From assembly GCA_031272365.1 (NCBI GenBank), contig JAISTX010000059.1, forward strand, positions 1 through 64,000: a stretch of DNA of 64,000 bases. The letters are read 5' to 3'. The translations under genes were made by a program, and so were the position numbers. Below, in pieces: positions 1 through 64,000 of this stretch (positions within the stretch are counted from its first letter, which is position 1; every line of letters begins with the position of its first letter). The notes under the pieces are model-generated. The model had not been told where the DNA came from and ran no database searches. It was given only the letters and a program-made list of their open reading frames with translations. The DNA is from Eubacteriales Family XIII. Incertae Sedis bacterium (lineage in GTDB: Bacteria; Bacillota; Clostridia; Peptostreptococcales; Anaerovoracaceae).

Positions 1-1
1 C

Positions 2-676
2 AACAACATCGCAGGCGTGTATCGTGACCAAGGCGACTACGACAAGGCGTTGGAGTGGCTTGGCAAGGCTTTGGCGATCAGGGAGAAGGTCTTGGGCACG
101 GAGCACCCACGTACGGCGAACACCTACAATAGCATCGCAGGCGTGTATCGTGACCAAGGCGACTACGACAAGGCGTTGGAGTGGCTCGGCAAGGCGTTGG
201 CGATCAGGGAGAAAGTCCTGGGCAAAGAGCACCCGAATACTGCGGCCATCTACTGCAACCTCGCGATCATGTATCATGCCCAAGACGACTACGACAAGGC
301 GCTGGAGTGGCATGGCAAGGCGTTGGAGATCTTTGAGAAGGTCTTGGGCACAGAGCACCCAGATACGGCGGTCACCTACAGCAACATTGCTGCCGTGTAT
401 CATGCCCAAGGCGACTACGACAAGGCGCTGGAGTGGCATGGCAAGGCGTTGGCGATCTTTGAGAAGGTCTTGGGCACAGAGCACCCAGATACGGCGGTCA
501 CCAACAACAACATTGCTGCCGTGTATCGTGACCAAGGCGACTACGACAAGGCGTTGGAGTTGTGCGACAAGGCTTTGGCGATCATGGAGAAGGTCTTGGG
601 CAAAGAGCACCCACATACGACGACCACCTACAACAACATCGCGCGCATACGCACAGCCCAAGGGAACGCGGAATAG
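2..676 (+). CDS. Tetratricopeptide (kinesin-light-chain-like TPR) repeat protein, 5' end outside window
   Basis: The reading frame is open from the first codon of the window, so the start and an unknown N-terminal part are missing. The visible part consists of five near-identical 42-residue TPR units, each with the pattern YxxIAxVYxxQGDYDKALEW followed by ALAIxEKVLGxEHPxT, typical of TPR_12/kinesin-light-chain-type repeats. The DNA repeats with an exact 126-bp period (unit starts near 17, 143, 269, 395, 521). TPR arrays form superhelical protein-binding scaffolds; the partner is unknown. The protein ends on a short tail (RIRTAQGNAE) with no C-terminal domain. Any effector domain (protease, CHAT, NTPase) would be upstream and cannot be judged. 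The high identity of units suggests recent duplication. Confidence 0.85.
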   Translation, partial: NNIAGVYRDQGDYDKALEWLGKALAIREKVLGTEHPRTANTYNSIAGVYRDQGDYDKALEWLGKALAIREKVLGKEHPNTAAIYCNLAIMYHAQDDYDKALEWHGKALEIFEKVLGTEHPDTAVTYSNIAAVYHAQGDYDKALEWHGKALAIFEKVLGTEHPDTAVTNNNIAAVYRDQGDYDKALELCDKALAIMEKVLGKEHPHTTTTYNNIARIRTAQGNAE

Positions 677-704
677 TCTCGACAGCAGGATGTGAAGCCG
701 GAAT

Positions 705-820
705 CCGCCTTTGATTTGGAAGTGGATTCCGGGTCGTGGCCCGGAATGACATGGATGCCGGATGCTGGCGCATCCGCCCGTTGATTTGGATATGGATTCC
801 GGGTCGTGGCCCGGAATGAC
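705..820. repeat. Two tandem copies of a palindromic repeat
   Basis: The core ggattccgggtcgtggcccg plus gaatgac occurs at 724-750 and again at 794-820, 70 bp apart. Each copy is preceded by a similar flank (tttgatttgga / gttgatttgga), so the duplicated unit is about 50-60 bp. The core can fold as a GATTCCGGG/CCCGGAATG hairpin. A diverged copy (ggattctcgggacaagcccg plus agaatgac) lies inside the restriction-modification gene at 2452-2479. Confidence 0.85.
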
Positions 821-823
821 AAA

Positions 824-900
824 GGTGGTGGTCAAAATTTCAACTTATCTGTGGGTCATCTTGCGAAATCTACAGATAAGCTGAAATTTTGGCCACCGCC
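824..900. repeat. Long imperfect inverted repeat (29-bp arms, 19-nt loop)
   Basis: Arm 824-852 and arm 872-900 are reverse complements with three mismatches out of 29 positions; both contain caaaatttca and cttatctgt. All three mismatches are transitions that could still pair as G-U in one RNA orientation. It could be a small non-autonomous mobile element, a structured RNA, or a bidirectional terminator between the two convergent genes; there is no T-run to support the last. Confidence 0.75.
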
Positions 901-1033
901 CCACGGAATTCATGGATGGAAATGGAAGGCAAATGCGGGTGCGCGGCGACCCTTCCTTCACAATCAAGGAGTCAAAGACACACCTCGAGAGGATCTATGG
1001 CACAGAATACCCCAAACCGTTTGGGGATTTGCA

Positions 1034-1510
1034 CTAATCCATGCTGCCCGGGAAGGAAATGATGTCCTCGATGGAGTTGATCCGGATGAGGTCGGCGGCG
1101 GTCTCGGGGTCGTCTTCGATCAGCCCTTCGCTTGCCCATATGCGCACGAGATCCCCAAAGGATTGGATATACTCCGGTTCCTCCTCCACATCATAGAGAT
1201 GGAGCTTGCCCTTCACGGGGAACGGTTTCACAAAGCGGACATTGTCGAACAGCCAGTGGTATTCGTCGCCGTGCTTCTCGCAGTCCGTCAGATGGATGAC
1301 GCACATCGCCTGCCCGAGCGGGAAAAGCCCCCTCATGCTCGCGCCGTACCATTTCCCGTCCGCAGGGTTTTGGTATTCCACATGCGGATTGCTCGAGGAC
1401 ACGAGCAGCAAATCGCCGCGATAAGGCGTCTGCCAGGTGCGGTATTCGATCGTCTTCGCGCCCTTCATGATGTCGATGATATAGGCGCCGCGGATGGATA
1501 GTGCTTTCAT
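1034..1510 (-). CDS. ASCH-domain (PUA-like fold) protein
   Basis: 158 residues. The N-terminus MKALSIRGAYI, then GAKTIEYRTW and YRGDLLLVSS, matches the ASCH family: a beta-barrel with a basic cleft that binds RNA or modified nucleotides; some members are N4-acetylcytidine amidohydrolases. The central part (CVIHLTDC) and a longer acidic C-terminal tail complete the protein. The start is supported by AGAAGGAG eight bases upstream on the minus strand. It is the last gene of the apparent rqcH > type IIL RM > ASCH unit, 38 bp behind the RM stop codon. Its role is unknown; the location next to a DNA methylase invites the idea that it reads or edits a modified base, but that is inference. Confidence 0.8.
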   Translation of the reverse strand: MKALSIRGAYIIDIMKGAKTIEYRTWQTPYRGDLLLVSSSNPHVEYQNPADGKWYGASMRGLFPLGQAMCVIHLTDCEKHGDEYHWLFDNVRFVKPFPVKGKLHLYDVEEEPEYIQSFGDLVRIWASEGLIEDDPETAADLIRINSIEDIISFPGSMD

Positions 1511-1529
1511 GCGGTCTTCTCCTTCTGGC

Positions 1530-1552
1530 GGGCGAACGCAGTTCGCCCCTAC
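1530..1552 (-). repeat. GTAGGGGCG-type palindromic repeat, single copy
   Basis: On the minus strand this reads gtaggggcgaactgcgttcg plus ccc, with stem GGGCGAAC/GTTCGCCC. It has the same GTAGGGGCG start and general build as the seven copies inside cheA (48406-48657). Its TAG serves as the stop codon of the restriction-modification gene, so the element sits precisely at that gene's 3' end. Confidence 0.75.
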
Positions 1553-4374
1553 TTCCCTTTTTCAACGAGTGCTTGATAACGTGTCATCAGGTCGGCTACG
1601 CAGTCGGCTTCGGACTGCCATTTGCCCCAGCCGCCGTAGAGCTTCATCACGGCCTTGTCCAGCGCTTGGTGGGCCCTGGTCAGCTCCGGCGGCATCGTGA
1701 GCGGGTCATAGAGGTCGGCGAGCGAGCTGTTTGGGAATAATAACCTTGCGTCGAGCACCCCCTGCGCGAGTGCGGCGATCTCCGCCTGCTGCGCCTCGTT
1801 CGCCTCCGGCCATGGGAAGTTGTTGTAAACGATATCTTTTGAATAACGATAATCGCTTTTCAGCCGCCCGGCCACCGCTCGCATCCACGCATTATGGACG
1901 TTGGATGTCAGGATGCCGAAGTGGTAGAGGGTCGCGCCGGGGATGAGAAACACGAGGTCGCTTGCAAACGTTTCAGGCGTGAGCATCCCGATGGGGATGT
2001 ACTTGCGCCGTTCGGAAGAGACTTTCGGAATGACAATATAGTTTTCCTTCGGCATGTTCTCCACATGGAAGCGCGTCGGCGTCTCGGCGAGCTTCCTCGT
2101 CGGGGCGCTCTTGCTCGCGAGGCGGAAGGCGCGCACCGCCTCCACGCGCCTCATCGCTTCCGGCATCGTGCGGAGCTCGTTGGGCGGGCAGTCGCCGAGC
2201 CACAGGCAGAAGCGTGTGTAGCCGTTGATGAACTCGTCCGACCCGATCCATGGGCGGAACCACTTCTCTGCCCGGGGCTCCGTTTTGAGGAAGGCGTCCT
2301 TCCCCTCGCGTGTGAACAGATAGTTCCCGCCGTCTATCGGTTTGTTGCCGATGCCGATGGGGGGCATGCCGCACAGCGGCTTCGCACGGCTCCCCACAAA
2401 GATGTTCGGCGCGAAAATCAGGTAGCCGTTGATGTTGGCAGGGAGCTCTTTGGATTCTCGGGACAAGCCCGAGAATGACGAGGTGGTGTTATCGTTGCCG
2501 AAAATCACACGCGGTGCGTCGTTTGCGGCGACCGAAAAGCCTACGATCACACAGTGCACCGCAGCCATGCCTTTGGCCTCGCTTTCCCATTTGAACGTGC
2601 GGTAGCCAAAGTCGATGTGGCACGCATATCCTGTGAGCAGAGCACCCCACAAGGTGGAAACGGATTCCCCTTGGCAAATGGAGTTTGTGGAGACGAAGGC
2701 GGCTCTGCAGTCCGTGCCCTGCATGAGCTGTGCCGCTTTGTAGTACCAGCCGCACACATAGTCCAGCGTCCCGACGCCTTTGATGGGTTTGCCATCCACG
2801 CCGAAGCAGACGCTTTCGATCTCGCGGCGCTGCTCATCCGTCTGGTATTTCGACCCCAGGAACGGCGGGTTCCCCATGATGAAGTCGTAGGGGCGGCCGC
2901 CCTCGGCTGCCCGCAACGCCCCCCAATCCATCCGCAGCGCGTTGCCGCAGACGATGTGGTGGTAGTCCACCAGCGGCAGGTTCACGATCCGCCGGCTGAG
3001 GATGCCGCTCGTCTCGATGTTGCTCTGGTGGTCGGCGATCCACAGCGCGGCGTTGGCGACGTTTACGGCGAAGTCATTGATCTCGATGCCGAAAAACTGC
3101 CCGACGTTCACCTTGACGCGCAGGTCCTCGAGCTCGAGCGAGAGCTGCCCGCCGGACACGAGCCGCCGCAGGATCTCGTTCTCTACGCCGCGCAGCTCGA
3201 TGTATGTCTGAGTCAGGAAATTGCCGCTGCCGCACGCCGGGTCCAAGAACGAAAGGGACGCGATCTCGTCCTGCAGCGCACGGAGCCTGGCCTTGTCCTC
3301 CCCGGCCTCGCGCAGCTTCGCTACGATGCCGTCGAGGAACAGCGGGTCGATGACTTTGCGGATGTTTTGCACGCTCGTGTAATGCATACCGCCCGCCCGC
3401 CGCTGCTCGCCGGACAGAATGGATTCAAAGATCGAGCCGAAGATGACGGGGGAGATGCCCGCCCAGTCAAACCGGTGGCTGCTGTCGTCGAGGATCTCGC
3501 GCTTGATCTCGTCCGTGAAGATCGGTATCTCGATCTCGCCCGCGAACAGGCCGCCGTTGACATACGGAAACTGCGCGAGCGTCGCGCCGAGGTAGGGGTC
3601 GCGCTGCTCCTTCGGCGTGTCCAGCACCTTGAACAGCGTCAACAGGGCTTCCCGGAAGCGGCCTTCGCCGGCGGGGACGTCCTTCAAATAGTTATAGAAC
3701 AGATTCTTCTCAAACAGGCCCGCGTCTTCAGCGTAGAGGCAGAAGAGGATGCGCACCATGAGGGCGGCCAGGTCGGCGCCGCTCCGGTCGGGGTCGACGT
3801 ACTGCTCCCGCACGAGCGCGTAGATGCGGCCGATGATGCCTGCGGCCTCCTTGCTGATTTTGACCTGGCGCTCGATGATGGCGTTGATCGGGTCAGTGAT
3901 GAAGTCGAACACCGACAGCTGGTCGGGCAGCTCCTCGAGGCGCACCGACACGGGGCTTAGGCCGCCCGGGTCGTTCCGGCGGTCGTAGATGAGGAAGGAT
4001 TCAAAATTCGATGTGATGATGAAGTCGGGGTATTCGGCCGGCGGCAGATACGAGGCGTAGCGCACGGCCTGCTCGTAAGGCGTGAGGTTTTCGTCGTCGC
4101 TTTGCCTGCCGGGTTTCGTCAGGTCGATGCCGAGGCTCTTCTGCTCGATCAGCACCTTGCTCGATGCGATGTAGGCGTCTATCCACTTCGTGGAGCGCCC
4201 GGCCTTGACGGGCTTCTGGTACTCGATCTCATGGAAGACGCGTTCGACGCCGAGCACCTCCATCAGGAACGAATTCCAAAACGTCTGGTCGTCGGCCTTC
4301 TCGCGGCCTTTGCCTTTCCAGTCCTCCGCAAATTTCCGCGCGTTCAGCAGCCGTTGTTCTGTGTCCAGCATCAT
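1549..4374 (-). CDS. Type IIL (MmeI-like) restriction-modification enzyme, single polypeptide
   Basis: 941 residues, close to MmeI (about 920). Domain order: N-terminal PD-(D/E)XK-type nuclease with WIDAY near residue 65 followed by IEQKS (D-x10-E-x-K); helical linker; gamma-class N6-adenine methyltransferase with motif I FLDPACGSGNFL near 375 and motif IV MGNPPF near 500; then a target-recognition domain and helical C-terminus. Such enzymes cut and methylate with one shared recognition domain and protect the host by single-strand methylation. The recognition sequence cannot be read by eye. The start overlaps the rqcH stop by 4 nt (ATGA), so the two are probably translationally coupled. A palindromic repeat (2452-2479) is inserted in frame near residues 632-641. 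Catalytic motifs look intact. Confidence 0.88.
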   Translation of the reverse strand: MMLDTEQRLLNARKFAEDWKGKGREKADDQTFWNSFLMEVLGVERVFHEIEYQKPVKAGRSTKWIDAYIASSKVLIEQKSLGIDLTKPGRQSDDENLTPYEQAVRYASYLPPAEYPDFIITSNFESFLIYDRRNDPGGLSPVSVRLEELPDQLSVFDFITDPINAIIERQVKISKEAAGIIGRIYALVREQYVDPDRSGADLAALMVRILFCLYAEDAGLFEKNLFYNYLKDVPAGEGRFREALLTLFKVLDTPKEQRDPYLGATLAQFPYVNGGLFAGEIEIPIFTDEIKREILDDSSHRFDWAGISPVIFGSIFESILSGEQRRAGGMHYTSVQNIRKVIDPLFLDGIVAKLREAGEDKARLRALQDEIASLSFLDPACGSGNFLTQTYIELRGVENEILRRLVSGGQLSLELEDLRVKVNVGQFFGIEINDFAVNVANAALWIADHQSNIETSGILSRRIVNLPLVDYHHIVCGNALRMDWGALRAAEGGRPYDFIMGNPPFLGSKYQTDEQRREIESVCFGVDGKPIKGVGTLDYVCGWYYKAAQLMQGTDCRAAFVSTNSICQGESVSTLWGALLTGYACHIDFGYRTFKWESEAKGMAAVHCVIVGFSVAANDAPRVIFGNDNTTSSFSGLSRESKELPANINGYLIFAPNIFVGSRAKPLCGMPPIGIGNKPIDGGNYLFTREGKDAFLKTEPRAEKWFRPWIGSDEFINGYTRFCLWLGDCPPNELRTMPEAMRRVEAVRAFRLASKSAPTRKLAETPTRFHVENMPKENYIVIPKVSSERRKYIPIGMLTPETFASDLVFLIPGATLYHFGILTSNVHNAWMRAVAGRLKSDYRYSKDIVYNNFPWPEANEAQQAEIAALAQGVLDARLLFPNSSLADLYDPLTMPPELTRAHQALDKAVMKLYGGWGKWQSEADCVADLMTRYQALVEKGK
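2452..2479. repeat. Palindromic repeat inside the type IIL RM gene
   Basis: ggattctcgggacaagcccg plus agaatgac shares the ggattc...gggn...cccg...gaatgac layout with the two intergenic copies at 724-750 and 794-820. It stays in frame and encodes part of SSFSGLSRESKELP on the minus strand, between methyltransferase core and recognition domain. Confidence 0.75.
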
Positions 4375-6032
4375 GCCTCCTCTCTGGGCAGCTTGGGGGT
4401 GACGTAGAGGGTTTTGTTATTGGTGAAGATGACGTAGCCGGGTTTTGCGCCGGTGGGTTTTTTGACGTGGCGGGCTTTGGTGTAGTCCACGGGGACGCCT
4501 TCGGAGGCGCGGCCTTTGCTGTGGTAGGCGGCGATCCCGGCGGCTGCCCGGATGTCTTGGGCCTGCGCGTCTTCCGTAGGCTTCGCGGAGGGGGCCTGTT
4601 TCAGGATCACGTGGGAGCCGGGGATGTCCTTTGTGTGCAGCCACAGGTCGTCCGGGTTTGCGAAGCGCATGGTGAGCTCGTCGTTTTCGCGGTTGTTGCG
4701 GCCTACGTAGACGGTGCTGCCGGAGGGCAGGGTGTATTCGATGGGGGCGAAGTAGGCTTTGTGGAGCCCCCCCTTCTTGCCTTTCTTCTGGGGTTTGGCC
4801 TTTGCGCGGTTCCGCAGGATGCCGGCTTCCGTCAGCTCGTCGCGGATTTCCGCCACGTCGGCGGGCGTCTGGGCGGCCTCGAGCGCCCAGGCGGCGCTTT
4901 CCAGGTAGGCGATCAGGCGGTCCGCCTCCTCCCGCTGCTTCTCCTTCTCCACGGCGGCGGTTTTCTCCTTGCCGTATTTCTTATAATATTTCTGCGCGTT
5001 TTCGGCGGGGGTGAGGAGCGGGTCCAAGGCGATGGCGACGGGCGGGGCGCCTTCCTGCTCCCAGTCTTCGAGCGACGCTTCCTTCATGCCTTTTTCGAGG
5101 CGCCAGATGTTTGCGGTGAGGAGGTCGCCTTTGCGCTTCCATGCGTCCGCGTGCTTCGCCTTCTCGATTTCCTCTAGGAGGCGCTGCTTTTTCAGGTAGA
5201 GCTTGTCGAGACGCGCCTTCAGGGCGGCGGCGGTCTCCTTCGCCTTCTCGGACACGCGGGCGGCGCTCTCGCGGTTTTCGTACCAGGTCTGGAGCATCGC
5301 GCTCGCGCTTTCGAACGGCTCTGCCCGGAGGCCCTCCATGATTTTCAGGGGGAAGACGTGGAAGTCCTTTGCCTTGCCCTCCCCGTCGTACCAGATGGTG
5401 GGCGCGTAGGCGCCCTCCTGCGCCAGGGCGTCGTAGTGGGCGAGCGGCGGGCCGCCCGGGGCGGTCTCGGCCTCCATGAGGGGGCTTACGCCTTTCCCCG
5501 GCGGGGGCAGGGTGTAGGACAGGCCCGGCAGCACTTGCCGCACGCGGCTCTTGTCGAAAGAGATGCGTTTCACGGCGTCGAGGATTTTCTCCTCATCAGG
5601 ATTGTTATTGCGGTTGTCCGTCAGGATGAGGTTGCTGTGCTTGCCCATGAGCTCGAAGATGAGGGCGCGCGGGGTCTTGAGGCCGAGTTCGCTGGAGGCC
5701 TCGAGCTCGATGCGGACGATGCGCTCGCGGGCGGCCTGCGAGACGGAGAGGATCCGGGCGCCGACCAGGTGCTTGCGCAGCAGCATGCAGAAGGCGGGCG
5801 GGGTGTCCGGGCCGGCTTCGCGGCTGTCCGTCAGGTAGAAGGCGGGCTGGCTGCTGTCGGCGGAGAGGAAGAGGTTTTCGCGGGCGGCGGGGCGGCCGCC
5901 CGAGGGGGGGCGGTTGATGAGGAGCAGGATGTCCGCGCGGCCCGGCTGGTAGACGCGCTCGACCCGGCCGCCCACAAGGCGGCCCGCCAGTTCCCGCGCC
6001 ACCGCGCCCACAACGTAGTAGTCAAAAGCCAT
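4371..6032 (-). CDS. rqcH: RqcH/NFACT-family ribosome quality control protein
   Basis: 553 residues, similar to B. subtilis RqcH (YloA/FbpA, about 570). NFACT-N domain (FDYYVVGAVARELAG onward), helix-hairpin-helix, central coiled coil rich in Lys/Glu (about 250-400), and C-terminal NFACT-R domain with DDLWLHTKDIPGSHVIL. The family binds obstructed 50S subunits carrying peptidyl-tRNA and directs C-terminal alanine tailing, marking nascent chains for ClpXP and similar proteases (clpXP is in this window). The position of the functionally important Asp-Arg pair of NFACT-N appears to read Glu-Arg here (AARERIVRIE, residues about 103-104). ATG at 6032 is preferred over the TTG at 6035; a TATAAT lies only 8 nt upstream, so the mRNA is probably leaderless or nearly so. 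Confidence 0.92.
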   Translation of the reverse strand: MAFDYYVVGAVARELAGRLVGGRVERVYQPGRADILLLINRPPSGGRPAARENLFLSADSSQPAFYLTDSREAGPDTPPAFCMLLRKHLVGARILSVSQAARERIVRIELEASSELGLKTPRALIFELMGKHSNLILTDNRNNNPDEEKILDAVKRISFDKSRVRQVLPGLSYTLPPPGKGVSPLMEAETAPGGPPLAHYDALAQEGAYAPTIWYDGEGKAKDFHVFPLKIMEGLRAEPFESASAMLQTWYENRESAARVSEKAKETAAALKARLDKLYLKKQRLLEEIEKAKHADAWKRKGDLLTANIWRLEKGMKEASLEDWEQEGAPPVAIALDPLLTPAENAQKYYKKYGKEKTAAVEKEKQREEADRLIAYLESAAWALEAAQTPADVAEIRDELTEAGILRNRAKAKPQKKGKKGGLHKAYFAPIEYTLPSGSTVYVGRNNRENDELTMRFANPDDLWLHTKDIPGSHVILKQAPSAKPTEDAQAQDIRAAAGIAAYHSKGRASEGVPVDYTKARHVKKPTGAKPGYVIFTNNKTLYVTPKLPREEA

Positions 6033-6040
6033 CAATGGGT

Positions 6041-6046
6041 ATTATA
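6041..6046 (-). promoter_or_regulatory. -10 box of rqcH, leaderless-type spacing
   Basis: TATAAT on the minus strand ends 8 nt before the ATG at 6032. No Shine-Dalgarno fits between them and the -35 region is weak. Confidence 0.6.
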
Positions 6047-6205
6047 CAGCATACACACGTTGAAAGAATATTGAGCGGATGTGCGAAAGATGCACGAAAG
6101 AAATAGATGCCTATTTTGAACGGCAATGTGGTACTATTGCCTTAATGCGTAGATTCTCAACAGTTCAGGTGCAACAGCTGCTTGTGAAATAGCGATGGAT
6201 GCGTT

Positions 6206-6430
6206 ATGATGAGCAAAAGAATCACGATTGGAAGGGCGATGAAAATGGAAAAAATAATCTACGCAATGAACGCGGCATCTGAGCACGAAAACGAAGAATA
6301 CGCGCAGTTCGACGAATCCTTGCGGGCGGTCATTGATGAGCGATACAAGCTGTCATTTGACCGATCGCGTCTAACGTCTGCGTCTGAAATACACAGGGAG
6401 GCCAAACGGCTTATTGGGATTGAGTTCTGA
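6206..6430 (+). CDS. Small hypothetical protein (74 aa)
   Basis: Not recognised. It is charged and probably helical, with SEHENEEYAQFDESLRAVIDE in the middle and a C-terminal SEIHREAKRLIGIEF. A second start (ATG 6245, MEKIIYAMNA) would give a 61-residue form. There is no strong ribosome binding site. It is followed after 2 nt by another small ORF, which suggests a two-gene unit such as a small toxin-antitoxin pair or an element remnant, but no family motif supports this. Base composition is clearly more AT-rich than the flanking core genes, which points to acquired DNA. Confidence 0.5.
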   Translation: MMSKRITIGRAMKMEKIIYAMNAASEHENEEYAQFDESLRAVIDERYKLSFDRSRLTSASEIHREAKRLIGIEF

Positions 6431-6432
6431 AT

Positions 6433-6609
6433 ATGCAAAGCTACACCCTGACCTATCTGGATCTGGCCAAAGAAGAATACTTTGATGCATTGATGTACTA
6501 CAAAGAGAAACGGGTAAGCGACCACGATTTAGAGATTGTGGCGCTCTGCCTCTTCAATACTTACCGAGACCCCGAACGGCTCAAGGCTCTTCTCGAGGCT
6601 CGTCTGTAG
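6433..6609 (+). CDS. Small hypothetical protein (58 aa), not in the ORF track
   Basis: Starts with ATG 2 nt after the stop of the preceding 74-aa ORF and runs MQSYTLTYLDLAKEEYFDAL ... DPERLKALLEARL to TAG. It appears helical and acidic. Close spacing and shared AT-rich composition suggest co-expression with the upstream ORF. No family recognised. Confidence 0.45.
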   Translation: MQSYTLTYLDLAKEEYFDALMYYKEKRVSDHDLEIVALCLFNTYRDPERLKALLEARL

Positions 6610-6772
6610 CAGTCCGCCTCAAAACGATTAGCTAAATCTTCACAACATGAAATGCCGCAAAATTCTTTAGGTGGATACTGAGGAACATAAACACGCGGAT
6701 GCAGGACGATGTGGCTAAAGAGGAATTGTATAGGTTGATTGACAAGTATGTTGAAAGTGAATCGGTCAGGAA

Positions 6773-7198
6773 ATGGATTTTTTGCATACTATGTATGATC
6801 GGCAAAACAAAGTGAAGAGGCCTGTTCGCATTGCGGTCATTGTTGCTGCCTTGGTTGCGGTCGTTCTGGCTGTTGGCGGCGGTTTGCTCTATGCATATCT
6901 ATTCTCGGCGCACAGCGCGATCATCCAGGCTTCGCATGAGTATGAACCGTATAGCACTGTGTCTCCGGATGGGGCGTATGTCCTGGTGGTGGAGGTAGTG
7001 GATGGCGGGGATGTGACGGAGGCGACGTTCCATATCGAAACAGCCGGCACGGGGAGCGTTGTCTACGAATGCGCGGAGGCTTACCGGACCATGGATCTCA
7101 AGTCCATCGAATGGGACGCGATGGATGTCGTGGTGGACTCCGGCGATGTCGGGGTGATCACCTACGGCTTCCATGATGGGTCGTGGGAGAAGCGGTGA
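6773..7198 (+). CDS. Membrane-anchored protein with extracytoplasmic beta domain (DUF5412-like)
   Basis: 141 residues. A short basic cytoplasmic N-terminus is followed by one transmembrane helix (about residues 18-42, IAVIVAALVAVVLAVGGGLL) and then an extracytoplasmic domain starting YSTVSPDGAYVLVVEV and ending VITYGFHDGSWEKR. The SPDG...VEVVDGG pattern resembles the DUF5412 group of small Firmicutes membrane proteins, whose function is unknown. The start is uncertain: ATG 6773 has AGGA immediately upstream; ATG 6791 is an alternative. The next downstream features are palindromic repeats. Confidence 0.6.
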   Translation: MDFLHTMYDRQNKVKRPVRIAVIVAALVAVVLAVGGGLLYAYLFSAHSAIIQASHEYEPYSTVSPDGAYVLVVEVVDGGDVTEATFHIETAGTGSVVYECAEAYRTMDLKSIEWDAMDVVVDSGDVGVITYGFHDGSWEKR

Positions 7199-7230
7199 CG
7201 TATAAGGGGCTGGTTGCGGCAAGGCCGCTC

Positions 7231-7374
7231 TACCGATTTTGCATCGAGTTCGCGGGCCGGGACGCAATCCGCGAACTCGATGCAATATCGGTAGGAAATC
7301 CGGCCTCTGCATGACCGATTTTCAATCGAGTTCGCGGATTGGCGTGTAATCCGCGTACTCGATGCGAAATCGGT
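7231..7374. repeat. Two tandem hairpin elements (family A, locus 1)
   Basis: Copies at 7231-7293 and 7314-7374. Each has an outer arm accgatt/aatcggt, then atcgagttcgcgg paired with ccgcgnactcgat, and a short loop, so about 60 nt folds into one near-perfect hairpin. The copies are separated by a conserved spacer (aggaaatccggcctctg). The same tandem pair and spacer recur at 30128-30269. Confidence 0.9.
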
Positions 7375-7484
7375 GGCGGTGGGGGCTTTGGGCAGGCAAC
7401 ACCCCTGAAAGTAGGCGCGCCGGGGTGGTGCGCTGCGGTGGCGCGCTGGGGTGGCGCACCGGAGCCGGCGGCCGGAAAAAGTCC

Positions 7485-7513
7485 TTGCGCTTGGGGCGGA
7501 AGTGGTGTATGAT
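7485..7513 (+). promoter_or_regulatory. Promoter of rpmB
   Basis: TTGCGC (7485-7490), 17-bp spacer, TATGAT (7508-7513), about 70 nt before the rpmB start. The leader also contains GGCCCCGGGGCC-like pairing just before the ribosome binding site. Confidence 0.65.
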
Positions 7514-7581
7514 ATTGGACGTGCGTTTGCAACGAACGGCCCCGGGGCCGTTTTGACAGAGTATAGAAAAGGAGTAGAGCC

Positions 7582-7773
7582 ATGTCGAGAAAATGTGCGA
7601 TTTGCGGGAAGGGCCAGGCGTCCGGGAACAACGTGTCGCATTCCAACCGCCACACGCGGCGCAAATGGAATGCCAATATCCAGTCCGTCAAGGTCAACGA
7701 GGGCGGCACGGTGAAGCATATCAACGTCTGCACGAAATGCCTCCGGGCAGGGAAGGTGACGAAGGCCGTGTAG
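7582..7773 (+). CDS. rpmB: 50S ribosomal protein L28
   Basis: 63 residues, normal for the family. [20 protein letters not shown] and the C-terminal [12 protein letters not shown] provide two CxxC motifs, so this is the zinc-binding (C+) form of L28. [12 protein letters not shown] is the RNA-binding core. An AAAGGAG lies eight bases before ATG. In Firmicutes rpmB stands next to the Asp23-like yloU gene, as here. Confidence 0.97.
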
Positions 7774-7796
7774 GGCCGCGCGCTTCGGCGCAGATC

Positions 7797-7857
7797 GGAA
7801 CCGCAACGAGATCGGCTTCCTCGCGTACGCTGGTGCGCGGCAGGGGCCGGTTTTTTT
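7797..7857 (+). terminator. Possible terminator after rpmB
   Basis: A GC-rich segment with aaccg...cggtt outer pairing and an inner CGCG/CGCG pairing ends in seven T residues (7851-7857). The pairing is imperfect. Confidence 0.35.
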
Positions 7858-7906
7858 ATTCGGCGAATCCGTCGTTTCCAGACCGACGAGTTCGACTCCA
7901 GTGTGG

Positions 7907-7912
7907 TATAGT
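7907..7912 (+). promoter_or_regulatory. -10 box of yloU, leaderless-type spacing
   Basis: TATAGT, then gaacct, then ATG at 7919. The six-base gap leaves no room for a Shine-Dalgarno, so transcription should begin at or next to the start codon. Confidence 0.6.
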
Positions 7913-7918
7913 GAACCT

Positions 7919-8365
7919 ATGAGAGTTTACAGGGAGGAAAATGCGCTCGGGACGGTCGAGATCGACCGGCGCGTCGTCGAGAACCTCTGCGGGCGCGTCA
8001 TCGACGAGTTCGAGGGGCGGCTTTTGGTGTCCGGGCCGAAGGGCCGGCTGCGGCGCGGGGCGCAGAAGAGCCCGGAGGACGAGACGGGGTTCGTGCGCGC
8101 GCGCCTGAAGGGCGGGCGGATGAACATCAAGCTTTACCTCATCTTCCGGTTCGGCTCGAGCGTGAGCGACCTTGCGGTGGCGCTGGCCCAAAAGCTGCGC
8201 GGGGAGGTGCCGCGCGTGACGGGCGTCGAGGTGGGTCTCATCAAGATGGTCTTCGTCGGCACGCTTTCCGAGAAGGTATCGAAGCGCAGCCTCATCTACA
8301 TCGACGACGGGACCGGCGTGCGCGAGGTGCGGGATCCGGAGGAAGACGATTCGGCCAATGATTGA
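7919..8365 (+). CDS. yloU: Asp23/Gls24-family protein (YloU-like)
   Basis: 148 residues. MRVYREENALGTVEIDRRVVENLCGRV begins the Asp23/Gls24 fold and MNIKLYLIFRFGSS...VALAQKLRGEVPRVTGVEV is its conserved second half. Relatives are envelope-stress or alkaline-shock proteins of unknown biochemistry. An internal basic insertion (GPKGRLRRGAQKSPEDETG) is longer than usual. ATG 7919 is chosen over the GTG at 7901 because a -10 box lies between them. The gene overlaps recG by 8 nt. In many Firmicutes fakA/yloV stands between yloU and recG; it is absent here. Confidence 0.85.
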   Translation: MRVYREENALGTVEIDRRVVENLCGRVIDEFEGRLLVSGPKGRLRRGAQKSPEDETGFVRARLKGGRMNIKLYLIFRFGSSVSDLAVALAQKLRGEVPRVTGVEVGLIKMVFVGTLSEKVSKRSLIYIDDGTGVREVRDPEEDDSAND

Positions 8366-10463
8366 AGCCGGGACAAAGGTCGCGTCGCTCCCCGGCGTCG
8401 GGCCGAAGAAGGCGGCGCAGCTCCAGGCCCTCGGGATCACGGACGTGGGCACGCTGCTCAGGCATTTCCCGAGGCGGTACGAGGACAGGCGGAAGCTGTT
8501 TTCGGTGCGCGAGCTTTTGGACCCCGCCTTCCCGGACGGCGCGCCCGCCTTCCTGCACGTGACCGTCACCGGCGTCACCGCGCCGCCGTTCTCGCGCGGC
8601 GGCCGCTCGAAAATCCCGCTCCGCGTGCGCGCGGGCGACGCGACCGGCAGCCTCACGGTCCTGTTTTTCGGGGCGGCCTACCTCAGGAACGCGTTCGAAG
8701 CCGGCGCCTCCTACTGGCTCTACGGGCCGGTGCGCAGGGACCTCGCGGGGCCCGTCATGGCGCACCCGGAGTTTGGGCGCCTTGTGGAAGGTGGTGAAGA
8801 AAGCGGCGGCGGCATCGTGCCGGTCTACGGCCTCACGGCGGGCATCTCGCAGAAATTCCTGCGCGGGCTCGTGCGCCACGCGCTGGACGGGTGGCAGCCG
8901 GACGCCCCCGGCTTTCCGGAGATCCTCCCGCCCGGCCTCCTTTCCAATAACAATCTGGCGCCGGCGGGCGTGGCGCTGCCGGCCATCCACTTCCCGAAAG
9001 ACGAGCACGCGCTGAAATCCGCGCAATACAGGTTTGTGTTCGAGGAGCTGTTCCTGCTGCAGGCGGGCCTTTTGTGGATCCGCGGGAAGCAGGGCGAGGG
9101 GGCGGGCGGCATCCGCTTCCCGGCCGAGCCCGCGCTGGCGGCGTTCGAGGCGCTGCTGCCGTTTGCCCTGACGGGTGCGCAGCGGCGGGCGGCCTCGGAG
9201 GTCTACGCGGGCATGGAGGGGCCGGGCGCCATGCACCGGCTGCTGCAGGGGGACGTCGGCAGCGGCAAGACGGCGGTGGCGATGGCCGGCTGCTTCAAGG
9301 CGGCGCGGAGCGGCTACCAGAGCGTGCTGATGGCGCCGACGGAGATCCTCGCGGCGCAGCATTTCGCGGAGTTTTCCCGCGTGCTGGCGGGCCGCGCGCG
9401 GGTGGATTTCCTCTCCTCGGGGCTGACGGCGAAGGAGAAGGCCGCCGTCAAGGAAAGGCTCCTCGCGGGGGAGGTGGACATCCTGGTCGGGACGCACGCC
9501 GTCCTGGAGCCGGATGTGGCCTTCCGGAGCCTGGGCTTCGTCGTGACGGACGAGCAGCACCGCTTCGGCGTCGCGCAGCGGCTGCGGCTGCGCGAGAAGG
9601 GCGGGGCGGCCGCGCCGGACGTGCTGGTCATGTCGGCGACGCCGATCCCCCGGACGCTGGCGCTCATCCTGTACGGCGACCTGGACGTGTCGGTGCTGGA
9701 CGAGCTGCCGCCCGGGCGGAAGCCGGTGGAGACGCGCTTCGTGGACAGCTCGAAGCGGGACGCCGCCTATGATTTCTGCGGGAAGCAGCTTGCGAAGGGG
9801 CGGCAGGCGTACGTGGTCGCGCCGATGATCGCGGAGGGCGCGGAAGAGGAGGCCCTGCTTGGCGGGGCGCCGGGGGAGGGCATCAAGACGGCCGAGGGGC
9901 TTTTCGCCGAGCTCTCGCAGCGGTTCTGCGGGTACCGCGTGGGGCTGCTGCACGGGGACATGAAGCCGCGCGAGAAGGACGAGGTGATGCGCGCGTTCGC
10001 GGCCGGGGAGATCCAGGTGCTCTGCGCGACGGTCGTGATCGAGGTTGGGGTCAATGTCCCGAACGCGACGGTCATGATCGTGGAGAACGCGGAGCGGTTC
10101 GGGCTGGCGCAGCTGCACCAGCTGCGCGGGCGCGTCGGGCGCGGGGCGGCGAAGTCGTATTGCGTGCTCCTCTCCGACAGCCGCTCGGAGCTCGCGCGGA
10201 AGCGCGGGGAGACGCTCGCCGCCACGAACGACGGGTTCGCCATCGCGGAGATGGACCTGGAGCTGCGCGGGCCGGGCGATTTTTTCGGGGTCCGGCAGCA
10301 CGGGCTCCCGGAGCTCAAGATCGCGGACCTCGCGAAGCACCTGAAGGTCGTGCAGAAGGTGAGCGCGGAGGCGAAGGCGCTCTTCGCAGAGGATCCGGGG
10401 CTCGCGGCGCCGGAACACGCGCGGCTGCGCGCCTACCTGGAAGGGCTCGAGGCCATCGGATGA
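8358..10463 (+). CDS. recG: ATP-dependent DNA helicase RecG
   Basis: 701 residues, normal length. N-terminal wedge (OB) domain begins LPGVGPKKAAQLQALGI; helicase motifs follow: Walker A GDVGSGKT near 298, motif II DEQHRFG, motif III MSATPIPRT, and motif VI QLRGRVGRG. RecG remodels stalled replication forks and branched recombination intermediates. ATG overlaps the end of yloU by 8 nt and the stop overlaps rsmD by 4 nt, so the three are one transcriptional unit. Confidence 0.97.
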   Translation: MIEAGTKVASLPGVGPKKAAQLQALGITDVGTLLRHFPRRYEDRRKLFSVRELLDPAFPDGAPAFLHVTVTGVTAPPFSRGGRSKIPLRVRAGDATGSLTVLFFGAAYLRNAFEAGASYWLYGPVRRDLAGPVMAHPEFGRLVEGGEESGGGIVPVYGLTAGISQKFLRGLVRHALDGWQPDAPGFPEILPPGLLSNNNLAPAGVALPAIHFPKDEHALKSAQYRFVFEELFLLQAGLLWIRGKQGEGAGGIRFPAEPALAAFEALLPFALTGAQRRAASEVYAGMEGPGAMHRLLQGDVGSGKTAVAMAGCFKAARSGYQSVLMAPTEILAAQHFAEFSRVLAGRARVDFLSSGLTAKEKAAVKERLLAGEVDILVGTHAVLEPDVAFRSLGFVVTDEQHRFGVAQRLRLREKGGAAAPDVLVMSATPIPRTLALILYGDLDVSVLDELPPGRKPVETRFVDSSKRDAAYDFCGKQLAKGRQAYVVAPMIAEGAEEEALLGGAPGEGIKTAEGLFAELSQRFCGYRVGLLHGDMKPREKDEVMRAFAAGEIQVLCATVVIEVGVNVPNATVMIVENAERFGLAQLHQLRGRVGRGAAKSYCVLLSDSRSELARKRGETLAATNDGFAIAEMDLELRGPGDFFGVRQHGLPELKIADLAKHLKVVQKVSAEAKALFAEDPGLAAPEHARLRAYLEGLEAIG

Positions 10464-11029
10464 GGGTCATCGCCGGGATATATAAAGGAAGGAAACTCGA
10501 GGCGCCGCGGGGGGACGCTGTGCGGCCGACGACGGACCGCGTGAAGGAGGCGATGTTCTCGATGATCGCGGACCGGGTTCCGGGCGCGGTCTGCCTCGAC
10601 CTGTTTGCAGGCTCCGGGGCGCTCGGGATCGAGGCGCTGTCGCGCGGGGCGGCCAAGGTGTATTTCTGCGACACGTCCGCGCGGTGGGTGCGGGCGAACG
10701 CAGGCGCGATCGTGCAAGGCCCCCAACGCGGGCAGGGGGGCGGCCAGGTGATTGTTATTCAAGCGGACTGGAGGCGGGCTATCGCGCGGGTTGCGCAAAA
10801 CTGCAATGAAAAAGTAAACATAGTGTTCATTGACGCACCATACAAACTGTGCGAACATTATCCATATATGCTGGAGGCGCTTTTGAAGGAGGGCGTGCTC
10901 GCGGATGGGGCATGCGTCGTGATAGAACGGGACGCGAAACAGGAAGGCTATTTGCAGGCGCTGCCACCGACGCTTTGGCTCGCGAAGACGCGGCGGTATG
11001 GCAATACTGCGGTGGATGTGCTCGCATGA
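10460..11029 (+). CDS. rsmD: 16S rRNA (guanine(966)-N2)-methyltransferase RsmD
   Basis: 189 residues. The ORF-track start is too far upstream; ATG 10460 overlaps the recG stop as ATGA and gives the family N-terminus MRVIAGIYKGRKLEAP, then RPTTDRVKEAMFS, the SAM-binding motif DLFAGSGALGIEALSRGA and the catalytic motif IDAPY (D/N-PPY type with Ala in place of the first Pro). It methylates G966 of 16S rRNA near the P site. rsmD-coaD adjacency is conserved widely in bacteria. Confidence 0.95.
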   Translation: MRVIAGIYKGRKLEAPRGDAVRPTTDRVKEAMFSMIADRVPGAVCLDLFAGSGALGIEALSRGAAKVYFCDTSARWVRANAGAIVQGPQRGQGGGQVIVIQADWRRAIARVAQNCNEKVNIVFIDAPYKLCEHYPYMLEALLKEGVLADGACVVIERDAKQEGYLQALPPTLWLAKTRRYGNTAVDVLA

Positions 11030-11056
11030 ACGCGGGCGGCGAGGAGGCCAACACTT

Positions 11057-11563
11057 TTGAAGACGAACAAGATACTCTACGCAGGGACGTTCGACCCGAT
11101 CACGAACGGGCACCTCGACGTGATCGAAAGGGCGTCGAAGCTCGCGGACACGCTGGTCATCGCGGTGCTCGTGAACAGCGAGAAGCAGCCGCGTTTCAGC
11201 ACGGAAGACCGCGTCCGCATGATCGAGCTCGCGACGGAGGGCATCTCCGGCCTGGAGATCGTCTGCTATTCGGGCCTGCTGGCGGACTACGTCAACGAGA
11301 ACGGCGTGACGGCCGTGGTGCGGGGACTGCGCACGGCGATGGATTTCGACTACGAGATCGCGATCGCGCAGATGAGCGCGCACCTCTACGAGCGGGCGGA
11401 GACGATTTTCCTCATGACGGAGCCGGCGTATTCCTTCATCAGCTCGAGCATCGTCAAGGAGGTGATGCGGTACGACGGCGACATCAGCCGCTTCGTGCCG
11501 GGGAAGGTGCTGGAATATATTGGAAAAATCAGTGGTGAAGATGAAGAAAAAAGCAAACTGTGA
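11057..11563 (+). CDS. coaD: Pantetheine-phosphate adenylyltransferase
   Basis: 168 residues. YAGTFDPITNGHLDVIERA carries the T/HxGH nucleotidyltransferase motif; VVRGLRTAMDFDYE and FISSSIVKEV are the other CoaD signatures. It makes dephospho-CoA from 4'-phosphopantetheine and ATP, the fourth step of CoA synthesis. The start is TTG at 11057 with GAGGAGG about 10 nt upstream. It sits 27 nt behind rsmD. The last ten residues (SGEDEEKSKL) are a charged extension. Confidence 0.95.
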   Translation: MKTNKILYAGTFDPITNGHLDVIERASKLADTLVIAVLVNSEKQPRFSTEDRVRMIELATEGISGLEIVCYSGLLADYVNENGVTAVVRGLRTAMDFDYEIAIAQMSAHLYERAETIFLMTEPAYSFISSSIVKEVMRYDGDISRFVPGKVLEYIGKISGEDEEKSKL

Positions 11564-11608
11564 TATAGTATACGGTACAACGAAAAAATGGTTGGAGGAT
11601 GACGCACG

Positions 11609-12133
11609 ATGAAAGTTCTGGACTTGCTCGAAGAAATTGAAGAAATTTGCGATACCGCGCCGGGTGTGCCGCTGACAAACAGGATCATGGTGGACAAGCC
11701 GGAAATCCAGGAAATCGTTGATGATATACGCAAGGCGCTGCCGGATGAGATCCAGCAGGCGCAGTTCATAAAGGACGAGCGGGAGCGCATCCTGAACGAC
11801 GCGAAGGAGGAATACGAGACGATCATCAAGGACGCGGAGCAGCGCGCGGAGATCCTGGTGGACCAGAACCAGATCACGCAGCTGGCGAAGCAGCGCGCGA
11901 AGGAGCTCGAGGAGAGCGCGGCGCAGGGGGCGAAGCAGCTGAAGATGAGCACCTACGACTACATCGACAAGGTGCTGTTCGATTTTCAGGAGAAGCTCGA
12001 GTATTTGGATCAGCAGTATTTCGGGGAGATGTTCAACCATTTGCGGGTGACGTTTGACGGGGTGGCGGACCGTCTGACGGAAAACCGCACCGAGATCAAA
12101 GAGCTTGCGTACAAGACGCAAATGGATGAATAA
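11609..12133 (+). CDS. Coiled-coil protein of the coaD-tmcAL interval, ATP synthase subunit b/H-like
   Basis: 174 residues, no transmembrane segment. The N-terminus MKVLDLLEEIEEICDTAPG is followed by a long Glu/Lys/Ala-rich coiled coil (about 60-115, ERERILNDAKEEYETIIKDA) and a C-terminal helical part. Clostridia often carry such a protein between coaD and tmcAL, usually labelled ATPase or V-type ATPase subunit H-like on coiled-coil similarity alone; function is not established. GGTTGGAGG lies upstream of ATG, and TATAGT at about 11571 may be its own -10. Confidence 0.75.
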   Translation: MKVLDLLEEIEEICDTAPGVPLTNRIMVDKPEIQEIVDDIRKALPDEIQQAQFIKDERERILNDAKEEYETIIKDAEQRAEILVDQNQITQLAKQRAKELEESAAQGAKQLKMSTYDYIDKVLFDFQEKLEYLDQQYFGEMFNHLRVTFDGVADRLTENRTEIKELAYKTQMDE

Positions 12134-12141
12134 CTGCCGCG

Positions 12142-13527
12142 ATGCCCAAAACGCTCGGCATCATAGCGGAATACGACCCTTTTCATAAAGGCCACGCCTA
12201 TTGCCTCGAGGAGGCGAAACGCCAAAGCGGCGCGGACCGGTCGGTATGCATCATGAGCGGCCCCTTTGTGCAGAGGGGCGAGCCTTCCCTGTTCAACAAA
12301 TACCTGCGCGCGGAGGCGGCAGTGCGCAACGGCATCGACCTGGTGCTCGAGCTGCCGTTCGTCTACGCCGCGACGGGCGCGGAAAATTTTGCGCGCGGCG
12401 GCGTGCGCGCGCTGGCCGGGATCGGCATCTGCGACGCGATCGCGTTCGGCAGCGAGCGGGCGGTCGAGTCGCCGGGCACGGTGATCTCCGACCTGAAGGA
12501 GATCGCCCAGCTCTTCGCCTTCGAGACGAAGGAGTTTTCCGAGAAGACGCAGCTGTTCATGAAGCAGGGCCTTTCCTACCCCGCGGCGCGGCAGGAGGCG
12601 CTGAGGGGCGTGCTCGGCGAGGAGCGCGCCGCGCTCGTGCAGCACCCCAACGACATCCTGGACATCGAATACCTCCGGCAGATCGTCCTCCTCGAGGCCG
12701 AGCGGTCGAGCAAGGCCATGATGTGCTTCCGGCCGGCCTATATGGCGGCGGGCGGGGGCAGGAGCCCGGAGGACATCGAGCTGTACGCCATCCCGCGCAT
12801 CGGCTCGGGCCCGGACACGGTGAACGAGAAGGGCGGCTTCGCGGGCGCGAGCGCGATCCGGTCGCTGCTGCGCGTCGGGCGCATCGGGCGCGGCTTCGCC
12901 TTCACGACGGACCGGTCGGCGGACGTCTTCAAGAACGGCATCATCGAGGAGATCCCCACGGTGTCCGCCTGGGAATGCAAGTCCAATCCGCTGTACGAGT
13001 ACAACCTCGCTGCGACGCCGCAGCGCGGGCACATCATGGTCTTCCCCGACGACCTGTACGACGCGCTGTGCTATTCGCTGATCGCGATGCACGTGGGCGA
13101 GCCGGAGGAGATCTATTCGGCGTCGGAGGGGCTCGAGAACCGGCTGCTCACCGCCGCCGGGCGCGCGGAGAACTTCCGCGACCTCGTCCAGGCCGTCAAG
13201 AGCAAGCGTTATACGGAAACGCGCATCCGCCGCTTCTTCCTGCACACGGCGCTGCGCCTCTCGAAGGCGGAGATGGAGGAGGCCCTGTCCGAGCGCATCT
13301 GCGTGCGCGTCCTCGCCTTCAACGCGCAGGGCGCCGAGATGCTGCGCGAGATCCACGGCATCGGGCCGGAGGTCTACGTCTACCAGAACCTGCGCCAGGA
13401 GCAGGACGAGCTCGACCGCTCGCGCATGATGATCAGCCTCGGCATCCGCGCGGACAAGCTCTACCACATGCTCGGGTTCCGGACGCTCACCGGCTTCCGC
13501 TACAGCCCCGAGCCCGTGCGCGTTTGA
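12142..13527 (+). CDS. tmcAL: tRNA(Met) cytidine acetate ligase TmcAL (YlbM)
   Basis: 461 residues. IIAEYDPFHKGHAYCLEEAK is the nucleotidyltransferase HxGH-type motif; CIMSGPFVQRGEPSLFNK and LVLELPFVYAATGAENFA are family blocks. TmcAL uses acetate and ATP to form N4-acetylcytidine at C34 of elongator tRNA(Met). It is about 45 residues longer than the B. subtilis protein. It starts 8 nt after the coiled-coil gene and has no clear Shine-Dalgarno, consistent with translational coupling. Its stop overlaps the -35 of the downstream tRNA promoter. Confidence 0.95.
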   Translation: MPKTLGIIAEYDPFHKGHAYCLEEAKRQSGADRSVCIMSGPFVQRGEPSLFNKYLRAEAAVRNGIDLVLELPFVYAATGAENFARGGVRALAGIGICDAIAFGSERAVESPGTVISDLKEIAQLFAFETKEFSEKTQLFMKQGLSYPAARQEALRGVLGEERAALVQHPNDILDIEYLRQIVLLEAERSSKAMMCFRPAYMAAGGGRSPEDIELYAIPRIGSGPDTVNEKGGFAGASAIRSLLRVGRIGRGFAFTTDRSADVFKNGIIEEIPTVSAWECKSNPLYEYNLAATPQRGHIMVFPDDLYDALCYSLIAMHVGEPEEIYSASEGLENRLLTAAGRAENFRDLVQAVKSKRYTETRIRRFFLHTALRLSKAEMEEALSERICVRVLAFNAQGAEMLREIHGIGPEVYVYQNLRQEQDELDRSRMMISLGIRADKLYHMLGFRTLTGFRYSPEPVRV

Positions 13528-13553
13528 CAGGAGCACGCTTCATTTTATATAAT
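13524..13553 (+). promoter_or_regulatory. Promoter of tRNA-Ser
   Basis: TTGACA (13524-13529), overlapping the tmcAL stop codon, 18-bp spacer, TATAAT (13548-13553), 37 nt before the tRNA. Confidence 0.8.
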
Positions 13554-13590
13554 AACAAGCCGTGGCGCGTTTGCGCCGCAGCCGAATAAT

Positions 13591-13681
13591 GGAGAAGTAG
13601 CGAAGTGGTCGGAACGCGGCGCACTCGAAATGCGTTTACGGGGTGACTCGTACGTGGGTTCGAATCCCACCTTCTCCGCCA
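13591..13681 (+). tRNA. tRNA-Ser(CGA)
   Basis: Acceptor stem GGAGAAG/CTTCTCC, anticodon loop CTCGAAA with anticodon CGA (reads UCG), a long class II variable arm as expected for serine, T-arm GTGGG-TTCGAAT-CCCAC, and encoded CCA at 13679-13681. Length 91 nt. Confidence 0.97.
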
Positions 13682-13718
13682 AATGCCAAAACGCCCGCAA
13701 GGGTGTTTTGTTGCATTT
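13682..13718 (+). terminator. Hairpin directly after tRNA-Ser
   Basis: aaaacgccc-gcaa-gggtgtttt with an outer aatgc/gcatt pairing forms a strong stem right after the CCA. It lacks a long T-run, so it may be a processing or termination hairpin. Confidence 0.55.
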
Positions 13719-13750
13719 GGCCGGAGTAGTGGGATTCGAACCCCGAGGGG
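13718..13750 (-). pseudogene. tRNA 3'-end fragment, antisense
   Basis: On the minus strand the sequence reads ...ggggttcgaatcccac followed by tactccggcca: a complete T-arm, half an acceptor stem and CCA. No 5' half (D-arm, anticodon arm) is present beyond it. It resembles, but is not identical to, the 3' end of tRNA-Ser(CGA) 40 bp away. Confidence 0.6.
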
Positions 13751-13773
13751 CGGTTCTTTTTTTTTTTTTTTTT
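13738..13773 (+). terminator. Terminator with 17-T run
   Basis: gaacc...ggttc with inner cccc/gggg pairing is followed directly by 17 T residues (13757-13773). The stem is made from the antisense tRNA fragment, and the T-run also lies just upstream of the next promoter. Confidence 0.7.
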
Positions 13774-13788
13774 CTTCGAAAAATTTTG

Positions 13789-13833
13789 TTGACAAATAGT
13801 TCGTAATACGATATAAATGGTTTACGAACTATT
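13789..13833 (+). promoter_or_regulatory. Promoter with palindromic operator before acyl-CoA dehydrogenase
   Basis: TTGACA (13789-13794), 17-bp spacer, TATAAA (13812-13817). A perfect 12-bp inverted repeat, AATAGTTCGTAA (13795-13806) and TTACGAACTATT (13822-13833), brackets the -10. Inside, TCGTAATACGA is a second small palindrome. The size and symmetry suit a MarR- or TetR-type repressor; the MarR gene two positions downstream is the natural candidate. Confidence 0.8.
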
Positions 13834-13863
13834 TTCTATCACGGCGAATGAAAGGAGCGTATC

Positions 13864-15006
13864 ATGGAGTTTGGGTTTTCGGAGAAGCAGTTGGAGCGGC
13901 AGGCGTACTACAAGGCGTTTGCGGAGAAGGAGGTGGCCCCCCTTTCGCTGAAGATGGACGAGGAGGAGACGTTCGACCTCGGCCTTGTGAAGAAGCTGCA
14001 CGAGGCGGGGGTCATGAACATCCCGTACGGCACGGAATACGGCGGGCAGGGCAGCGACTACGTCGACTACGCGCTGGCGGTCGAGGAGATCTCCCGGCAG
14101 GACGCCTCGACGGGCATCACGGTGTCCGTGCACACCTCGCTGGCGTGCTCCTGCGTGGACAATTTCGGCACGCCGGAGCAGAAGGAGCGGTTCCTCCGCC
14201 CCATGCTCGAGGGCGGCAAGACCGGCTGCTTCGGCCTCACCGAGCCCGGCGCCGGGTCCGACGCGGCGGGGCAGCAGACCGTGGCGGTCAAGGACGGTGA
14301 TGACTACGTGATCAACGGCAGCAAGATCTACACGACGAACGCGGAGTTCGCGGACATCTTCATCGTCTTTGTGATGACCGACAAATCCCTCGGCACGAAG
14401 GGCATCTCCGCCGTCGTCGTCGAGAAGGGCACGCCGGGCCTCAAAGTCGGCAAGAACATCCCGCGCATGGGCATCCGCGGCGCGTCGAACTGCGAAGTCT
14501 TCTATGAGGACGTGCGCGTCCCGCAGGCCAACCTGCTCGGGAAGGAGGGCGACGGGTTCAAATGCGCGATGAAGGCGCTCGACGCCGGCCGCATCGGCGT
14601 GGCGGCCCAGGCCCTCGGCATCGCCCAGGGCGCGCTCGACCTCGCCATCGGCTACGTCAAGGAGCGCCAGCAGTTCGGCAAGCCGATCGCGGCCTTCCAA
14701 AACACGCAGTTCAAGCTCGCGGACCTGCAGACGCAGATCGACGCGGCCAGGCTGATGGTCTACCGCGCGGCGTCCGCCAAGTCGAACGGGGAGCCGTACG
14801 GGCCGCTCGCCGCGAAGGCGAAGCTTTTCGCGTCGCGCACGGCCGTCGACGTGACGCGCGAGGCGGTGCAGATGTTCGGCGGGTATGGTTATTCGCGGAA
14901 ATACGGCGTCGAGCGCAAATACCGCGACGCGAAGATCACGGAGATCTACGAGGGCACTTCCGAGATCATGAAGCTCGTCATCTCGGGATCCATGAAGCTT
15001 GTGTAG
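13864..15006 (+). CDS. Acyl-CoA dehydrogenase (short-chain/butyryl-CoA type)
   Basis: 380 residues, standard length. Family signatures CFGLTEPGAGSDA and QMFGGYGYSRKYGVERKYRD are present, and the catalytic base is the Glu of EIYEGTSEIMK near the C-terminus. FAD-dependent alpha,beta-dehydrogenation of an acyl-CoA, or in anaerobes the reverse reduction of an enoyl-CoA. No EtfAB, crotonase or thiolase genes are nearby, so the substrate is open. GAAAGGAGC precedes ATG. A strong operator-bearing promoter stands upstream, which suggests repression until an inducer appears. Confidence 0.93.
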   Translation: MEFGFSEKQLERQAYYKAFAEKEVAPLSLKMDEEETFDLGLVKKLHEAGVMNIPYGTEYGGQGSDYVDYALAVEEISRQDASTGITVSVHTSLACSCVDNFGTPEQKERFLRPMLEGGKTGCFGLTEPGAGSDAAGQQTVAVKDGDDYVINGSKIYTTNAEFADIFIVFVMTDKSLGTKGISAVVVEKGTPGLKVGKNIPRMGIRGASNCEVFYEDVRVPQANLLGKEGDGFKCAMKALDAGRIGVAAQALGIAQGALDLAIGYVKERQQFGKPIAAFQNTQFKLADLQTQIDAARLMVYRAASAKSNGEPYGPLAAKAKLFASRTAVDVTREAVQMFGGYGYSRKYGVERKYRDAKITEIYEGTSEIMKLVISGSMKLV

Positions 15007-15017
15007 GCCATTTGTGT

Positions 15018-15023
15018 TAAACT
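15018..15023 (+). promoter_or_regulatory. -10-like box of marR, leaderless-type spacing
   Basis: TAAACT followed by aaacgc and the ATG at 15030. No Shine-Dalgarno is visible. It lies in the 23-nt gap behind acyl-CoA dehydrogenase. Confidence 0.45.
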
Positions 15024-15029
15024 AAACGC

Positions 15030-15449
15030 ATGGAATTCAATAACTGCATCAACTATTTGCTCACAATCGCGCAGCACGCCGTGTTTGTGCAGACCAGCGA
15101 GAAGCTGGCCAAGTACGACATCACGCCGGGCCAATACGGCGTGCTGAACTACCTCTGGGAGAACGGCGACGCCACCCCCAAAGACCTCGCAGCGGCCTTG
15201 GCACTCGAAAACTCAACGGTTTCGGGCGTCCTGGACCGGATGCAGAAGAAGGGGCTCATCGACCGCAGGATCGACGAGGAGGACCGGCGCAGCGTGCGCA
15301 TCGCGCTCACGCCGAAGGGGGCCGCCCTGAAAAAGGACGTGCTCCAGGCAATCGAAGAGATGAACGAAGCCGTGCTCGGCGCGTTCGACAAAAAAACCGC
15401 GCAGACGCTGCTCGCCGCGCTGCGCGTGATCGGCAAGTCTGGCGGGTGA
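15030..15449 (+). CDS. MarR-family transcriptional regulator
   Basis: 139 residues. Winged-helix core with ITPGQYGVLNYLWENGDATP, recognition helix ALENSTVSGVLDRMQKKGLI, and wing DRRIDEEDRRSVRIALTPKG. The N-terminal and C-terminal helices would form the dimer. The gene overlaps the FecCD permease by 4 nt (GTGA), so it is co-transcribed with the importer and is likely to control it, and possibly the acyl-CoA dehydrogenase promoter upstream. The ligand is unknown. Confidence 0.92.
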   Translation: MEFNNCINYLLTIAQHAVFVQTSEKLAKYDITPGQYGVLNYLWENGDATPKDLAAALALENSTVSGVLDRMQKKGLIDRRIDEEDRRSVRIALTPKGAALKKDVLQAIEEMNEAVLGAFDKKTAQTLLAALRVIGKSGG

Positions 15450-16467
15450 AGCCGATCCATGCCCATCACCGGAGGAACCGCCTGACCATCGCGGGGGCGG
15501 GGGTTTTGGTCGTGGTTTTGTGCATCCTTGCGCTGGGCATCGGGCGGTATTACGTGGCGCCGGGCCAGGTCGTGCGGATCCTGCTCGGGCAGGTGTTCCC
15601 GGTGGACGCGACCTGGACGGACACGATGCAGACGGTCGTGGTGAACGTGCGCCTCCCGCGCATCGTGGGCGCGGTGCTCGTGGGCGGGGCGCTGTCCCTG
15701 TCCGGCGCGGTCTACCAGGGCGTCTTCCACAACCCGCTCGTGTCCCCGGACATCCTGGGGGTCTCCTCCGGCGCCGCCGTCGGGGCCTCGGTCGCCATCC
15801 TCATGCATTCCGGCGCCGTCGCCATCCAGATCTCGGCGCTGCTCTGCGGCTGCGGCGCCGTCGCGCTCGCGGCGGCCATCTCGAGGGCCTTCCGCAAGCC
15901 GTCCCCGATGACCCTCGTGCTCTCCGGCATCATCGTCTCCGCGCTGTGCAGCTCGCTGCTCAGCCTGTGCCAGTACCTCGCGAACGTCTACGAGGAGCTG
16001 CCCAACATCATCTTCTGGACGCTCGGGAGCCTGCGGAAGGTCACGGGCGCCGATGTGCTGGTGACCGCCCCGGTGATCCTCGCGGTTTCCTGCGTGCTCG
16101 TCGCCCTGCGCTGGCGCATCAACCTGCTCTCCCTCGGCGGCAAAGAGGCGCAGTCGCTCGGCGTCAACGCTGGGCTTTTGCGAATCATCATTATTATATG
16201 CTCTACCATCTTGACGGCATCCGCTGTCTGCATCAGCGGCACCATCGGGTGGGTCGGGCTGATCGTGCCGCACCTGGCGCGGCTGGTCGTCGGGAGCGAC
16301 CATGTGCACAGCATCCCCGCGGCGGTGCTTTTCGGCTCCGCGTTCATGGTGGCGGTCGACACGCTCGCCCGGTCCCTGACGTCGGCGGAGATCCCGCTCA
16401 GCGTCATCACCGGGTTCATCGGGGCGCCGCTCTTCGTCTTCATCATCGTGCGCAGGAGGCTGGAGCT

Positions 16468-16471
<4 letters not shown>
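15446..16471 (+). CDS. FecCD-family ABC transporter permease
   Basis: 341 residues with about ten hydrophobic helices. Family blocks: VNVRLPRIVGAVLVGGALSLSGAVYQGVFHNPLVSPDILGVSSGA, LSLGGKEAQSLGVN and GTIGWVGLIVPHLARLVVG. BtuC/FecCD-type permeases import iron-siderophore, heme, cobalamin and, in some lineages, molybdate or tungstate. GTG start within marR; its stop overlaps the TTG start of the ATPase by 4 nt. The moeA-like gene three positions downstream points to an oxyanion substrate. Confidence 0.92.
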
Positions 16472-17271
<800 letters not shown>

Positions 17272-17296
17272 TTGTCGTTGCAGAAGGAGGAAGAGA

Positions 17297-18478
17297 ATGA
17301 AACGGAAGATGAAGAAAATCACGAAGCCGGCCTTGGCTGCCCTGGCGGTCCTGATGGCCCTGACGATGGCGCTGTCCGCTTGCGGGGGCGGCGCGGGCAG
17401 CAGCGGCGGGTCTGCCGCAGGGGGCAGCTCGGTGCCGGGCAGCAGCGCGGAGGCGCCGGACGCGGCGGCGGACGCCTACACGGTGACGGACCTGGCGGGG
17501 CGCACGACCGAGTTTGCGGTGAGCCCGACGCGCGCGCTCGCCATCGCGGGGCCGGCCTATGAGAAGGTGTTCCTGCTCGGGCAGGCGGACAAGCTCGCGG
17601 GGGCGCATTTCCTGATGGTGGAACGGCCCTGGGTCAAGGAGACGAACCCGGCCATCTCCGCCGTCGCGGCGATCGAGAGCCCCGGGGAGCCCAACGTCGA
17701 GGCGCTGCTCGCGCTCGACCCGGACGTGGCGTTCTTCTTCGACTACGCGGACTCGCTCGCGGCGATCGAGGAGGCGGGCATCCCGGTCGTCGTCGTGCAG
17801 AACTCGGAGGGCAACCCGACGACGGTGGACGAATTCATCGACTACCAGAAAAAAGAGGTGCAGACTTTCGCCGACACCTTCGGCGGGTCGGCCCTGGACA
17901 AGGCGGCGGAATGGGACGCCTATTTCGCTGAAAAAGTCGCCTATGTCCAGGACAAGGTGAAGGACGTCCCGGACGAGGAGCGCAAGACGGCCCTGTATGC
18001 CTACGGCGAGGACGGGCTCGGCGTGTTCTCGCAGTATTCGTACGTTTCGTTCTGGCTGGAGCTCGCGGGCGGGAAGAACCTCGCGGACGAGACCGGGCAG
18101 GAAATGGACACCGTCGTGACGCTGGAGCAGATCATCGCGTGGGACCCCGACTTCTATTTCATGGGGCGCATGGAGAGCACGGAGCCGGTGACGACGGACC
18201 CGAAATGGAAGGACATCGAGGCGGTCAAGAGCGGCAACGTGTACCTGTGCCCGGACGGCGTGATGTATTGGGACTATTCGAGCGAAGGCGTCCTGCTGAT
18301 GGAATACCTGGCGCAGAAGATGTACCCGGAGCTCTTCGAGGACCTCGACATGGTGGCGGAGGTGCAGGACTACTACAGCCGGTTCTACGGATACGGCTTG
18401 AGCGAGGAGAACGCGCAGCGGATCCTGGACCACCTGCCGCCGCTCGGGTATGAGGAGCCGGAAGAGGAAGGGGAATGA
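17297..18478 (+). CDS. ABC transporter substrate-binding lipoprotein (Peripla_BP_2 family)
   Basis: 393 residues. Signal peptide and lipobox: MALTMALSACGGG, with Cys near residue 33 as the lipid anchor, followed by a Gly/Ser linker. The body is a class III binding protein (COG0614): VTDLAGRTTEFAVSPTRALAI, LLALDPDVAFFF, and the C-terminal VKSGNVYLCPDGVMYWDYSSEGVLLMEYLAQKMYPE. It captures the ligand outside the membrane for the FecCD permease. It lacks any motif that fixes the ligand. AGGAGGAAGAG precedes ATG; the stop overlaps moeA by 4 nt (ATGA). Confidence 0.92.
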   Translation: MKRKMKKITKPALAALAVLMALTMALSACGGGAGSSGGSAAGGSSVPGSSAEAPDAAADAYTVTDLAGRTTEFAVSPTRALAIAGPAYEKVFLLGQADKLAGAHFLMVERPWVKETNPAISAVAAIESPGEPNVEALLALDPDVAFFFDYADSLAAIEEAGIPVVVVQNSEGNPTTVDEFIDYQKKEVQTFADTFGGSALDKAAEWDAYFAEKVAYVQDKVKDVPDEERKTALYAYGEDGLGVFSQYSYVSFWLELAGGKNLADETGQEMDTVVTLEQIIAWDPDFYFMGRMESTEPVTTDPKWKDIEAVKSGNVYLCPDGVMYWDYSSEGVLLMEYLAQKMYPELFEDLDMVAEVQDYYSRFYGYGLSEENAQRILDHLPPLGYEEPEEEGE

Positions 18479-19698
18479 CCGTGGCAAGGATCGAGTTTGA
18501 CACCCTCACACGGGAAGAAGCCCTCGAGAAACTGTTCGCGCGGTGGCAGCCCGCCGCGCGGGCGGAGCCTTGCGCCCTTGCGGAGGCGCGCGGGCGCATC
18601 CTCGCGGAAGATGTGCTGTCGGTGTCCCGGCAGCCCGTCTTCCGGGCGTCGCGCATGGACGGGATCGCCGTGCGCGCCGCGGATTTCGCGGAAAGGCCCT
18701 TGCCGGACACCCGCGCCTTCCGCGAAGGGGAGGACTATGTGCGCGCCGACACGGGGGATGATTTCGACGACCGTTTCGACGCGGTCGTCCCGATCGAGGA
18801 CGTCATGTTTTTCGAGGGCGGCGGCCTTGCGCTGGCGCAGGGCCTTGGGATTGAGCCCGGCATGAACATCGAGCCGGGCGGCCAGTCCCTGCGCGAGGGC
18901 GACGTGCTGGCGCGCGCCGGGCAGAGGCTCCGGCCGATCGACATCGCGACGATCACGCGCGGCGGCCTTACGCAGGTATCGGTGCGGAAGCGCCCGGTGG
19001 CCTGCTTCATCCCGACCGGCAGCGAGCTGGCCGAGCCCGGGGTCCCTTTGCGGCGCGGGCAGGTCACGGACGCAAACTCCTCGCTGGCGCAGCATATGCT
19101 CGCGGAGATGGGCGCCGAGGTGGCGCTCCACCCGATCGTGCGCGACAGGGAGAGCGAATTGGAGGCCGCCCTGGACGAGGCTTTGGCGGTGGCGGACATC
19201 GTCGTCATCAACGGCGGGTCCTCCAAGGGCAAGGACGACTGCAACGCCTCCCTGCTGAAGCGGAGGGGCGAGGTCATCTGCCACGGGGTCGCGGCGGCGC
19301 CCGGCCGCCCGGTCTGCATCACGCTCATCGATGGCAAGCCGGCCATCAACGTGCCCGGGCCCACCATCGCCTCGTACTACGTCTTCGACTGGTGCCTCCG
19401 GGCGGTCATCGCGCGCGCGCTCGGCATCCAGCCGGAGGCAAAGGAGCTGCTTGCGGCCGAGCTGACCGAGGATTTGCATACGCCGGCGCCGATCGAATTT
19501 TTGAACCGCCTCAACGTCTTCCGCAGCGGCGGCCGCTATTTCGCGACGCCGCTCACCCTCGACCGCGCGTCGAGCGAGTACGTCATCGGCGCCGGGGCGG
19601 CGCAGTACATCAACAAGATCGGCGAGGCGGGTTTCCCGAAGGGCAGCAGCATAGAGGTCGAGCTCCTATGCCCCCGCAGCGACCTGCCGGACCGGTAA
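18475..19698 (+). CDS. MoeA-family molybdopterin molybdotransferase-like protein
   Basis: 407 residues. MoeA domain blocks: FRASRMDGIAVRAADF, PIDIATITRGGLTQVSVRKRPVACFIPTGSELAEPG, VTDANSSLAQHMLAEMGAE, then the MPT-binding loop INGGSSKGKDD and a C-terminal beta domain. Canonical MoeA has GGVSxGxxD at that loop; here it is GGSSKGKDD, a variant subfamily. MoeA inserts molybdate or tungstate into adenylylated molybdopterin. It overlaps the binding-protein gene by 4 nt, so importer and cofactor protein form one operon. No other moa/mob gene is in the window. Confidence 0.87.
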   Translation: MTVARIEFDTLTREEALEKLFARWQPAARAEPCALAEARGRILAEDVLSVSRQPVFRASRMDGIAVRAADFAERPLPDTRAFREGEDYVRADTGDDFDDRFDAVVPIEDVMFFEGGGLALAQGLGIEPGMNIEPGGQSLREGDVLARAGQRLRPIDIATITRGGLTQVSVRKRPVACFIPTGSELAEPGVPLRRGQVTDANSSLAQHMLAEMGAEVALHPIVRDRESELEAALDEALAVADIVVINGGSSKGKDDCNASLLKRRGEVICHGVAAAPGRPVCITLIDGKPAINVPGPTIASYYVFDWCLRAVIARALGIQPEAKELLAAELTEDLHTPAPIEFLNRLNVFRSGGRYFATPLTLDRASSEYVIGAGAAQYINKIGEAGFPKGSSIEVELLCPRSDLPDR

Positions 19699-19726
19699 AC
19701 CTTCCCTGTCATCAGGATGTCAATCG

Positions 19727-19755
19727 TTGATGATCGCCTACGCGTTTGGTACAAT
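19727..19755 (+). promoter_or_regulatory. Promoter of arsR
   Basis: TTGATG (19727-19732), 17-bp spacer, TACAAT (19750-19755), 35 nt before the start; GAAAGGAGG is the ribosome binding site. Confidence 0.75.
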
Positions 19756-19789
19756 CGTTTCGAGGGTGATCCGTTGAAAGGAGGCGCTC

Positions 19790-20164
19790 ATGGGGAATGA
19801 ATGGATCCGGGTGTTCCGGGCTTTTACGGACGAGAACCGCGTGCGCGTGCTCGAGCTCCTCTGCGAGGGGGAGCAGTGCGCCTGCGTCCTGCTGGACGAT
19901 CTGCAGATCAGCCAGCCGACGCTGTCGCACCACATGAAAATCCTCTGCCAGTCCGGCGTGGTCAAGGCGAGGCGCGCCGGCAAGTGGCAATATTATTCGA
20001 TCGACCCGGACGGGTGCGCTTACGCGAAGAGGCTCCTCGCCGCCTTGGCGAAACGCAAGCTGCCCCTGGAGATCCGCGCCGCCCTCGGCCTTCGCCGCGC
20101 CCGCCGGCTGTGGGCGCCGCCGCGCTGCCCCGAGGCTGAGCCGGTGTCTGCCGAGTGGCTCTGA
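19790..20164 (+). CDS. ArsR/SmtB-family metal-responsive repressor
   Basis: 124 residues. Winged helix with FTDENRVRVLELLCEGEQCACVLLDDL and recognition helix QPTLSHHMKILCQSGVV. The CAC pair in the alpha-3 helix corresponds to the ELCVCDL As(III)/Sb(III) site of ArsR; with the Cys of ELLCEGE three thiols are available. No arsenite pump or arsenate reductase is adjacent, so target genes are unknown; the LuxE/LuxC pair follows after 38 nt but has its own -10. The Arg-rich C-terminal tail (RRARRLWAPPRC) is unusual. Confidence 0.9.
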   Translation: MGNEWIRVFRAFTDENRVRVLELLCEGEQCACVLLDDLQISQPTLSHHMKILCQSGVVKARRAGKWQYYSIDPDGCAYAKRLLAALAKRKLPLEIRAALGLRRARRLWAPPRCPEAEPVSAEWL

Positions 20165-20190
20165 AGCCTCTGCCACCGCCTTGAATAGGA

Positions 20191-20196
20191 TATGAT
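20191..20196 (+). promoter_or_regulatory. -10-like box of luxE, 6 nt from ATG
   Basis: TATGAT, then ggagac, then ATG at 20203. The GGAG could also act as a Shine-Dalgarno if transcription starts upstream, so the leaderless reading is less secure here. Confidence 0.4.
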
Positions 20197-20202
20197 GGAG
20201 AC

Positions 20203-21348
20203 ATGGACGCGCGGGCGAAGCTGTTTTTGCGAAGGGATCCGTACGACGCCGCCGGGAGCGCGGAGGCGTTCCTCTGCGCGGTGCGCGAGAACCTCGCGTG
20301 GCATGCCGCGCGCAACCCGGCGTACAGGCGCATCCTCGACGCGGAGGGCGTGGACGCCGGGATGATCCGGAGCGAGGGCGACCTCGCGCGGATTCCTGTG
20401 ATCCCGACGCTTTACTTCAAACGCAACCGCCTGTTCACCGTGCCCGAGGGCGCGCTCCGGGTGGGCGCCGCTTCGTCCGGCACGAGCGGCAGCAGGAGCT
20501 TCGTCGCCTTCGACGCGCCGAGCTTCCGCTACGGGCTGGCGATGGTGTTCTTCTTTTTCCTGCGGCACCATGTCCTCTCGCCGCTGCCGACGAACTACAT
20601 CGTGCTCGGGCCGAGGCCGGACAGGATCCTCGGGAGCGGCAGCGAGGAGGATACGGGCGCGGGCGCGGCGAAGACGGCCTACGGCACGACGAAGTTTGCG
20701 CCGGCCCTGCACCGCGAATACGCGCTGGAGATCACGCCGTCCGGCCCGCACGTCAACGAGGAGGGCGTCTCCCGCGCGCTCCTGCGCTACGCGAAGCAGG
20801 GCTTCCCCGTCCGCTTCGTCGGCCTGCCGCCCTATATGGCGTTCCTGCTCAGCGCCCTGCGCGAAAACGGCGTGAAGCTGCGGCTGAACCAAAAGTCGAA
20901 GGTCATCCTCGGCGGCGGCTGGAAGCAGTTTGCCTCCCGCGAGATCGACCGCGCGGAGTTTGCGGGGCTGCTGCGGGAGACGCTCGGGCTCGGGCCGGAG
21001 AACCTGCTGGAGTTTTACAGCGCCGTCGAGCACCCGATCCCGTACTGCAAATGCGCGCGCGGGCATTTCCACGTGCCGCTCTACAGCCGCGCGATCATCC
21101 GCGACCCTGTGACGCTCGCGCCGCTGCCGGAGGGGCGCGCCGGGCTGCTGAGCTTCGTCACGCCGCTCATGACGAGCCTGCCGCTGCTCTCCGTCGTCAC
21201 GGACGACCTCGCGGCGCTCCGCCCCGGCGCGGACTGCGGCTGCGGGATCCCCACGCCGTATTTCGACCTGCTCGGGCGGGCGGGCGCGGGCGGCGCCAAG
21301 ACCTGCGCGGCGGAGGCCGCCGAGCTGCTCGCGAAGGAGGCCGGCTGA
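20203..21348 (+). CDS. LuxE-family acyl-protein synthetase
   Basis: 381 residues, similar to LuxE (about 370). ANL-superfamily blocks: IPVIPTLYFKRN, the phosphate-binding loop AASSGTSGSRS, GLPPYMAFLL, ILGGGWKQF, EFYSAVEHPIPYCKCARGHFHVP and the C-terminal CGCGIPTPYFDLLGRAG. LuxE activates a fatty acid as acyl-AMP and transfers it to a Cys, delivering it to LuxC for reduction to aldehyde. It overlaps luxC by 1 nt (TGATG). No luciferase (luxAB) or thioesterase (luxD) is present, so the pair probably serves lipid or secondary-product synthesis. Confidence 0.87.
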   Translation: MDARAKLFLRRDPYDAAGSAEAFLCAVRENLAWHAARNPAYRRILDAEGVDAGMIRSEGDLARIPVIPTLYFKRNRLFTVPEGALRVGAASSGTSGSRSFVAFDAPSFRYGLAMVFFFFLRHHVLSPLPTNYIVLGPRPDRILGSGSEEDTGAGAAKTAYGTTKFAPALHREYALEITPSGPHVNEEGVSRALLRYAKQGFPVRFVGLPPYMAFLLSALRENGVKLRLNQKSKVILGGGWKQFASREIDRAEFAGLLRETLGLGPENLLEFYSAVEHPIPYCKCARGHFHVPLYSRAIIRDPVTLAPLPEGRAGLLSFVTPLMTSLPLLSVVTDDLAALRPGADCGCGIPTPYFDLLGRAGAGGAKTCAAEAAELLAKEAG

Positions 21349-22706
21349 TGGGCGCGCCTGCTTCTTTTTTGTATAACGATAACAACCCGGCCGACATGGC
21401 GGCGCTTGCGGAGAAGATCACGGAGACGCTCGGGCGCGGAACGTTGCCCGCGGAGGCCGTCGTGGCCGCCTGCGACCGGCTCTCGCGGCGGATCGCCCCC
21501 GAGGAGCACCTGCCCGCGCTCCTGGCGCTCGGCCTGACGGAGCAGCGCGCGCGGGACGAGATCGAAATCGCGCAGACCCTGCTCTCGCGCGGATGGCTCG
21601 AGGCCCGGCTGCGCACGGAATTCCCGGACGGCATCGCGGAAGAAACGGCCTTCGTCCCGTTCGCGTCCGCGGACGGGAGGCAAGTGCGCCAGCGCTGGGC
21701 GCCGCTCGGCGTCCTGCTGCACATCGCCGCCGGCAACGCCGACGCACTCCCCGTGTTCAGCGTCATCGAGGGGCTGCTTACGGGCAACGTCAACCTGCTC
21801 AAATTCCCCGGCGGCGGCGACGCGCTCTCGGAGGCGATCCTGTCTGCGCTGATCGCCGAGGAACCTTTGCTTGCGGATCAGATCTATGTTTTCGCGACGC
21901 CGTCGGACGACATCGCCGGGATGAAACGGCTCGCCAGGCTCGCGGACGGGATCGTCGTGTGGGGCGGCGACGAAGCCGTGCGCGCGGTGCGCGCGCTGTC
22001 CGACCCCGACACCCGGATCATCGAGTGGGGGCACAAGATCAGCTTCGCCTACGTCTCGGAGCGGGGCGGCGCTGCATCGGACGAAGCCCTGCGCGGCGTC
22101 GCGCGGAACATCTGCGAGACGCAGCAGCTCTACTGCAACTCCTGCCAGGGCATTTTCCTCGACACCGAGGACGACGGGGAGGCCGCCGCCTTCGCGGAGC
22201 GCTTCCTCGCGATCCTGGAGGCAGAGGCGTCACGCCTGCCGGCGCCGGCGGATCCCTTTGTCCAGGCGCAGAAGACGCTCGAGCTCCGCACGGCGGAGCT
22301 CGAGGCGCTCGCCGGCGCGGCGCGCGTCTTCCGGGGCGCGGGCGTCAGCGTCACCCTTTACGGGGGAGGGGAGGGCGCGCGGCTGCTCCCCGCGATCGGC
22401 TACCGCAACACCTGGGTGCGCCCGCTCCCGCGCGGACGCCTCCTTGGGGCGCTCCGCCCCTACAAAGGCCACCTCCAGACGGCAGCCTTGCTCTGCGCGG
22501 ACGCGGGCGCGGGCGCGGGGGGCGGCACGGGCGCGGGCAGCCCCCCGGAACCCGGCGACCGGGAGACGCTCGAGCGCCTGCTCTTCGCGGCCGGCGTGGT
22601 GCGCATCACCGACGGCGCGTCTATGTCCCGCGCCTACTGCGGCGAGCCCCACGACGGCGCCTTCCCCCTCCGCCTCTACGCCAGGCGGCTCTCGGTGCTG
22701 GGCTGA
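21348..22706 (+). CDS. LuxC-family acyl-CoA/acyl-enzyme reductase
   Basis: 452 residues. ATG 21348 (AAGGAGG upstream) is used rather than the ORF-track start. Family blocks: APLGVLLHIAAGNADALPVFSVIEGLLTGNVNLLKFPGGGD (NADPH-binding, aldehyde-dehydrogenase-like), IIEWGHKISFAYV, and ETQQLYCNSCQGIFLD, in which the first Cys of YCNSC is the likely acyl-accepting residue. It reduces the acyl group supplied by LuxE to an aldehyde with NADPH. A Gly/Ala-rich insertion (DAGAGAGGGTGAGSPPEPGD) near residue 390 is low-complexity and is probably a surface loop. Confidence 0.87.
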   Translation: MGAPASFLYNDNNPADMAALAEKITETLGRGTLPAEAVVAACDRLSRRIAPEEHLPALLALGLTEQRARDEIEIAQTLLSRGWLEARLRTEFPDGIAEETAFVPFASADGRQVRQRWAPLGVLLHIAAGNADALPVFSVIEGLLTGNVNLLKFPGGGDALSEAILSALIAEEPLLADQIYVFATPSDDIAGMKRLARLADGIVVWGGDEAVRAVRALSDPDTRIIEWGHKISFAYVSERGGAASDEALRGVARNICETQQLYCNSCQGIFLDTEDDGEAAAFAERFLAILEAEASRLPAPADPFVQAQKTLELRTAELEALAGAARVFRGAGVSVTLYGGGEGARLLPAIGYRNTWVRPLPRGRLLGALRPYKGHLQTAALLCADAGAGAGGGTGAGSPPEPGDRETLERLLFAAGVVRITDGASMSRAYCGEPHDGAFPLRLYARRLSVLG

Positions 22707-22711
22707 TACTG

Positions 22712-22740
22712 TTTCCAGATGCTTGTGAAAGATGTATAAT
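22712..22740 (+). promoter_or_regulatory. Promoter of DUF433 gene
   Basis: TTTCCA (22712-22717), 17-bp spacer, TATAAT (22735-22740), about 40 nt upstream of ATG. Local composition turns AT-rich here. Confidence 0.65.
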
Positions 22741-22780
22741 GCTGGTATTGGAAAAACGACAGTGATGAAAGGCAGAGATA

Positions 22781-23011
22781 ATGAATAGGTTTGAACGAAT
22801 ATCACTAAACCCAGATATAATGGGCGGCAAAGCATGTATCAAGGGTACGCGTGTGACGGTCGGCATGATTGTATCTCATATTGCCGAAGGCATTGGTACG
22901 GAAGAGATGCTCAAAGCATTCCCGTATCTTTCGAAAGAGGACATTGCAGAAGCACTTCGGTATGCGGCATGGCTGTCAGAATCTCGAGAGATTGATTTTG
23001 AATGTGCTTAA
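22781..23011 (+). CDS. DUF433-family antitoxin-like DNA-binding protein
   Basis: 76 residues, full length. MNRFERISLNPDIMGGKACIKGTRVTVGMIVSHIAEG is the DUF433 signature, followed by the helix-turn-helix YLSKEDIAEALRYAAWL. DUF433 proteins are usually paired with a DUF5615 PIN-like toxin and act as antitoxin and autorepressor. Here the partner gene starts normally (ATG 23002, overlapping by 10 nt) but stops after 19 codons. The AT-rich composition differs from neighbours, which suggests acquisition. Confidence 0.9.
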   Translation: MNRFERISLNPDIMGGKACIKGTRVTVGMIVSHIAEGIGTEEMLKAFPYLSKEDIAEALRYAAWLSESREIDFECA

Positions 23012-23061
23012 AACTACTGGTTGACATGAATCTATCGCCAGAAATCGTAATGAATAGGTGA
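23002..23061 (+). pseudogene. Truncated DUF5615 (PIN-like) toxin, N-terminal remnant
   Basis: ATG at 23002, overlapping the antitoxin stop, gives MCLKLLVDMNLSPEIVMNR then TGA. The LKLLVDMNLSP start is the conserved N-terminus of DUF5615 proteins, whose Asp belongs to the nuclease active site. Everything after codon 19 is missing; the TGA overlaps the GTG start of the following MFS gene, so a deletion has joined the two genes. Confidence 0.75.
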
Positions 23062-24305
23062 ACAACGCCTCGCTCCCAAAAACCATCGCGCTCACGCTGG
23101 CGGGCTGCTACGTGCTGGCGGTGTATTCCGGGGTCCGGAACAATTTCGGCCTCATGCTCGAGCCCGTCGTCGTGAGCACCGGCATCTCCTTCTCCTTCGT
23201 GAGCCTTGTCCTCGCGGTCGGCCAGTTTGTCTTCGGCCTGGTGCAGCCCGCCTTCGGCGTGGCCTCCGCGAAATGGGGGAACCTCCTGGCCATCCTCGCG
23301 GGCGTCGCCCTGACGGGGGGCGGCCTGCTGCTGCTGCCCCTCTGCAGGACGGGGGCCGCGCTCATGGCCTGCCTCGGCGTCATGCTGCCCGCCGGGACCG
23401 GCGCCATCGCCTACGGGCTCATCGTCGAGACGATCGCGCGGCAGATCCCGCCGCGTCTGTCCTCCGTCAGCTCCGGCGCGGTCAACGCGAGCAACGGCCT
23501 CGGCAACATGGCCTTCTCCCCGCTGGTGGGCCTCCTGCTCCGCAGAGGGGGGATCGGGCACGCCGCGCCGATGCTGGCCATACCGGTGGCGCTGACGCTG
23601 CCGGTCGCGCTGTTCCTGAGCCGGGGCCGCGGGGCCGTGGCGCAGGATGCAGGCCGCGGGGCCGCCCCCGCCTATGGCCGCGACGCCGCGAGGCCAGGCG
23701 CGCAGGGCGGCCAGCCGCCGGGCTTGGCGGGGGTGGTCCGCGACGCGTTCCATAGCCGGCTCTACCTCCTGCTGGCGGCGGGCTTTTTCACCTGCGGCTT
23801 CCACATGGCGGTGATCCTCAACCACCTCCCGACGGAGATCGAGTCGTTTGGGTTCCCTGCCGGGACGGCGGCCAACGCCTTCTCCGTCTTCGGCGCCACG
23901 ACCATCATAGGCTCCTTGCTCAGCGGCAGCCTGTGCGCCCGCACGAAGATGAAAAACGTGCTGGGGGCCCTCTACGCCCTCAGGCCCCTCACGATCCTCC
24001 TCTTCCTCGCCGTGCCCAAGACGGTGCTGAGCGTCACGGTCTTCACCGGCCTGTACGGCTTTTCCGGCGCGTCCACCGTGCCGCCGGTCTCCGGCCTCAT
24101 CGGCAAGAGGTTCGGCCCTTCGAGCATCGCCACGCTGTACGGCATCGTTTTCGTCGTCCATCAGGTCGGCGGGTTTTTCGGCTCCTGGCTCGGCGGCGTC
24201 TGCTTCGAGCGCACCGGCGGCTACGCCCCCGTGTGGCTGGCCTGCGCCGCGCTCGGCGCGGCCGCCGCGGCCGCCAGCTTCGCGATCCGCGAGCCAAAGT
24301 TGTAA
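23058..24305 (+). CDS. Major facilitator superfamily transporter
   Basis: 415 residues with about 12 transmembrane helices. YSGVRNNFGLMLEPVVVSTGISFSFVSLVLAVGQ at the N-terminus and GLIGKRFGPSSIATLYGIVFVVHQVGGFFGSWLGG late in the protein are similar to the OFA/monocarboxylate-type MFS group. A Pro/Gly/Arg-rich cytoplasmic loop separates the halves (about 195-230). Substrate unknown, plausibly an organic acid. The start (GTG 23058) overlaps the end of the toxin remnant and has only a weak ribosome site; the native 5' end may have been lost. Confidence 0.85.
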   Translation: MNNASLPKTIALTLAGCYVLAVYSGVRNNFGLMLEPVVVSTGISFSFVSLVLAVGQFVFGLVQPAFGVASAKWGNLLAILAGVALTGGGLLLLPLCRTGAALMACLGVMLPAGTGAIAYGLIVETIARQIPPRLSSVSSGAVNASNGLGNMAFSPLVGLLLRRGGIGHAAPMLAIPVALTLPVALFLSRGRGAVAQDAGRGAAPAYGRDAARPGAQGGQPPGLAGVVRDAFHSRLYLLLAAGFFTCGFHMAVILNHLPTEIESFGFPAGTAANAFSVFGATTIIGSLLSGSLCARTKMKNVLGALYALRPLTILLFLAVPKTVLSVTVFTGLYGFSGASTVPPVSGLIGKRFGPSSIATLYGIVFVVHQVGGFFGSWLGGVCFERTGGYAPVWLACAALGAAAAAASFAIREPKL

Positions 24306-24326
24306 ATTAATAAACATTAAAGCAAC

Positions 24327-24357
24327 TTGAATGTTTTTTTCGAAAATGGGGTATAAT
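24327..24357 (+). promoter_or_regulatory. Possible promoter of hybrid kinase
   Basis: TTGAAT (24327-24332), 19-bp spacer with a T7 run, TATAAT (24352-24357), about 55 nt before ATG. A GGGGGGA lies before the start codon. Confidence 0.5.
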
Positions 24358-24411
24358 CCACCTATATATTAACAATTGCAATAGGCGTACAGAATCATAT
24401 GGGGGGACGCG

Positions 24412-27400
24412 ATGAAACTGTCGTTACGGATACTATTGCCGGTGCTCGCGGTGGCGATGCTGGCTTCGCTCTGCACCATGCAGGCGCAGCCGCGCGCATA
24501 CGCGCAGGACACCGGCGCGGGCGCGCAGCAGATACACAGCTTCCGGGATATCCCGGGCATCACGGAGGAGCAGGTCGCGGCCGTGGAGGCGGCGCTCGAA
24601 GGGCGCGCGTCGTTTTCGTACGGCATGCGCGACAGCTCGGAGTGCTTCGTCCGGGAGGACGGCAGCCTCGGCGGCTTCGCCGTGCTGCTCACGGACCGTC
24701 TGAGCGGGCTCTTCGGCGTGCCGTTTGAGCTGGAGCTCTGCGGCTGGCCGGAGCTCAGCGACCTCGTCCGGGAAGGGGCGGTCGATTTCTCGGGGGACTA
24801 CCGGCCGTCCGGCGACGCCGAAAAGAGCATGTTCATGACGGACACGATCGTGGAGCGCGCGGTGAAGATGGCGCGGCTCGAGGACGCGGCGCCGATCGAG
24901 AACATCGTGCAGGAGCGCCCCGCCCGCTTCGGCTTCCTGAAGGGCGCGGTCTCCCGGACGCTGATCGAGGGCAACCTGGAGGAGGGCTCGTACGAGATCC
25001 TGGAAGTGGAGGGCGCGCGCGACGCGCTCGCGAAGCTGCGCGCGGGCGAGATCGACCTCTTCGTGGCGGACAGCACGATCATCTCGACGCTGCTCACGGA
25101 GGAGGACGTCGAAGTCTCCAACTACACGCCGCTCACCTACAAGCGCGTCTCGATCACGACGGCGGACGAGAGCCTCGCGCCGGTCCTCGAGGCCATCGAC
25201 CTCTACCTGCAAAACGGCGGATTCGCGGAGCTCAGCGAATATTATTCGAAGGGCTACGAGGACTTTTCCCGCATGGCCTTCCTGAAAAGCCTGACCGCAG
25301 AAGAGCGCGCCTGGCTCGACGCGCATACGGGAGCCGGCGGCGCGCCCGTGCCGCTTGCCGTCAGCCCCGCCAACTACCCCGTCAATTTCTACAACGAGAA
25401 CGACGGCACGTGGAGTGGCATCGCGCTGGATGTGCTTGCGGAGATCGAGAAGATCACGGATATCCGGTTTGACATCGTGAACACGCCGGAGGAGGGCTGG
25501 CCCGTCGTCTTCAAGATGCTCGAGGACGGCGACGCCGCGATGGTCGCGGAGCTGATCCGCACGGACGAGCGCGAGGGGCGGTTCCTCTTCGGCCAGCCGT
25601 ACGCCAACGACCGGTACGTGCTGCTCTCGCGGACGGACTTCCCCGCCATCTCCATCAACCAGGTGCTCTACGCAAACGTGGGGCTGATCGCGGACACGGG
25701 CTTCATGGAGATGTTCCAGCAGTGGTTCCCCGACAACCACAACACGCCGGTGTACCCCAACATCTACGAGGCGTACGACGCGCTCGAGGCCGGCGAGATC
25801 GACTACGTCATGGCGACGGAAAACCGCCTGCTCGCCGTCACGAACTACATGGAGCGCTCCGGCTTCAAGATCAACCTCGTCTTCGACCACTCGTCGGACT
25901 CGCAGTACGGCTTCAACCTGAACGAGGGGACGCTGGCCTCCGTCATCGGCAAGGCGCAGCGGCTCGTGGACACGGAGGGGATCGCGAGCCTCTGGATGCA
26001 CATGACGTACGACTACGAGAAGTCGATCGCGCAGACGCGGACGCTGTACATGGTGCTCGTCGCCGCGCTGCTCGTCGCCGTCGTCCTCCTGCTCGTGCGG
26101 CGGCTCATGCTGAAACGCACGAGCGAGGCCGAGCTGCAGGCGCTCGTGAAGGAGCGCACGGTCGAGCTGGAAGCGGCGTCGAACGCCAAGAGCGATTTCC
26201 TCGCGAACATGAGCCACGAGATGCGCACGCCGCTGAACGCGGTCATCGGGCTCGCCGAGCTCTCCCTGTCGGAGGACGACGAGAAGGGCGGGCTCGCGGA
26301 GGACACGCGCGAAAGCCTGCAGAAGATCTACGGCTCCGGCGTGACGCTGCTCGGGCTCGTCAACGATTTGCTGGACCTGTCCAAGATCGAGTCCGGGAAG
26401 TTCGAGCTCGTGCCGATCGAATACGACGTGCCGAGCATGATCAACGACACGGTCACGCTGAACATCATCCGCATCGGCAGCAAGCCGATCGAATTCCGCG
26501 TGGACGCCGACCCAGGCCTGCCCGTGCGGATGTACGGCGACGAGCTGCGCATCAAGCAGATTTTCAATAATTTGCTTTCGAACGCCTTCAAATACACGAA
26601 GGAAGGGGAGGTGACGTGGAGCTTGCGCCAGGAAGAAGGCGGCGCGGAGGGCGAATGCGTCCTCGTCTCGGAGGTGCGCGACACGGGCATCGGCATCCGC
26701 CCCGAGGATCTCGCGAAGATCTTCGAGGAGTACAACCAGGTGGACACGAAGGCGAACCGCAAGATCGAGGGGACGGGGCTCGGCCTCGCGATCACGCGGC
26801 GCATGGCGGAGATGATGGGCGGCACGCTCGAGGCGGAGAGCGTCTACGGCGAAGGCAGCGTGTTCCGCCTACGGCTGCCGCAGAAGGTCATCAGCAGCAA
26901 GGGGATCGGCGAGCGGACGGCGAACAACCTCGCCTCCTTCCGCTACGGCGAGCGCAAGCTCGACCGCGGCCGGAAGATGACGCGCGTGCGCATCCCCTAC
27001 GCGAGGGTGCTCGTCGTCGACGACGTCGTGACGAACCTCGACGTCGCGAAGGGCCTCATGAAGCCGTACGGGATGCAGGTGGACACGGCGGAGAACGGGC
27101 GCGAGGCCGTCGAGCTCATCCGCCGCGGGGAGCCGCGCTACAACGCGGTGTTCATGGACCACATGATGCCGGAGATGGACGGCATGGAGGCGGTGCGCAT
27201 CATCCGCAGCGAGATCGGCACCCCCTACGCGGAGGAAGTGCCGATCATCGCGCTGACGGCAAACGCCCTCGTGGGCAACGACGAGCTTTTCCGGCAGAAC
27301 GGGTTCGACGATTTCCTGTCGAAGCCGATCGACATCATCGCGCTCGACGGCGCCATCCAGCGGTGGGTGCGCGACCGGGCGGAAGAGGAGCGCCTGGCGG

Positions 27401-28086
27401 CGGCGGGCGCGCTGCCGGGGGCGCCCGGCCCCGTGGCCGAGCATGGCGGCGGCGGCGGCGCGGGCGCGGACGCGGGCGCTGGCGAAGGCGAAGGCGCAGA
27501 CGGCCTCTTCGCCGGCCGCTGCGTGGAGGGCGTGGACCTGGAGGAGGGCCTGGCGCGCTTCGGCGGCGACGCTGAAGCCTACCTGGACGTGCTCGTGTCG
27601 TACGTGAAGAACACGGGGGCGATCCTGGACCGGCTCGAAGACCCCACGGGGGACACGCTCCCGGCCTACGGCATCGACGTGCACGGCGTCAAGGGCGCGA
27701 GCCGCAGCATCGGCGCGGACGGGATCGGCGCCCGCGCGGAGGCGCTCGAGCACGCGGCGAAAGCGGGCGACCTTGCGGCCGTGGAAAGGGACGGCCCCGC
27801 CTTCCTCGCGGACGCGCGCGCGCTCCTGGGCGCGCTCGGCGTCCTGACAGGGGAGCTGGCCGGGGCGGCGCAGGGCGGGAAGGAAATGCGCCCGGAGCCC
27901 TCCAAGGAAACCCTGGAGCAACTCCGCTGCGCGTGCGCGCAATTCGACGTCGACGCGGCGGAGGAGGCGATCGAGGCGCTGTCCTGTTATTCCTATGAAA
28001 GCGGGGGCGATCTTGTGCCCTGGCTGAAGGAAAGGGTCGCGATTTCCGATTTCAAATCTGTTGTACAAAAATTGGGCGGAGTGTGA
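24412..28086 (+). CDS. Hybrid sensor histidine kinase with two periplasmic-binding sensor domains, receiver and HPt
   Basis: 1224 residues. Signal peptide, two SBP_bac_3-type sensor domains (about 45-285 and 300-535), one transmembrane helix near 545-563 (LYMVLVAALLVAVVLLLVRR), HisKA with phospho-acceptor His in ANMSHEMRTPLN near 601, HATPase with NLLSNAFKYT and GTGLGL, receiver with FMDHMMPEMDG (Asp near 914), and a C-terminal HPt domain with DVHGVKGASRS (His near 1090). This is a self-contained four-step phosphorelay, but no output domain or response-regulator gene is adjacent. The sensor domains probably bind amino acids or similar small solutes. Confidence 0.93.
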   Translation: MKLSLRILLPVLAVAMLASLCTMQAQPRAYAQDTGAGAQQIHSFRDIPGITEEQVAAVEAALEGRASFSYGMRDSSECFVREDGSLGGFAVLLTDRLSGLFGVPFELELCGWPELSDLVREGAVDFSGDYRPSGDAEKSMFMTDTIVERAVKMARLEDAAPIENIVQERPARFGFLKGAVSRTLIEGNLEEGSYEILEVEGARDALAKLRAGEIDLFVADSTIISTLLTEEDVEVSNYTPLTYKRVSITTADESLAPVLEAIDLYLQNGGFAELSEYYSKGYEDFSRMAFLKSLTAEERAWLDAHTGAGGAPVPLAVSPANYPVNFYNENDGTWSGIALDVLAEIEKITDIRFDIVNTPEEGWPVVFKMLEDGDAAMVAELIRTDEREGRFLFGQPYANDRYVLLSRTDFPAISINQVLYANVGLIADTGFMEMFQQWFPDNHNTPVYPNIYEAYDALEAGEIDYVMATENRLLAVTNYMERSGFKINLVFDHSSDSQYGFNLNEGTLASVIGKAQRLVDTEGIASLWMHMTYDYEKSIAQTRTLYMVLVAALLVAVVLLLVRRLMLKRTSEAELQALVKERTVELEAASNAKSDFLANMSHEMRTPLNAVIGLAELSLSEDDEKGGLAEDTRESLQKIYGSGVTLLGLVNDLLDLSKIESGKFELVPIEYDVPSMINDTVTLNIIRIGSKPIEFRVDADPGLPVRMYGDELRIKQIFNNLLSNAFKYTKEGEVTWSLRQEEGGAEGECVLVSEVRDTGIGIRPEDLAKIFEEYNQVDTKANRKIEGTGLGLAITRRMAEMMGGTLEAESVYGEGSVFRLRLPQKVISSKGIGERTANNLASFRYGERKLDRGRKMTRVRIPYARVLVVDDVVTNLDVAKGLMKPYGMQVDTAENGREAVELIRRGEPRYNAVFMDHMMPEMDGMEAVRIIRSEIGTPYAEEVPIIALTANALVGNDELFRQNGFDDFLSKPIDIIALDGAIQRWVRDRAEEERLAAAGALPGAPGPVAEHGGGGGAGADAGAGEGEGADGLFAGRCVEGVDLEEGLARFGGDAEAYLDVLVSYVKNTGAILDRLEDPTGDTLPAYGIDVHGVKGASRSIGADGIGARAEALEHAAKAGDLAAVERDGPAFLADARALLGALGVLTGELAGAAQGGKEMRPEPSKETLEQLRCACAQFDVDAAEEAIEALSCYSYESGGDLVPWLKERVAISDFKSVVQKLGGV

Positions 28087-28092
28087 TATATT
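28087..28092 (+). promoter_or_regulatory. -10 box of HIT gene, leaderless-type spacing
   Basis: TATATT starting right after the hybrid-kinase stop, then atcccgt, then ATG at 28100. The seven-base gap carries no Shine-Dalgarno. Confidence 0.6.
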
Positions 28093-28099
28093 ATCCCGT

Positions 28100-28444
28100 A
28101 TGGAATGCATTTTTTGCAAAATCATAGACGGGGAAATTCCATCCAATAGGGTATACGAGGATGAAGAGGTCCTTGCGTTTCGCGATGCGCAGCCGCAAGC
28201 GCCGGAGCACGTGCTCATTGTGCCGAAGCGGCACATCGCATCCTTGGATGAAGTTGGGGAGACGGATGCAGACAAGCAATTGTTGGGGCACCTTGTTGCA
28301 AAGGTGGGGCAGATTGCAAAAATGCTCGGGCTTGAGAACGGCTACCGACTCGTGTGCAATTGCGGCGAGGAAGGGCAGCAAACCGTGAGGCATCTACATT
28401 TTCATCTCCTCGGAGGGAGGCAGATGACGTGGCCACCGGGTTAG
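28100..28444 (+). CDS. HIT-family nucleotide-binding hydrolase (HinT-like)
   Basis: 114 residues, standard length. MECIFCKIIDGEIPSNRVYEDE at the start, then HVLIVPKRHIASLDEV, and the catalytic histidine triad HLHFHLLGGRQMTWPPG. HinT proteins hydrolyse adenosine phosphoramidates and aminoacyl-adenylates. The first Cys pair (CIFC) is half of a zinc site seen in some members. ATG 28100 is used instead of the longer ORF-track start. The gene overlaps the GGDEF gene by 16 nt. Confidence 0.93.
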   Translation: MECIFCKIIDGEIPSNRVYEDEEVLAFRDAQPQAPEHVLIVPKRHIASLDEVGETDADKQLLGHLVAKVGQIAKMLGLENGYRLVCNCGEEGQQTVRHLHFHLLGGRQMTWPPG

Positions 28445-30096
28445 AGAGCCAGGGCGCATCCTCAAACGACGTTCTGGACCAAGCGATGGGCGTGATCGAC
28501 GGCTACCTGACCGTCGACGCGACCATGTGGAAGATCCTATTCGCGGGCCTGTTCCTGCTGGCCCTGTATTTCTTCGTGCGGGGCATCTTCATCTTCCGGA
28601 AGCGCGCGGTGGAGAGCAAGCTCTTCGTCATCCTCACGGTCCCGACGTTCGTATGGACGGGCGTGCTGCTGCTCGGCGCCTGGCAGGGCGAGGACGTCTT
28701 CGTCATGTCCTGGATGAGCGTGGCGCTGTACGCCGCGCAGACGCTGATCCCGGGCTTCCTGATGCTGCACGTCTGGAGCCAGACGTCCTACAAGCCGATC
28801 ACGCTCAGCGCGTGGGTCGCGACGCTCATCGTGCCCGTGATCCTCATCATGATCGAGGTGCTCGACACCTTCGCGACCGTCATCGGGCTGTTCCTCTACT
28901 TGCAGCCGATCATCGCGCTCTTCTACTTCATCGTCGTGATGGTGCGGGCCTACCTGCTCTGCTTCAACGTGTTCTACCAGATGCCGCGGCATATGCGCCG
29001 CTCGACGACGCGCATGCTGCTCGCCATCTCCTCGGTCGTGGCGGCGGCGGCGATCTCGCAGTTCTTCGACATGCAGGACTACGCCGGGGGCTTCCTCTAC
29101 TCGATCGCCTACACGATCATGCTGATCGCGCTAGACTCGGCCTTCTTCATCACCAACTCGTCGAACGTGATCGTCACGTCGCGGGATTTCGTCTTCGCGA
29201 GCCTCTCGACGATCGTCATCACGGTCAGCCTCAAAGGGGCGATCCTCGACTGGAACCGCAAGACGAAGAACGGCTGCTACCCGTTGCCGAGCCCGCACTA
29301 CATGGAATCCTATCAGCAGTACCGCGCCCGGATCCTCGACAGCTGCAACGGCACGGTCTCGCCGCACGACAACAACATCCTGACGACGAACGTCGGCGGC
29401 AAGGAGGCGCATTTCCTCTTCACCTGGCACGAGATCGGCTTCCGCGGCCGCAAATTCGGGTACCTCGTCGAAATCTCGGAGGTGACGCGGAGCTACTCGA
29501 TCCTGCGCTACCTGGAAGACATCGCCCTCTTCGATACGCTCACGGGCCTGCATAACAGGAACGCCTACCTTGACACGGTGAAACGCATCGGCCCGGAGAA
29601 CATGCCGCTGCTCATCATCATCGGCGACGTGAACAACCTGAAATACACGAATGACACGCTCGGGCACCTGGTCGGCGACCGGCTGCTCATCACGGTCACG
29701 CAGTCCATCTCGGAGAACGCGCCGGAGGGCTCGACCGCATACCGCATCGGCGGCGACGAGATCGTGCTGCTCATGCCGGGCGGCACCGTGCGGGACGCGG
29801 AGTCCTTCATCGACCGCGTGACGTCCGTGCTCGACAGCGTGGACGACCCCGGCTTCGGGAAGCCGGGCATCTCCTGGGGCTATTCCGTGATGACGAGCGC
29901 GAGCGAAAACTACAACGACGTCTTCAAGATGGCCGACGCGATCATGTACGAAGCGAAGAAGAAGTACAAGTCCGTCAGCCTCTCCGGTATGGTGCCCGAC
30001 GACCGCCTCCAGCAGCAGCTGCAGCAGCTCCCGCCGGACCTGCCAGAAGGCTTCCTGCCGGAATTCAAGTTCGAGGACAAGCGCGAGAAGTCATAG
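28429..30096 (+). CDS. Membrane-bound diguanylate cyclase (7TM-like sensor + GGDEF)
   Basis: 555 residues from GTG 28429, which follows GGAGGGAGG; the ORF-track start lies inside the HIT gene. About seven transmembrane helices (residues 25-245) resemble the HisKA_7TM-type sensor; a short PAS-like segment (LTTNVGGKEAHFLFTWHEIGFRGRKFG) links to the GGDEF domain (LFDTLTGLHNRNAYLD onward). The active-site motif is IGGDEI, still a functional GGDE(F/I)-type, so c-di-GMP synthesis from two GTP is expected. No EAL or PilZ gene is in the window. It is translationally coupled to the HIT gene. Confidence 0.88.
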   Translation: MATGLESQGASSNDVLDQAMGVIDGYLTVDATMWKILFAGLFLLALYFFVRGIFIFRKRAVESKLFVILTVPTFVWTGVLLLGAWQGEDVFVMSWMSVALYAAQTLIPGFLMLHVWSQTSYKPITLSAWVATLIVPVILIMIEVLDTFATVIGLFLYLQPIIALFYFIVVMVRAYLLCFNVFYQMPRHMRRSTTRMLLAISSVVAAAAISQFFDMQDYAGGFLYSIAYTIMLIALDSAFFITNSSNVIVTSRDFVFASLSTIVITVSLKGAILDWNRKTKNGCYPLPSPHYMESYQQYRARILDSCNGTVSPHDNNILTTNVGGKEAHFLFTWHEIGFRGRKFGYLVEISEVTRSYSILRYLEDIALFDTLTGLHNRNAYLDTVKRIGPENMPLLIIIGDVNNLKYTNDTLGHLVGDRLLITVTQSISENAPEGSTAYRIGGDEIVLLMPGGTVRDAESFIDRVTSVLDSVDDPGFGKPGISWGYSVMTSASENYNDVFKMADAIMYEAKKKYKSVSLSGMVPDDRLQQQLQQLPPDLPEGFLPEFKFEDKREKS

Positions 30097-30127
30097 CTTC
30101 CGTTCGCACGATCGTCGCGGCTGCACG

Positions 30128-30269
30128 ACCGATTTGCAATCGAGTACGCGAGTTGGCTTGCAATCCGCGAACTCGATGCGATATTGGAAGGAAAACCGGC
30201 TCTGGAACGACCGATTTGCAATCGAGTACGCGGATTGCGATTCAATCCGCGAACTCGATGCGAAATTGG
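30128..30269. repeat. Two tandem hairpin elements (family A, locus 2)
   Basis: Copies at 30128-30187 and 30210-30269, with arms accgatttgcaatcgagta and its complement-like atcgcgaactcg partner, the same layout and spacer (aggaaaaccggctctgg) as the pair at 7231-7374. They lie between the diguanylate cyclase stop and the rpsU promoter. Confidence 0.9.
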
Positions 30270-30309
30270 CCCGCGGGCGGCAATCTTAGAGGAAAAAGCA
30301 AGAATTTGC

Positions 30310-30338
30310 TTGCATGTGCGCCGGTTTTGCAGTATGAT
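30310..30338 (+). promoter_or_regulatory. Promoter of rpsU
   Basis: TTGCAT (30310-30315), 17-bp spacer, TATGAT (30333-30338), 50 nt before the start. Confidence 0.75.
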
Positions 30339-30388
30339 AGCAAGGCACGTTGGAGCTTCGTCGTTTTGAGCAAGGAGGTGAGCAGGAA

Positions 30389-30568
30389 ATGGCACAGGTG
30401 ATCGTGCGTGAGAACGAGACCCTCGAGAGTGCGCTGAAGCGGTTCAAGCGCTCTTGCGCCAGGGACGGCGTGATGTCCGAATTGCGCAAGCGGGAGCACT
30501 ACGAGAAGCCGAGCGTACGCCGGAAGAAAAAGTCCGAGGCGGCGCGCAAAAAGGCTCGCAAGTATTGA
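30389..30568 (+). CDS. rpsU: 30S ribosomal protein S21
   Basis: 59 residues, normal. [23 protein letters not shown] and the basic tail [20 protein letters not shown] are typical. AAGGAGGTGA seven bases before ATG 30389 is a perfect Shine-Dalgarno, unlike several neighbours. It has its own promoter and a strong terminator, so it is transcribed alone; rpsU next to phoH-ybeY-era is common in Clostridia. Confidence 0.96.
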
Positions 30569-30572
30569 ACAA

Positions 30573-30598
30573 AAAATCCCCGGTGCGCCGGGGATTTT
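30573..30598 (+). terminator. Terminator of rpsU
   Basis: aaaatccccgg-tgcg-ccggggatttt: an 11-bp perfect stem with A-tract and T-tract. The next -10 (30601) starts three bases later. Confidence 0.85.
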
Positions 30599-30600
30599 GT

Positions 30601-30606
30601 TATACT
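30601..30606 (+). promoter_or_regulatory. -10 box of phoH, leaderless-type spacing
   Basis: TATACT, then atcccta, then ATG at 30614. The -35 position falls inside the rpsU terminator hairpin and has no recognisable hexamer; there is no Shine-Dalgarno. Confidence 0.65.
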
Positions 30607-30613
30607 ATCCCTA

Positions 30614-31578
<965 letters not shown>

Positions 31579-31582
<4 letters not shown>

Positions 31583-32004
31583 TCGAGCTGTCCTACGACC
31601 CCGAATCCGGGTACCTGCCGGGCGCGCGCATCCTCGAACGCATGGAGAAAGCGGCGGAGGCGCTCTGCCGGGACCACAGGGTCGAGGACGCGGAGATCAG
31701 CCTGTCCTTCGTGTCCCCGGAGGCGATGAAGAGCCTGAACAACCGCTACCGCGCGGTCGACGCCGTCACGGACGTCCTGTCCTTCCCGCAGGAGGACATG
31801 GCCTTCCTCGGGGACGTCGTCATCTGCACGGAGCGCGCGAAGGAGCAGGCGGCGGCGTACGGGCACGGCGAGGAACGGGAGCTGGTCTACCTGTTCGTGC
31901 ACGGGCTGCTGCACCTCCTGGGCTACGACCACGAGGAGGAGGGGGAGCGCGCCCTGATGCGCGCGAAGGAGGAATGGGCCATGGCGGAGGTGCCTTTGGG
32001 ATGA
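31579..32004 (+). CDS. ybeY: Endoribonuclease YbeY (16S rRNA maturation)
   Basis: 141 residues. ATG 31579 overlaps the phoH stop (ATGA). The metal-binding signature HGLLHLLGYDH is intact, with DVLSFPQED and LGDVVICTERAKEQA. YbeY is a zinc-dependent RNase needed for 16S rRNA 3'-end processing and 70S quality control. The stop overlaps era by 4 nt. In Bacillus dgkA and cdd separate ybeY from era; they are missing here. Confidence 0.96.
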
Positions 32005-32879
32005 AATCGGGTTTCGTGAGCATCATCGGGCGGCCGAACGTCGGGAAGTCGACGCTCCTCAACGCCATCATCGGGGAGAAGGTCGCCATCACGGCGGACA
32101 AGCCGCAGACGACCAGGAACCGGATCCGCGGCATCTACAACGAGAAGGGCATCCAGATCGTCTTCATCGACACGCCGGGCATCGCCCGCCCCCGCAACAA
32201 GCTCGGGGCGTATATGACGGACCAGGCGCTCACGACGTTCGAGGAGGTGGACGTCATCCTCTTCGTCGTGGACGAGATGCTCGGCAGCCGCGGCGGGGAC
32301 CAGTTCATCCTCGAGCGCCTGCGCGAGTCGAAGACGCCGAAGCTGCTGGCGATCAACAAGATGGACAGGATGGGGCCGGAAGAATACAAGAAGATCTACG
32401 ACGAATACGAGAGGACGGGCGTCTTTTCCGAGATCTTCGGCGTCTCGGCGCTGAAGGGCGACAACGTAGCCATATTGTTGGACGCGCTGAAGGGGCTCGT
32501 GCCCGAGGGGCCGGCCTACTTCCCCGAGGGCGTGTTCACGGACCTGCCCGAGCGCTTCCTCGCGGGCGAGATCATTCGCGAGAAGATGCTGCACTATCTG
32601 CGCGACGAGGTGCCGCACGGCGTCGCGATCGAGATCGAGGCCTTCGCGGAGAAGCCGAACATGACGGAGATCTCGGCCGTGATCTACACGGAGAAGAAGA
32701 CGCACAAAGGCATCATCATCGGCAAGGACGGCCATACGCTGAAGGGCATCGGCAAGAGCGCCCGGCTGGAGCTGGAGGCCCTGCTCGGGGCGAGGGTCCA
32801 CCTCGGCCTCTGGGTGAAGGTGAAGGAGAACTGGCGCGACAACGGGCGCATCCTCGGCGCCCTGGGCTACCGGGAATAG
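32001..32879 (+). CDS. era: GTPase Era
   Basis: 292 residues. ATG 32001 overlaps the ybeY stop; GGCGGAGGT lies upstream. G1 GRPNVGKS, G3 DTPG, G4 NKMD, and the C-terminal KH domain ending KGIIIGKDGHTLKGIGKSAR. Era binds the 3' end of 16S rRNA and assists 30S assembly, in the same pathway as YbeY. A 1-nt overlap leads into recO. Confidence 0.97.
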   Translation: MKSGFVSIIGRPNVGKSTLLNAIIGEKVAITADKPQTTRNRIRGIYNEKGIQIVFIDTPGIARPRNKLGAYMTDQALTTFEEVDVILFVVDEMLGSRGGDQFILERLRESKTPKLLAINKMDRMGPEEYKKIYDEYERTGVFSEIFGVSALKGDNVAILLDALKGLVPEGPAYFPEGVFTDLPERFLAGEIIREKMLHYLRDEVPHGVAIEIEAFAEKPNMTEISAVIYTEKKTHKGIIIGKDGHTLKGIGKSARLELEALLGARVHLGLWVKVKENWRDNGRILGALGYRE

Positions 32880-33541
32880 TGGAATACGAGGGGATCGTGA
32901 TCCGGCAGGTGCGGACGACCGGCAGCCGCCGGATGGTCACGGTCTTCACGCGCGAGGGCGGCAAGCTCGGGGCCGGCACCTTCCTCTCGGAGTCGGGCAA
33001 GTCGAAGGCGGCGCTGGCGCTGCGGCCGTTCGTGCACGGGCGCTACGAGATCGCCGAGAAGGCGGGGGGGCTGCTCTCGATCACGCAGGCGGAGGTGGTG
33101 GACGCGCATTTCGGCATCGGGCAGGACGCGGACCGGTTCGCGGAGGCGAGCTTCGCGCTCGAGTTTACGGACAAGCTCCTGCCGGAGCGGTTCCGGGCCG
33201 GGGGGGTGTTCGCGCTGCTCGCGCGCTACCTCGCCATCATCGAGAAGCGGGAGCGGGACTTCCGGCTGCCGACGCTGTCCTTCATGGTCAAGGTGATGCA
33301 GGGGCTCGGGGTCTTCCCGGACGCGGGCGGGCTCGCGGCGGAGTTGCGGGCGGGCGGGAATGATGATATATTGAAACATACGGCATTTCTCATGGAAAAC
33401 CCGCTCGAGCGGGTGGAGGGGCTGACGCTCGCGGGGGATGCCGAAGCTTTGGTGTTTGCGGCGCTCCGGCGGTTTGCGCGGGAGCATTTGGACGTAGGTG
33501 ATCTGAAAAGCGAGGGATTGCTTGGTGGAAGGAGGGAATGA
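32879..33541 (+). CDS. recO: DNA repair protein RecO, zinc-less short form
   Basis: 220 residues from GTG 32879. N-terminal OB fold YEGIVIRQVRTTGSRRMVTVFTREGGKLG and helical C-terminal half are typical of RecO, which loads RecA with RecR. The protein is shorter than usual (about 240-260), and the four-cysteine zinc finger after the LGVFPD segment is absent: there is no Cys in the whole protein. Zn-less RecO forms exist. Position between era and glyS is the Firmicutes norm. Confidence 0.9.
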   Translation: MEYEGIVIRQVRTTGSRRMVTVFTREGGKLGAGTFLSESGKSKAALALRPFVHGRYEIAEKAGGLLSITQAEVVDAHFGIGQDADRFAEASFALEFTDKLLPERFRAGGVFALLARYLAIIEKRERDFRLPTLSFMVKVMQGLGVFPDAGGLAAELRAGGNDDILKHTAFLMENPLERVEGLTLAGDAEALVFAALRRFAREHLDVGDLKSEGLLGGRRE

Positions 33542-33542
33542 A

Positions 33543-34244
33543 ATGGAAATAACGCTTGAAAAGATCGAGCTTGTGAAGGACAGGACCGGCGTGAGCTACA
33601 AGGAGGCGAAGGAAGCGCTCGAGGCGGCGGACGGCAACGTTGTCGACGCGATCATCGCGATCGAGGAGGTCGTCAACCAGCGCGCGTACACGAAGATTTC
33701 GGACAACAGCGCGAAGGTCGTCGAGAAGATCCGGGAGTACATCGCGAAGGGCAACGTCTCGCGCATCATCGTCCGCAAGGACGGCGACGTGATGCTGAAC
33801 GTGCCCGTCAACGCGGTCATCGTCGGCACGATCCTCGCGTGGTGGCTCGTGACGATCGCGACGGTCATCTCGGTCGGGACGAAATGCGACATCGAGCTCG
33901 TGAAGACGGACGGCACGGTCGTCGACATCACGGGCAAGCTCGTGGAGGCGGCCGGCACGGTGAAGGACAAGAGCGGCGAGGCATTCGAAGCGGTGCGCAC
34001 GAAGGCGCAGGGCACGGCGGACAAGGCGAAGAGCGTCCGCGACGACGTGGCCGGCACGGCGAGCGAGATCAAGGGCATCGTCAAGGAGGCCGCGCAGGAC
34101 ATCAAGGAGACGGTCAAGAAGGAAGGCGCTGCCCCGGAGGAACCGGCAGAGGAGGCGGCCGGCGAGGCGCCGAAGAAAAAGGCGCCGGCGAAGAAGACGG
34201 CCGGGGAAGAGGCAAAGGCAAAGAAAGGCAAAAAGGCGGAATGA
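33543..34244 (+). CDS. DUF4342 protein with UBA-like N-terminus and basic Lys/Ala tail
   Basis: 233 residues from ATG 33543 (GGAAGGAGGG upstream). N-terminal UBA-like helix bundle ([30 protein letters not shown]), then the DUF4342 segment with a hydrophobic stretch ([27 protein letters not shown]) that may cross or touch the membrane, then 11-mer-like repeats ([24 protein letters not shown]) and a histone-H1-like tail [19 protein letters not shown]. The tail could bind DNA, RNA or acidic partners. Function unknown. It overlaps glyS by 4 nt. Confidence 0.82.
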
Positions 34245-35623
34245 CGGTAACAATGGAAAAACTCGCAGCCCTCTGCAAGAACCGGGGTTTCATCTACCCC
34301 GGTTCCGAGATTTACGGGGGGCTTGCGAACAGCTGGGACTACGGCCCCGTCGGCGTGGAGCTGAAGAACAACATCAAGAAGGCCTGGTGGAAAAAATTCG
34401 TGCAGGAGAGCCCGTACAACGTCGGGCTCGACGCGGCCATCCTCATGAACCGCGAGGTCTGGGTGGCCTCGGGGCACGTCGGGGGGTTCGCGGACCCGCT
34501 CATCGACTGCCGCGGGTGCAAGGAGCGGTTCCGGGCGGACCAGCTCATCGAGGAGTTTTCGGGCGAGAAGACCGAGGGCTGGACGAACGACCAGATGGAC
34601 GCGTTCATCAAGGACAAAAAGGTGCCGTGCCCGTCCTGCGGCAAGAGCGACTTCACGGGCATCCGGCAGTTCAACCTCATGTTCAAGACGCATTCGGGCG
34701 TGACGGAGGACGCGAAGAACGAGGTCTACCTCCGCCCGGAGACGGCGCAGGGCATCTTCGTGAACTTCAAGAGCGTGCAGCGCACGAGCCGCAAGAAGAT
34801 CCCGTTCGGCATCGCGCAGGTCGGCAAGAGCTTCCGCAACGAGATCACGCCGGGCAATTTCATCTTCCGGACGCGCGAGTTCGAGCAGATGGAGCTGGAG
34901 TTTTTCTGCGAGCCGGGCACGGACCTCGAGTGGTTCTCCTATTGGAAGGACTTCTGCAAGCAATTCCTGCTGTCGCTCGGCATCAAGGAGGATAGCATCC
35001 GGCTGCGCGACCACGCGGCCGAGGAGCTGTCGCACTACAGCAACGCGACGACGGACATCGAGTTCCGCTTCCCGTTCGGCTGGGGCGAGCTCTGGGGCGT
35101 TGCGGACCGGACGGACTTCGACCTGAAGAGCCATATGGACCATTCGGGCGAGGACCTGTCGTACCGCGACCCGGAGACGAACGAAAAATACGTGCCGTAC
35201 TGCATCGAGCCCTCGCTCGGCGCGGACCGCGTGCTTTTGGCCTTCCTCGCCGACGCGTACGAGGAGGAGGGGCTGGCCGGCGACGAGAAGGCGACGGACG
35301 ACGCGCGCACGGTGCTGCATTTCCACCCGGCGATCGCGCCCTACAAGGCGGCGGTGCTGCCGCTGACAAAGAAGCAGGCGGCGGCAGCGGAGGCGCTGCA
35401 CGCGGAGCTGTCGAAGCATTTCATGGTGGACTACGACGTGAGCGGCAACATCGGGAAACGGTACCGGCGCCAGGACGAGATCGGGACGCCGTTTTGCCTG
35501 ACGGTCGACTTCGACACGGAGGAGGACGGCACGGTGACGGTGCGCGACCGCGACACGATGGAGCAGATCCGCCTCCCGATCGCGGAGCTCAAGGCCTATA
35601 TAGAGGCGAAGCTGGAATTTTGA
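34241..35623 (+). CDS. glyS: Glycine--tRNA ligase, dimeric class II type
   Basis: 460 residues from ATG 34241, which overlaps the DUF4342 stop (ATGA). Class II blocks: [20 protein letters not shown], a zinc-ribbon insertion (CRGCKERF...CPSCGKSDF), motif 2 [42 protein letters not shown], motif 3 and the anticodon-binding domain. It is the eukaryote/archaea-like alpha2 form, not the alpha2beta2 GlyQS form. It charges tRNA(Gly) with glycine. Confidence 0.97.
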
Positions 35624-35624
35624 A

Positions 35625-35759
35625 GTGCCTTCGCATGAGCTGAGAATCGTTTTGGTCGTCCTCCTGTGCGTGCCGGTCGCGTATGTCGGGTACCGGTTCT
35701 GCTCGTCGCTGCTGGGCAACGCGCTCGCCGGCAAGAAGAAAAAGGGGGGCGGGGAGTGA
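35625..35759 (+). CDS. Small single-pass membrane protein (44 aa), not in the ORF track
   Basis: GTG 35625, one base after the glyS stop, gives VPSHELRIVLVVLLCVPVAY, then a hydrophobic segment, and ends with the basic tail GKKKKGGGE. It overlaps the holB start by 4 nt (GTGA). One transmembrane helix with a positive C-terminal tail is predicted. The perfect fit between two overlapping neighbours supports its being real; no family is recognised and the start codon is weakly supported. Confidence 0.5.
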   Translation: MPSHELRIVLVVLLCVPVAYVGYRFCSSLLGNALAGKKKKGGGE

Positions 35760-36511
35760 AGTCCTTCCACGCGGTGATCGTGACGGGCGGCAGCGCGGCC
35801 ATGCGGGAAGCGGCGGCGCGGGGCATCCTGGCGGAGCATTTCGCGGACGACCCCGAGGCGGCGCGGAAGATAGAGGACGGGACCTTCGAGGACCTGATCT
35901 ATGTCGAGCCGGAGGAGGGGAAGCAGGAGATCACGGTGTCCGTGGTCATCCGGCTCGAGGCGCTCATGGCGCAGCGGCCCTTCGCCTCCACGGGCAAGGC
36001 GGCGGTGGTCGAAGGGGCGGAGCGGCTGAACGCCGCGGCGCAGAACAAGCTGCTGAAGCTGCTCGAGGAGCCGGCGGAGGGGGACGTGGTCCTGCTGCTG
36101 GCGGAAAACCCGCAGCGGCTACTGCCGACGGTGCGCTCGCGGTGCATCGTGCGGCGGGCGGACGCCCCCGGCGCCCCGATCCGGGAGGACTGCCCGGAAG
36201 AGGTGAAGGAGCTGGTGCGCATCCTCCTGTTCGGCAAGGACGCGCTGCCGGCGGCGTGGGCGATCCTGGCGGGCTTCGAGAAGGACCGGGGCGAAGCGGC
36301 GCGCGCCGTCCGGCTGATGGGCCTGTTCCTGCGGGACCTGGCCGTCGGCGAGGGCGCGGGCGCGAAGCTGGACGACAGGCAAAGGCGGCTGTGCAGGCGG
36401 GCTGTGCGCCACGCGGAGGAGGCCGCCAAAAAAACGGAGACAGGTATGAACACGAAATATGCGCTGCGGGATATGGCGCTGAATATGAAAACGGAGGCAA
36501 TGCATGCTTAG
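35756..36511 (+). CDS. holB: DNA polymerase III delta-prime-like subunit
   Basis: 251 residues from GTG 35756, preceded by a G-rich ribosome site. GKAAVVEGAERLNAAAQNKLLKLLEEPAEGDVVLLLAENPQRLLPTVRSRC is the clamp-loader sensor/SRC motif region. The N-terminus lacks a Walker A loop, as is normal for delta-prime; the protein is shorter than usual (about 330). It places the beta clamp on DNA with DnaX and HolA. The position before ricT is conserved in Firmicutes; tmk and yaaQ, usually upstream, are absent. Confidence 0.87.
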   Translation: MKSFHAVIVTGGSAAMREAAARGILAEHFADDPEAARKIEDGTFEDLIYVEPEEGKQEITVSVVIRLEALMAQRPFASTGKAAVVEGAERLNAAAQNKLLKLLEEPAEGDVVLLLAENPQRLLPTVRSRCIVRRADAPGAPIREDCPEEVKELVRILLFGKDALPAAWAILAGFEKDRGEAARAVRLMGLFLRDLAVGEGAGAKLDDRQRRLCRRAVRHAEEAAKKTETGMNTKYALRDMALNMKTEAMHA

Positions 36512-37496
36512 GGTGGTAGCGGTGAAGTTTCGCACTTCGCAAAAAAATTATTATTTCGATCCCGGCGACCTGGAGCTCAGGAGCGGGGACTGGGTCGTGG
36601 TCGACACGGCGCGGGGGCTCGAGATCGGGAAGGTCCGCGGCGGCGTCATGGAGGTGTCGGAGCACGAGTTCGGCAAGAACGTGAAGCGCATCAAGCGCAA
36701 GGCGACCGGGGAGGACATGGAGACCGACCGGAAGAACCTCGAGAAGAAGGCCGAGGCGATCCCCGTCTGCAAGCAGAAGATCGCGCAGTTCGGCCTCGAC
36801 ATGAAGCTCATCGACGCGGAGTACACGTTCGACGGGTCGAAGCTGATCTTCTACTTCACGGCGGACAAACGCGTGGACTTCCGCGAGCTCGTGAAGGACC
36901 TCGCGGGGTATTTCCACATGCGCATCGAGCTGCGCCAGGTCGGCGTGCGCGACGAGGCCCGGATGCTCGGCGGCTTCGGGAGCTGCGGGCGCGAGCTGTG
37001 CTGCAAGGGCTGGCTGCAGGATTTCGAGCCGGTGTCGATCAAGATGGCGAAGGTGCAGAACCTGTCGCTGAACCCGGGCAAGATCTCCGGGTGCTGCGGG
37101 CGCCTGATGTGCTGCCTGAAGTACGAGAACGACGTGTACCAGGAGCTCAAGAAGGGGCTGCCCAACACGGGCGAGTACGTCGACACGCCGAGGGGCAAGG
37201 GGAAGGTGGTCGACGTGAGCATCTTCAAGGGCATCGTGAAGGTGCGCAACATCGAGGAGGAGCGCACGCGGGAGACGCCCGAGCGGCTCTCGGACGACGT
37301 GTACGAATACGAGAAGGGCGAGGTGCGCCGCAGGGGCAAGGAAGGCGGCGGCGGGCGCGGCGGCTCGTCCTCGGGGCGCGGGGGCAACAAAAAAGGCGCC
37401 GCGACCGGCTCTGTGAGCAAGGAGATCGCCGACGCCCTGAAAGACGACCTGATCGACGTCCTCGTGGAAGAGGACCCCGCAGCCGGCCAGGCTTAG
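36504..37496 (+). CDS. ricT: PSP1-domain protein RicT (YaaT)
   Basis: 330 residues. The PSP1 domain carries FGSCGRELCCKGWL and GCCGRLMCCLKYEND, whose cysteines ligate iron-sulfur clusters in the RicAFT (Y-) complex that helps RNase Y mature operon mRNAs and affects sporulation and competence. A Gly/Arg-rich linker (RRRGKEGGGGRGGSSSGRGG) and a short acidic helix extend the C-terminus by about 60 residues, RGG-like and possibly RNA-binding. GGAGG precedes ATG. The stop codon overlaps the convergent abrB stop. Confidence 0.92.
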   Translation: MLRVVAVKFRTSQKNYYFDPGDLELRSGDWVVVDTARGLEIGKVRGGVMEVSEHEFGKNVKRIKRKATGEDMETDRKNLEKKAEAIPVCKQKIAQFGLDMKLIDAEYTFDGSKLIFYFTADKRVDFRELVKDLAGYFHMRIELRQVGVRDEARMLGGFGSCGRELCCKGWLQDFEPVSIKMAKVQNLSLNPGKISGCCGRLMCCLKYENDVYQELKKGLPNTGEYVDTPRGKGKVVDVSIFKGIVKVRNIEEERTRETPERLSDDVYEYEKGEVRRRGKEGGGGRGGSSSGRGGNKKGAATGSVSKEIADALKDDLIDVLVEEDPAAGQA

Positions 37497-37735
37497 AGCG
37501 TTTTCAGCTCATCGAGGCAGGCGCGGCAGATGTTTTTGTTGTGGATGTTCGTGACCTCCACCGCGCTCCCGCAGAAGATGCAAGCCGGCTCGTATTTCCG
37601 CAGGATGATGTTCTCGCCGTCGACGTAGATCTCGATCGGGTCCTCCTTTTGGATGCCGAGCGTGCGGCGCAGCTCCATCGGCAGGACGATCCTGCCGAGC
37701 TCATCAACTTTTCTGACGATTCCAGTTGCTTTCAT
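37493..37735 (-). CDS. abrB: AbrB/SpoVT-family transition-state regulator
   Basis: 80 residues. ATG 37735 has AGAAGGAG upstream; the ORF-track start is too long. N-terminal swapped-hairpin DNA-binding domain MKATGIVRKVDELGRIVLPMELRRTLGI and the C-terminal part with CIFCG and ICRACL, two CxxC pairs that may bind zinc. AbrB-like proteins regulate stationary-phase and sporulation genes. It is the second gene of a minus-strand pair and converges on ricT with a 4-nt overlap of the coding ends. Confidence 0.92.
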   Translation of the reverse strand: MKATGIVRKVDELGRIVLPMELRRTLGIQKEDPIEIYVDGENIILRKYEPACIFCGSAVEVTNIHNKNICRACLDELKTL

Positions 37736-37748
37736 GTTTTGACTCCTT

Positions 37749-38114
37749 CTAACCTTTTGCTTTAGCTTCCTGTCCTGCCTTCCCCTTGTCCTTGTCGCCA
37801 TCCTTCTTCAGGGCCGTCGCGATGTTGCTGAACATGCTGAGGATGATGGAGATGGCCGCCATGATGTTCTGGCCTTCTTTGACTTTTTTCGAGATGCCGG
37901 AGAACGACTTTGAAAAATTGTCGATCGCTCCGTCAAACTGTTTGGTCCTCTTGGACGCCGTCGCCGTGACGACTTCCATGTCCGCGAGGATCTTGTCAAG
38001 GCGCTGCAATGACGGCGCAAAGCGGACGAGCATTACGAGCGCGTAAATCACGAGCGCGATGGCGGCGAGGATGAGGATGCAGATCAATAGATCCTTCAAA
38101 TCGATTGTCAGCAT
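37749..38114 (-). CDS. Membrane-anchored coiled-coil protein (DUF948-like)
   Basis: 121 residues. One N-terminal transmembrane helix (LLICILILAAIALVIYALVML) followed by a helical cytoplasmic part (RLDKILADMEVVTATASKRTKQFDGAIDNFSKSFSG) and a Lys-rich tail (KKDGDKDKGKAGQEAKAKG). The pattern matches small DUF948-type proteins. GACAGGAGG precedes ATG 38114. It is cotranscribed with abrB, 13 nt downstream. Function unknown. Confidence 0.72.
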   Translation of the reverse strand: MLTIDLKDLLICILILAAIALVIYALVMLVRFAPSLQRLDKILADMEVVTATASKRTKQFDGAIDNFSKSFSGISKKVKEGQNIMAAISIILSMFSNIATALKKDGDKDKGKAGQEAKAKG

Positions 38115-38161
38115 ACTGTTCCTCCTGTCCGGTTGCCCGGCTGTCTCGTTAACGTTTTTCC

Positions 38162-38190
38162 ATTATCCCCCAAACGGAGCGAAAAATCAA
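38162..38190 (-). promoter_or_regulatory. Promoter of the DUF948-like/abrB pair
   Basis: On the minus strand TTGATT (38190-38185), 17-bp spacer, GATAAT (38167-38162), about 48 nt before ATG 38114. Confidence 0.65.
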
Positions 38191-38271
38191 GCCTTTTTCC
38201 AAAAATTGTCCAATTGTTGTTACACGGGTTTTACGAATCGGGCGCAAAACGAAGAATGTGGCGGGCAAGGC

Positions 38272-38300
38272 TTGTAAATCGGGCGCATCTTGCCTATAAT
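38272..38300 (+). promoter_or_regulatory. Promoter of murA
   Basis: TTGTAA (38272-38277), 17-bp spacer, TATAAT (38295-38300), about 50 nt before the TTG start at 38350. Confidence 0.75.
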
Positions 38301-38349
38301 CATTCAAGGAAAATATCGCAAATTGAAGAAGTAGGTAGGGTAAGGTTTT

Positions 38350-39666
38350 TTGTCCAAAATCATTGTAAGGAAAGCCGGGCCGCTGTCCGGCCAGGTCATC
38401 ACGGGAGGATCCAAGAACGCGGTGCTGCCATTGCTCGCCGCGACGCTCCTCACGGAAGACCCTTGCGTGCTGGACGGGGTGCCGAACCTGAAGGACGTCG
38501 AGGTCATGTGCCGGCTGCTGCGCAGCTTCGGCGCGGAGGTCGAGCAGGACGAAGGCGGGCGGCGGATCACCGTGCGCGCGAAGACGATCTCGACGAGCGA
38601 GGCGCCGCACGACCTCGTGAAGGCGATGCGCGCGTCCATCGTGGCGATGGGGCCCATCCTCGGGCGCTGCGGGGAGGCGGTCGTGCCGCTGCCCGGCGGG
38701 TGCGCGATCGGCGACCGGCCGATCGACCTGCATGTGAAGGGCTTCGTGGCGCTCGGCGCGGACGTGGAGGTCGTCACGGACGAGGGCGGCGGCTGCGTGC
38801 GCGCGGACGGCAGGGCGCTCAAGGGCGCGGAGATGTACCTTGACTTCGCCAGCGTCGGCGCGACGGAGAACATCATGATGGCGGCCGCGCTCGCGGAGGG
38901 CACGACGGTGATCGAGAACCCGGCGCAGGAGCCGGAGATCGTCGACCTCGCAAACTTCCTCAACAAAATGGGCGCCCGCATCCGGGGCGCCGGGACGGAC
39001 ACGATCCGCATCGAGGGCGTGGAGCGCCTGCACGGCGCGGAGCACTGCGTGATCCCCGACCGCATCGAGGCGGCGACGTTCATGCTGGCCGCGGCCATCA
39101 CGCGCGGCAACGTGCTCGTGGAGAACATGCTGCCGAACCACGTGGTGCCGATCATGGCGAAGCTGCGGGAATGCGGCGTCCAGCTCAGCGAGGAGGAGCC
39201 GGGCCTGCGCGTCGACGCGTCGGGCGGGTTTTTCCGCGCGACGGACATCAAGACGCTGCCGTACCCGGGGTTCCCGACGGACATACAGCCGCAGTTCATG
39301 GCGTTCCTGTCGACGGTGCAGGGGCCCTCGAACATCGTGGAGACGGTCTTCGAAAACCGCTTCATGCACATCGACGAGCTCAACCGCATGGGCGCGGGCA
39401 TCCTCGCGGAGGGGCGCAGCGCGATCGTGCGCGGCGGGGCGTCGCTCACGGGGGCGCAGGTGCGCGCGACGGATCTGCGCGCGGGCGCGGCGCTCGTGCT
39501 CGCGGGGCTGGTCGCGGAGGGGGAGACGGTCATTTCGGACGTCTACCACATCGACCGCGGCTACGAGGACCTCGTGGGGAAGATGGCGGGGCTGGGCGCC
39601 GACATCCGGCGCGTGAAAAACGGCGGCCCCGTCGATTCGGTCGACCGCCTGGTATTTGCAGAATAA
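38350..39666 (+). CDS. murA: UDP-N-acetylglucosamine 1-carboxyvinyltransferase
   Basis: 438 residues from TTG 38350. Substrate-binding [16 protein letters not shown] at the N-terminus and the catalytic loop [15 protein letters not shown], where Cys is the PEP-binding residue targeted by fosfomycin; the enzyme should therefore be fosfomycin-sensitive in principle. It transfers enolpyruvate to UDP-GlcNAc, the first committed step of peptidoglycan synthesis. It has its own promoter. The stop is 7 nt from the convergent spoVG stop. Confidence 0.96.
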
Positions 39667-39673
39667 GGGGGGG

Positions 39674-39967
39674 TCAGTATTCCTGGCTGCCGCCCGGCGC
39701 CGCGCTGGTTTCCGCCTGCAGCCGGTCGTACTCCTGGAAAATCGCATCCTTGATGCGAGACCGCACCTCGCTCGTGAGCGGGTGTGCGATGTCGCGGAAG
39801 TCTCCCTCTCCTACTTTTCGCGACGGCATTGCGATGAAGAGGCCGTTTTGACCGTCAATGACTTTGATGTCGTGCACGACAAACTCATCGTCAAAAGTGA
39901 CGGAAACAACCGCCTTCAGCTTGCTTTCGTCCGGAATCATCCGGATACGTACATCCGTTATTTGCAT
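39674..39967 (-). CDS. spoVG: SpoVG regulatory protein
   Basis: 97 residues; ATG 39967 with GAAAGGGCGG upstream. [39 protein letters not shown] and [23 protein letters not shown] are diagnostic. SpoVG is a small RNA/DNA-binding regulator of septation, sporulation and virulence genes. In Bacillus it leads the spoVG-glmU-prs-pth-mfd row on the same strand; here it is inverted and divergent from murC, sharing a symmetrical promoter region. Confidence 0.96.
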
Positions 39968-39994
39968 AGCGTCCGCCCTTTCTTTAACGAACAA

Positions 39995-40027
39995 AGTATA
40001 GCATAGTTTCCCGCAGTCTGCTATACT
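39995..40027. promoter_or_regulatory. Divergent promoters of spoVG and murC, mirror-image -10 boxes
   Basis: AGTATAGCA (39995-40003) and TGCTATACT (40019-40027) are perfect inverted copies 15 bp apart; each contains a TATACT -10, one for spoVG on the minus strand and one for murC on the plus strand. GGAGG lies just after for murC. Each -10 falls in the other promoter's -35 zone, so the two polymerases should compete. Confidence 0.7.
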
Positions 40028-40054
40028 CTTTTTGGAGGCAAACGACAAATAGGA

Positions 40055-41455
40055 ATGATTGATTTTGACAATTTGCAGCGCGTCCACTGCGTGGGGATCG
40101 GGGGCATCGGGCTCTCGGCGATAGCGGAGATCCTGCTGAGCCGGGGCATTGCGGTATCCGGCTCCGACTTCAAGGAAAGCGAGATCACCGACCGGCTGAT
40201 CGAGAAGGGCGCGACTGTCTACCTGGGCCACAGGGCGAAGAACATCGGGGACGCCGACCTCGTCGTCTACTCTTCGGCGGTGCCCCCGGAAAACCCGGAG
40301 CTCGCGGCCGCCCGCGAAAACGGCGTGCCGACGGTCACGCGCGCGCAGCTGCTCGGCCGCCTCATGGAGGGGTCGGCCAACGGCATCGCGATCGCGGGCG
40401 CGCACGGGAAGACGACGACGACGTCGATGATCTCCCTCATCCTCAAAAACGCGGGCAGGGACCCGACGATCCTCGTCGGCGGCAACCTGAAGGAGATCGG
40501 CGGCAACGTGCGCGTCGGGAAAGACGAGTTTTTCATCACGGAGGCGTGCGAGTACATGGATTCGTTCCTCGAGCTGCGCCCGAAGTACGCGGTCATCCTC
40601 AACATCGACTCCGACCACCTCGACTACTTCAAAAACATCGACCATATCGTGCGGAGCTTCGACGCGTTCGCGAACCTCGTGCCGGAGGACGGAGCGGTCT
40701 TCGCCTACGACGCGAACCCGTTCGTCAGCAGCATCATCGGCAAGCTCGACCGCAAATGCGTCACGTACGGCTTCCACGAGACGTGCGACTTCCACGCCCA
40801 TGACGTCGCGTTCGACGCGGAGGGGATGCCGTCGTTCTGCGTGGAGGCGTACGGGGAGGGCTTCGGCTGCATCAAGCTGTCCGTGCCGGGCGAGCACAAC
40901 ATCACGAACGCGCTCGCGGCGATCGCGTGCTGCACCCAGATGGGCATCGAGCGGGACGTCATCGTCTCGACGCTCGAGGCGTTCTCGGGCACGCAGCGGC
41001 GGTTCGAGATCCAGGGCTTCACGACGGACGGGGTGAAGATCGTCGACGACTACGCCCACCACCCGGCCGAGATCACGGCGACGATCAAGGCGGCGCGCAA
41101 CGTGCCGCACGAGAAGATGTGGGTGCTGTTCCAGCCGCACACGTACACGCGGACGCTCGCGCTGCACGACGATTTCGCGGCGGCGCTCGCGGAGGCGGAC
41201 TGCGTGGTGCTCGCCGAGATCTACGCGGCGCGCGAGAAGAACATCCACAACGTGACGAGCAAGACGATCGTCGAGGCGATGAAGAAGAGCGACCCGTGGA
41301 AGGACGTGTGGTATTTCGACACGTTCGAGGAGATCGCGGCGTTTGTGCTGGAGAACGCGGCGCCGGGCGACCTCGTGATCACGATGGGCGCGGGGGACAT
41401 CAACCGCGTCGGCGAGATGATCCTGGAGGCGGACCGGGTGCGGTATCTTGGTTGA
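40055..41455 (+). CDS. murC: UDP-N-acetylmuramate--L-alanine ligase
   Basis: 466 residues. [22 protein letters not shown] (UDP-binding), P-loop [13 protein letters not shown], the Mur-ligase central block [12 protein letters not shown], and [14 protein letters not shown] with FQPHTYTRT. Adds L-Ala to UDP-MurNAc. The start ATG follows a TATACT-GGAGG region. Its stop merges into a heptad tandem repeat before glmU. Confidence 0.96.
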
Positions 41456-41560
41456 ATTGAGAATTGAGAATTGAGAATTGAGGATTTTGGATTGGTGCAT
41501 TTTGTTGATGGGAAGATTGCTTTTTGAATAATAATGATTGGATTGGTGCATTTTGTTGAG
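41456..41560. repeat. Heptad tandem repeat and 20-bp direct repeats before the GlmU fragment
   Basis: A run of gaattga heptads (41451-41482, about four units) begins at the murC stop. It is followed by two perfect copies of ggattggtgcattttgttga, at 41489-41508 and 41540-41559, 51 bp apart. The tract is AT-rich in a GC-rich genome and occupies the place where the GlmU pyrophosphorylase half would be encoded. Confidence 0.85.
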
Positions 41561-41564
41561 GAGT

Positions 41565-42281
41565 ATGGACGGGGATTATTTGGTGAAGTTTGAGGAGCGG
41601 CGGCGGCGGAATCTTGCTTTTGCGGAGGCCGGCGTGGACTTTCTGGATATTGACCGGGCCTATATCGAGGACGGGGTCTCCATCGGTGCCGGGTCCTGGA
41701 TCGGCGTGGACGTGGAGATTTCCGCGGGATCGCAGGTTGGGGCGGGGTGTCGGATCCTGTCGGGGTCGCGCATCGAAAACTGCCTGATCGGGGACGGCGC
41801 CGTGATCGACAAGTCCGTGCTGAAGGACAGCGAGGTCGGCGCGGGGGCGACGGTGGGGCCGTTCGCCTATATCCGCCCGGGCTGCCGGATCGGCCCTGCC
41901 GTGAAGATCGGGGATTTCGTCGAGGTGAAAAATTCCGTGATCGGGGATAAGACGAGCGTCGCGCACCTCTCGTACATCGGCGACGCGGATTTGGGCAGCG
42001 GCATCAACATCGGGTGCGGCGTCGTGTTCGTCAATTACGACGGCAAGGAGAAGCACCGCTCCGTCGTCGGCGACGACGCGTTCATCGGATGCAATGTCAA
42101 TATTATTTCCCCGGTACGCATCGGGGAGGGATCTTATGTGGCGGCCGGGACGACGGTTTCGGGCGACGTGCCGCCGGGCGCGCTCTGCGTCGAACGCGGG
42201 AAGGCAAGGGTGCTTGAAGGATGGGTGGATCGGCGCGGCCTCCTCAAAGGCCGTATCGAGAAGCGCCGAAACACGGATTGA
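41565..42281 (+). CDS. GlmU C-terminal acetyltransferase domain (left-handed beta-helix), pyrophosphorylase half missing
   Basis: 238 residues. An arm helix [22 protein letters not shown] is followed by hexapeptide repeats ([18 protein letters not shown]) and the GlmU acetyltransferase signature [43 protein letters not shown]. In full-length GlmU (about 455 residues) this part makes GlcNAc-1-P and an N-terminal domain makes UDP-GlcNAc. The N-terminal domain is absent. The gene keeps the usual place before prs. The start is uncertain: GAGGAG is only 1-2 nt before ATG 41565; TTG 41538 is in frame. Confidence 0.85.
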
Positions 42282-42312
42282 TAGGATACGGTCGAAAGGA
42301 GAAAATGTCGTG

Positions 42313-43296
42313 ATGAAGAACGGAAGCGCTTGCAGTGAGTACAAATTGTTTTGCGGGAACGCATGCCCGGAGCTGGCGGCGGAGATTGCGCAGAAGATGG
42401 GCAAGAGGCTTGGGAAATCGGAGGTCACGACCTTCAGCGACGGGGAGATATCCGTCAACATCTACGAAACGGTGCGCGGGCGCGACGTCTTCATCATCCA
42501 GTCCACATGCTACCCGACGAACGAGAACCTCATGGAGCTGCTCATCATGATCGACGCGATGAAGCGCGCGTCGGCGGGGCGCATCAACGCGGTCGTCCCG
42601 TACTACGGCTACGGGCGCCAGGACCGGAAGGCGAAGGCCAGGGACCCGATCACGGCGAAGCTCGTGGCGGACCTCATCACGGCGGCGGGGGCGGACCGCG
42701 TGGTCACGATGGACCTGCACGCGTCGCAGATACAGGGGTATTTCAACATCCCGGTGGACCACCTGCTCGGGATGCCGATCCTCATGAACTACTTCAAGAA
42801 GAAAAAGCTGCCGGACCTCGTGGTGGTGTCGCCGGACCACGGCTCGGTGACGCGGGCGCGGGCGATGTCCATCCCGCTCGGGGCGCCGATCGCGATCGTC
42901 GACAAGCGGCGGCAGAAGGCCAACGAGAGCGAGGTCATGAACGTGATCGGCGAGATCGAGGGGAAGACCTGCCTGCTCGTGGACGACATGGTGGACACGG
43001 CGGGCTCGATCACGCACGCGGCGAACGCGATCGCGGAGCTCGGGGCGAAGGAGGTCTACGCGTGCGCGACGCACGGCATCCTGTCGGGGAAGGCGCTGTC
43101 GCACATCGAGAAATCGTCCATCCGGGAGATGGTATTTCTGAACACGGTGCCTTTGTCCGACGCGGCCAAGAAGGTGAGCCGGATCAAGGTGCTCTCGGTC
43201 GCCGGCATCTTCGCGGAGGCGATGCTCAACATCCACACGGACGATTCGGTGAGCAAGATCTTCGAGATCGCGGGCAACGGGAAGGCCGGGAAGTGA
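42313..43296 (+). CDS. prs: Ribose-phosphate pyrophosphokinase
   Basis: 327 residues from ATG 42313 (GTG 42310 also possible; AAAGGAG is upstream). FCGNACPELAAEIAQKMGKRLG, NIYETVRGRDVFIIQST, YGYGRQDRKAKARDPITAKL, the PRPP loop DDMVDTAGSI and DLHASQIQGYF are conserved. It makes PRPP from ribose-5-phosphate and ATP. glmU-prs-pth-mfd order is the Firmicutes arrangement; rplY (ctc), often between prs and pth, is absent. Confidence 0.97.
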   Translation: MKNGSACSEYKLFCGNACPELAAEIAQKMGKRLGKSEVTTFSDGEISVNIYETVRGRDVFIIQSTCYPTNENLMELLIMIDAMKRASAGRINAVVPYYGYGRQDRKAKARDPITAKLVADLITAAGADRVVTMDLHASQIQGYFNIPVDHLLGMPILMNYFKKKKLPDLVVVSPDHGSVTRARAMSIPLGAPIAIVDKRRQKANESEVMNVIGEIEGKTCLLVDDMVDTAGSITHAANAIAELGAKEVYACATHGILSGKALSHIEKSSIREMVFLNTVPLSDAAKKVSRIKVLSVAGIFAEAMLNIHTDDSVSKIFEIAGNGKAGK

Positions 43297-43324
43297 CGGG
43301 GCGAAGGGGGCTTTTGGCAAGGCG

Positions 43325-43900
43325 TTGTTGGTGATCGTCGGGCTCGGGAACCCGGGCGCAAAATACGAGAATACGCGGCACAACGTGGGCTTTGTGACGG
43401 TCGACCGCCTGGCGGAGCGGCACGGGATTTCCGTGCGCCGGCTGCGGCACAAGGCGCTGGTTGGCGAGGGGGCGCTCGGCGCGGGGAAGAAGGCGCTGCT
43501 CGTGAAGCCGCAGACGTATATGAACGACAGCGGGGTGAGCGTGCGCGAGGTGGCCTCGTTTTTCAAGGTGGAGCCGGCGGAGCTGTGCGTCGTCTACGAC
43601 GACATCGACATCCCGGCGGGCGCCCTGCGCATCCGCATGAAGGGCAGCGCGGGCACGCACAACGGGATGCGCAGCATCATCTACCAGCTCGGCTACGACG
43701 ATTTCCCCCGGTTCCGCATCGGCATCGGGCCGGAGAAGGGGGAGGACCGGGGCCCCCAGCCGCTGCGCGATTTCGTCCTCTCCGGTTTCGCGGCAGGGGA
43801 GATGGAGCGGATGCGGGCGGCGGTGGACCGGTGCGTGGACGCGCTCGAGCTCTGGGCGTCGGAAGGCATCGAGGCCGCGATGCAGAGGTACAACGGATAG
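43325..43900 (+). CDS. pth: Peptidyl-tRNA hydrolase
   Basis: 191 residues from TTG 43325, 28 nt behind prs. IVGLGNPGAKYENTRHNVGF contains the catalytic His; LVKPQTYMNDSG and the MKGSAGTHNGMRSI block complete the active site. It frees tRNA from prematurely released peptidyl-tRNA and so acts next to the RqcH pathway. A G-rich AAGGGGG precedes the start. Confidence 0.96.
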   Translation: MLVIVGLGNPGAKYENTRHNVGFVTVDRLAERHGISVRRLRHKALVGEGALGAGKKALLVKPQTYMNDSGVSVREVASFFKVEPAELCVVYDDIDIPAGALRIRMKGSAGTHNGMRSIIYQLGYDDFPRFRIGIGPEKGEDRGPQPLRDFVLSGFAAGEMERMRAAVDRCVDALELWASEGIEAAMQRYNG

Positions 43901-43904
43901 GGCG

Positions 43905-46900
43905 ATGCTGGAGCGCTGGCAGGGTTTGACGGAAACGCAGGCGGCGCCGGTTTTCGCCGCGTGGGCCAAGCGGGAGGGCATCGGGCGGTGCGTCGTGGTG
44001 GCGGCGAGCGGCGGCGCCGCGGCGGCCTTCGCGAAGGACGCCGCGTTTTATTTGCGGGAGGAAGGGCTTCCGGGCATGCGGGTGATCGCGCTGCCCGAGG
44101 ACGACCCGCCGTTCCTGCGCGTGGAGGCGAAGAGCCGCGACGCGGAGCTGGCGCGCAGCGCGGCGCTGGAGGCGCTGGCCTCCCCGGAAGGCGGTTGTGC
44201 CATCGTGTGCCCGGTGAGCGCGGCGCTCTCGCCCGTGCCGCCGCGCGAGGCGTTCTTGTCGGCGCGGGTCGAGGTCAGGCTGGGGGCGGGCACGGATCCG
44301 GACGCGCTGAAGCGGCAGCTGTCCGAAGCGGGCTACGTGCGCGCGCCGTACACGGAAAACCCCGGCGAGTTCAGCGTGCGCGGCGGCATCGTGGACGTCT
44401 GGCCCCTGCCGGCGCCCTGGCCCGTGCGCATCGAGTTTGCCATGGACGAGGTGGAGTCGCTGCGCACCTTCGACCCCGAGACGCAGATGACGCGCGGGCG
44501 GCTGGAGGGGGGCGCCGTGGTGTGCCCGCCCGCAGGCCCCGGGCAGGAGGCGGTGCCCGGCGCGGCCCAAGGCCCGGGGCGCGCATTCCTGCCGGACTGG
44601 CTCGGCGGGGGCGGCCGCCTCGTCGTGCTGGACCCCGTGCGCGTCCGGCGGGCGCTGGACCTGCGCGAGGCCGAGGCGCTGGTGGACTACACGGCGCTCC
44701 TCGAGGAAGGCGAGGCCGGCGCGGGCGACTGGGACGGCTTCGCGAAGAAAGAGGACTGGGAGCGGCTCGTCGCCCGCCACGAAACGGTGGAGGCTGCGCC
44801 GGAGGGGCAGGGCTTCGAGGCGCGGCAGCCGGCGCCCCTGCACGGGCAGATGGACCTGCTCGCGGCGGAGCTGAAGGCCTACCTGCGCAAGGGCTTCAGC
44901 GTGACGATCGTCTGCGCGACGCGGGAGCGCAAGGAGAAGCTCGCGGGTTTCCTGGACCAGGAGAAGCTGTCGGGCAAGGTGGCGCTCGCGGAAGGGGAGG
45001 TCACGGCCGGCGTGGAGCTGTCCGGGGGCGGCTGGCGCAAGGCCTGGCTCTGGGACGGCGACATCTTCAAGAGCGAGCGCAAGCGCCGCAAGCAGGGCCT
45101 GCGCGGGCGCGAAAAGATCGACGCGTTCACGGACATCGAGAAGGGCGACTACGTCGTGCACGAGCGGCACGGCATCGGTGTCTTCCGCGGCATCAAGACC
45201 ATCGAGGCGTACGGGGGCGGGCGCGACTACTTGATCATCGCGTACGCGGGCAAGGACGTGCTGTACATCCCCGTCGAGCAGATGTCCTCCGTGCAGCGCT
45301 ACATCGGGGCCGGCGAGAAGCGCCCGCGCGTGAGCCGGCTCGGGACGGGCGACTGGTCGCGCACGAAGGCGCGCGTGCGGAAGGAGGTCGAGGAATACGC
45401 CTCCGAGCTCATCCGGCTCGCGGCGGAGCGCAAGCTCGCAAAGGGCCACGCGTTCGCGCCGGACACGGTCTGGCAGAAGGACTTCGACGACCGCTTCCCG
45501 TGGGAGCCGACGGCGGACCAGCAGCGCTGCTTCGACGCCGTGCGCCGCGACATGGAGCAGCCGTGGCCGATGGACCGGCTCATCTGCGGCGACGTCGGCT
45601 ACGGCAAGACGGAGGTCGCGCTGCGCGCCGCGTTCAAATGCGCGCAGGAGGGCAAGCAGGTCTGCATGCTCGTGCCGACGACGATCCTCGCCCAGCAGCA
45701 TTTCCGCACGTTCGAGGAGCGCTTCGCCGACTTCCCGATCACGGTCGAGATGCTGTCGCGCTTCCAGACGGCCGCCAAACAGACGGAAGTGTTCCGCAAG
45801 GCGAAGGACGGCGACGTCGACATCGTCATCGGCACCCATATGTTATTGTCCAAAAAAATGCGCTTCCGGGACCTCGGGCTGCTCGTGGTCGACGAGGAGC
45901 AGCGCTTCGGGGTGCGGCACAAGGAGCGCATCCGCGCGCTGAAGGCGGGGGTGGACGTGCTGACGCTGACGGCGACGCCGATCCCGCGCACGCTGCATAT
46001 GTCGCTCATCGGGCTCAAGGACATGGAGCTCATCGAGGACCCGCCCGAGGACCGGCACCCGGTGCGCACCTACGTCTCGGAGGAGCGGGCGGACGTCATC
46101 GCCGAGGCCATCCGCCGGGAGCTCGACCGCGGCGGCCAGGTCTACATCGTCTTCAACCGCGTCGAGGGCATCGAGCGCGTCTACGAGAAGATCGCCGCCC
46201 TGGTGCCCGGCGCGCGCACGGCGGTCTGCCACGCGCAGATGAACGAGCGGATGATCGAGGAGATCATGCTCGGCTTCGCGGAAGGGGACACGGACGTGCT
46301 GATCTCGACGACGATCATCGAGTCCGGGCTCGACATCCCCAACGTCAACACGATCCTCATCCTGGACGCGGACCGGCTGGGGCTGACGCAGCTGTACCAG
46401 CTCCGGGGCCGCGTCGGGCGCTCGAGCCGCATCGCGTTCTGCCACCTGTTCTACCGGAAGGACAAGGTGCTGACGGAGGCGGCGGAGAAGCGGCTGCGGA
46501 CGATCCGCGAGTTTACGGAGCTCGGCAGCGGCTTCAAGATCGCGATGAAGGACCTCGAGATCCGCGGCGCGGGCAACCTGCTCGGCGTGAGCCAGCACGG
46601 GCACCTCGCCTCGGTCGGCTACGAGATGTACTGCAAGCTGCTCGAGGAAGCCGTTTTGAAATTGAAAATGGTGGCTGGTGGGGATGGAATAACGGAAGGC
46701 GGCGTGCGGGCGCCCGATGCGGAGGACGGCGCCCTTGACGGGCACGAGGCGAAGATCGACGTGCGCTTCGCCGCCGTGATCCCCTCCGCCTATATCGAGG
46801 ACGACGTCGTGAAGCTGTCCGCGTACAAGCGCATCGCGCAGATCCGCAGCGAGGAGGAGGTGGAGGCGGTGCTGTCGGAGATGGACGACCGCTTCGGCGA

Positions 46901-47207
46901 AGCGCCCGCGCCCGTGCGGAACCTGGCGTGGATCGCGCTCGCGAAAAGGGGCGCGGACGCGGCGGGGCTCGCCGAGGTCGACATCGAGCGCACGCGCGCG
47001 CTGCTCACATGGGAAAGGCCGCCGGGGGATTTCGCGGAGCGCGTTTTCCGGGCGTCGGAGGCCGTGCACGGGCTGGGCGCGAAGCTCGAGACGGACGTGA
47101 AGTCCGCCGTGCCGAAGCTGCGCCTCTATTTCAGCGCGGGCGCGGACGAGGAGCGCAAACTGCGCGAGGCCGCCGCACTTTGCGCGGCACTGGGCGTGCC
47201 ACTATGA
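43905..47207 (+). CDS. mfd: Transcription-repair coupling factor Mfd
   Basis: 1100 residues. UvrB-like N-terminal region, RNA-polymerase-interaction domain (KGDYVVHERHGIGVFRGI near 405-420), and a RecG-like translocase with Walker A GDVGYGKTEVALRA near 561, motif II DEEQRFGV, LTATPIPRT and QLRGRVGRS. C-terminal TRCF domain from about residue 935. Mfd removes stalled RNA polymerase and recruits UvrA. A short variable insertion (VAGGDGITEGGVRAPDAEDGAL) is present before the C-terminal domain. The cheA -10 begins right at its stop codon. Confidence 0.97.
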   Translation: MLERWQGLTETQAAPVFAAWAKREGIGRCVVVAASGGAAAAFAKDAAFYLREEGLPGMRVIALPEDDPPFLRVEAKSRDAELARSAALEALASPEGGCAIVCPVSAALSPVPPREAFLSARVEVRLGAGTDPDALKRQLSEAGYVRAPYTENPGEFSVRGGIVDVWPLPAPWPVRIEFAMDEVESLRTFDPETQMTRGRLEGGAVVCPPAGPGQEAVPGAAQGPGRAFLPDWLGGGGRLVVLDPVRVRRALDLREAEALVDYTALLEEGEAGAGDWDGFAKKEDWERLVARHETVEAAPEGQGFEARQPAPLHGQMDLLAAELKAYLRKGFSVTIVCATRERKEKLAGFLDQEKLSGKVALAEGEVTAGVELSGGGWRKAWLWDGDIFKSERKRRKQGLRGREKIDAFTDIEKGDYVVHERHGIGVFRGIKTIEAYGGGRDYLIIAYAGKDVLYIPVEQMSSVQRYIGAGEKRPRVSRLGTGDWSRTKARVRKEVEEYASELIRLAAERKLAKGHAFAPDTVWQKDFDDRFPWEPTADQQRCFDAVRRDMEQPWPMDRLICGDVGYGKTEVALRAAFKCAQEGKQVCMLVPTTILAQQHFRTFEERFADFPITVEMLSRFQTAAKQTEVFRKAKDGDVDIVIGTHMLLSKKMRFRDLGLLVVDEEQRFGVRHKERIRALKAGVDVLTLTATPIPRTLHMSLIGLKDMELIEDPPEDRHPVRTYVSEERADVIAEAIRRELDRGGQVYIVFNRVEGIERVYEKIAALVPGARTAVCHAQMNERMIEEIMLGFAEGDTDVLISTTIIESGLDIPNVNTILILDADRLGLTQLYQLRGRVGRSSRIAFCHLFYRKDKVLTEAAEKRLRTIREFTELGSGFKIAMKDLEIRGAGNLLGVSQHGHLASVGYEMYCKLLEEAVLKLKMVAGGDGITEGGVRAPDAEDGALDGHEAKIDVRFAAVIPSAYIEDDVVKLSAYKRIAQIRSEEEVEAVLSEMDDRFGEAPAPVRNLAWIALAKRGADAAGLAEVDIERTRALLTWERPPGDFAERVFRASEAVHGLGAKLETDVKSAVPKLRLYFSAGADEERKLREAAALCAALGVPL

Positions 47208-47213
47208 TATAAT
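47208..47213 (+). promoter_or_regulatory. -10 box of cheA, leaderless-type spacing
   Basis: TATAAT immediately after the mfd stop, then tcatcct, then ATG at 47221. No Shine-Dalgarno fits in the 7-nt gap. Confidence 0.65.
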
Positions 47214-47220
47214 TCATCCT

Positions 47221-49854
47221 ATGTCTGATGAGTACAACAACGATTCGCTCTTAGAACTATATCTATACGAATCCACTTCCCTGCTTGAGTCGCTGGACGG
47301 CGTTTTGCTTGACGCGGAAAAGGGGAGCGATCTTTCCAAGGACAACATCAACGAGATTTTCCGCATCATGCATACGATCAAGGGCAGCAGCGCGATGATG
47401 GCCTTCAACGGCATCGCGGACGTCGCGCACACGGCGGAGGATCTGTTCTCCATCATCCGGGAAAGCGGGCTGCCGGATGGGTATATGGACGATCTGGTCG
47501 ACATCGCGCTCGCGGTGTCGGATTTCCTCAAGGCCGAGGTGGACAAGGTGCAGCAGGGCGCGGAGCTCGAGACGGGCGTCGAGCCTTTGACGCAGAAGGT
47601 CGCGGCGCTGGCGGGCAAGATCCGCGAGGAGGTGGGCGAGCCGGAGGTCGTGGACCTCGGGCGGATCCTCGGCGGCATCGACGCGCCGCCGCGCGAGCCG
47701 GTGCGGCAGCCGGAACCGGCGTACACGAAGGTGCCCGAGCCCGTGATCATCGACGTCGCGCCGGAGGACCTGATGCCGGTCGCGCCCGAGGGGGGCCGCA
47801 TCCTGGGGCTGGAGCCGGACGGGAGGCAGGGCGCGCGCCCTGCGGCGCCTGCCGAACCTGCCGGGGAGCCGGCTGCGGGCGAAGAGGCCGGGCCTGCCGG
47901 GGAGCCGGCTGCGCCCGAAGAGGCCGCGCCACCCGCGCCGCCTGAGTCGCCTGCCGCGCCCGAAGGGGCCCGGACGCCCGGGGACGGCGCGCGGGACCTG
48001 CCGCAGGCGGACCTTTCCCGCGTCACGGAGAGCGTGCGCAACGCGGCGGGCAGCGGGCTCGCGGAGCCGGGCACGTATTTCCTGCACGTGCATTTCAACG
48101 AGGGCTCGAAGATGGAGAACATCCGCGCCTTCATGCTGGTGAACAAATTGGCCGAGAAGGGCACGGTGGGGCGCACGATCCCCGCGAACGTGGAATCCGA
48201 CCCCGACGCGGCGGCCGTGATCGCGGAGAACGGGTTCTACCTCAGCTACACGACGACGCTGTTCCGCGAGCAGATCGAGAAGCTTGCGAAGGGCACGCTG
48301 TCCGTGGAGTCGGTGTCCTTCGTGCGCAGGCTGCCGGAGGACCCGAACGCGCGGCAGGAAGCGGCCGCGGAGCCGCCGAAGCCAGCGCCCCGCCCAGCCC
48401 CGCGCGTAGGGGCGGATGGCAATCCGCCGGTCCCCGTAGGGGCGGATGGCAATCCGCCCGCCCACGTAGGGGCGGATGGCAACCCGCCGGTCCCCGTAGG
48501 GGCGGATGGCAATCCGCCCGCCCACGTAGGGGCGGATGGCAATCCGCCCGCCCAAGCCCCCGCGCCCCCGCCCGCCCCCGTAGGGGCGGATGGCAATCCG
48601 CCCGCAACAGCCCCGGCGCCCCCCGCCCCCCCCGTAGGGGGGGATGGCAATCCGCCCGCCCCCACCGTGGTACAGCACCCCGCGCCGGCGCAGAGCATCA
48701 TCAGCGTCGATTTGAAAAAACTCGATGCGCTGCTCGACCTCGTCGGCGAGATCGTGATCAACGAATCCATCGTGACGGAAAACCCCGACATCAAAGGGAT
48801 GGAGCTGCCAAATTTCCTGAAGGCCTCCCGCCGGCTCGACAAGCTGACGAGCGAGCTGCAGGACACGGTCATGGCCATCCGGATGCTGCCCGTGAGCATC
48901 GTCTTCCAGAGGATGCGGCGCATCGTGCGCGACATGGGCCGGGACCTGGGCAAAGAGGCCGAGCTCGTGCTCATCGGGGAGGCGACGGAGGTGGACAAGA
49001 CCATCCTGGACGCGATCGCCGACCCGCTCATGCACCTCGTGCGCAACGCGATGGACCATGCGATCGGCACGGCGGCGGAACGGGTGGCGGCGGGCAAATC
49101 CCCCACCGGCCACATCATACTCTCGGCGCAGAACAGCGGGGGCGACGTGATCATCTCCGTCACGGACGACGGCAGGGGGCTTGACAAAGGGGCGATCCTG
49201 GCGAAGGCGCGCGAACGCGGCTTGCTGCGCAAGCCGGAAGAGACGTATTCGGACCGGGAGGCCTACGGGCTGCTCATGACGCCGGGGTTCTCCCTGAAGG
49301 ACAGGGTGACGGAATACTCGGGGCGCGGCGTCGGCCTGGATGTGGTGAAGACGGGCATCGAGCGCATCGGGGGGGCGGTCATCGTCGAGAGCAAGCCGGG
49401 GCAGGGCACGCATATCATGCTCAAGATCCCGCTCACGCTCGCGATCATCGAATGCATGGAGGTGCGCGTCGGGGAGAGCGTGTTCTCGATCCCGATCACG
49501 GGCATCCGGGAGTCGTTCAAGGCGGACGCGGGCGAGCTGATCCGGGACCCCTCGGGGGGCGAGATGATCATGCTGCGCGGCGAGCTCTACCCGATCCTGC
49601 GCCTCGCGGAGCTGTACGGCGAGCCCGGCGCCAAGGAGGACATCCACAGCGGCATGCTCGTCCTCGTCGACGCGGGCGACAAGCCCATCTGCCTGTTCGT
49701 CGACGAGCTCGTGGGGAAATTCCAGGTGGTCGTGAAGCCGCTCCCGAAATACCTCGCGCGCTTCCGCAAGGGGCGGACGGGCATCTCCGGGTGCACGATC
49801 ATGGGGAACGGCTGCATCAGCCTGATCCTCAACGTGCAGGAATTGGCGGGCTGA
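47221..49854 (+). CDS. cheA: Chemotaxis histidine kinase CheA with repeat-expanded linker
   Basis: 877 residues. HPt (P1) domain with FRIMHTIKGSSAMM, phospho-acceptor His51; a Pro/Ala-rich linker (about 155-260); a P2-like ferredoxin-fold segment (TYFLHVHFNEGSKMENIRAFM); a second linker (about 380-495) built from seven VGADGNPP motifs; dimerisation domain with VDLKKLDALLDLVGEIVINES; HATPase with LVRNAMDHAIG and GRGVGLDVVK; CheW-like domain ending NGCISLILNVQELAG. It phosphorylates CheY/CheB in chemotaxis or a related output. cheR follows after 4 nt; cheW, cheY, cheB, mcp and flagellar genes are not in the window. Confidence 0.94.
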   Translation: MSDEYNNDSLLELYLYESTSLLESLDGVLLDAEKGSDLSKDNINEIFRIMHTIKGSSAMMAFNGIADVAHTAEDLFSIIRESGLPDGYMDDLVDIALAVSDFLKAEVDKVQQGAELETGVEPLTQKVAALAGKIREEVGEPEVVDLGRILGGIDAPPREPVRQPEPAYTKVPEPVIIDVAPEDLMPVAPEGGRILGLEPDGRQGARPAAPAEPAGEPAAGEEAGPAGEPAAPEEAAPPAPPESPAAPEGARTPGDGARDLPQADLSRVTESVRNAAGSGLAEPGTYFLHVHFNEGSKMENIRAFMLVNKLAEKGTVGRTIPANVESDPDAAAVIAENGFYLSYTTTLFREQIEKLAKGTLSVESVSFVRRLPEDPNARQEAAAEPPKPAPRPAPRVGADGNPPVPVGADGNPPAHVGADGNPPVPVGADGNPPAHVGADGNPPAQAPAPPPAPVGADGNPPATAPAPPAPPVGGDGNPPAPTVVQHPAPAQSIISVDLKKLDALLDLVGEIVINESIVTENPDIKGMELPNFLKASRRLDKLTSELQDTVMAIRMLPVSIVFQRMRRIVRDMGRDLGKEAELVLIGEATEVDKTILDAIADPLMHLVRNAMDHAIGTAAERVAAGKSPTGHIILSAQNSGGDVIISVTDDGRGLDKGAILAKARERGLLRKPEETYSDREAYGLLMTPGFSLKDRVTEYSGRGVGLDVVKTGIERIGGAVIVESKPGQGTHIMLKIPLTLAIIECMEVRVGESVFSIPITGIRESFKADAGELIRDPSGGEMIMLRGELYPILRLAELYGEPGAKEDIHSGMLVLVDAGDKPICLFVDELVGKFQVVVKPLPKYLARFRKGRTGISGCTIMGNGCISLILNVQELAG
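48406..48657. repeat. Seven copies of a GTAGGGGCGGAT palindromic repeat inside cheA
   Basis: The unit gtaggggcggatggcaatcc plus gccc (stem GGGCGGAT/ATCCGCCC) starts at 48406, 48436, 48466, 48496 and 48526, an exact 30-bp period, and again at 48580 and 48634. Each encodes VGADGNPP in the same frame. One copy has aaccc for aatcc and the last has ggg for gcg. A relative lies at 1530-1552 outside any coding core. Confidence 0.95.
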
Positions 49855-49858
49855 CGGG

Positions 49859-54368
<4,510 letters not shown>

Positions 54369-54391
54369 GGAAGGCCTATGGCCAAATCGGA

Positions 54392-54423
54392 AGCCGCGTG
54401 CCGAAGGGCGCGCGGCTTTTTTT
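54392..54423 (+). terminator. Terminator of nifJ
   Basis: agccgcgtgcc-gaa-gggcgcgcggct followed by T7. Confidence 0.85.
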
Positions 54424-54499
54424 CATGGCCTTTTATGGTCTATTTAAGCGGGAGGGTGTATTTTGGTGTAAAATCTAAACCATCGGAGGTATTGTAAGG

Positions 54500-56146
54500 A
54501 TGTTTAACAATTGGGACGAAAAACAGGAGGGGGGGTTCGCAACCCCGTTTGAAGAAAAAGAGGCCGCAGCGCCGCCGGAGCCACAGGTGACGCCGGAGCC
54601 CCCGGGTATGCAGCCGAGCTGGGCGCAGCCGGCCTCGCCGATCCCGCCGGCCCCGCCGCAGGCGCCGCAGCCGGAGCCGCAGGCGCAGCAGCCGCAGCCG
54701 CAGCCATATAGCTACGTGACGGCGGCGGCGGGCCCGCAGCCGGCCGCGCCGCAGCCGCAACCGCAGCCGTTCGCGCAGCCGCAGCCGGCCCCGCGGCCGC
54801 AGGCATACACGTACACGCCGCCGCGGGCGGCCGACCCCGACGCGCCGTACACGCAGCCGCAGCAGCGCTACGCGTTTGCGTCGGCGAACCAGGCGCCTGC
54901 GCCTGCGCCAAAGCCGAAGAAAGAGCGGCTCGCGGGCAAAGGCCTGTCCGTTTTCGTCGTCATCGCCGTGATCGCGTGCGCCGCGTCCGGCGTGGGCGGC
55001 GGGCTTCTCGGCGCGCACCTCGCCGGGGGCGGGGCGCAGGGCGGCACGGGGGCCGTGTCCTCCGGCAGCGAGATCACGATCTCGCCGGCCTCCGACATCA
55101 CCGTGACGGAGGCGGTCGCGAAGAAGGTGCTCCCGTCCGTCGTCGGCATCACGTCGTCGGGCACCGTCGTGGGCGAGGACTTCTTCTTCGGCCAGTACGA
55201 GCAGCAGGTGGAAGGCGTCGGCACGGGCATGATCATCGACAAGTCCGGCTACATCCTCACCAATTCCCACGTCGTCATGGACGGCTCGGTGGACACCATC
55301 AAGGTGCTCCTGAACACGGGCGAAGAGGAGGAAGGCAAGGTCATCTGGAACGACAAGAGCCTGGACCTCGCGGTCGTCAAGATCGAGGCGGACGGCCTCG
55401 TGCCCGTCGAGATCGGGAGCTCGAGCGACATCCAGATCGGCTCCTACGTCGCGGCGATCGGCAACCCGCTCGGCCTTGAGTTCAAGAGCAGCATCACGCA
55501 GGGCGTCGTCAGCGGGCTCGACCGCACCATCGAGGTGGCGGACGACACGGGCATGAACGTCGTGAGCATGGAAGGGCTGATCCAGGTGGACGCCGCGATC
55601 AACAGCGGCAACAGCGGCGGCCCGCTGCTCAACAGCCAGGGGCAGGTCATCGGCGTCAACACCGCGAAGGCGAGCGCGGAGGGCATGGGCTTCGCGATCC
55701 CGATTGACACGGCCGCGCCCATTATTGAAAAGGTCATCAACGAGGGCAGCTTCGAGCGGGTCTACATGGGCGTCTCGGCGGTCGACGTGGGCTACGTCAA
55801 GGAAAACTACCCCAACGTGGAGCTGAAGGTGGACCAGGGCGCCTGCCTCACGGCCGTGAACGAGGGGTCGCCGGCGAAGAACGCGGGCCTCAAGGTCACG
55901 GACGTGATCACGGCGGTCGACGGCCAGGAGATCGCCGGGAGCGCCGCCCTCGTGAAGGCGCTGCTCGGCTACAGCGCGGGCGACGTCGTGACCGTGACGT
56001 ACAACCGCGACGGCGAGACCCTCGAGACGAAGGTGACGCTCGCCTCGCAATCGGAGCTCGAGAAGATCGAGCAGGAGACGAACCCGTTCCAAAACGCGCC
56101 CCAGCGGGGCCAAGGCCAACAGGCGCCGAACGGTGAAGGCTGGTGA
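54500..56146 (+). CDS. HtrA/DegP-family serine protease with Pro/Gln-rich cytoplasmic tail
   Basis: 548 residues. The first about 145 residues are Pro/Gln/Ala-rich low complexity (PQAPQPEPQAQQPQPQPYSY); one transmembrane helix follows (LSVFVVIAVIACAASGVGGGLL, about 153-175). The trypsin-like domain has His in LTNSHVVMDG, Asp in LDLAVVKIEAD and Ser in NSGNSGGPLLNSQG, followed by one PDZ domain (TAVNEGSPAKNAGLKVTDVITAVDG). It degrades or refolds damaged proteins outside the membrane. GGAGG lies 11 nt before ATG. It is isolated between two terminators. Confidence 0.94.
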   Translation: MFNNWDEKQEGGFATPFEEKEAAAPPEPQVTPEPPGMQPSWAQPASPIPPAPPQAPQPEPQAQQPQPQPYSYVTAAAGPQPAAPQPQPQPFAQPQPAPRPQAYTYTPPRAADPDAPYTQPQQRYAFASANQAPAPAPKPKKERLAGKGLSVFVVIAVIACAASGVGGGLLGAHLAGGGAQGGTGAVSSGSEITISPASDITVTEAVAKKVLPSVVGITSSGTVVGEDFFFGQYEQQVEGVGTGMIIDKSGYILTNSHVVMDGSVDTIKVLLNTGEEEEGKVIWNDKSLDLAVVKIEADGLVPVEIGSSSDIQIGSYVAAIGNPLGLEFKSSITQGVVSGLDRTIEVADDTGMNVVSMEGLIQVDAAINSGNSGGPLLNSQGQVIGVNTAKASAEGMGFAIPIDTAAPIIEKVINEGSFERVYMGVSAVDVGYVKENYPNVELKVDQGACLTAVNEGSPAKNAGLKVTDVITAVDGQEIAGSAALVKALLGYSAGDVVTVTYNRDGETLETKVTLASQSELEKIEQETNPFQNAPQRGQGQQAPNGEGW

Positions 56147-56160
56147 TACAGGCAGGGTGA

Positions 56161-56189
56161 AAAAAGGGCGGCGCGGAGCCGCCCTTTTT
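56161..56189 (+). terminator. Terminator of htrA
   Basis: aaaaagggcggc-gcgga-gccgcccttttt: a 12-bp perfect stem with A and T tracts. Confidence 0.92.
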
Positions 56190-56211
56190 CATGTATTTGG
56201 AAATTCTTTAC

Positions 56212-56241
56212 GTGACATTGTGCGGGTAGGTATGGTAGAAT
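56212..56241 (+). promoter_or_regulatory. Promoter of tig-clpPX-lon
   Basis: GTGACA (56212-56217), 18-bp spacer, TAGAAT (56236-56241), 49 nt before ATG. GAGGAAGGAAAG precedes the start. No CtsR- or HrcA-type operator was seen near it. Confidence 0.6.
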
Positions 56242-56290
56242 AACAACTAAGTATGTATTGGAAGAAAGCAGTTGAGGAAGGAAAGAACGC

Positions 56291-57610
56291 ATGGAAGCCA
56301 GCTTGATCGGCAAAGAAGGGAACAAAATCACATTTACAATCGCTTTCAGTGCGGAGGAATGGGAAAATGCGCTGATAGAGGCGTACAAGAAAAACAAGGG
56401 CGAGTTCCGCATCGACGGGTTCCGTCCCGGCAAGGCACCCAGGAAAATTATTGAAAGGCATTACGGGGAGCACATCTTCGACCAGGAGGCGCTGGAGGGG
56501 CTGCTCCAGGCGCATTACCCGGAGGCGCTGCAGGCGCTGGACATCGACCCGATCGACCGGCCCGAGGCGGACGTGCCGGAGCTGCCGCACGGCGACGGGT
56601 TCACGGTGCGGTTCGCCGTCGAGGTCGCGCCCGAGGTGGAGGTCAAGGGCTACGAGGGCATCGTGATCACGGAGATCGAATACGGCGTCACGGACGCGGA
56701 CGTGGACAAGCAGCTGGAGCAGGCGCAGAGCCGCGGGGCGCGCTTCGTCGACAAGGGCGAAGGGGGCGTGGTGGCGGACGGCGACCTGGTGAACATCGAC
56801 TATGCGGGGACCTTAGGCGGCGTGGCGTTCGAAGGCGGCACGGCGGAGGGGCAGTCCCTGAAAATAGGCTCCGGCGCCTTCATACCGGGCTTCGAGGAGC
56901 AGCTCGTCGGCAAGAAGGCGGGCGAGGAGCTGGACGTGAACGTGACGTTCCCCGAGGAGTACCACGCGGAGGAGCTCGCGGGCAAGGCGGCCGTCTTCCA
57001 CGTGAAGGTCAATGAGGTCAAGGCCGAGGAGAAGCCCGAGCTCAACGACGAGTTTGCGCAGGACATCAGTGAGTTTGACACGCTCGACGAGCTCAAGGCG
57101 GACATCAAGAAAAACCTCGAGGAGCAGGCGGGGCAGCGCGCGGAAGCGGAGATGAAGGACCAGGTCCTAGGGAAGATTTACGAGGCGAACGAGGTGGAGG
57201 TGCCCGACGTGATGGTCGAGGACCGCGTGGACGAGATGGTGCGGGAGTTCGGGCAGAACATGAAGCAGCAGGGCATCGCCCTGGAGCAGTTTTTCCAGAT
57301 CTCGGGGCAGCAGCCCGAGGCGCTGCGGGAGCGCATGAAGGACGACGCGTACCGGCAGGTGAAGATGCGCCTGCTGATCGCGGGCATCGCGCGGCAGGAG
57401 GGCTTCTCCGCGAGCGACGAGGAGGTCGAGGGCGAGCTGGGGAAGATGGCCGAGATGTACGGCATGGAGCCGGAAGGGCTGCGCGACATGCTCGGCGACT
57501 ACCAGGTGCGCTTGCTGCGGGAGGACATCAAGAACCGGAAGGCAGTGGACTATGTTTATGAAAACGCGGTGGCGACGCCAGCCCCCGCGCAGGAGGAGGC
57601 GCAATCATGA
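56291..57610 (+). CDS. tig: Trigger factor (ribosome-associated chaperone, PPIase)
   Basis: 439 residues. Ribosome-binding domain with [16 protein letters not shown], the conserved GFRxGKxP loop; FKBP-type PPIase domain (about 165-245, [24 protein letters not shown]); C-terminal helical arms. It holds nascent chains at the exit tunnel. clpP overlaps its stop by 4 nt (ATGA), the usual tig-clpP-clpX-lon order. Confidence 0.97.
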
Positions 57611-58215
57611 AATCGTATCTTGTCCCCACAGTCATCGAATCGACCGGGCACGGCGAGCGCGCGTTTGACATCTATTCGCGGCTGCTCAAAGACCGCATCG
57701 TCATCCTCGGCGAGGAGGTCAACGAGCACACGGCCGGGCTCGTGGTCGCGCAGCTGCTGTTCCTCGAAGCGGAGGACAGCGACAAGGACATCAGCCTGTA
57801 CATCAACAGCCCCGGCGGAAGTGTTTCCGCAGGGCTCGCGATTTATGATACAATGCAATATATCCGTTCGGATGTGAGTACGATCTGCCTCGGCATGGCG
57901 GCGTCGATGGGCGCCTTCCTGCTGGCGGCGGGCGCGAAAGGCAAGCGCTATGTCTTGCCGAACGCGGAGATCATGATTCACCAACCGATGGGGGGTGCGC
58001 AGGGCCAGGCGACGGATATCCAGATCGCCGCAGAGCATATCGTGAAAACGAAGGAAAGGCTCAACCGCATCCTCGCGGAGCGTACGGGGCAGGCTTACGA
58101 TCGCGTCGCCGTGGACACGGAGCGCGACAATTGGATGACGGCGGAGGAAGCCGCGGCATACGGGCTCGTTGACAAGGTGATCGCGTCCCATGCCGTGGCG
58201 GGTGAGAAGAAGTAA
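57607..58215 (+). CDS. clpP: ATP-dependent Clp protease proteolytic subunit
   Basis: 202 residues. Catalytic Ser in [11 protein letters not shown], His in [18 protein letters not shown] and Asp in the [24 protein letters not shown] region. The N-terminal [22 protein letters not shown] is standard. It forms the tetradecameric chamber fed by ClpX, encoded next. Confidence 0.98.
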
Positions 58216-58231
58216 GACCGGGAGACGGAAC

Positions 58232-59542
58232 ATGAGTCAATACGAAGACAGGAAACAACTGAGATGCTCGTTCTGCGGGAAGACGCAGGACGAGGTGAAG
58301 CGGCTGATCGCGGGCCCGAGCGTCTACATCTGCAACGACTGCATCGAGCTATGCATGGAGATCCTCCGGGAGGAGGAGGAGCAGTTCGCGCGCGAGAACC
58401 GCGTGTACGGCGGCGACCCCGGCAAGCTCTACGTGCCGAAGCCGCAGGAGATCTACGACGCGCTGTCCGACTACGTGATCGGGCAGGAGGACGCGAAGAA
58501 GGTGCTCTCCGTCGCGGTGTACAACCACTACAAACGCATCAACTACACGGGCGCGTACGATTCGGACGGCGTCGAGATCCAAAAGAGCAACATCGTGATG
58601 ATCGGGCCGACGGGCTCCGGCAAGACGCTGCTCGCCCAGACGCTCGCGAAGATCTTCAACGTGCCGTTTGCCATCGCGGACGCGACGGCGCTCACGGAGG
58701 CCGGCTACGTCGGCGAGGACGTGGAGAACATCCTGCTCAAGCTCATCCAGGCGGCCGACGGCGACATCGCGAAGGCGCAGAAGGGCATCATCTACGTCGA
58801 CGAGATCGACAAGATATCGCGCAAAGGCGACAACGTCTCGATCACGCGCGACGTGTCCGGCGAGGGCGTGCAGCAGGCGCTTTTGAAAATCATCGAGGGC
58901 ACGGTGGCCAACGTGCCGCCGCAGGGCGGGCGCAAGCACCCGCACCAGGAGTTCATCCCCTTCGACACGACGAACGTGCTGTTCATCTGCGGCGGGGCCT
59001 TCGACGGCCTCGACAAGATCATCCTGCGCCGCATCGGCGAGAAGACGATCGGCTTCAACAGCGAGGTGAAGGCGACGCGGGAGGAGGCGGCGGACATCCT
59101 GCGCAAGCTGCAGTCCGAGGACCTGCTCAAATACGGGCTCATCCCCGAGTTCGTCGGGCGGCTGCCCGTGACCTGCACGCTGCAGGAGCTCGATTCGGAC
59201 GCGCTCGTGCGCATCATCACGGAGCCGAAAAATTCCCTGCTCAAGCAGTACCGGAAGCTGTTCAAGCTCGACGGCGTCGACCTGGAGATCGAGGAGGACG
59301 CGATCCGCAAGATCGCGGAGAAGGCCATCACGCGCAAGACGGGCGCGCGCGGGCTCCGGAGCATCTTCGAGCACACGATGACCGACGTCATGTTCGAGAT
59401 CCCGTCGCGGCCGGACATCAAGCGCGTCGTGATCACGGAGGCCGCGATCGAGAAGGACACCGGCCCGACGCTCGTGCTTTCCGACAACAAGAAGCAGGTC
59501 AAGAAGGCTGCGCCGGTCCCGGAGAAGCAGAGCGTATCGTAA
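58232..59542 (+). CDS. clpX: ATP-dependent Clp protease ATP-binding subunit ClpX
   Basis: 436 residues from ATG 58232. Zinc-binding domain [27 protein letters not shown], Walker [16 protein letters not shown] near 123, Walker [11 protein letters not shown], the IGF-type loop (EKTIGFNSE), sensor [10 protein letters not shown]. It unfolds tagged proteins, including SsrA- or alanine-tailed chains made by tmRNA and RqcH, into ClpP. Spacing to clpP is 16 nt; the lon ATG follows its stop directly. Confidence 0.98.
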
Positions 59543-61933
59543 ATGTCTGAAGAAGCACAAACGTACTGGCGCGAAGGGAGGCAGGCGGCGATGCCCGTGA
59601 TCCCCTTGCGCGGGCTTACGGCATTCCCCAATATGGTTTTCCACTTCGACGTGGGCAGGGAGAAGTCCGTCAACGCGCTGGAAAAGGCGATGATGAGCGG
59701 GCAGTCCGTCTTCCTCGTGAGCCAGCGGAACGCGGACACGGAGCTGCCGACGCCGGACGACTACTACCAGATCGGCACCGTGGCGAAGATCAAGCAGATG
59801 CTGAAGCTGCCGGGCGACTCGATCCGCGTGCTCGTCGAGGGGCAGTGCCGCGGGAAGATCGTCGAGGCGATCACGGAGATCCCCTACATCGAGGCGCTCG
59901 TCATGGAGATCGACGAGGCCGAGCCGTACGAGGCGCCGCCGAAGGTGGAGGCCCTTTCCCGGGTGCTGCTGGACGCGTTCGACGAATACCTCTCGGTCAA
60001 CCAGAAGCTGCCGGGCGACCTGATCTCGTCCGTGGAGTCCATCGAGCACCCCGGGCGCATGGCGGACACGATCGCCTCCCATATGGATTTCAAGACGGAT
60101 TCGAAGCAGAAGATCCTGGAGGCGTTCGCCCTCGAGGACCGGCTGGAGATCCTCGAGCAGATGATCGTGAAGGAGACCGAGATCGAGCGCATCGAGCAGG
60201 ACATCGGCAAGAAGGTCCGCTCGAAGATCAACCAAAACCAAAAGGAATACTACCTCCGCGAGCAGCTCCGCACGATCCAGCAGGAGCTCGGCGAGGGGGA
60301 GTCCCCGGAGAACGAGTCGCATGACTTCCTCAAGAAGCTCGGCAAGCTGAAGCTGGACAAAAAGATCCACGAGAAGGTCGAGAAGGAGATCAAGCGCCTT
60401 GCGAAGATGCAGCCGGGCAGCGCGGAGGCGACGGTCATCCGCTCCTACGTGGACTGGGTGTTTGACCTCCCGTGGAACGTGTACTCCGCGAAGGCCATAG
60501 ACATCAAGGCGGCGCAGAAGCAGCTGGACGACGACCACTACGGCCTCGACAAGGTCAAGGAGCGCATCCTCGAGTACATGTCGGTGATGGAGCTCGCGCC
60601 GGGCCTGAAGGCGCCGATCCTGTGCCTCGTGGGGCCGCCGGGCGTCGGCAAGACGTCGATCGCGAAGTCCATCGCGACGGCGATGGGGCGCTCGTTCGTG
60701 CGGATGAGCCTGGGCGGCGTCCGCGACGAGGCGGAGATCCGCGGGCACCGGCGCACCTACATCGGCTCGATCCCGGGCCGCATCATCAACGGCATGAAGG
60801 AAGCGAAGACGATGGACCCCGTCTTCCTGTTCGACGAGATAGACAAGATCGGCAACGACTTCCGGGGCGACCCGGCGTCGGCGCTGCTGGAGGTGCTCGA
60901 CCCGGAGCAAAACAAGGAGTTCACGGACCACTACCTGGAGTTCCCGTTCGACCTGTCGAAGGTGTTCTTCATCACGACGGCGAACACGACGGACACGATC
61001 CCCAGGCCCCTGCTGGACCGCATGGAGCTCATCGAGGTGTCGGGGTACACGGAGCAGGAGAAGGTGAAAATCGCCGAGCGGTACCTCGTGCCGAAGCAGT
61101 TTGCGGAGCACGGGCTCACGAAGGAGATGCTGTCCATCTCGACGCCCGCGATCCACGACATCATCGGCTACTACACGCGGGAGTCGGGCGTGCGCAACCT
61201 GGAGCGCCGCATCGCCGGCATCTGCCGGAAATCGGCGCGCCGCATCGTCGAGGAGAAGGTGAAAAGGGTGCTCGTGCGCCCGGGCAACCTGGAAAAATAC
61301 CTCGGCAAGCGGATCTACCGCTTCGACATCGTGGAGAACCAGTCGCTCGTCGGCGTGACGACGGGGCTGGCGTGGACGGCGGTCGGCGGGACGACGCTGT
61401 CCATCGAGACCTCGGCGGTCGCGGGCAAGGGCGGCGTGGTGCTGACCGGGCAGCTCGGCGACGTGATGAAGGAAAGCGCGCGCGCGGGCATCAGCTACAT
61501 CCGCAAGATCGCCAAGGACGTGGGCGTGGCGGAAAACTTCTACGACAAATACGACATCCACGTGCACATCCCCGAGGGGGCGACGCCGAAGGACGGGCCC
61601 TCCGCCGGGGTGACGATGTGCCTCGCGACGCTCTCGACCCTGACCAAGATCCCCGCGCGCCAGGACGTGGCGATGACGGGCGAGATCACCCTCCTCGGCA
61701 AAGTGCTGCCGGTCGGCGGCATCCGCGAGAAGGTGCTCGCGGCGCACCGCGCGGGCATCCGCAAGGTGCTGCTCCCGCGCGAGAACGAGCGCGACCTCGA
61801 GGAGATCCCCGAGGAGGTGCGCAAGGTGATGGGCTTCGAGCTGCTCGACCACGTCAACGACGCGATCCCCTTTGTGCTGACGAAGAAGCCCCGGGCGCGG
61901 AAAAAGCAGGAAACTTCAAGCAGAAAACATTGA
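59543..61933 (+). CDS. lon: ATP-dependent protease Lon
   Basis: 796 residues. N-terminal substrate domain ([22 protein letters not shown]), AAA+ domain with Walker [10 protein letters not shown] near 365 and [10 protein letters not shown], and protease domain with the catalytic dyad Ser in [10 protein letters not shown] near 686 and Lys in [16 protein letters not shown]. The start codon follows the clpX stop with no gap and no separate Shine-Dalgarno space, so lon depends on coupled translation. The usual following gene engB (ysxC) is not there. Confidence 0.97.
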
Positions 61934-61959
61934 TATACGGAAAAGTGATATTTTCGTCA

Positions 61960-61998
61960 GATATTTGTTAGTATATTATAACAAATATCACTTATAAT
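61960..61998 (+). promoter_or_regulatory. 11-bp inverted repeat next to a TATAAT before the MalT-type regulator
   Basis: GATATTTGTTA (61960-61970) and TAACAAATATC (61979-61989) are perfect inverted copies with an 8-bp centre; TATAAT is at 61993-61998, 3 bp beyond. No -35 hexamer is apparent, so the palindrome occupies its place and could be an activator site. GGAGAGGTGA lies before the TTG start. Confidence 0.65.
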
Positions 61999-62023
61999 AT
62001 AATTGCTTGGAGAGGTGAATAAG

Positions 62024-64000
62024 TTGGGAAAAACGAAACAAACAGACGCTAATTTTTCTCGCCTTTCTTTCAGCGGTGCGATCATGCAACGATCCCGCAT
62101 CGACAGATTGTTGGAAAGAGCGATCCACAAGCAAGTGACCTCCATCGTCGCTGGCCCCGGCTACGGGAAGACATTCGCCGTGTATTCCTTCCTGCGGAGC
62201 ACCGATGTGGTCACGACGTGGATCCAGCTCACGGATGCGGACAACAGCCCGATTTTTTTCTGGGAAACCTACTGCAACGCCGTCGCCCCGATCAACCCCG
62301 AGTATGCCGCGAAACTGGCCGCGATCGGCTTCCCGGGCTCGGAAGAGCGTTTCGCGCGCGTGGAGGAGCTCGTCCGGGACACGCTGAAGCCGCGCTTCAA
62401 CTACGTGATGGTCCTGGACGACCTGCACCTGATCCATGACGAAAAGGTCCTGCAGTTTTTCATGCGCATCGCCGTGCGCATGATCCCGGGCGTGTCGTTC
62501 ATCTTCATCTCGCGCGAGGAGGTCATCACGCCCTACGACTTGGACCTTGGGGACGATGACTTTTGCAAGATCGAGGAAAGCGACCTCGTGTTCACGAAAA
62601 ACGAGGTGGCGGAGTACCTGGACATGCTGCACATCGAGGTGACGCCGACGCTCGTGGACGATATCATGTCCTCCACGGAGGGCCTGTCGTACCTCGTGAA
62701 CCTGGCGGGGCGGCTGCTCACCAAGAACCCCGAGGGGCGCGGCTACATCAAAAACTCGATCAAGAACAACACCACGCGCCAGATCAGCGACCAGTTCTAC
62801 GAGGAGCTGCCCGTGGAGATCAAGCGCTTCCTCATCAAGCTCTCCTTCATCGAGCACCTGTCGGAGGACTTCATCAGCTCGATCCCGGACGGGCGCGCTT
62901 TCATGACGGAAACGATGCGCCGGACCTCGCTGGTCCGCTACGACTCCTATATGGGCACCTACCACATCCACCACCTTTTCCTCGATTTCCTGAGGAGCCG
63001 GCAGAACCTGCTCACAGAGGAGGAGAAAGACGCGGTCTACGCGGCAGCGGCGGATTGGTGCTCGCACAACGGCTTCAACCTCGAGGCCATCGGTTATTTG
63101 AAGAAGTGCGGCGACTACAAGGCGATCCTGGACATCGTCGCCGCCATGGAGCTCGACATCGACTTCCACGCGGCCGCTTTCCTGCTGAAGATCTTCGAGG
63201 GCGCCCCGGACGCCTTCTTCGAGGAGAACCCCGCCGCGTGCGTCCTGTACACGCGCATCCTCCTCGCGCTCGGGCGGTTCGACGACTGCGAGGCGGTGCT
63301 CAGGCATTTCGTCTCCGAGCTGGAGCGGGGCGTGGTGACGCCGCCCGCCGCCCGCGCCCTCATGGGGCTGTACAACAACCTCGGCTTCCTTGGCATCCTG
63401 CAATGCTCGGAGACGGGCGACTACGGCTTTTCCGAGTGCTTCGAGAAGGCCTACGGCTATATGGACGCGAGCAACTACCTCGCGACCGGGCCGGCGGTGG
63501 ACTCGGCGATCTGCCCCTACGCCTGCCTGATCGGCAAGAGCGAGGCGGGGGAGCCGGAGCGGTTCATCGAGGCGGTCGATCAGGTGGTGCATTTCGGCTA
63601 CCACACGATGAACGGCAGCCTGTACGGGTCGGACGACCTGACGCGCGCGGAGGTCGCGTATTTCCGCGGCGACATGCAGGACTGCGAGCGGTACGGCATG
63701 ACCGCGACGTTCAAGGCGCGCGAGAAGGGGCAGTCGGAGATCGAAAACCGGGCGCTGCTCTACCTGCTGCGCATGAACCTGTACCAGGGGAAATACCCGA
63801 GGATCATGGAGATCCTCGGCCAGATCGACGAGGTCCTGGAGCGCTCGAATTCCCCGAACAAATACGTGCTGAACGAGATCGCGAAGAGCTGGTTCTACGC
63901 GTCGATCGAGGAGCGCGAGGGCGTGGCGAGCTGGGTGAAGAGCGACTTCATGAGCGGCGAGGCGGAGGCGTACGTGATGGGGCTCGCGGACATCGCGAAA
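62024..64000 (+). CDS. MalT-type STAND ATPase, LuxR-family regulator, 3' end outside window
   Basis: 659 visible codons from TTG 62024; open at the window edge. It is missing from the forward ORF track. Walker A-like VAGPGYGKTFAVYSFL near residue 46, Walker B VMVLDDLHLIHDE near 130, then a winged-helix/arm region (VEIKRFLIKLSFIEHLSEDF) and TPR-like helices (YTRILLALGRFDDCEAVLRHF). MalT-like proteins are ligand-controlled transcription activators with a C-terminal LuxR-type helix-turn-helix, expected beyond the edge. The AT-rich leader and palindrome suggest autoregulation. Its first residues are MGKTKQTDANFSRLSFSGAI. Confidence 0.87.
   Translation, partial: MGKTKQTDANFSRLSFSGAIMQRSRIDRLLERAIHKQVTSIVAGPGYGKTFAVYSFLRSTDVVTTWIQLTDADNSPIFFWETYCNAVAPINPEYAAKLAAIGFPGSEERFARVEELVRDTLKPRFNYVMVLDDLHLIHDEKVLQFFMRIAVRMIPGVSFIFISREEVITPYDLDLGDDDFCKIEESDLVFTKNEVAEYLDMLHIEVTPTLVDDIMSSTEGLSYLVNLAGRLLTKNPEGRGYIKNSIKNNTTRQISDQFYEELPVEIKRFLIKLSFIEHLSEDFISSIPDGRAFMTETMRRTSLVRYDSYMGTYHIHHLFLDFLRSRQNLLTEEEKDAVYAAAADWCSHNGFNLEAIGYLKKCGDYKAILDIVAAMELDIDFHAAAFLLKIFEGAPDAFFEENPAACVLYTRILLALGRFDDCEAVLRHFVSELERGVVTPPAARALMGLYNNLGFLGILQCSETGDYGFSECFEKAYGYMDASNYLATGPAVDSAICPYACLIGKSEAGEPERFIEAVDQVVHFGYHTMNGSLYGSDDLTRAEVAYFRGDMQDCERYGMTATFKAREKGQSEIENRALLYLLRMNLYQGKYPRIMEILGQIDEVLERSNSPNKYVLNEIAKSWFYASIEEREGVASWVKSDFMSGEAEAYVMGLADIAK

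Follow-up and report, generated by a model that had tools for sequence, protein, structure and literature searches.

Repetitive extragenic palindromes (REPs) of the GTAG superfamily have been surveyed in Proteobacteria, Cyanobacteria, Chloroflexi and the PVC group, where they are mostly intergenic and head-to-tail pairs are rare (Di Nocera et al. 2013, PMC3733652). The same survey described intragenic clusters of GTAG REPs coding for 43 to 82 amino acids in Thauera and R. conorii, and its text makes no mention of cheA. Rickettsia palindromic elements (RPE) lie in frame within genes for functional proteins, housekeeping genes included (PMC3733652). In-frame REPs within a transposase gene are the mark of TnpA-REP subclass 2.4, or group 4 of the REP-associated tyrosine transposases (RAYTs) (Corneloup et al. 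2018, PMC6006769), and paired or clustered REPs are found as REPIN/BIME (Bertels and Rainey 2011, PMC3116915; Nunvar et al. 2010, PMC2817692). GTAG REPs inside genes, clusters of such REPs, and RAYT genes with internal REPs have thus all been described before.

Here we analyse an in-frame palindromic array in cheA, located in a 64,000-nucleotide stretch of DNA (the window) from a Clostridiales Family XIII genome. The elements resemble the GTAG REPs of PMC3733652 in having a GTAG foot, a short GC-rich stem and a tiny loop, in being dispersed, in supplying a stop codon through their GTAG, and in having in-frame genic copies. They differ in their host, in the dominance of head-to-tail pairs and, in a sister species of the same genus (G001), in that most of the sampled copies lie within genes rather than between them. 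Like RPE they occur in frame in protein genes, including housekeeping genes, but RPE-1 is longer and has no described link to a RAYT, whereas for the cheA unit, a GTAG REP of 24 bp, there is a candidate RAYT. Clustering is shared with REPIN/BIME, and inverted pairs occur in G001, but the cheA array is coding and exclusively head-to-tail. We propose, with a probability of roughly 0.82, that a REP was inserted in frame into the cheA linker, presumably by RAYT activity, that it was then tandemly duplicated to seven copies and tolerated, and that this process is general in the genus. The heavy load of REPs in coding sequence, and the occupation of one kinase linker by different REP families in two sister species, are the less ordinary, indeed unusual, features of this system.

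The repeat array in cheA

The open reading frame that carries the array encodes a full set of CheA domains as defined by Pfam (Hpt, residues 10-86; P2, 286-366; H-kinase_dim, 492-553; HATPase_c, 601-739; CheW, 745-875). The array lies in frame at approximately residues 396-479, between the Pfam limits of P2 and the dimerisation domain, which is where an earlier note on this DNA had placed it (Table 1). The linker is GC-rich with plentiful low-complexity Pro/Ala codons. Its length ranges from 31 to 164 amino acids among relatives and is 121 amino acids in this CheA by the same measure; the 164-aa linker, in relative G022, contains no REPs.

Table 1. Positions of cheA, its repeat-bearing linker and the REP copies discussed in the text (window coordinates).
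Feature	Position	Strand	Basis
cheA, 877 aa, P1/Hpt + P2 + dimerisation + HATPase + CheW	47221..49854	+	ORF, Pfam domains
CheA P2-to-dimerisation linker (residues 367-491), array-bearing	48319..48693	+	Pfam domain limits
REP copy 1 (VGADGNPP), starts 30-bp unit type A, ends GCCG	48406..48429	+	
REP copy 2, exact 24-mer, unit type B	48436..48459	+	
REP copy 3, type A with one stem change, starts duplicated 60-bp AB block	48466..48489	+	
REP copy 4, exact, type B, same as copy 2	48496..48519	+	
REP copy 5, exact, 54-bp spacings begin here	48526..48549	+	
REP copy 6, exact	48580..48603	+	
REP copy 7, stem C to G (VGGDGNPP)	48634..48657	+	
REP, GAAC/GTTC subfamily (as in RAYT1); TAG stop of the MmeI-type gene comes from its GTAG	1529..1552	-	
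REP, third subfamily (GGCCGCC stem), in frame, opposite strand in the MmeI-type gene	2887..2912	+	

Seven copies of GTAGGGGCGGATGGCAATCC(GCCC), five of them at an exact 30-bp period, were recovered at 48406-48657, in agreement with the earlier description, and dinucleotide shuffles gave an expectation of 0 copies of the 20-mer. Over this 20-mer, five of the seven copies are exact and two carry one mismatch each (T to C in the copy at 48466 and C to G in the copy at 48634), in both cases within the stem. The VGADGNPP unit that had been reported for the whole array holds for six copies but not for the last.

The first five copies start every 30 bp, and spacings of 54 bp separate the last three. 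Tandem Repeats Finder identified an additional 60-bp unit (97% match), and the array can be described as an AB block (units 1-2), a second and nearly identical 60-bp AB block (units 3-4), a unit B' and two 54-bp units. Units 1 and 3 differ at one position and units 2 and 4 do not differ. Judged by the units, this shape looks like tandem duplication following insertion, with the caveat that the genome is an incomplete metagenome assembly in which repeat copy number may be erroneous. In the stretches sampled from this genome, head-to-tail REP neighbours outnumber inverted ones by 22 to 2 (cheA accounts for several of the 22), whereas stretches from G001 have 12 of each, which indicates that tandem growth is a habit of the REPs of this genome.

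Identity and dispersal of the palindrome

The 24-nt cheA unit consists of a GTAG foot, an 8-bp stem (GGGCGGAT/ATCCGCCC) and a 4-nt GGCA loop, and its single-strand fold is well beyond that of shuffled sequences (z = -4.2). The GTAG foot is present in all seven copies and is unpaired in the fold. An unpaired GTAG end, a short-loop stem-loop of 20-40 bp and dispersed genomic copies are the features of the GTAG REP superfamily, and on these sequence features the cheA tract is an array of GTAG-type REP elements. Folding of the mRNA of the whole array was ordinary for its composition (z = -1.3), and we therefore claim no translational effect.

We identified 51 copies of the cheA 24-mer with at most one mismatch in the genome, on both strands, and no match to a reversed control pattern. 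The exact 24-mer occurs at tens of sites outside cheA, mostly intergenic and in both orientations; REPs of the cheA type elsewhere in the genome are found between genes, at the 3' ends of genes or within them. The 24-mer pattern was absent from 60 relatives, G001 had no copy of it, and a search of the class's other 390 members did not find the exact 24-mer. A scan of a viral collection returned two contigs with the exact 24-mer among several other GTAG palindromes (L190, L191) and nothing bearing on cheA. Several intergenic REPs (contigs C42 and C55; L018, L020, L030) adjoin another palindrome, ATTCCGGGTCAAGCCCGGAATGACA, which is seemingly dispersed in this genome as well.

This distribution bears on whether the VGADGNPP repeat could have arisen de novo, by slippage in a GC-rich Pro/Ala linker and unlinked to the dispersed palindromes. 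The abundance of low-complexity Pro/Ala codons and the existence of relatives with long REP-free linkers, such as that of G022, would suit such an origin. The unit, however, is a perfect hairpin with a REP foot, and its exact sequence recurs at the many other sites described above and within a RAYT gene. We consider a de novo origin extremely improbable; the dispersed exact copies refute it, unless cheA was the source of all of them.

RAYT transposases

The genome contains two RAYT genes. RAYT1 (contig C12, 30909-31412) matched NCBIfam REP_Tyr_transpos (E = 9e-18), Pfam Y1_Tnp slightly above the cut-off, and the solved TnpA-REP 4er8. RAYT2 is located on contig C7 between polA and coaE; it was undetected by the Pfam Y1_Tnp search of the genome and was located through its REP-bearing frame, with backing from NCBIfam REP_Tyr_transpos (E = 8e-17). 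Both NCBIfam matches are under the cut-off of 80 bits. The motifs are NHVH, WQ and YMENNP (M for I) in RAYT1 and NHIH, WQ and YIENNP in RAYT2, and in each gene the HUH motif is preceded by one forward REP and followed by one or two inverted REPs, all in the gene's own frame. The REPs inside RAYT1 belong to a GAAC/GTTC subfamily, the same as at window position 1529-1552. Those inside RAYT2 are exactly of the cheA subfamily, both forward and inverted, with an extra inverted copy at the 3' end of the gene. An associated RAYT gene that contains or adjoins the same REP is a further feature of the GTAG REP superfamily.

These motifs and in-frame internal REPs fit TnpA-REP subclass 2.4 / RAYT group 4. 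The motifs NH[IFV]H, WQ and Y[IM]xNNP are common to both genes and to that subclass, as are canonical long REPs with a GGG/CCC stem base (PMC6006769). Because the cheA subfamily sits inside its own frame, RAYT2, or a close relative of it, is the likely spreader of that subfamily. No RAYT was found in the draft genome of G001 (84% complete).

RAYT2 and coaE form one open frame, joined by REP-encoded residues (L120, 1322-5326), an arrangement that differs from what is described in PMC6006769, where cheA and this genus are also not treated. The neighbouring polA contains a REP-like insert, DGQPKAAAPT.

REPs inside other genes

Genes were called on stretches surrounding REP hits using a self-trained dicodon gene caller with Pfam checks, and REPs were scanned by palindrome. 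Codon-usage frame scoring was rejected in favour of the dicodon caller, as it did not discriminate in so GC-rich a genome, where antisense frames rich in arginine received good scores. In the stretches from this genome, 16 of 68 GTAGGGG-type REPs lie inside called genes (6 in cheA) and 7 more overlap gene ends, while in those from G001 the figure is 45 of 71, in 25 genes; these intragenic fractions are indicative only, as the stretches were picked for holding main-family REPs. The caller misses the AT-richer RAYT genes, so that RAYT-internal REPs are tallied as intergenic in these counts. The called coding fraction is approximately 0.9 in both sets of stretches.

Many of the REP-bearing genes are backed by Pfam. 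In G001 they include class I tRNA synthetases (one with a LeuRS editing domain), a class II synthetase with an editing domain (ProRS-type), RecJ, a MiaB-type radical-SAM protein, IspDF, an M24 peptidase, DNA polymerase III delta', a class-V aminotransferase, and MFS, ABC/CbiQ, SNF2 and UbiA proteins. In the genome under study they include PolA, an RlmN-type protein, GH38, an MmeI-type restriction-modification protein and an amidohydrolase. The REP of the MiaB-type protein lies in a loop whose length varies across relatives and is short in this genome.

On contig C45 (L129, 1734-1986), a 774-aa exported-looking ORF has three inverted REPs of the cheA subfamily in an N-terminal Ser/Glu-rich linker, where they encode AGGLPSAPT. 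As read from its sequence, this is another colonised linker in the same genome, besides that of CheA. In-frame REPs of two subfamilies occur in a surface-protein-like ORF of approximately 4000 aa on contig C56 (L133, 417-12440).

The cheA linker of a sister species

The cheA protein fragment of G001 is identical to that in the record 'Clostridiales Family XIII bacterium isolate Md513_bin127'. A general REP pattern had 35 matches in the G001 genome, nearly all of them GTAGGGGCGGGGCTTGCCCCGCCC. The G001 cheA linker also contains in-frame REPs: GTAGGGGCGGGGCTTGCCCCGCCC (encoding VGAGLAPP), an inverted GTAGGGGACGGGCTTGCCCGTCCC (AGRASPSPT) and a forward GTAGGGGCGGCTTTCAGCCGCCC (VGAAFSRP). These belong to G001's own genomic families, distinct from those of the genome under study. 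No REP was found in the outgroup cheA linkers that were checked.

Rather than reflecting independent insertions, the two linkers could descend from a single REP insertion in the cheA of the genus ancestor, rewritten later in each species by gene conversion or by repeated insertion from the current REP family. In both species the REPs occupy the C-terminal part of the linker, adjoining the conserved QSIISVDLKKLD, and their forward copies share a frame that reads VGA. That frame would be favoured regardless of descent, since a TAG stop closes one of the three forward frames. Moreover, orientation differs (forward and inverted in G001, forward only here), the spacers are unrelated between the two species, and permissive loops of other genes have been hit likewise. 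We regard a shared ancestral insertion as unlikely, though well within the range of reasonable explanations.

Two G001 contigs (C126 and C226; L117, L118) break off inside the cheA array. Their last units differ while the sequence that comes next is the same, which may represent length alleles or an assembly break. Differing ends of this kind, together with the tendency of near-identical tandem units to change in length, would be expected of a contingency locus in which copy number is selected to vary and so tunes or switches CheA signalling, and phase-like variation had been suggested for the array before. The spacings of 30, 54 and 60 bp do not bear this out. All are multiples of three, so the gain or loss of a unit lengthens or shortens the linker by 10 or 20 residues (or 18, for a 54-bp unit) with the frame kept and cannot switch cheA off; these unit lengths exclude on/off phase variation through the gain or loss of units. 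Among relatives, linkers already span 31 to 164 amino acids, the same elements are present in unrelated housekeeping enzymes where switching is implausible, and a head-to-tail order is the usual one for REPs throughout this genome. Selection for variable copy number therefore seems quite improbable to us; linker length may have a milder effect on kinase coupling. The period of such tracts needs to be checked before they are called phase-variation loci.

Proposed origin of the array

We favour insertion of a dispersed REP followed by tandem duplication. One copy of the GGATGGCAATCC REP would have entered the flexible, weakly constrained linker between P2 and the dimerisation domain in frame. 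The insertion was presumably driven by a RAYT acting through a single-stranded hairpin, the RAYT being the one with the same REP subfamily in its own frame. Tandem duplication, by slippage or unequal recombination, would then have raised the number of copies to seven. Selection would tolerate the tract, as unit lengths are multiples of three and the VGADGNPP peptide would merely extend a flexible linker. We infer the RAYT-driven insertion, the slippage and the near-neutrality for CheA. The earlier note had likewise proposed a mobile palindrome that colonised a coding linker and then expanded in tandem, and the approximately 50 genomic copies, the RAYT with the same subfamily and the duplicated 60-bp block agree with it. 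The pattern that it gave as contrary, identical copy number in relatives and no intergenic copies, is not what we observed: relatives differ and intergenic copies are abundant.

Under this proposal, a mobile palindrome lengthened a central signalling kinase's linker by approximately 84 residues with the frame intact, and the sister species did likewise at the same place with different elements. Across the genus, lineage-specific REP families would enter many coding loops in frame. A broader reading, to which we give slightly less than an even chance, is that RAYT-linked REPs supply in-frame protein insertions genus-wide, a large share of the REPs being genic (apparently the majority in G001), and that linkers like that of CheA are recurrent landing sites for each species' own family. 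If so, the turnover of protein loops would be coupled to that of the mobile-element population. Conserved enzymes of the genus (tRNA synthetases, RecJ, PolA, MiaB-type and RlmN-type proteins) provide a natural series of in-frame insertions, which could be used to test how protein sequence arises through REP/RAYT systems and at which sites an insertion is tolerated.

Other REP subfamilies in the window

The element at the end of the restriction-modification gene, which Pfam identifies as MmeI-type, had been described as the same kind as those in cheA. It is indeed a REP with a GTAGGGGCG foot, but its stem is different (GAAC/GTTC) and places it in a second subfamily. The peptide encoded by the third-subfamily REP within this gene immediately precedes the NPPF catalytic motif of the protein (RAAEGGRPY DFIMGNPPF). 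A palindrome match at 22455 has a stem of just 6 bp and was not counted. The remaining GTAG palindromes in the window could not be told apart from chance, with 14 GTAG palindromes in total (6 in cheA) against 5 to 18 for control tags, although most of these tags are commoner words. At the edge of the window, positions 1-642 contain a coding tandem repeat with a 126-bp unit (5 copies, 86% match) that is TPR-like.
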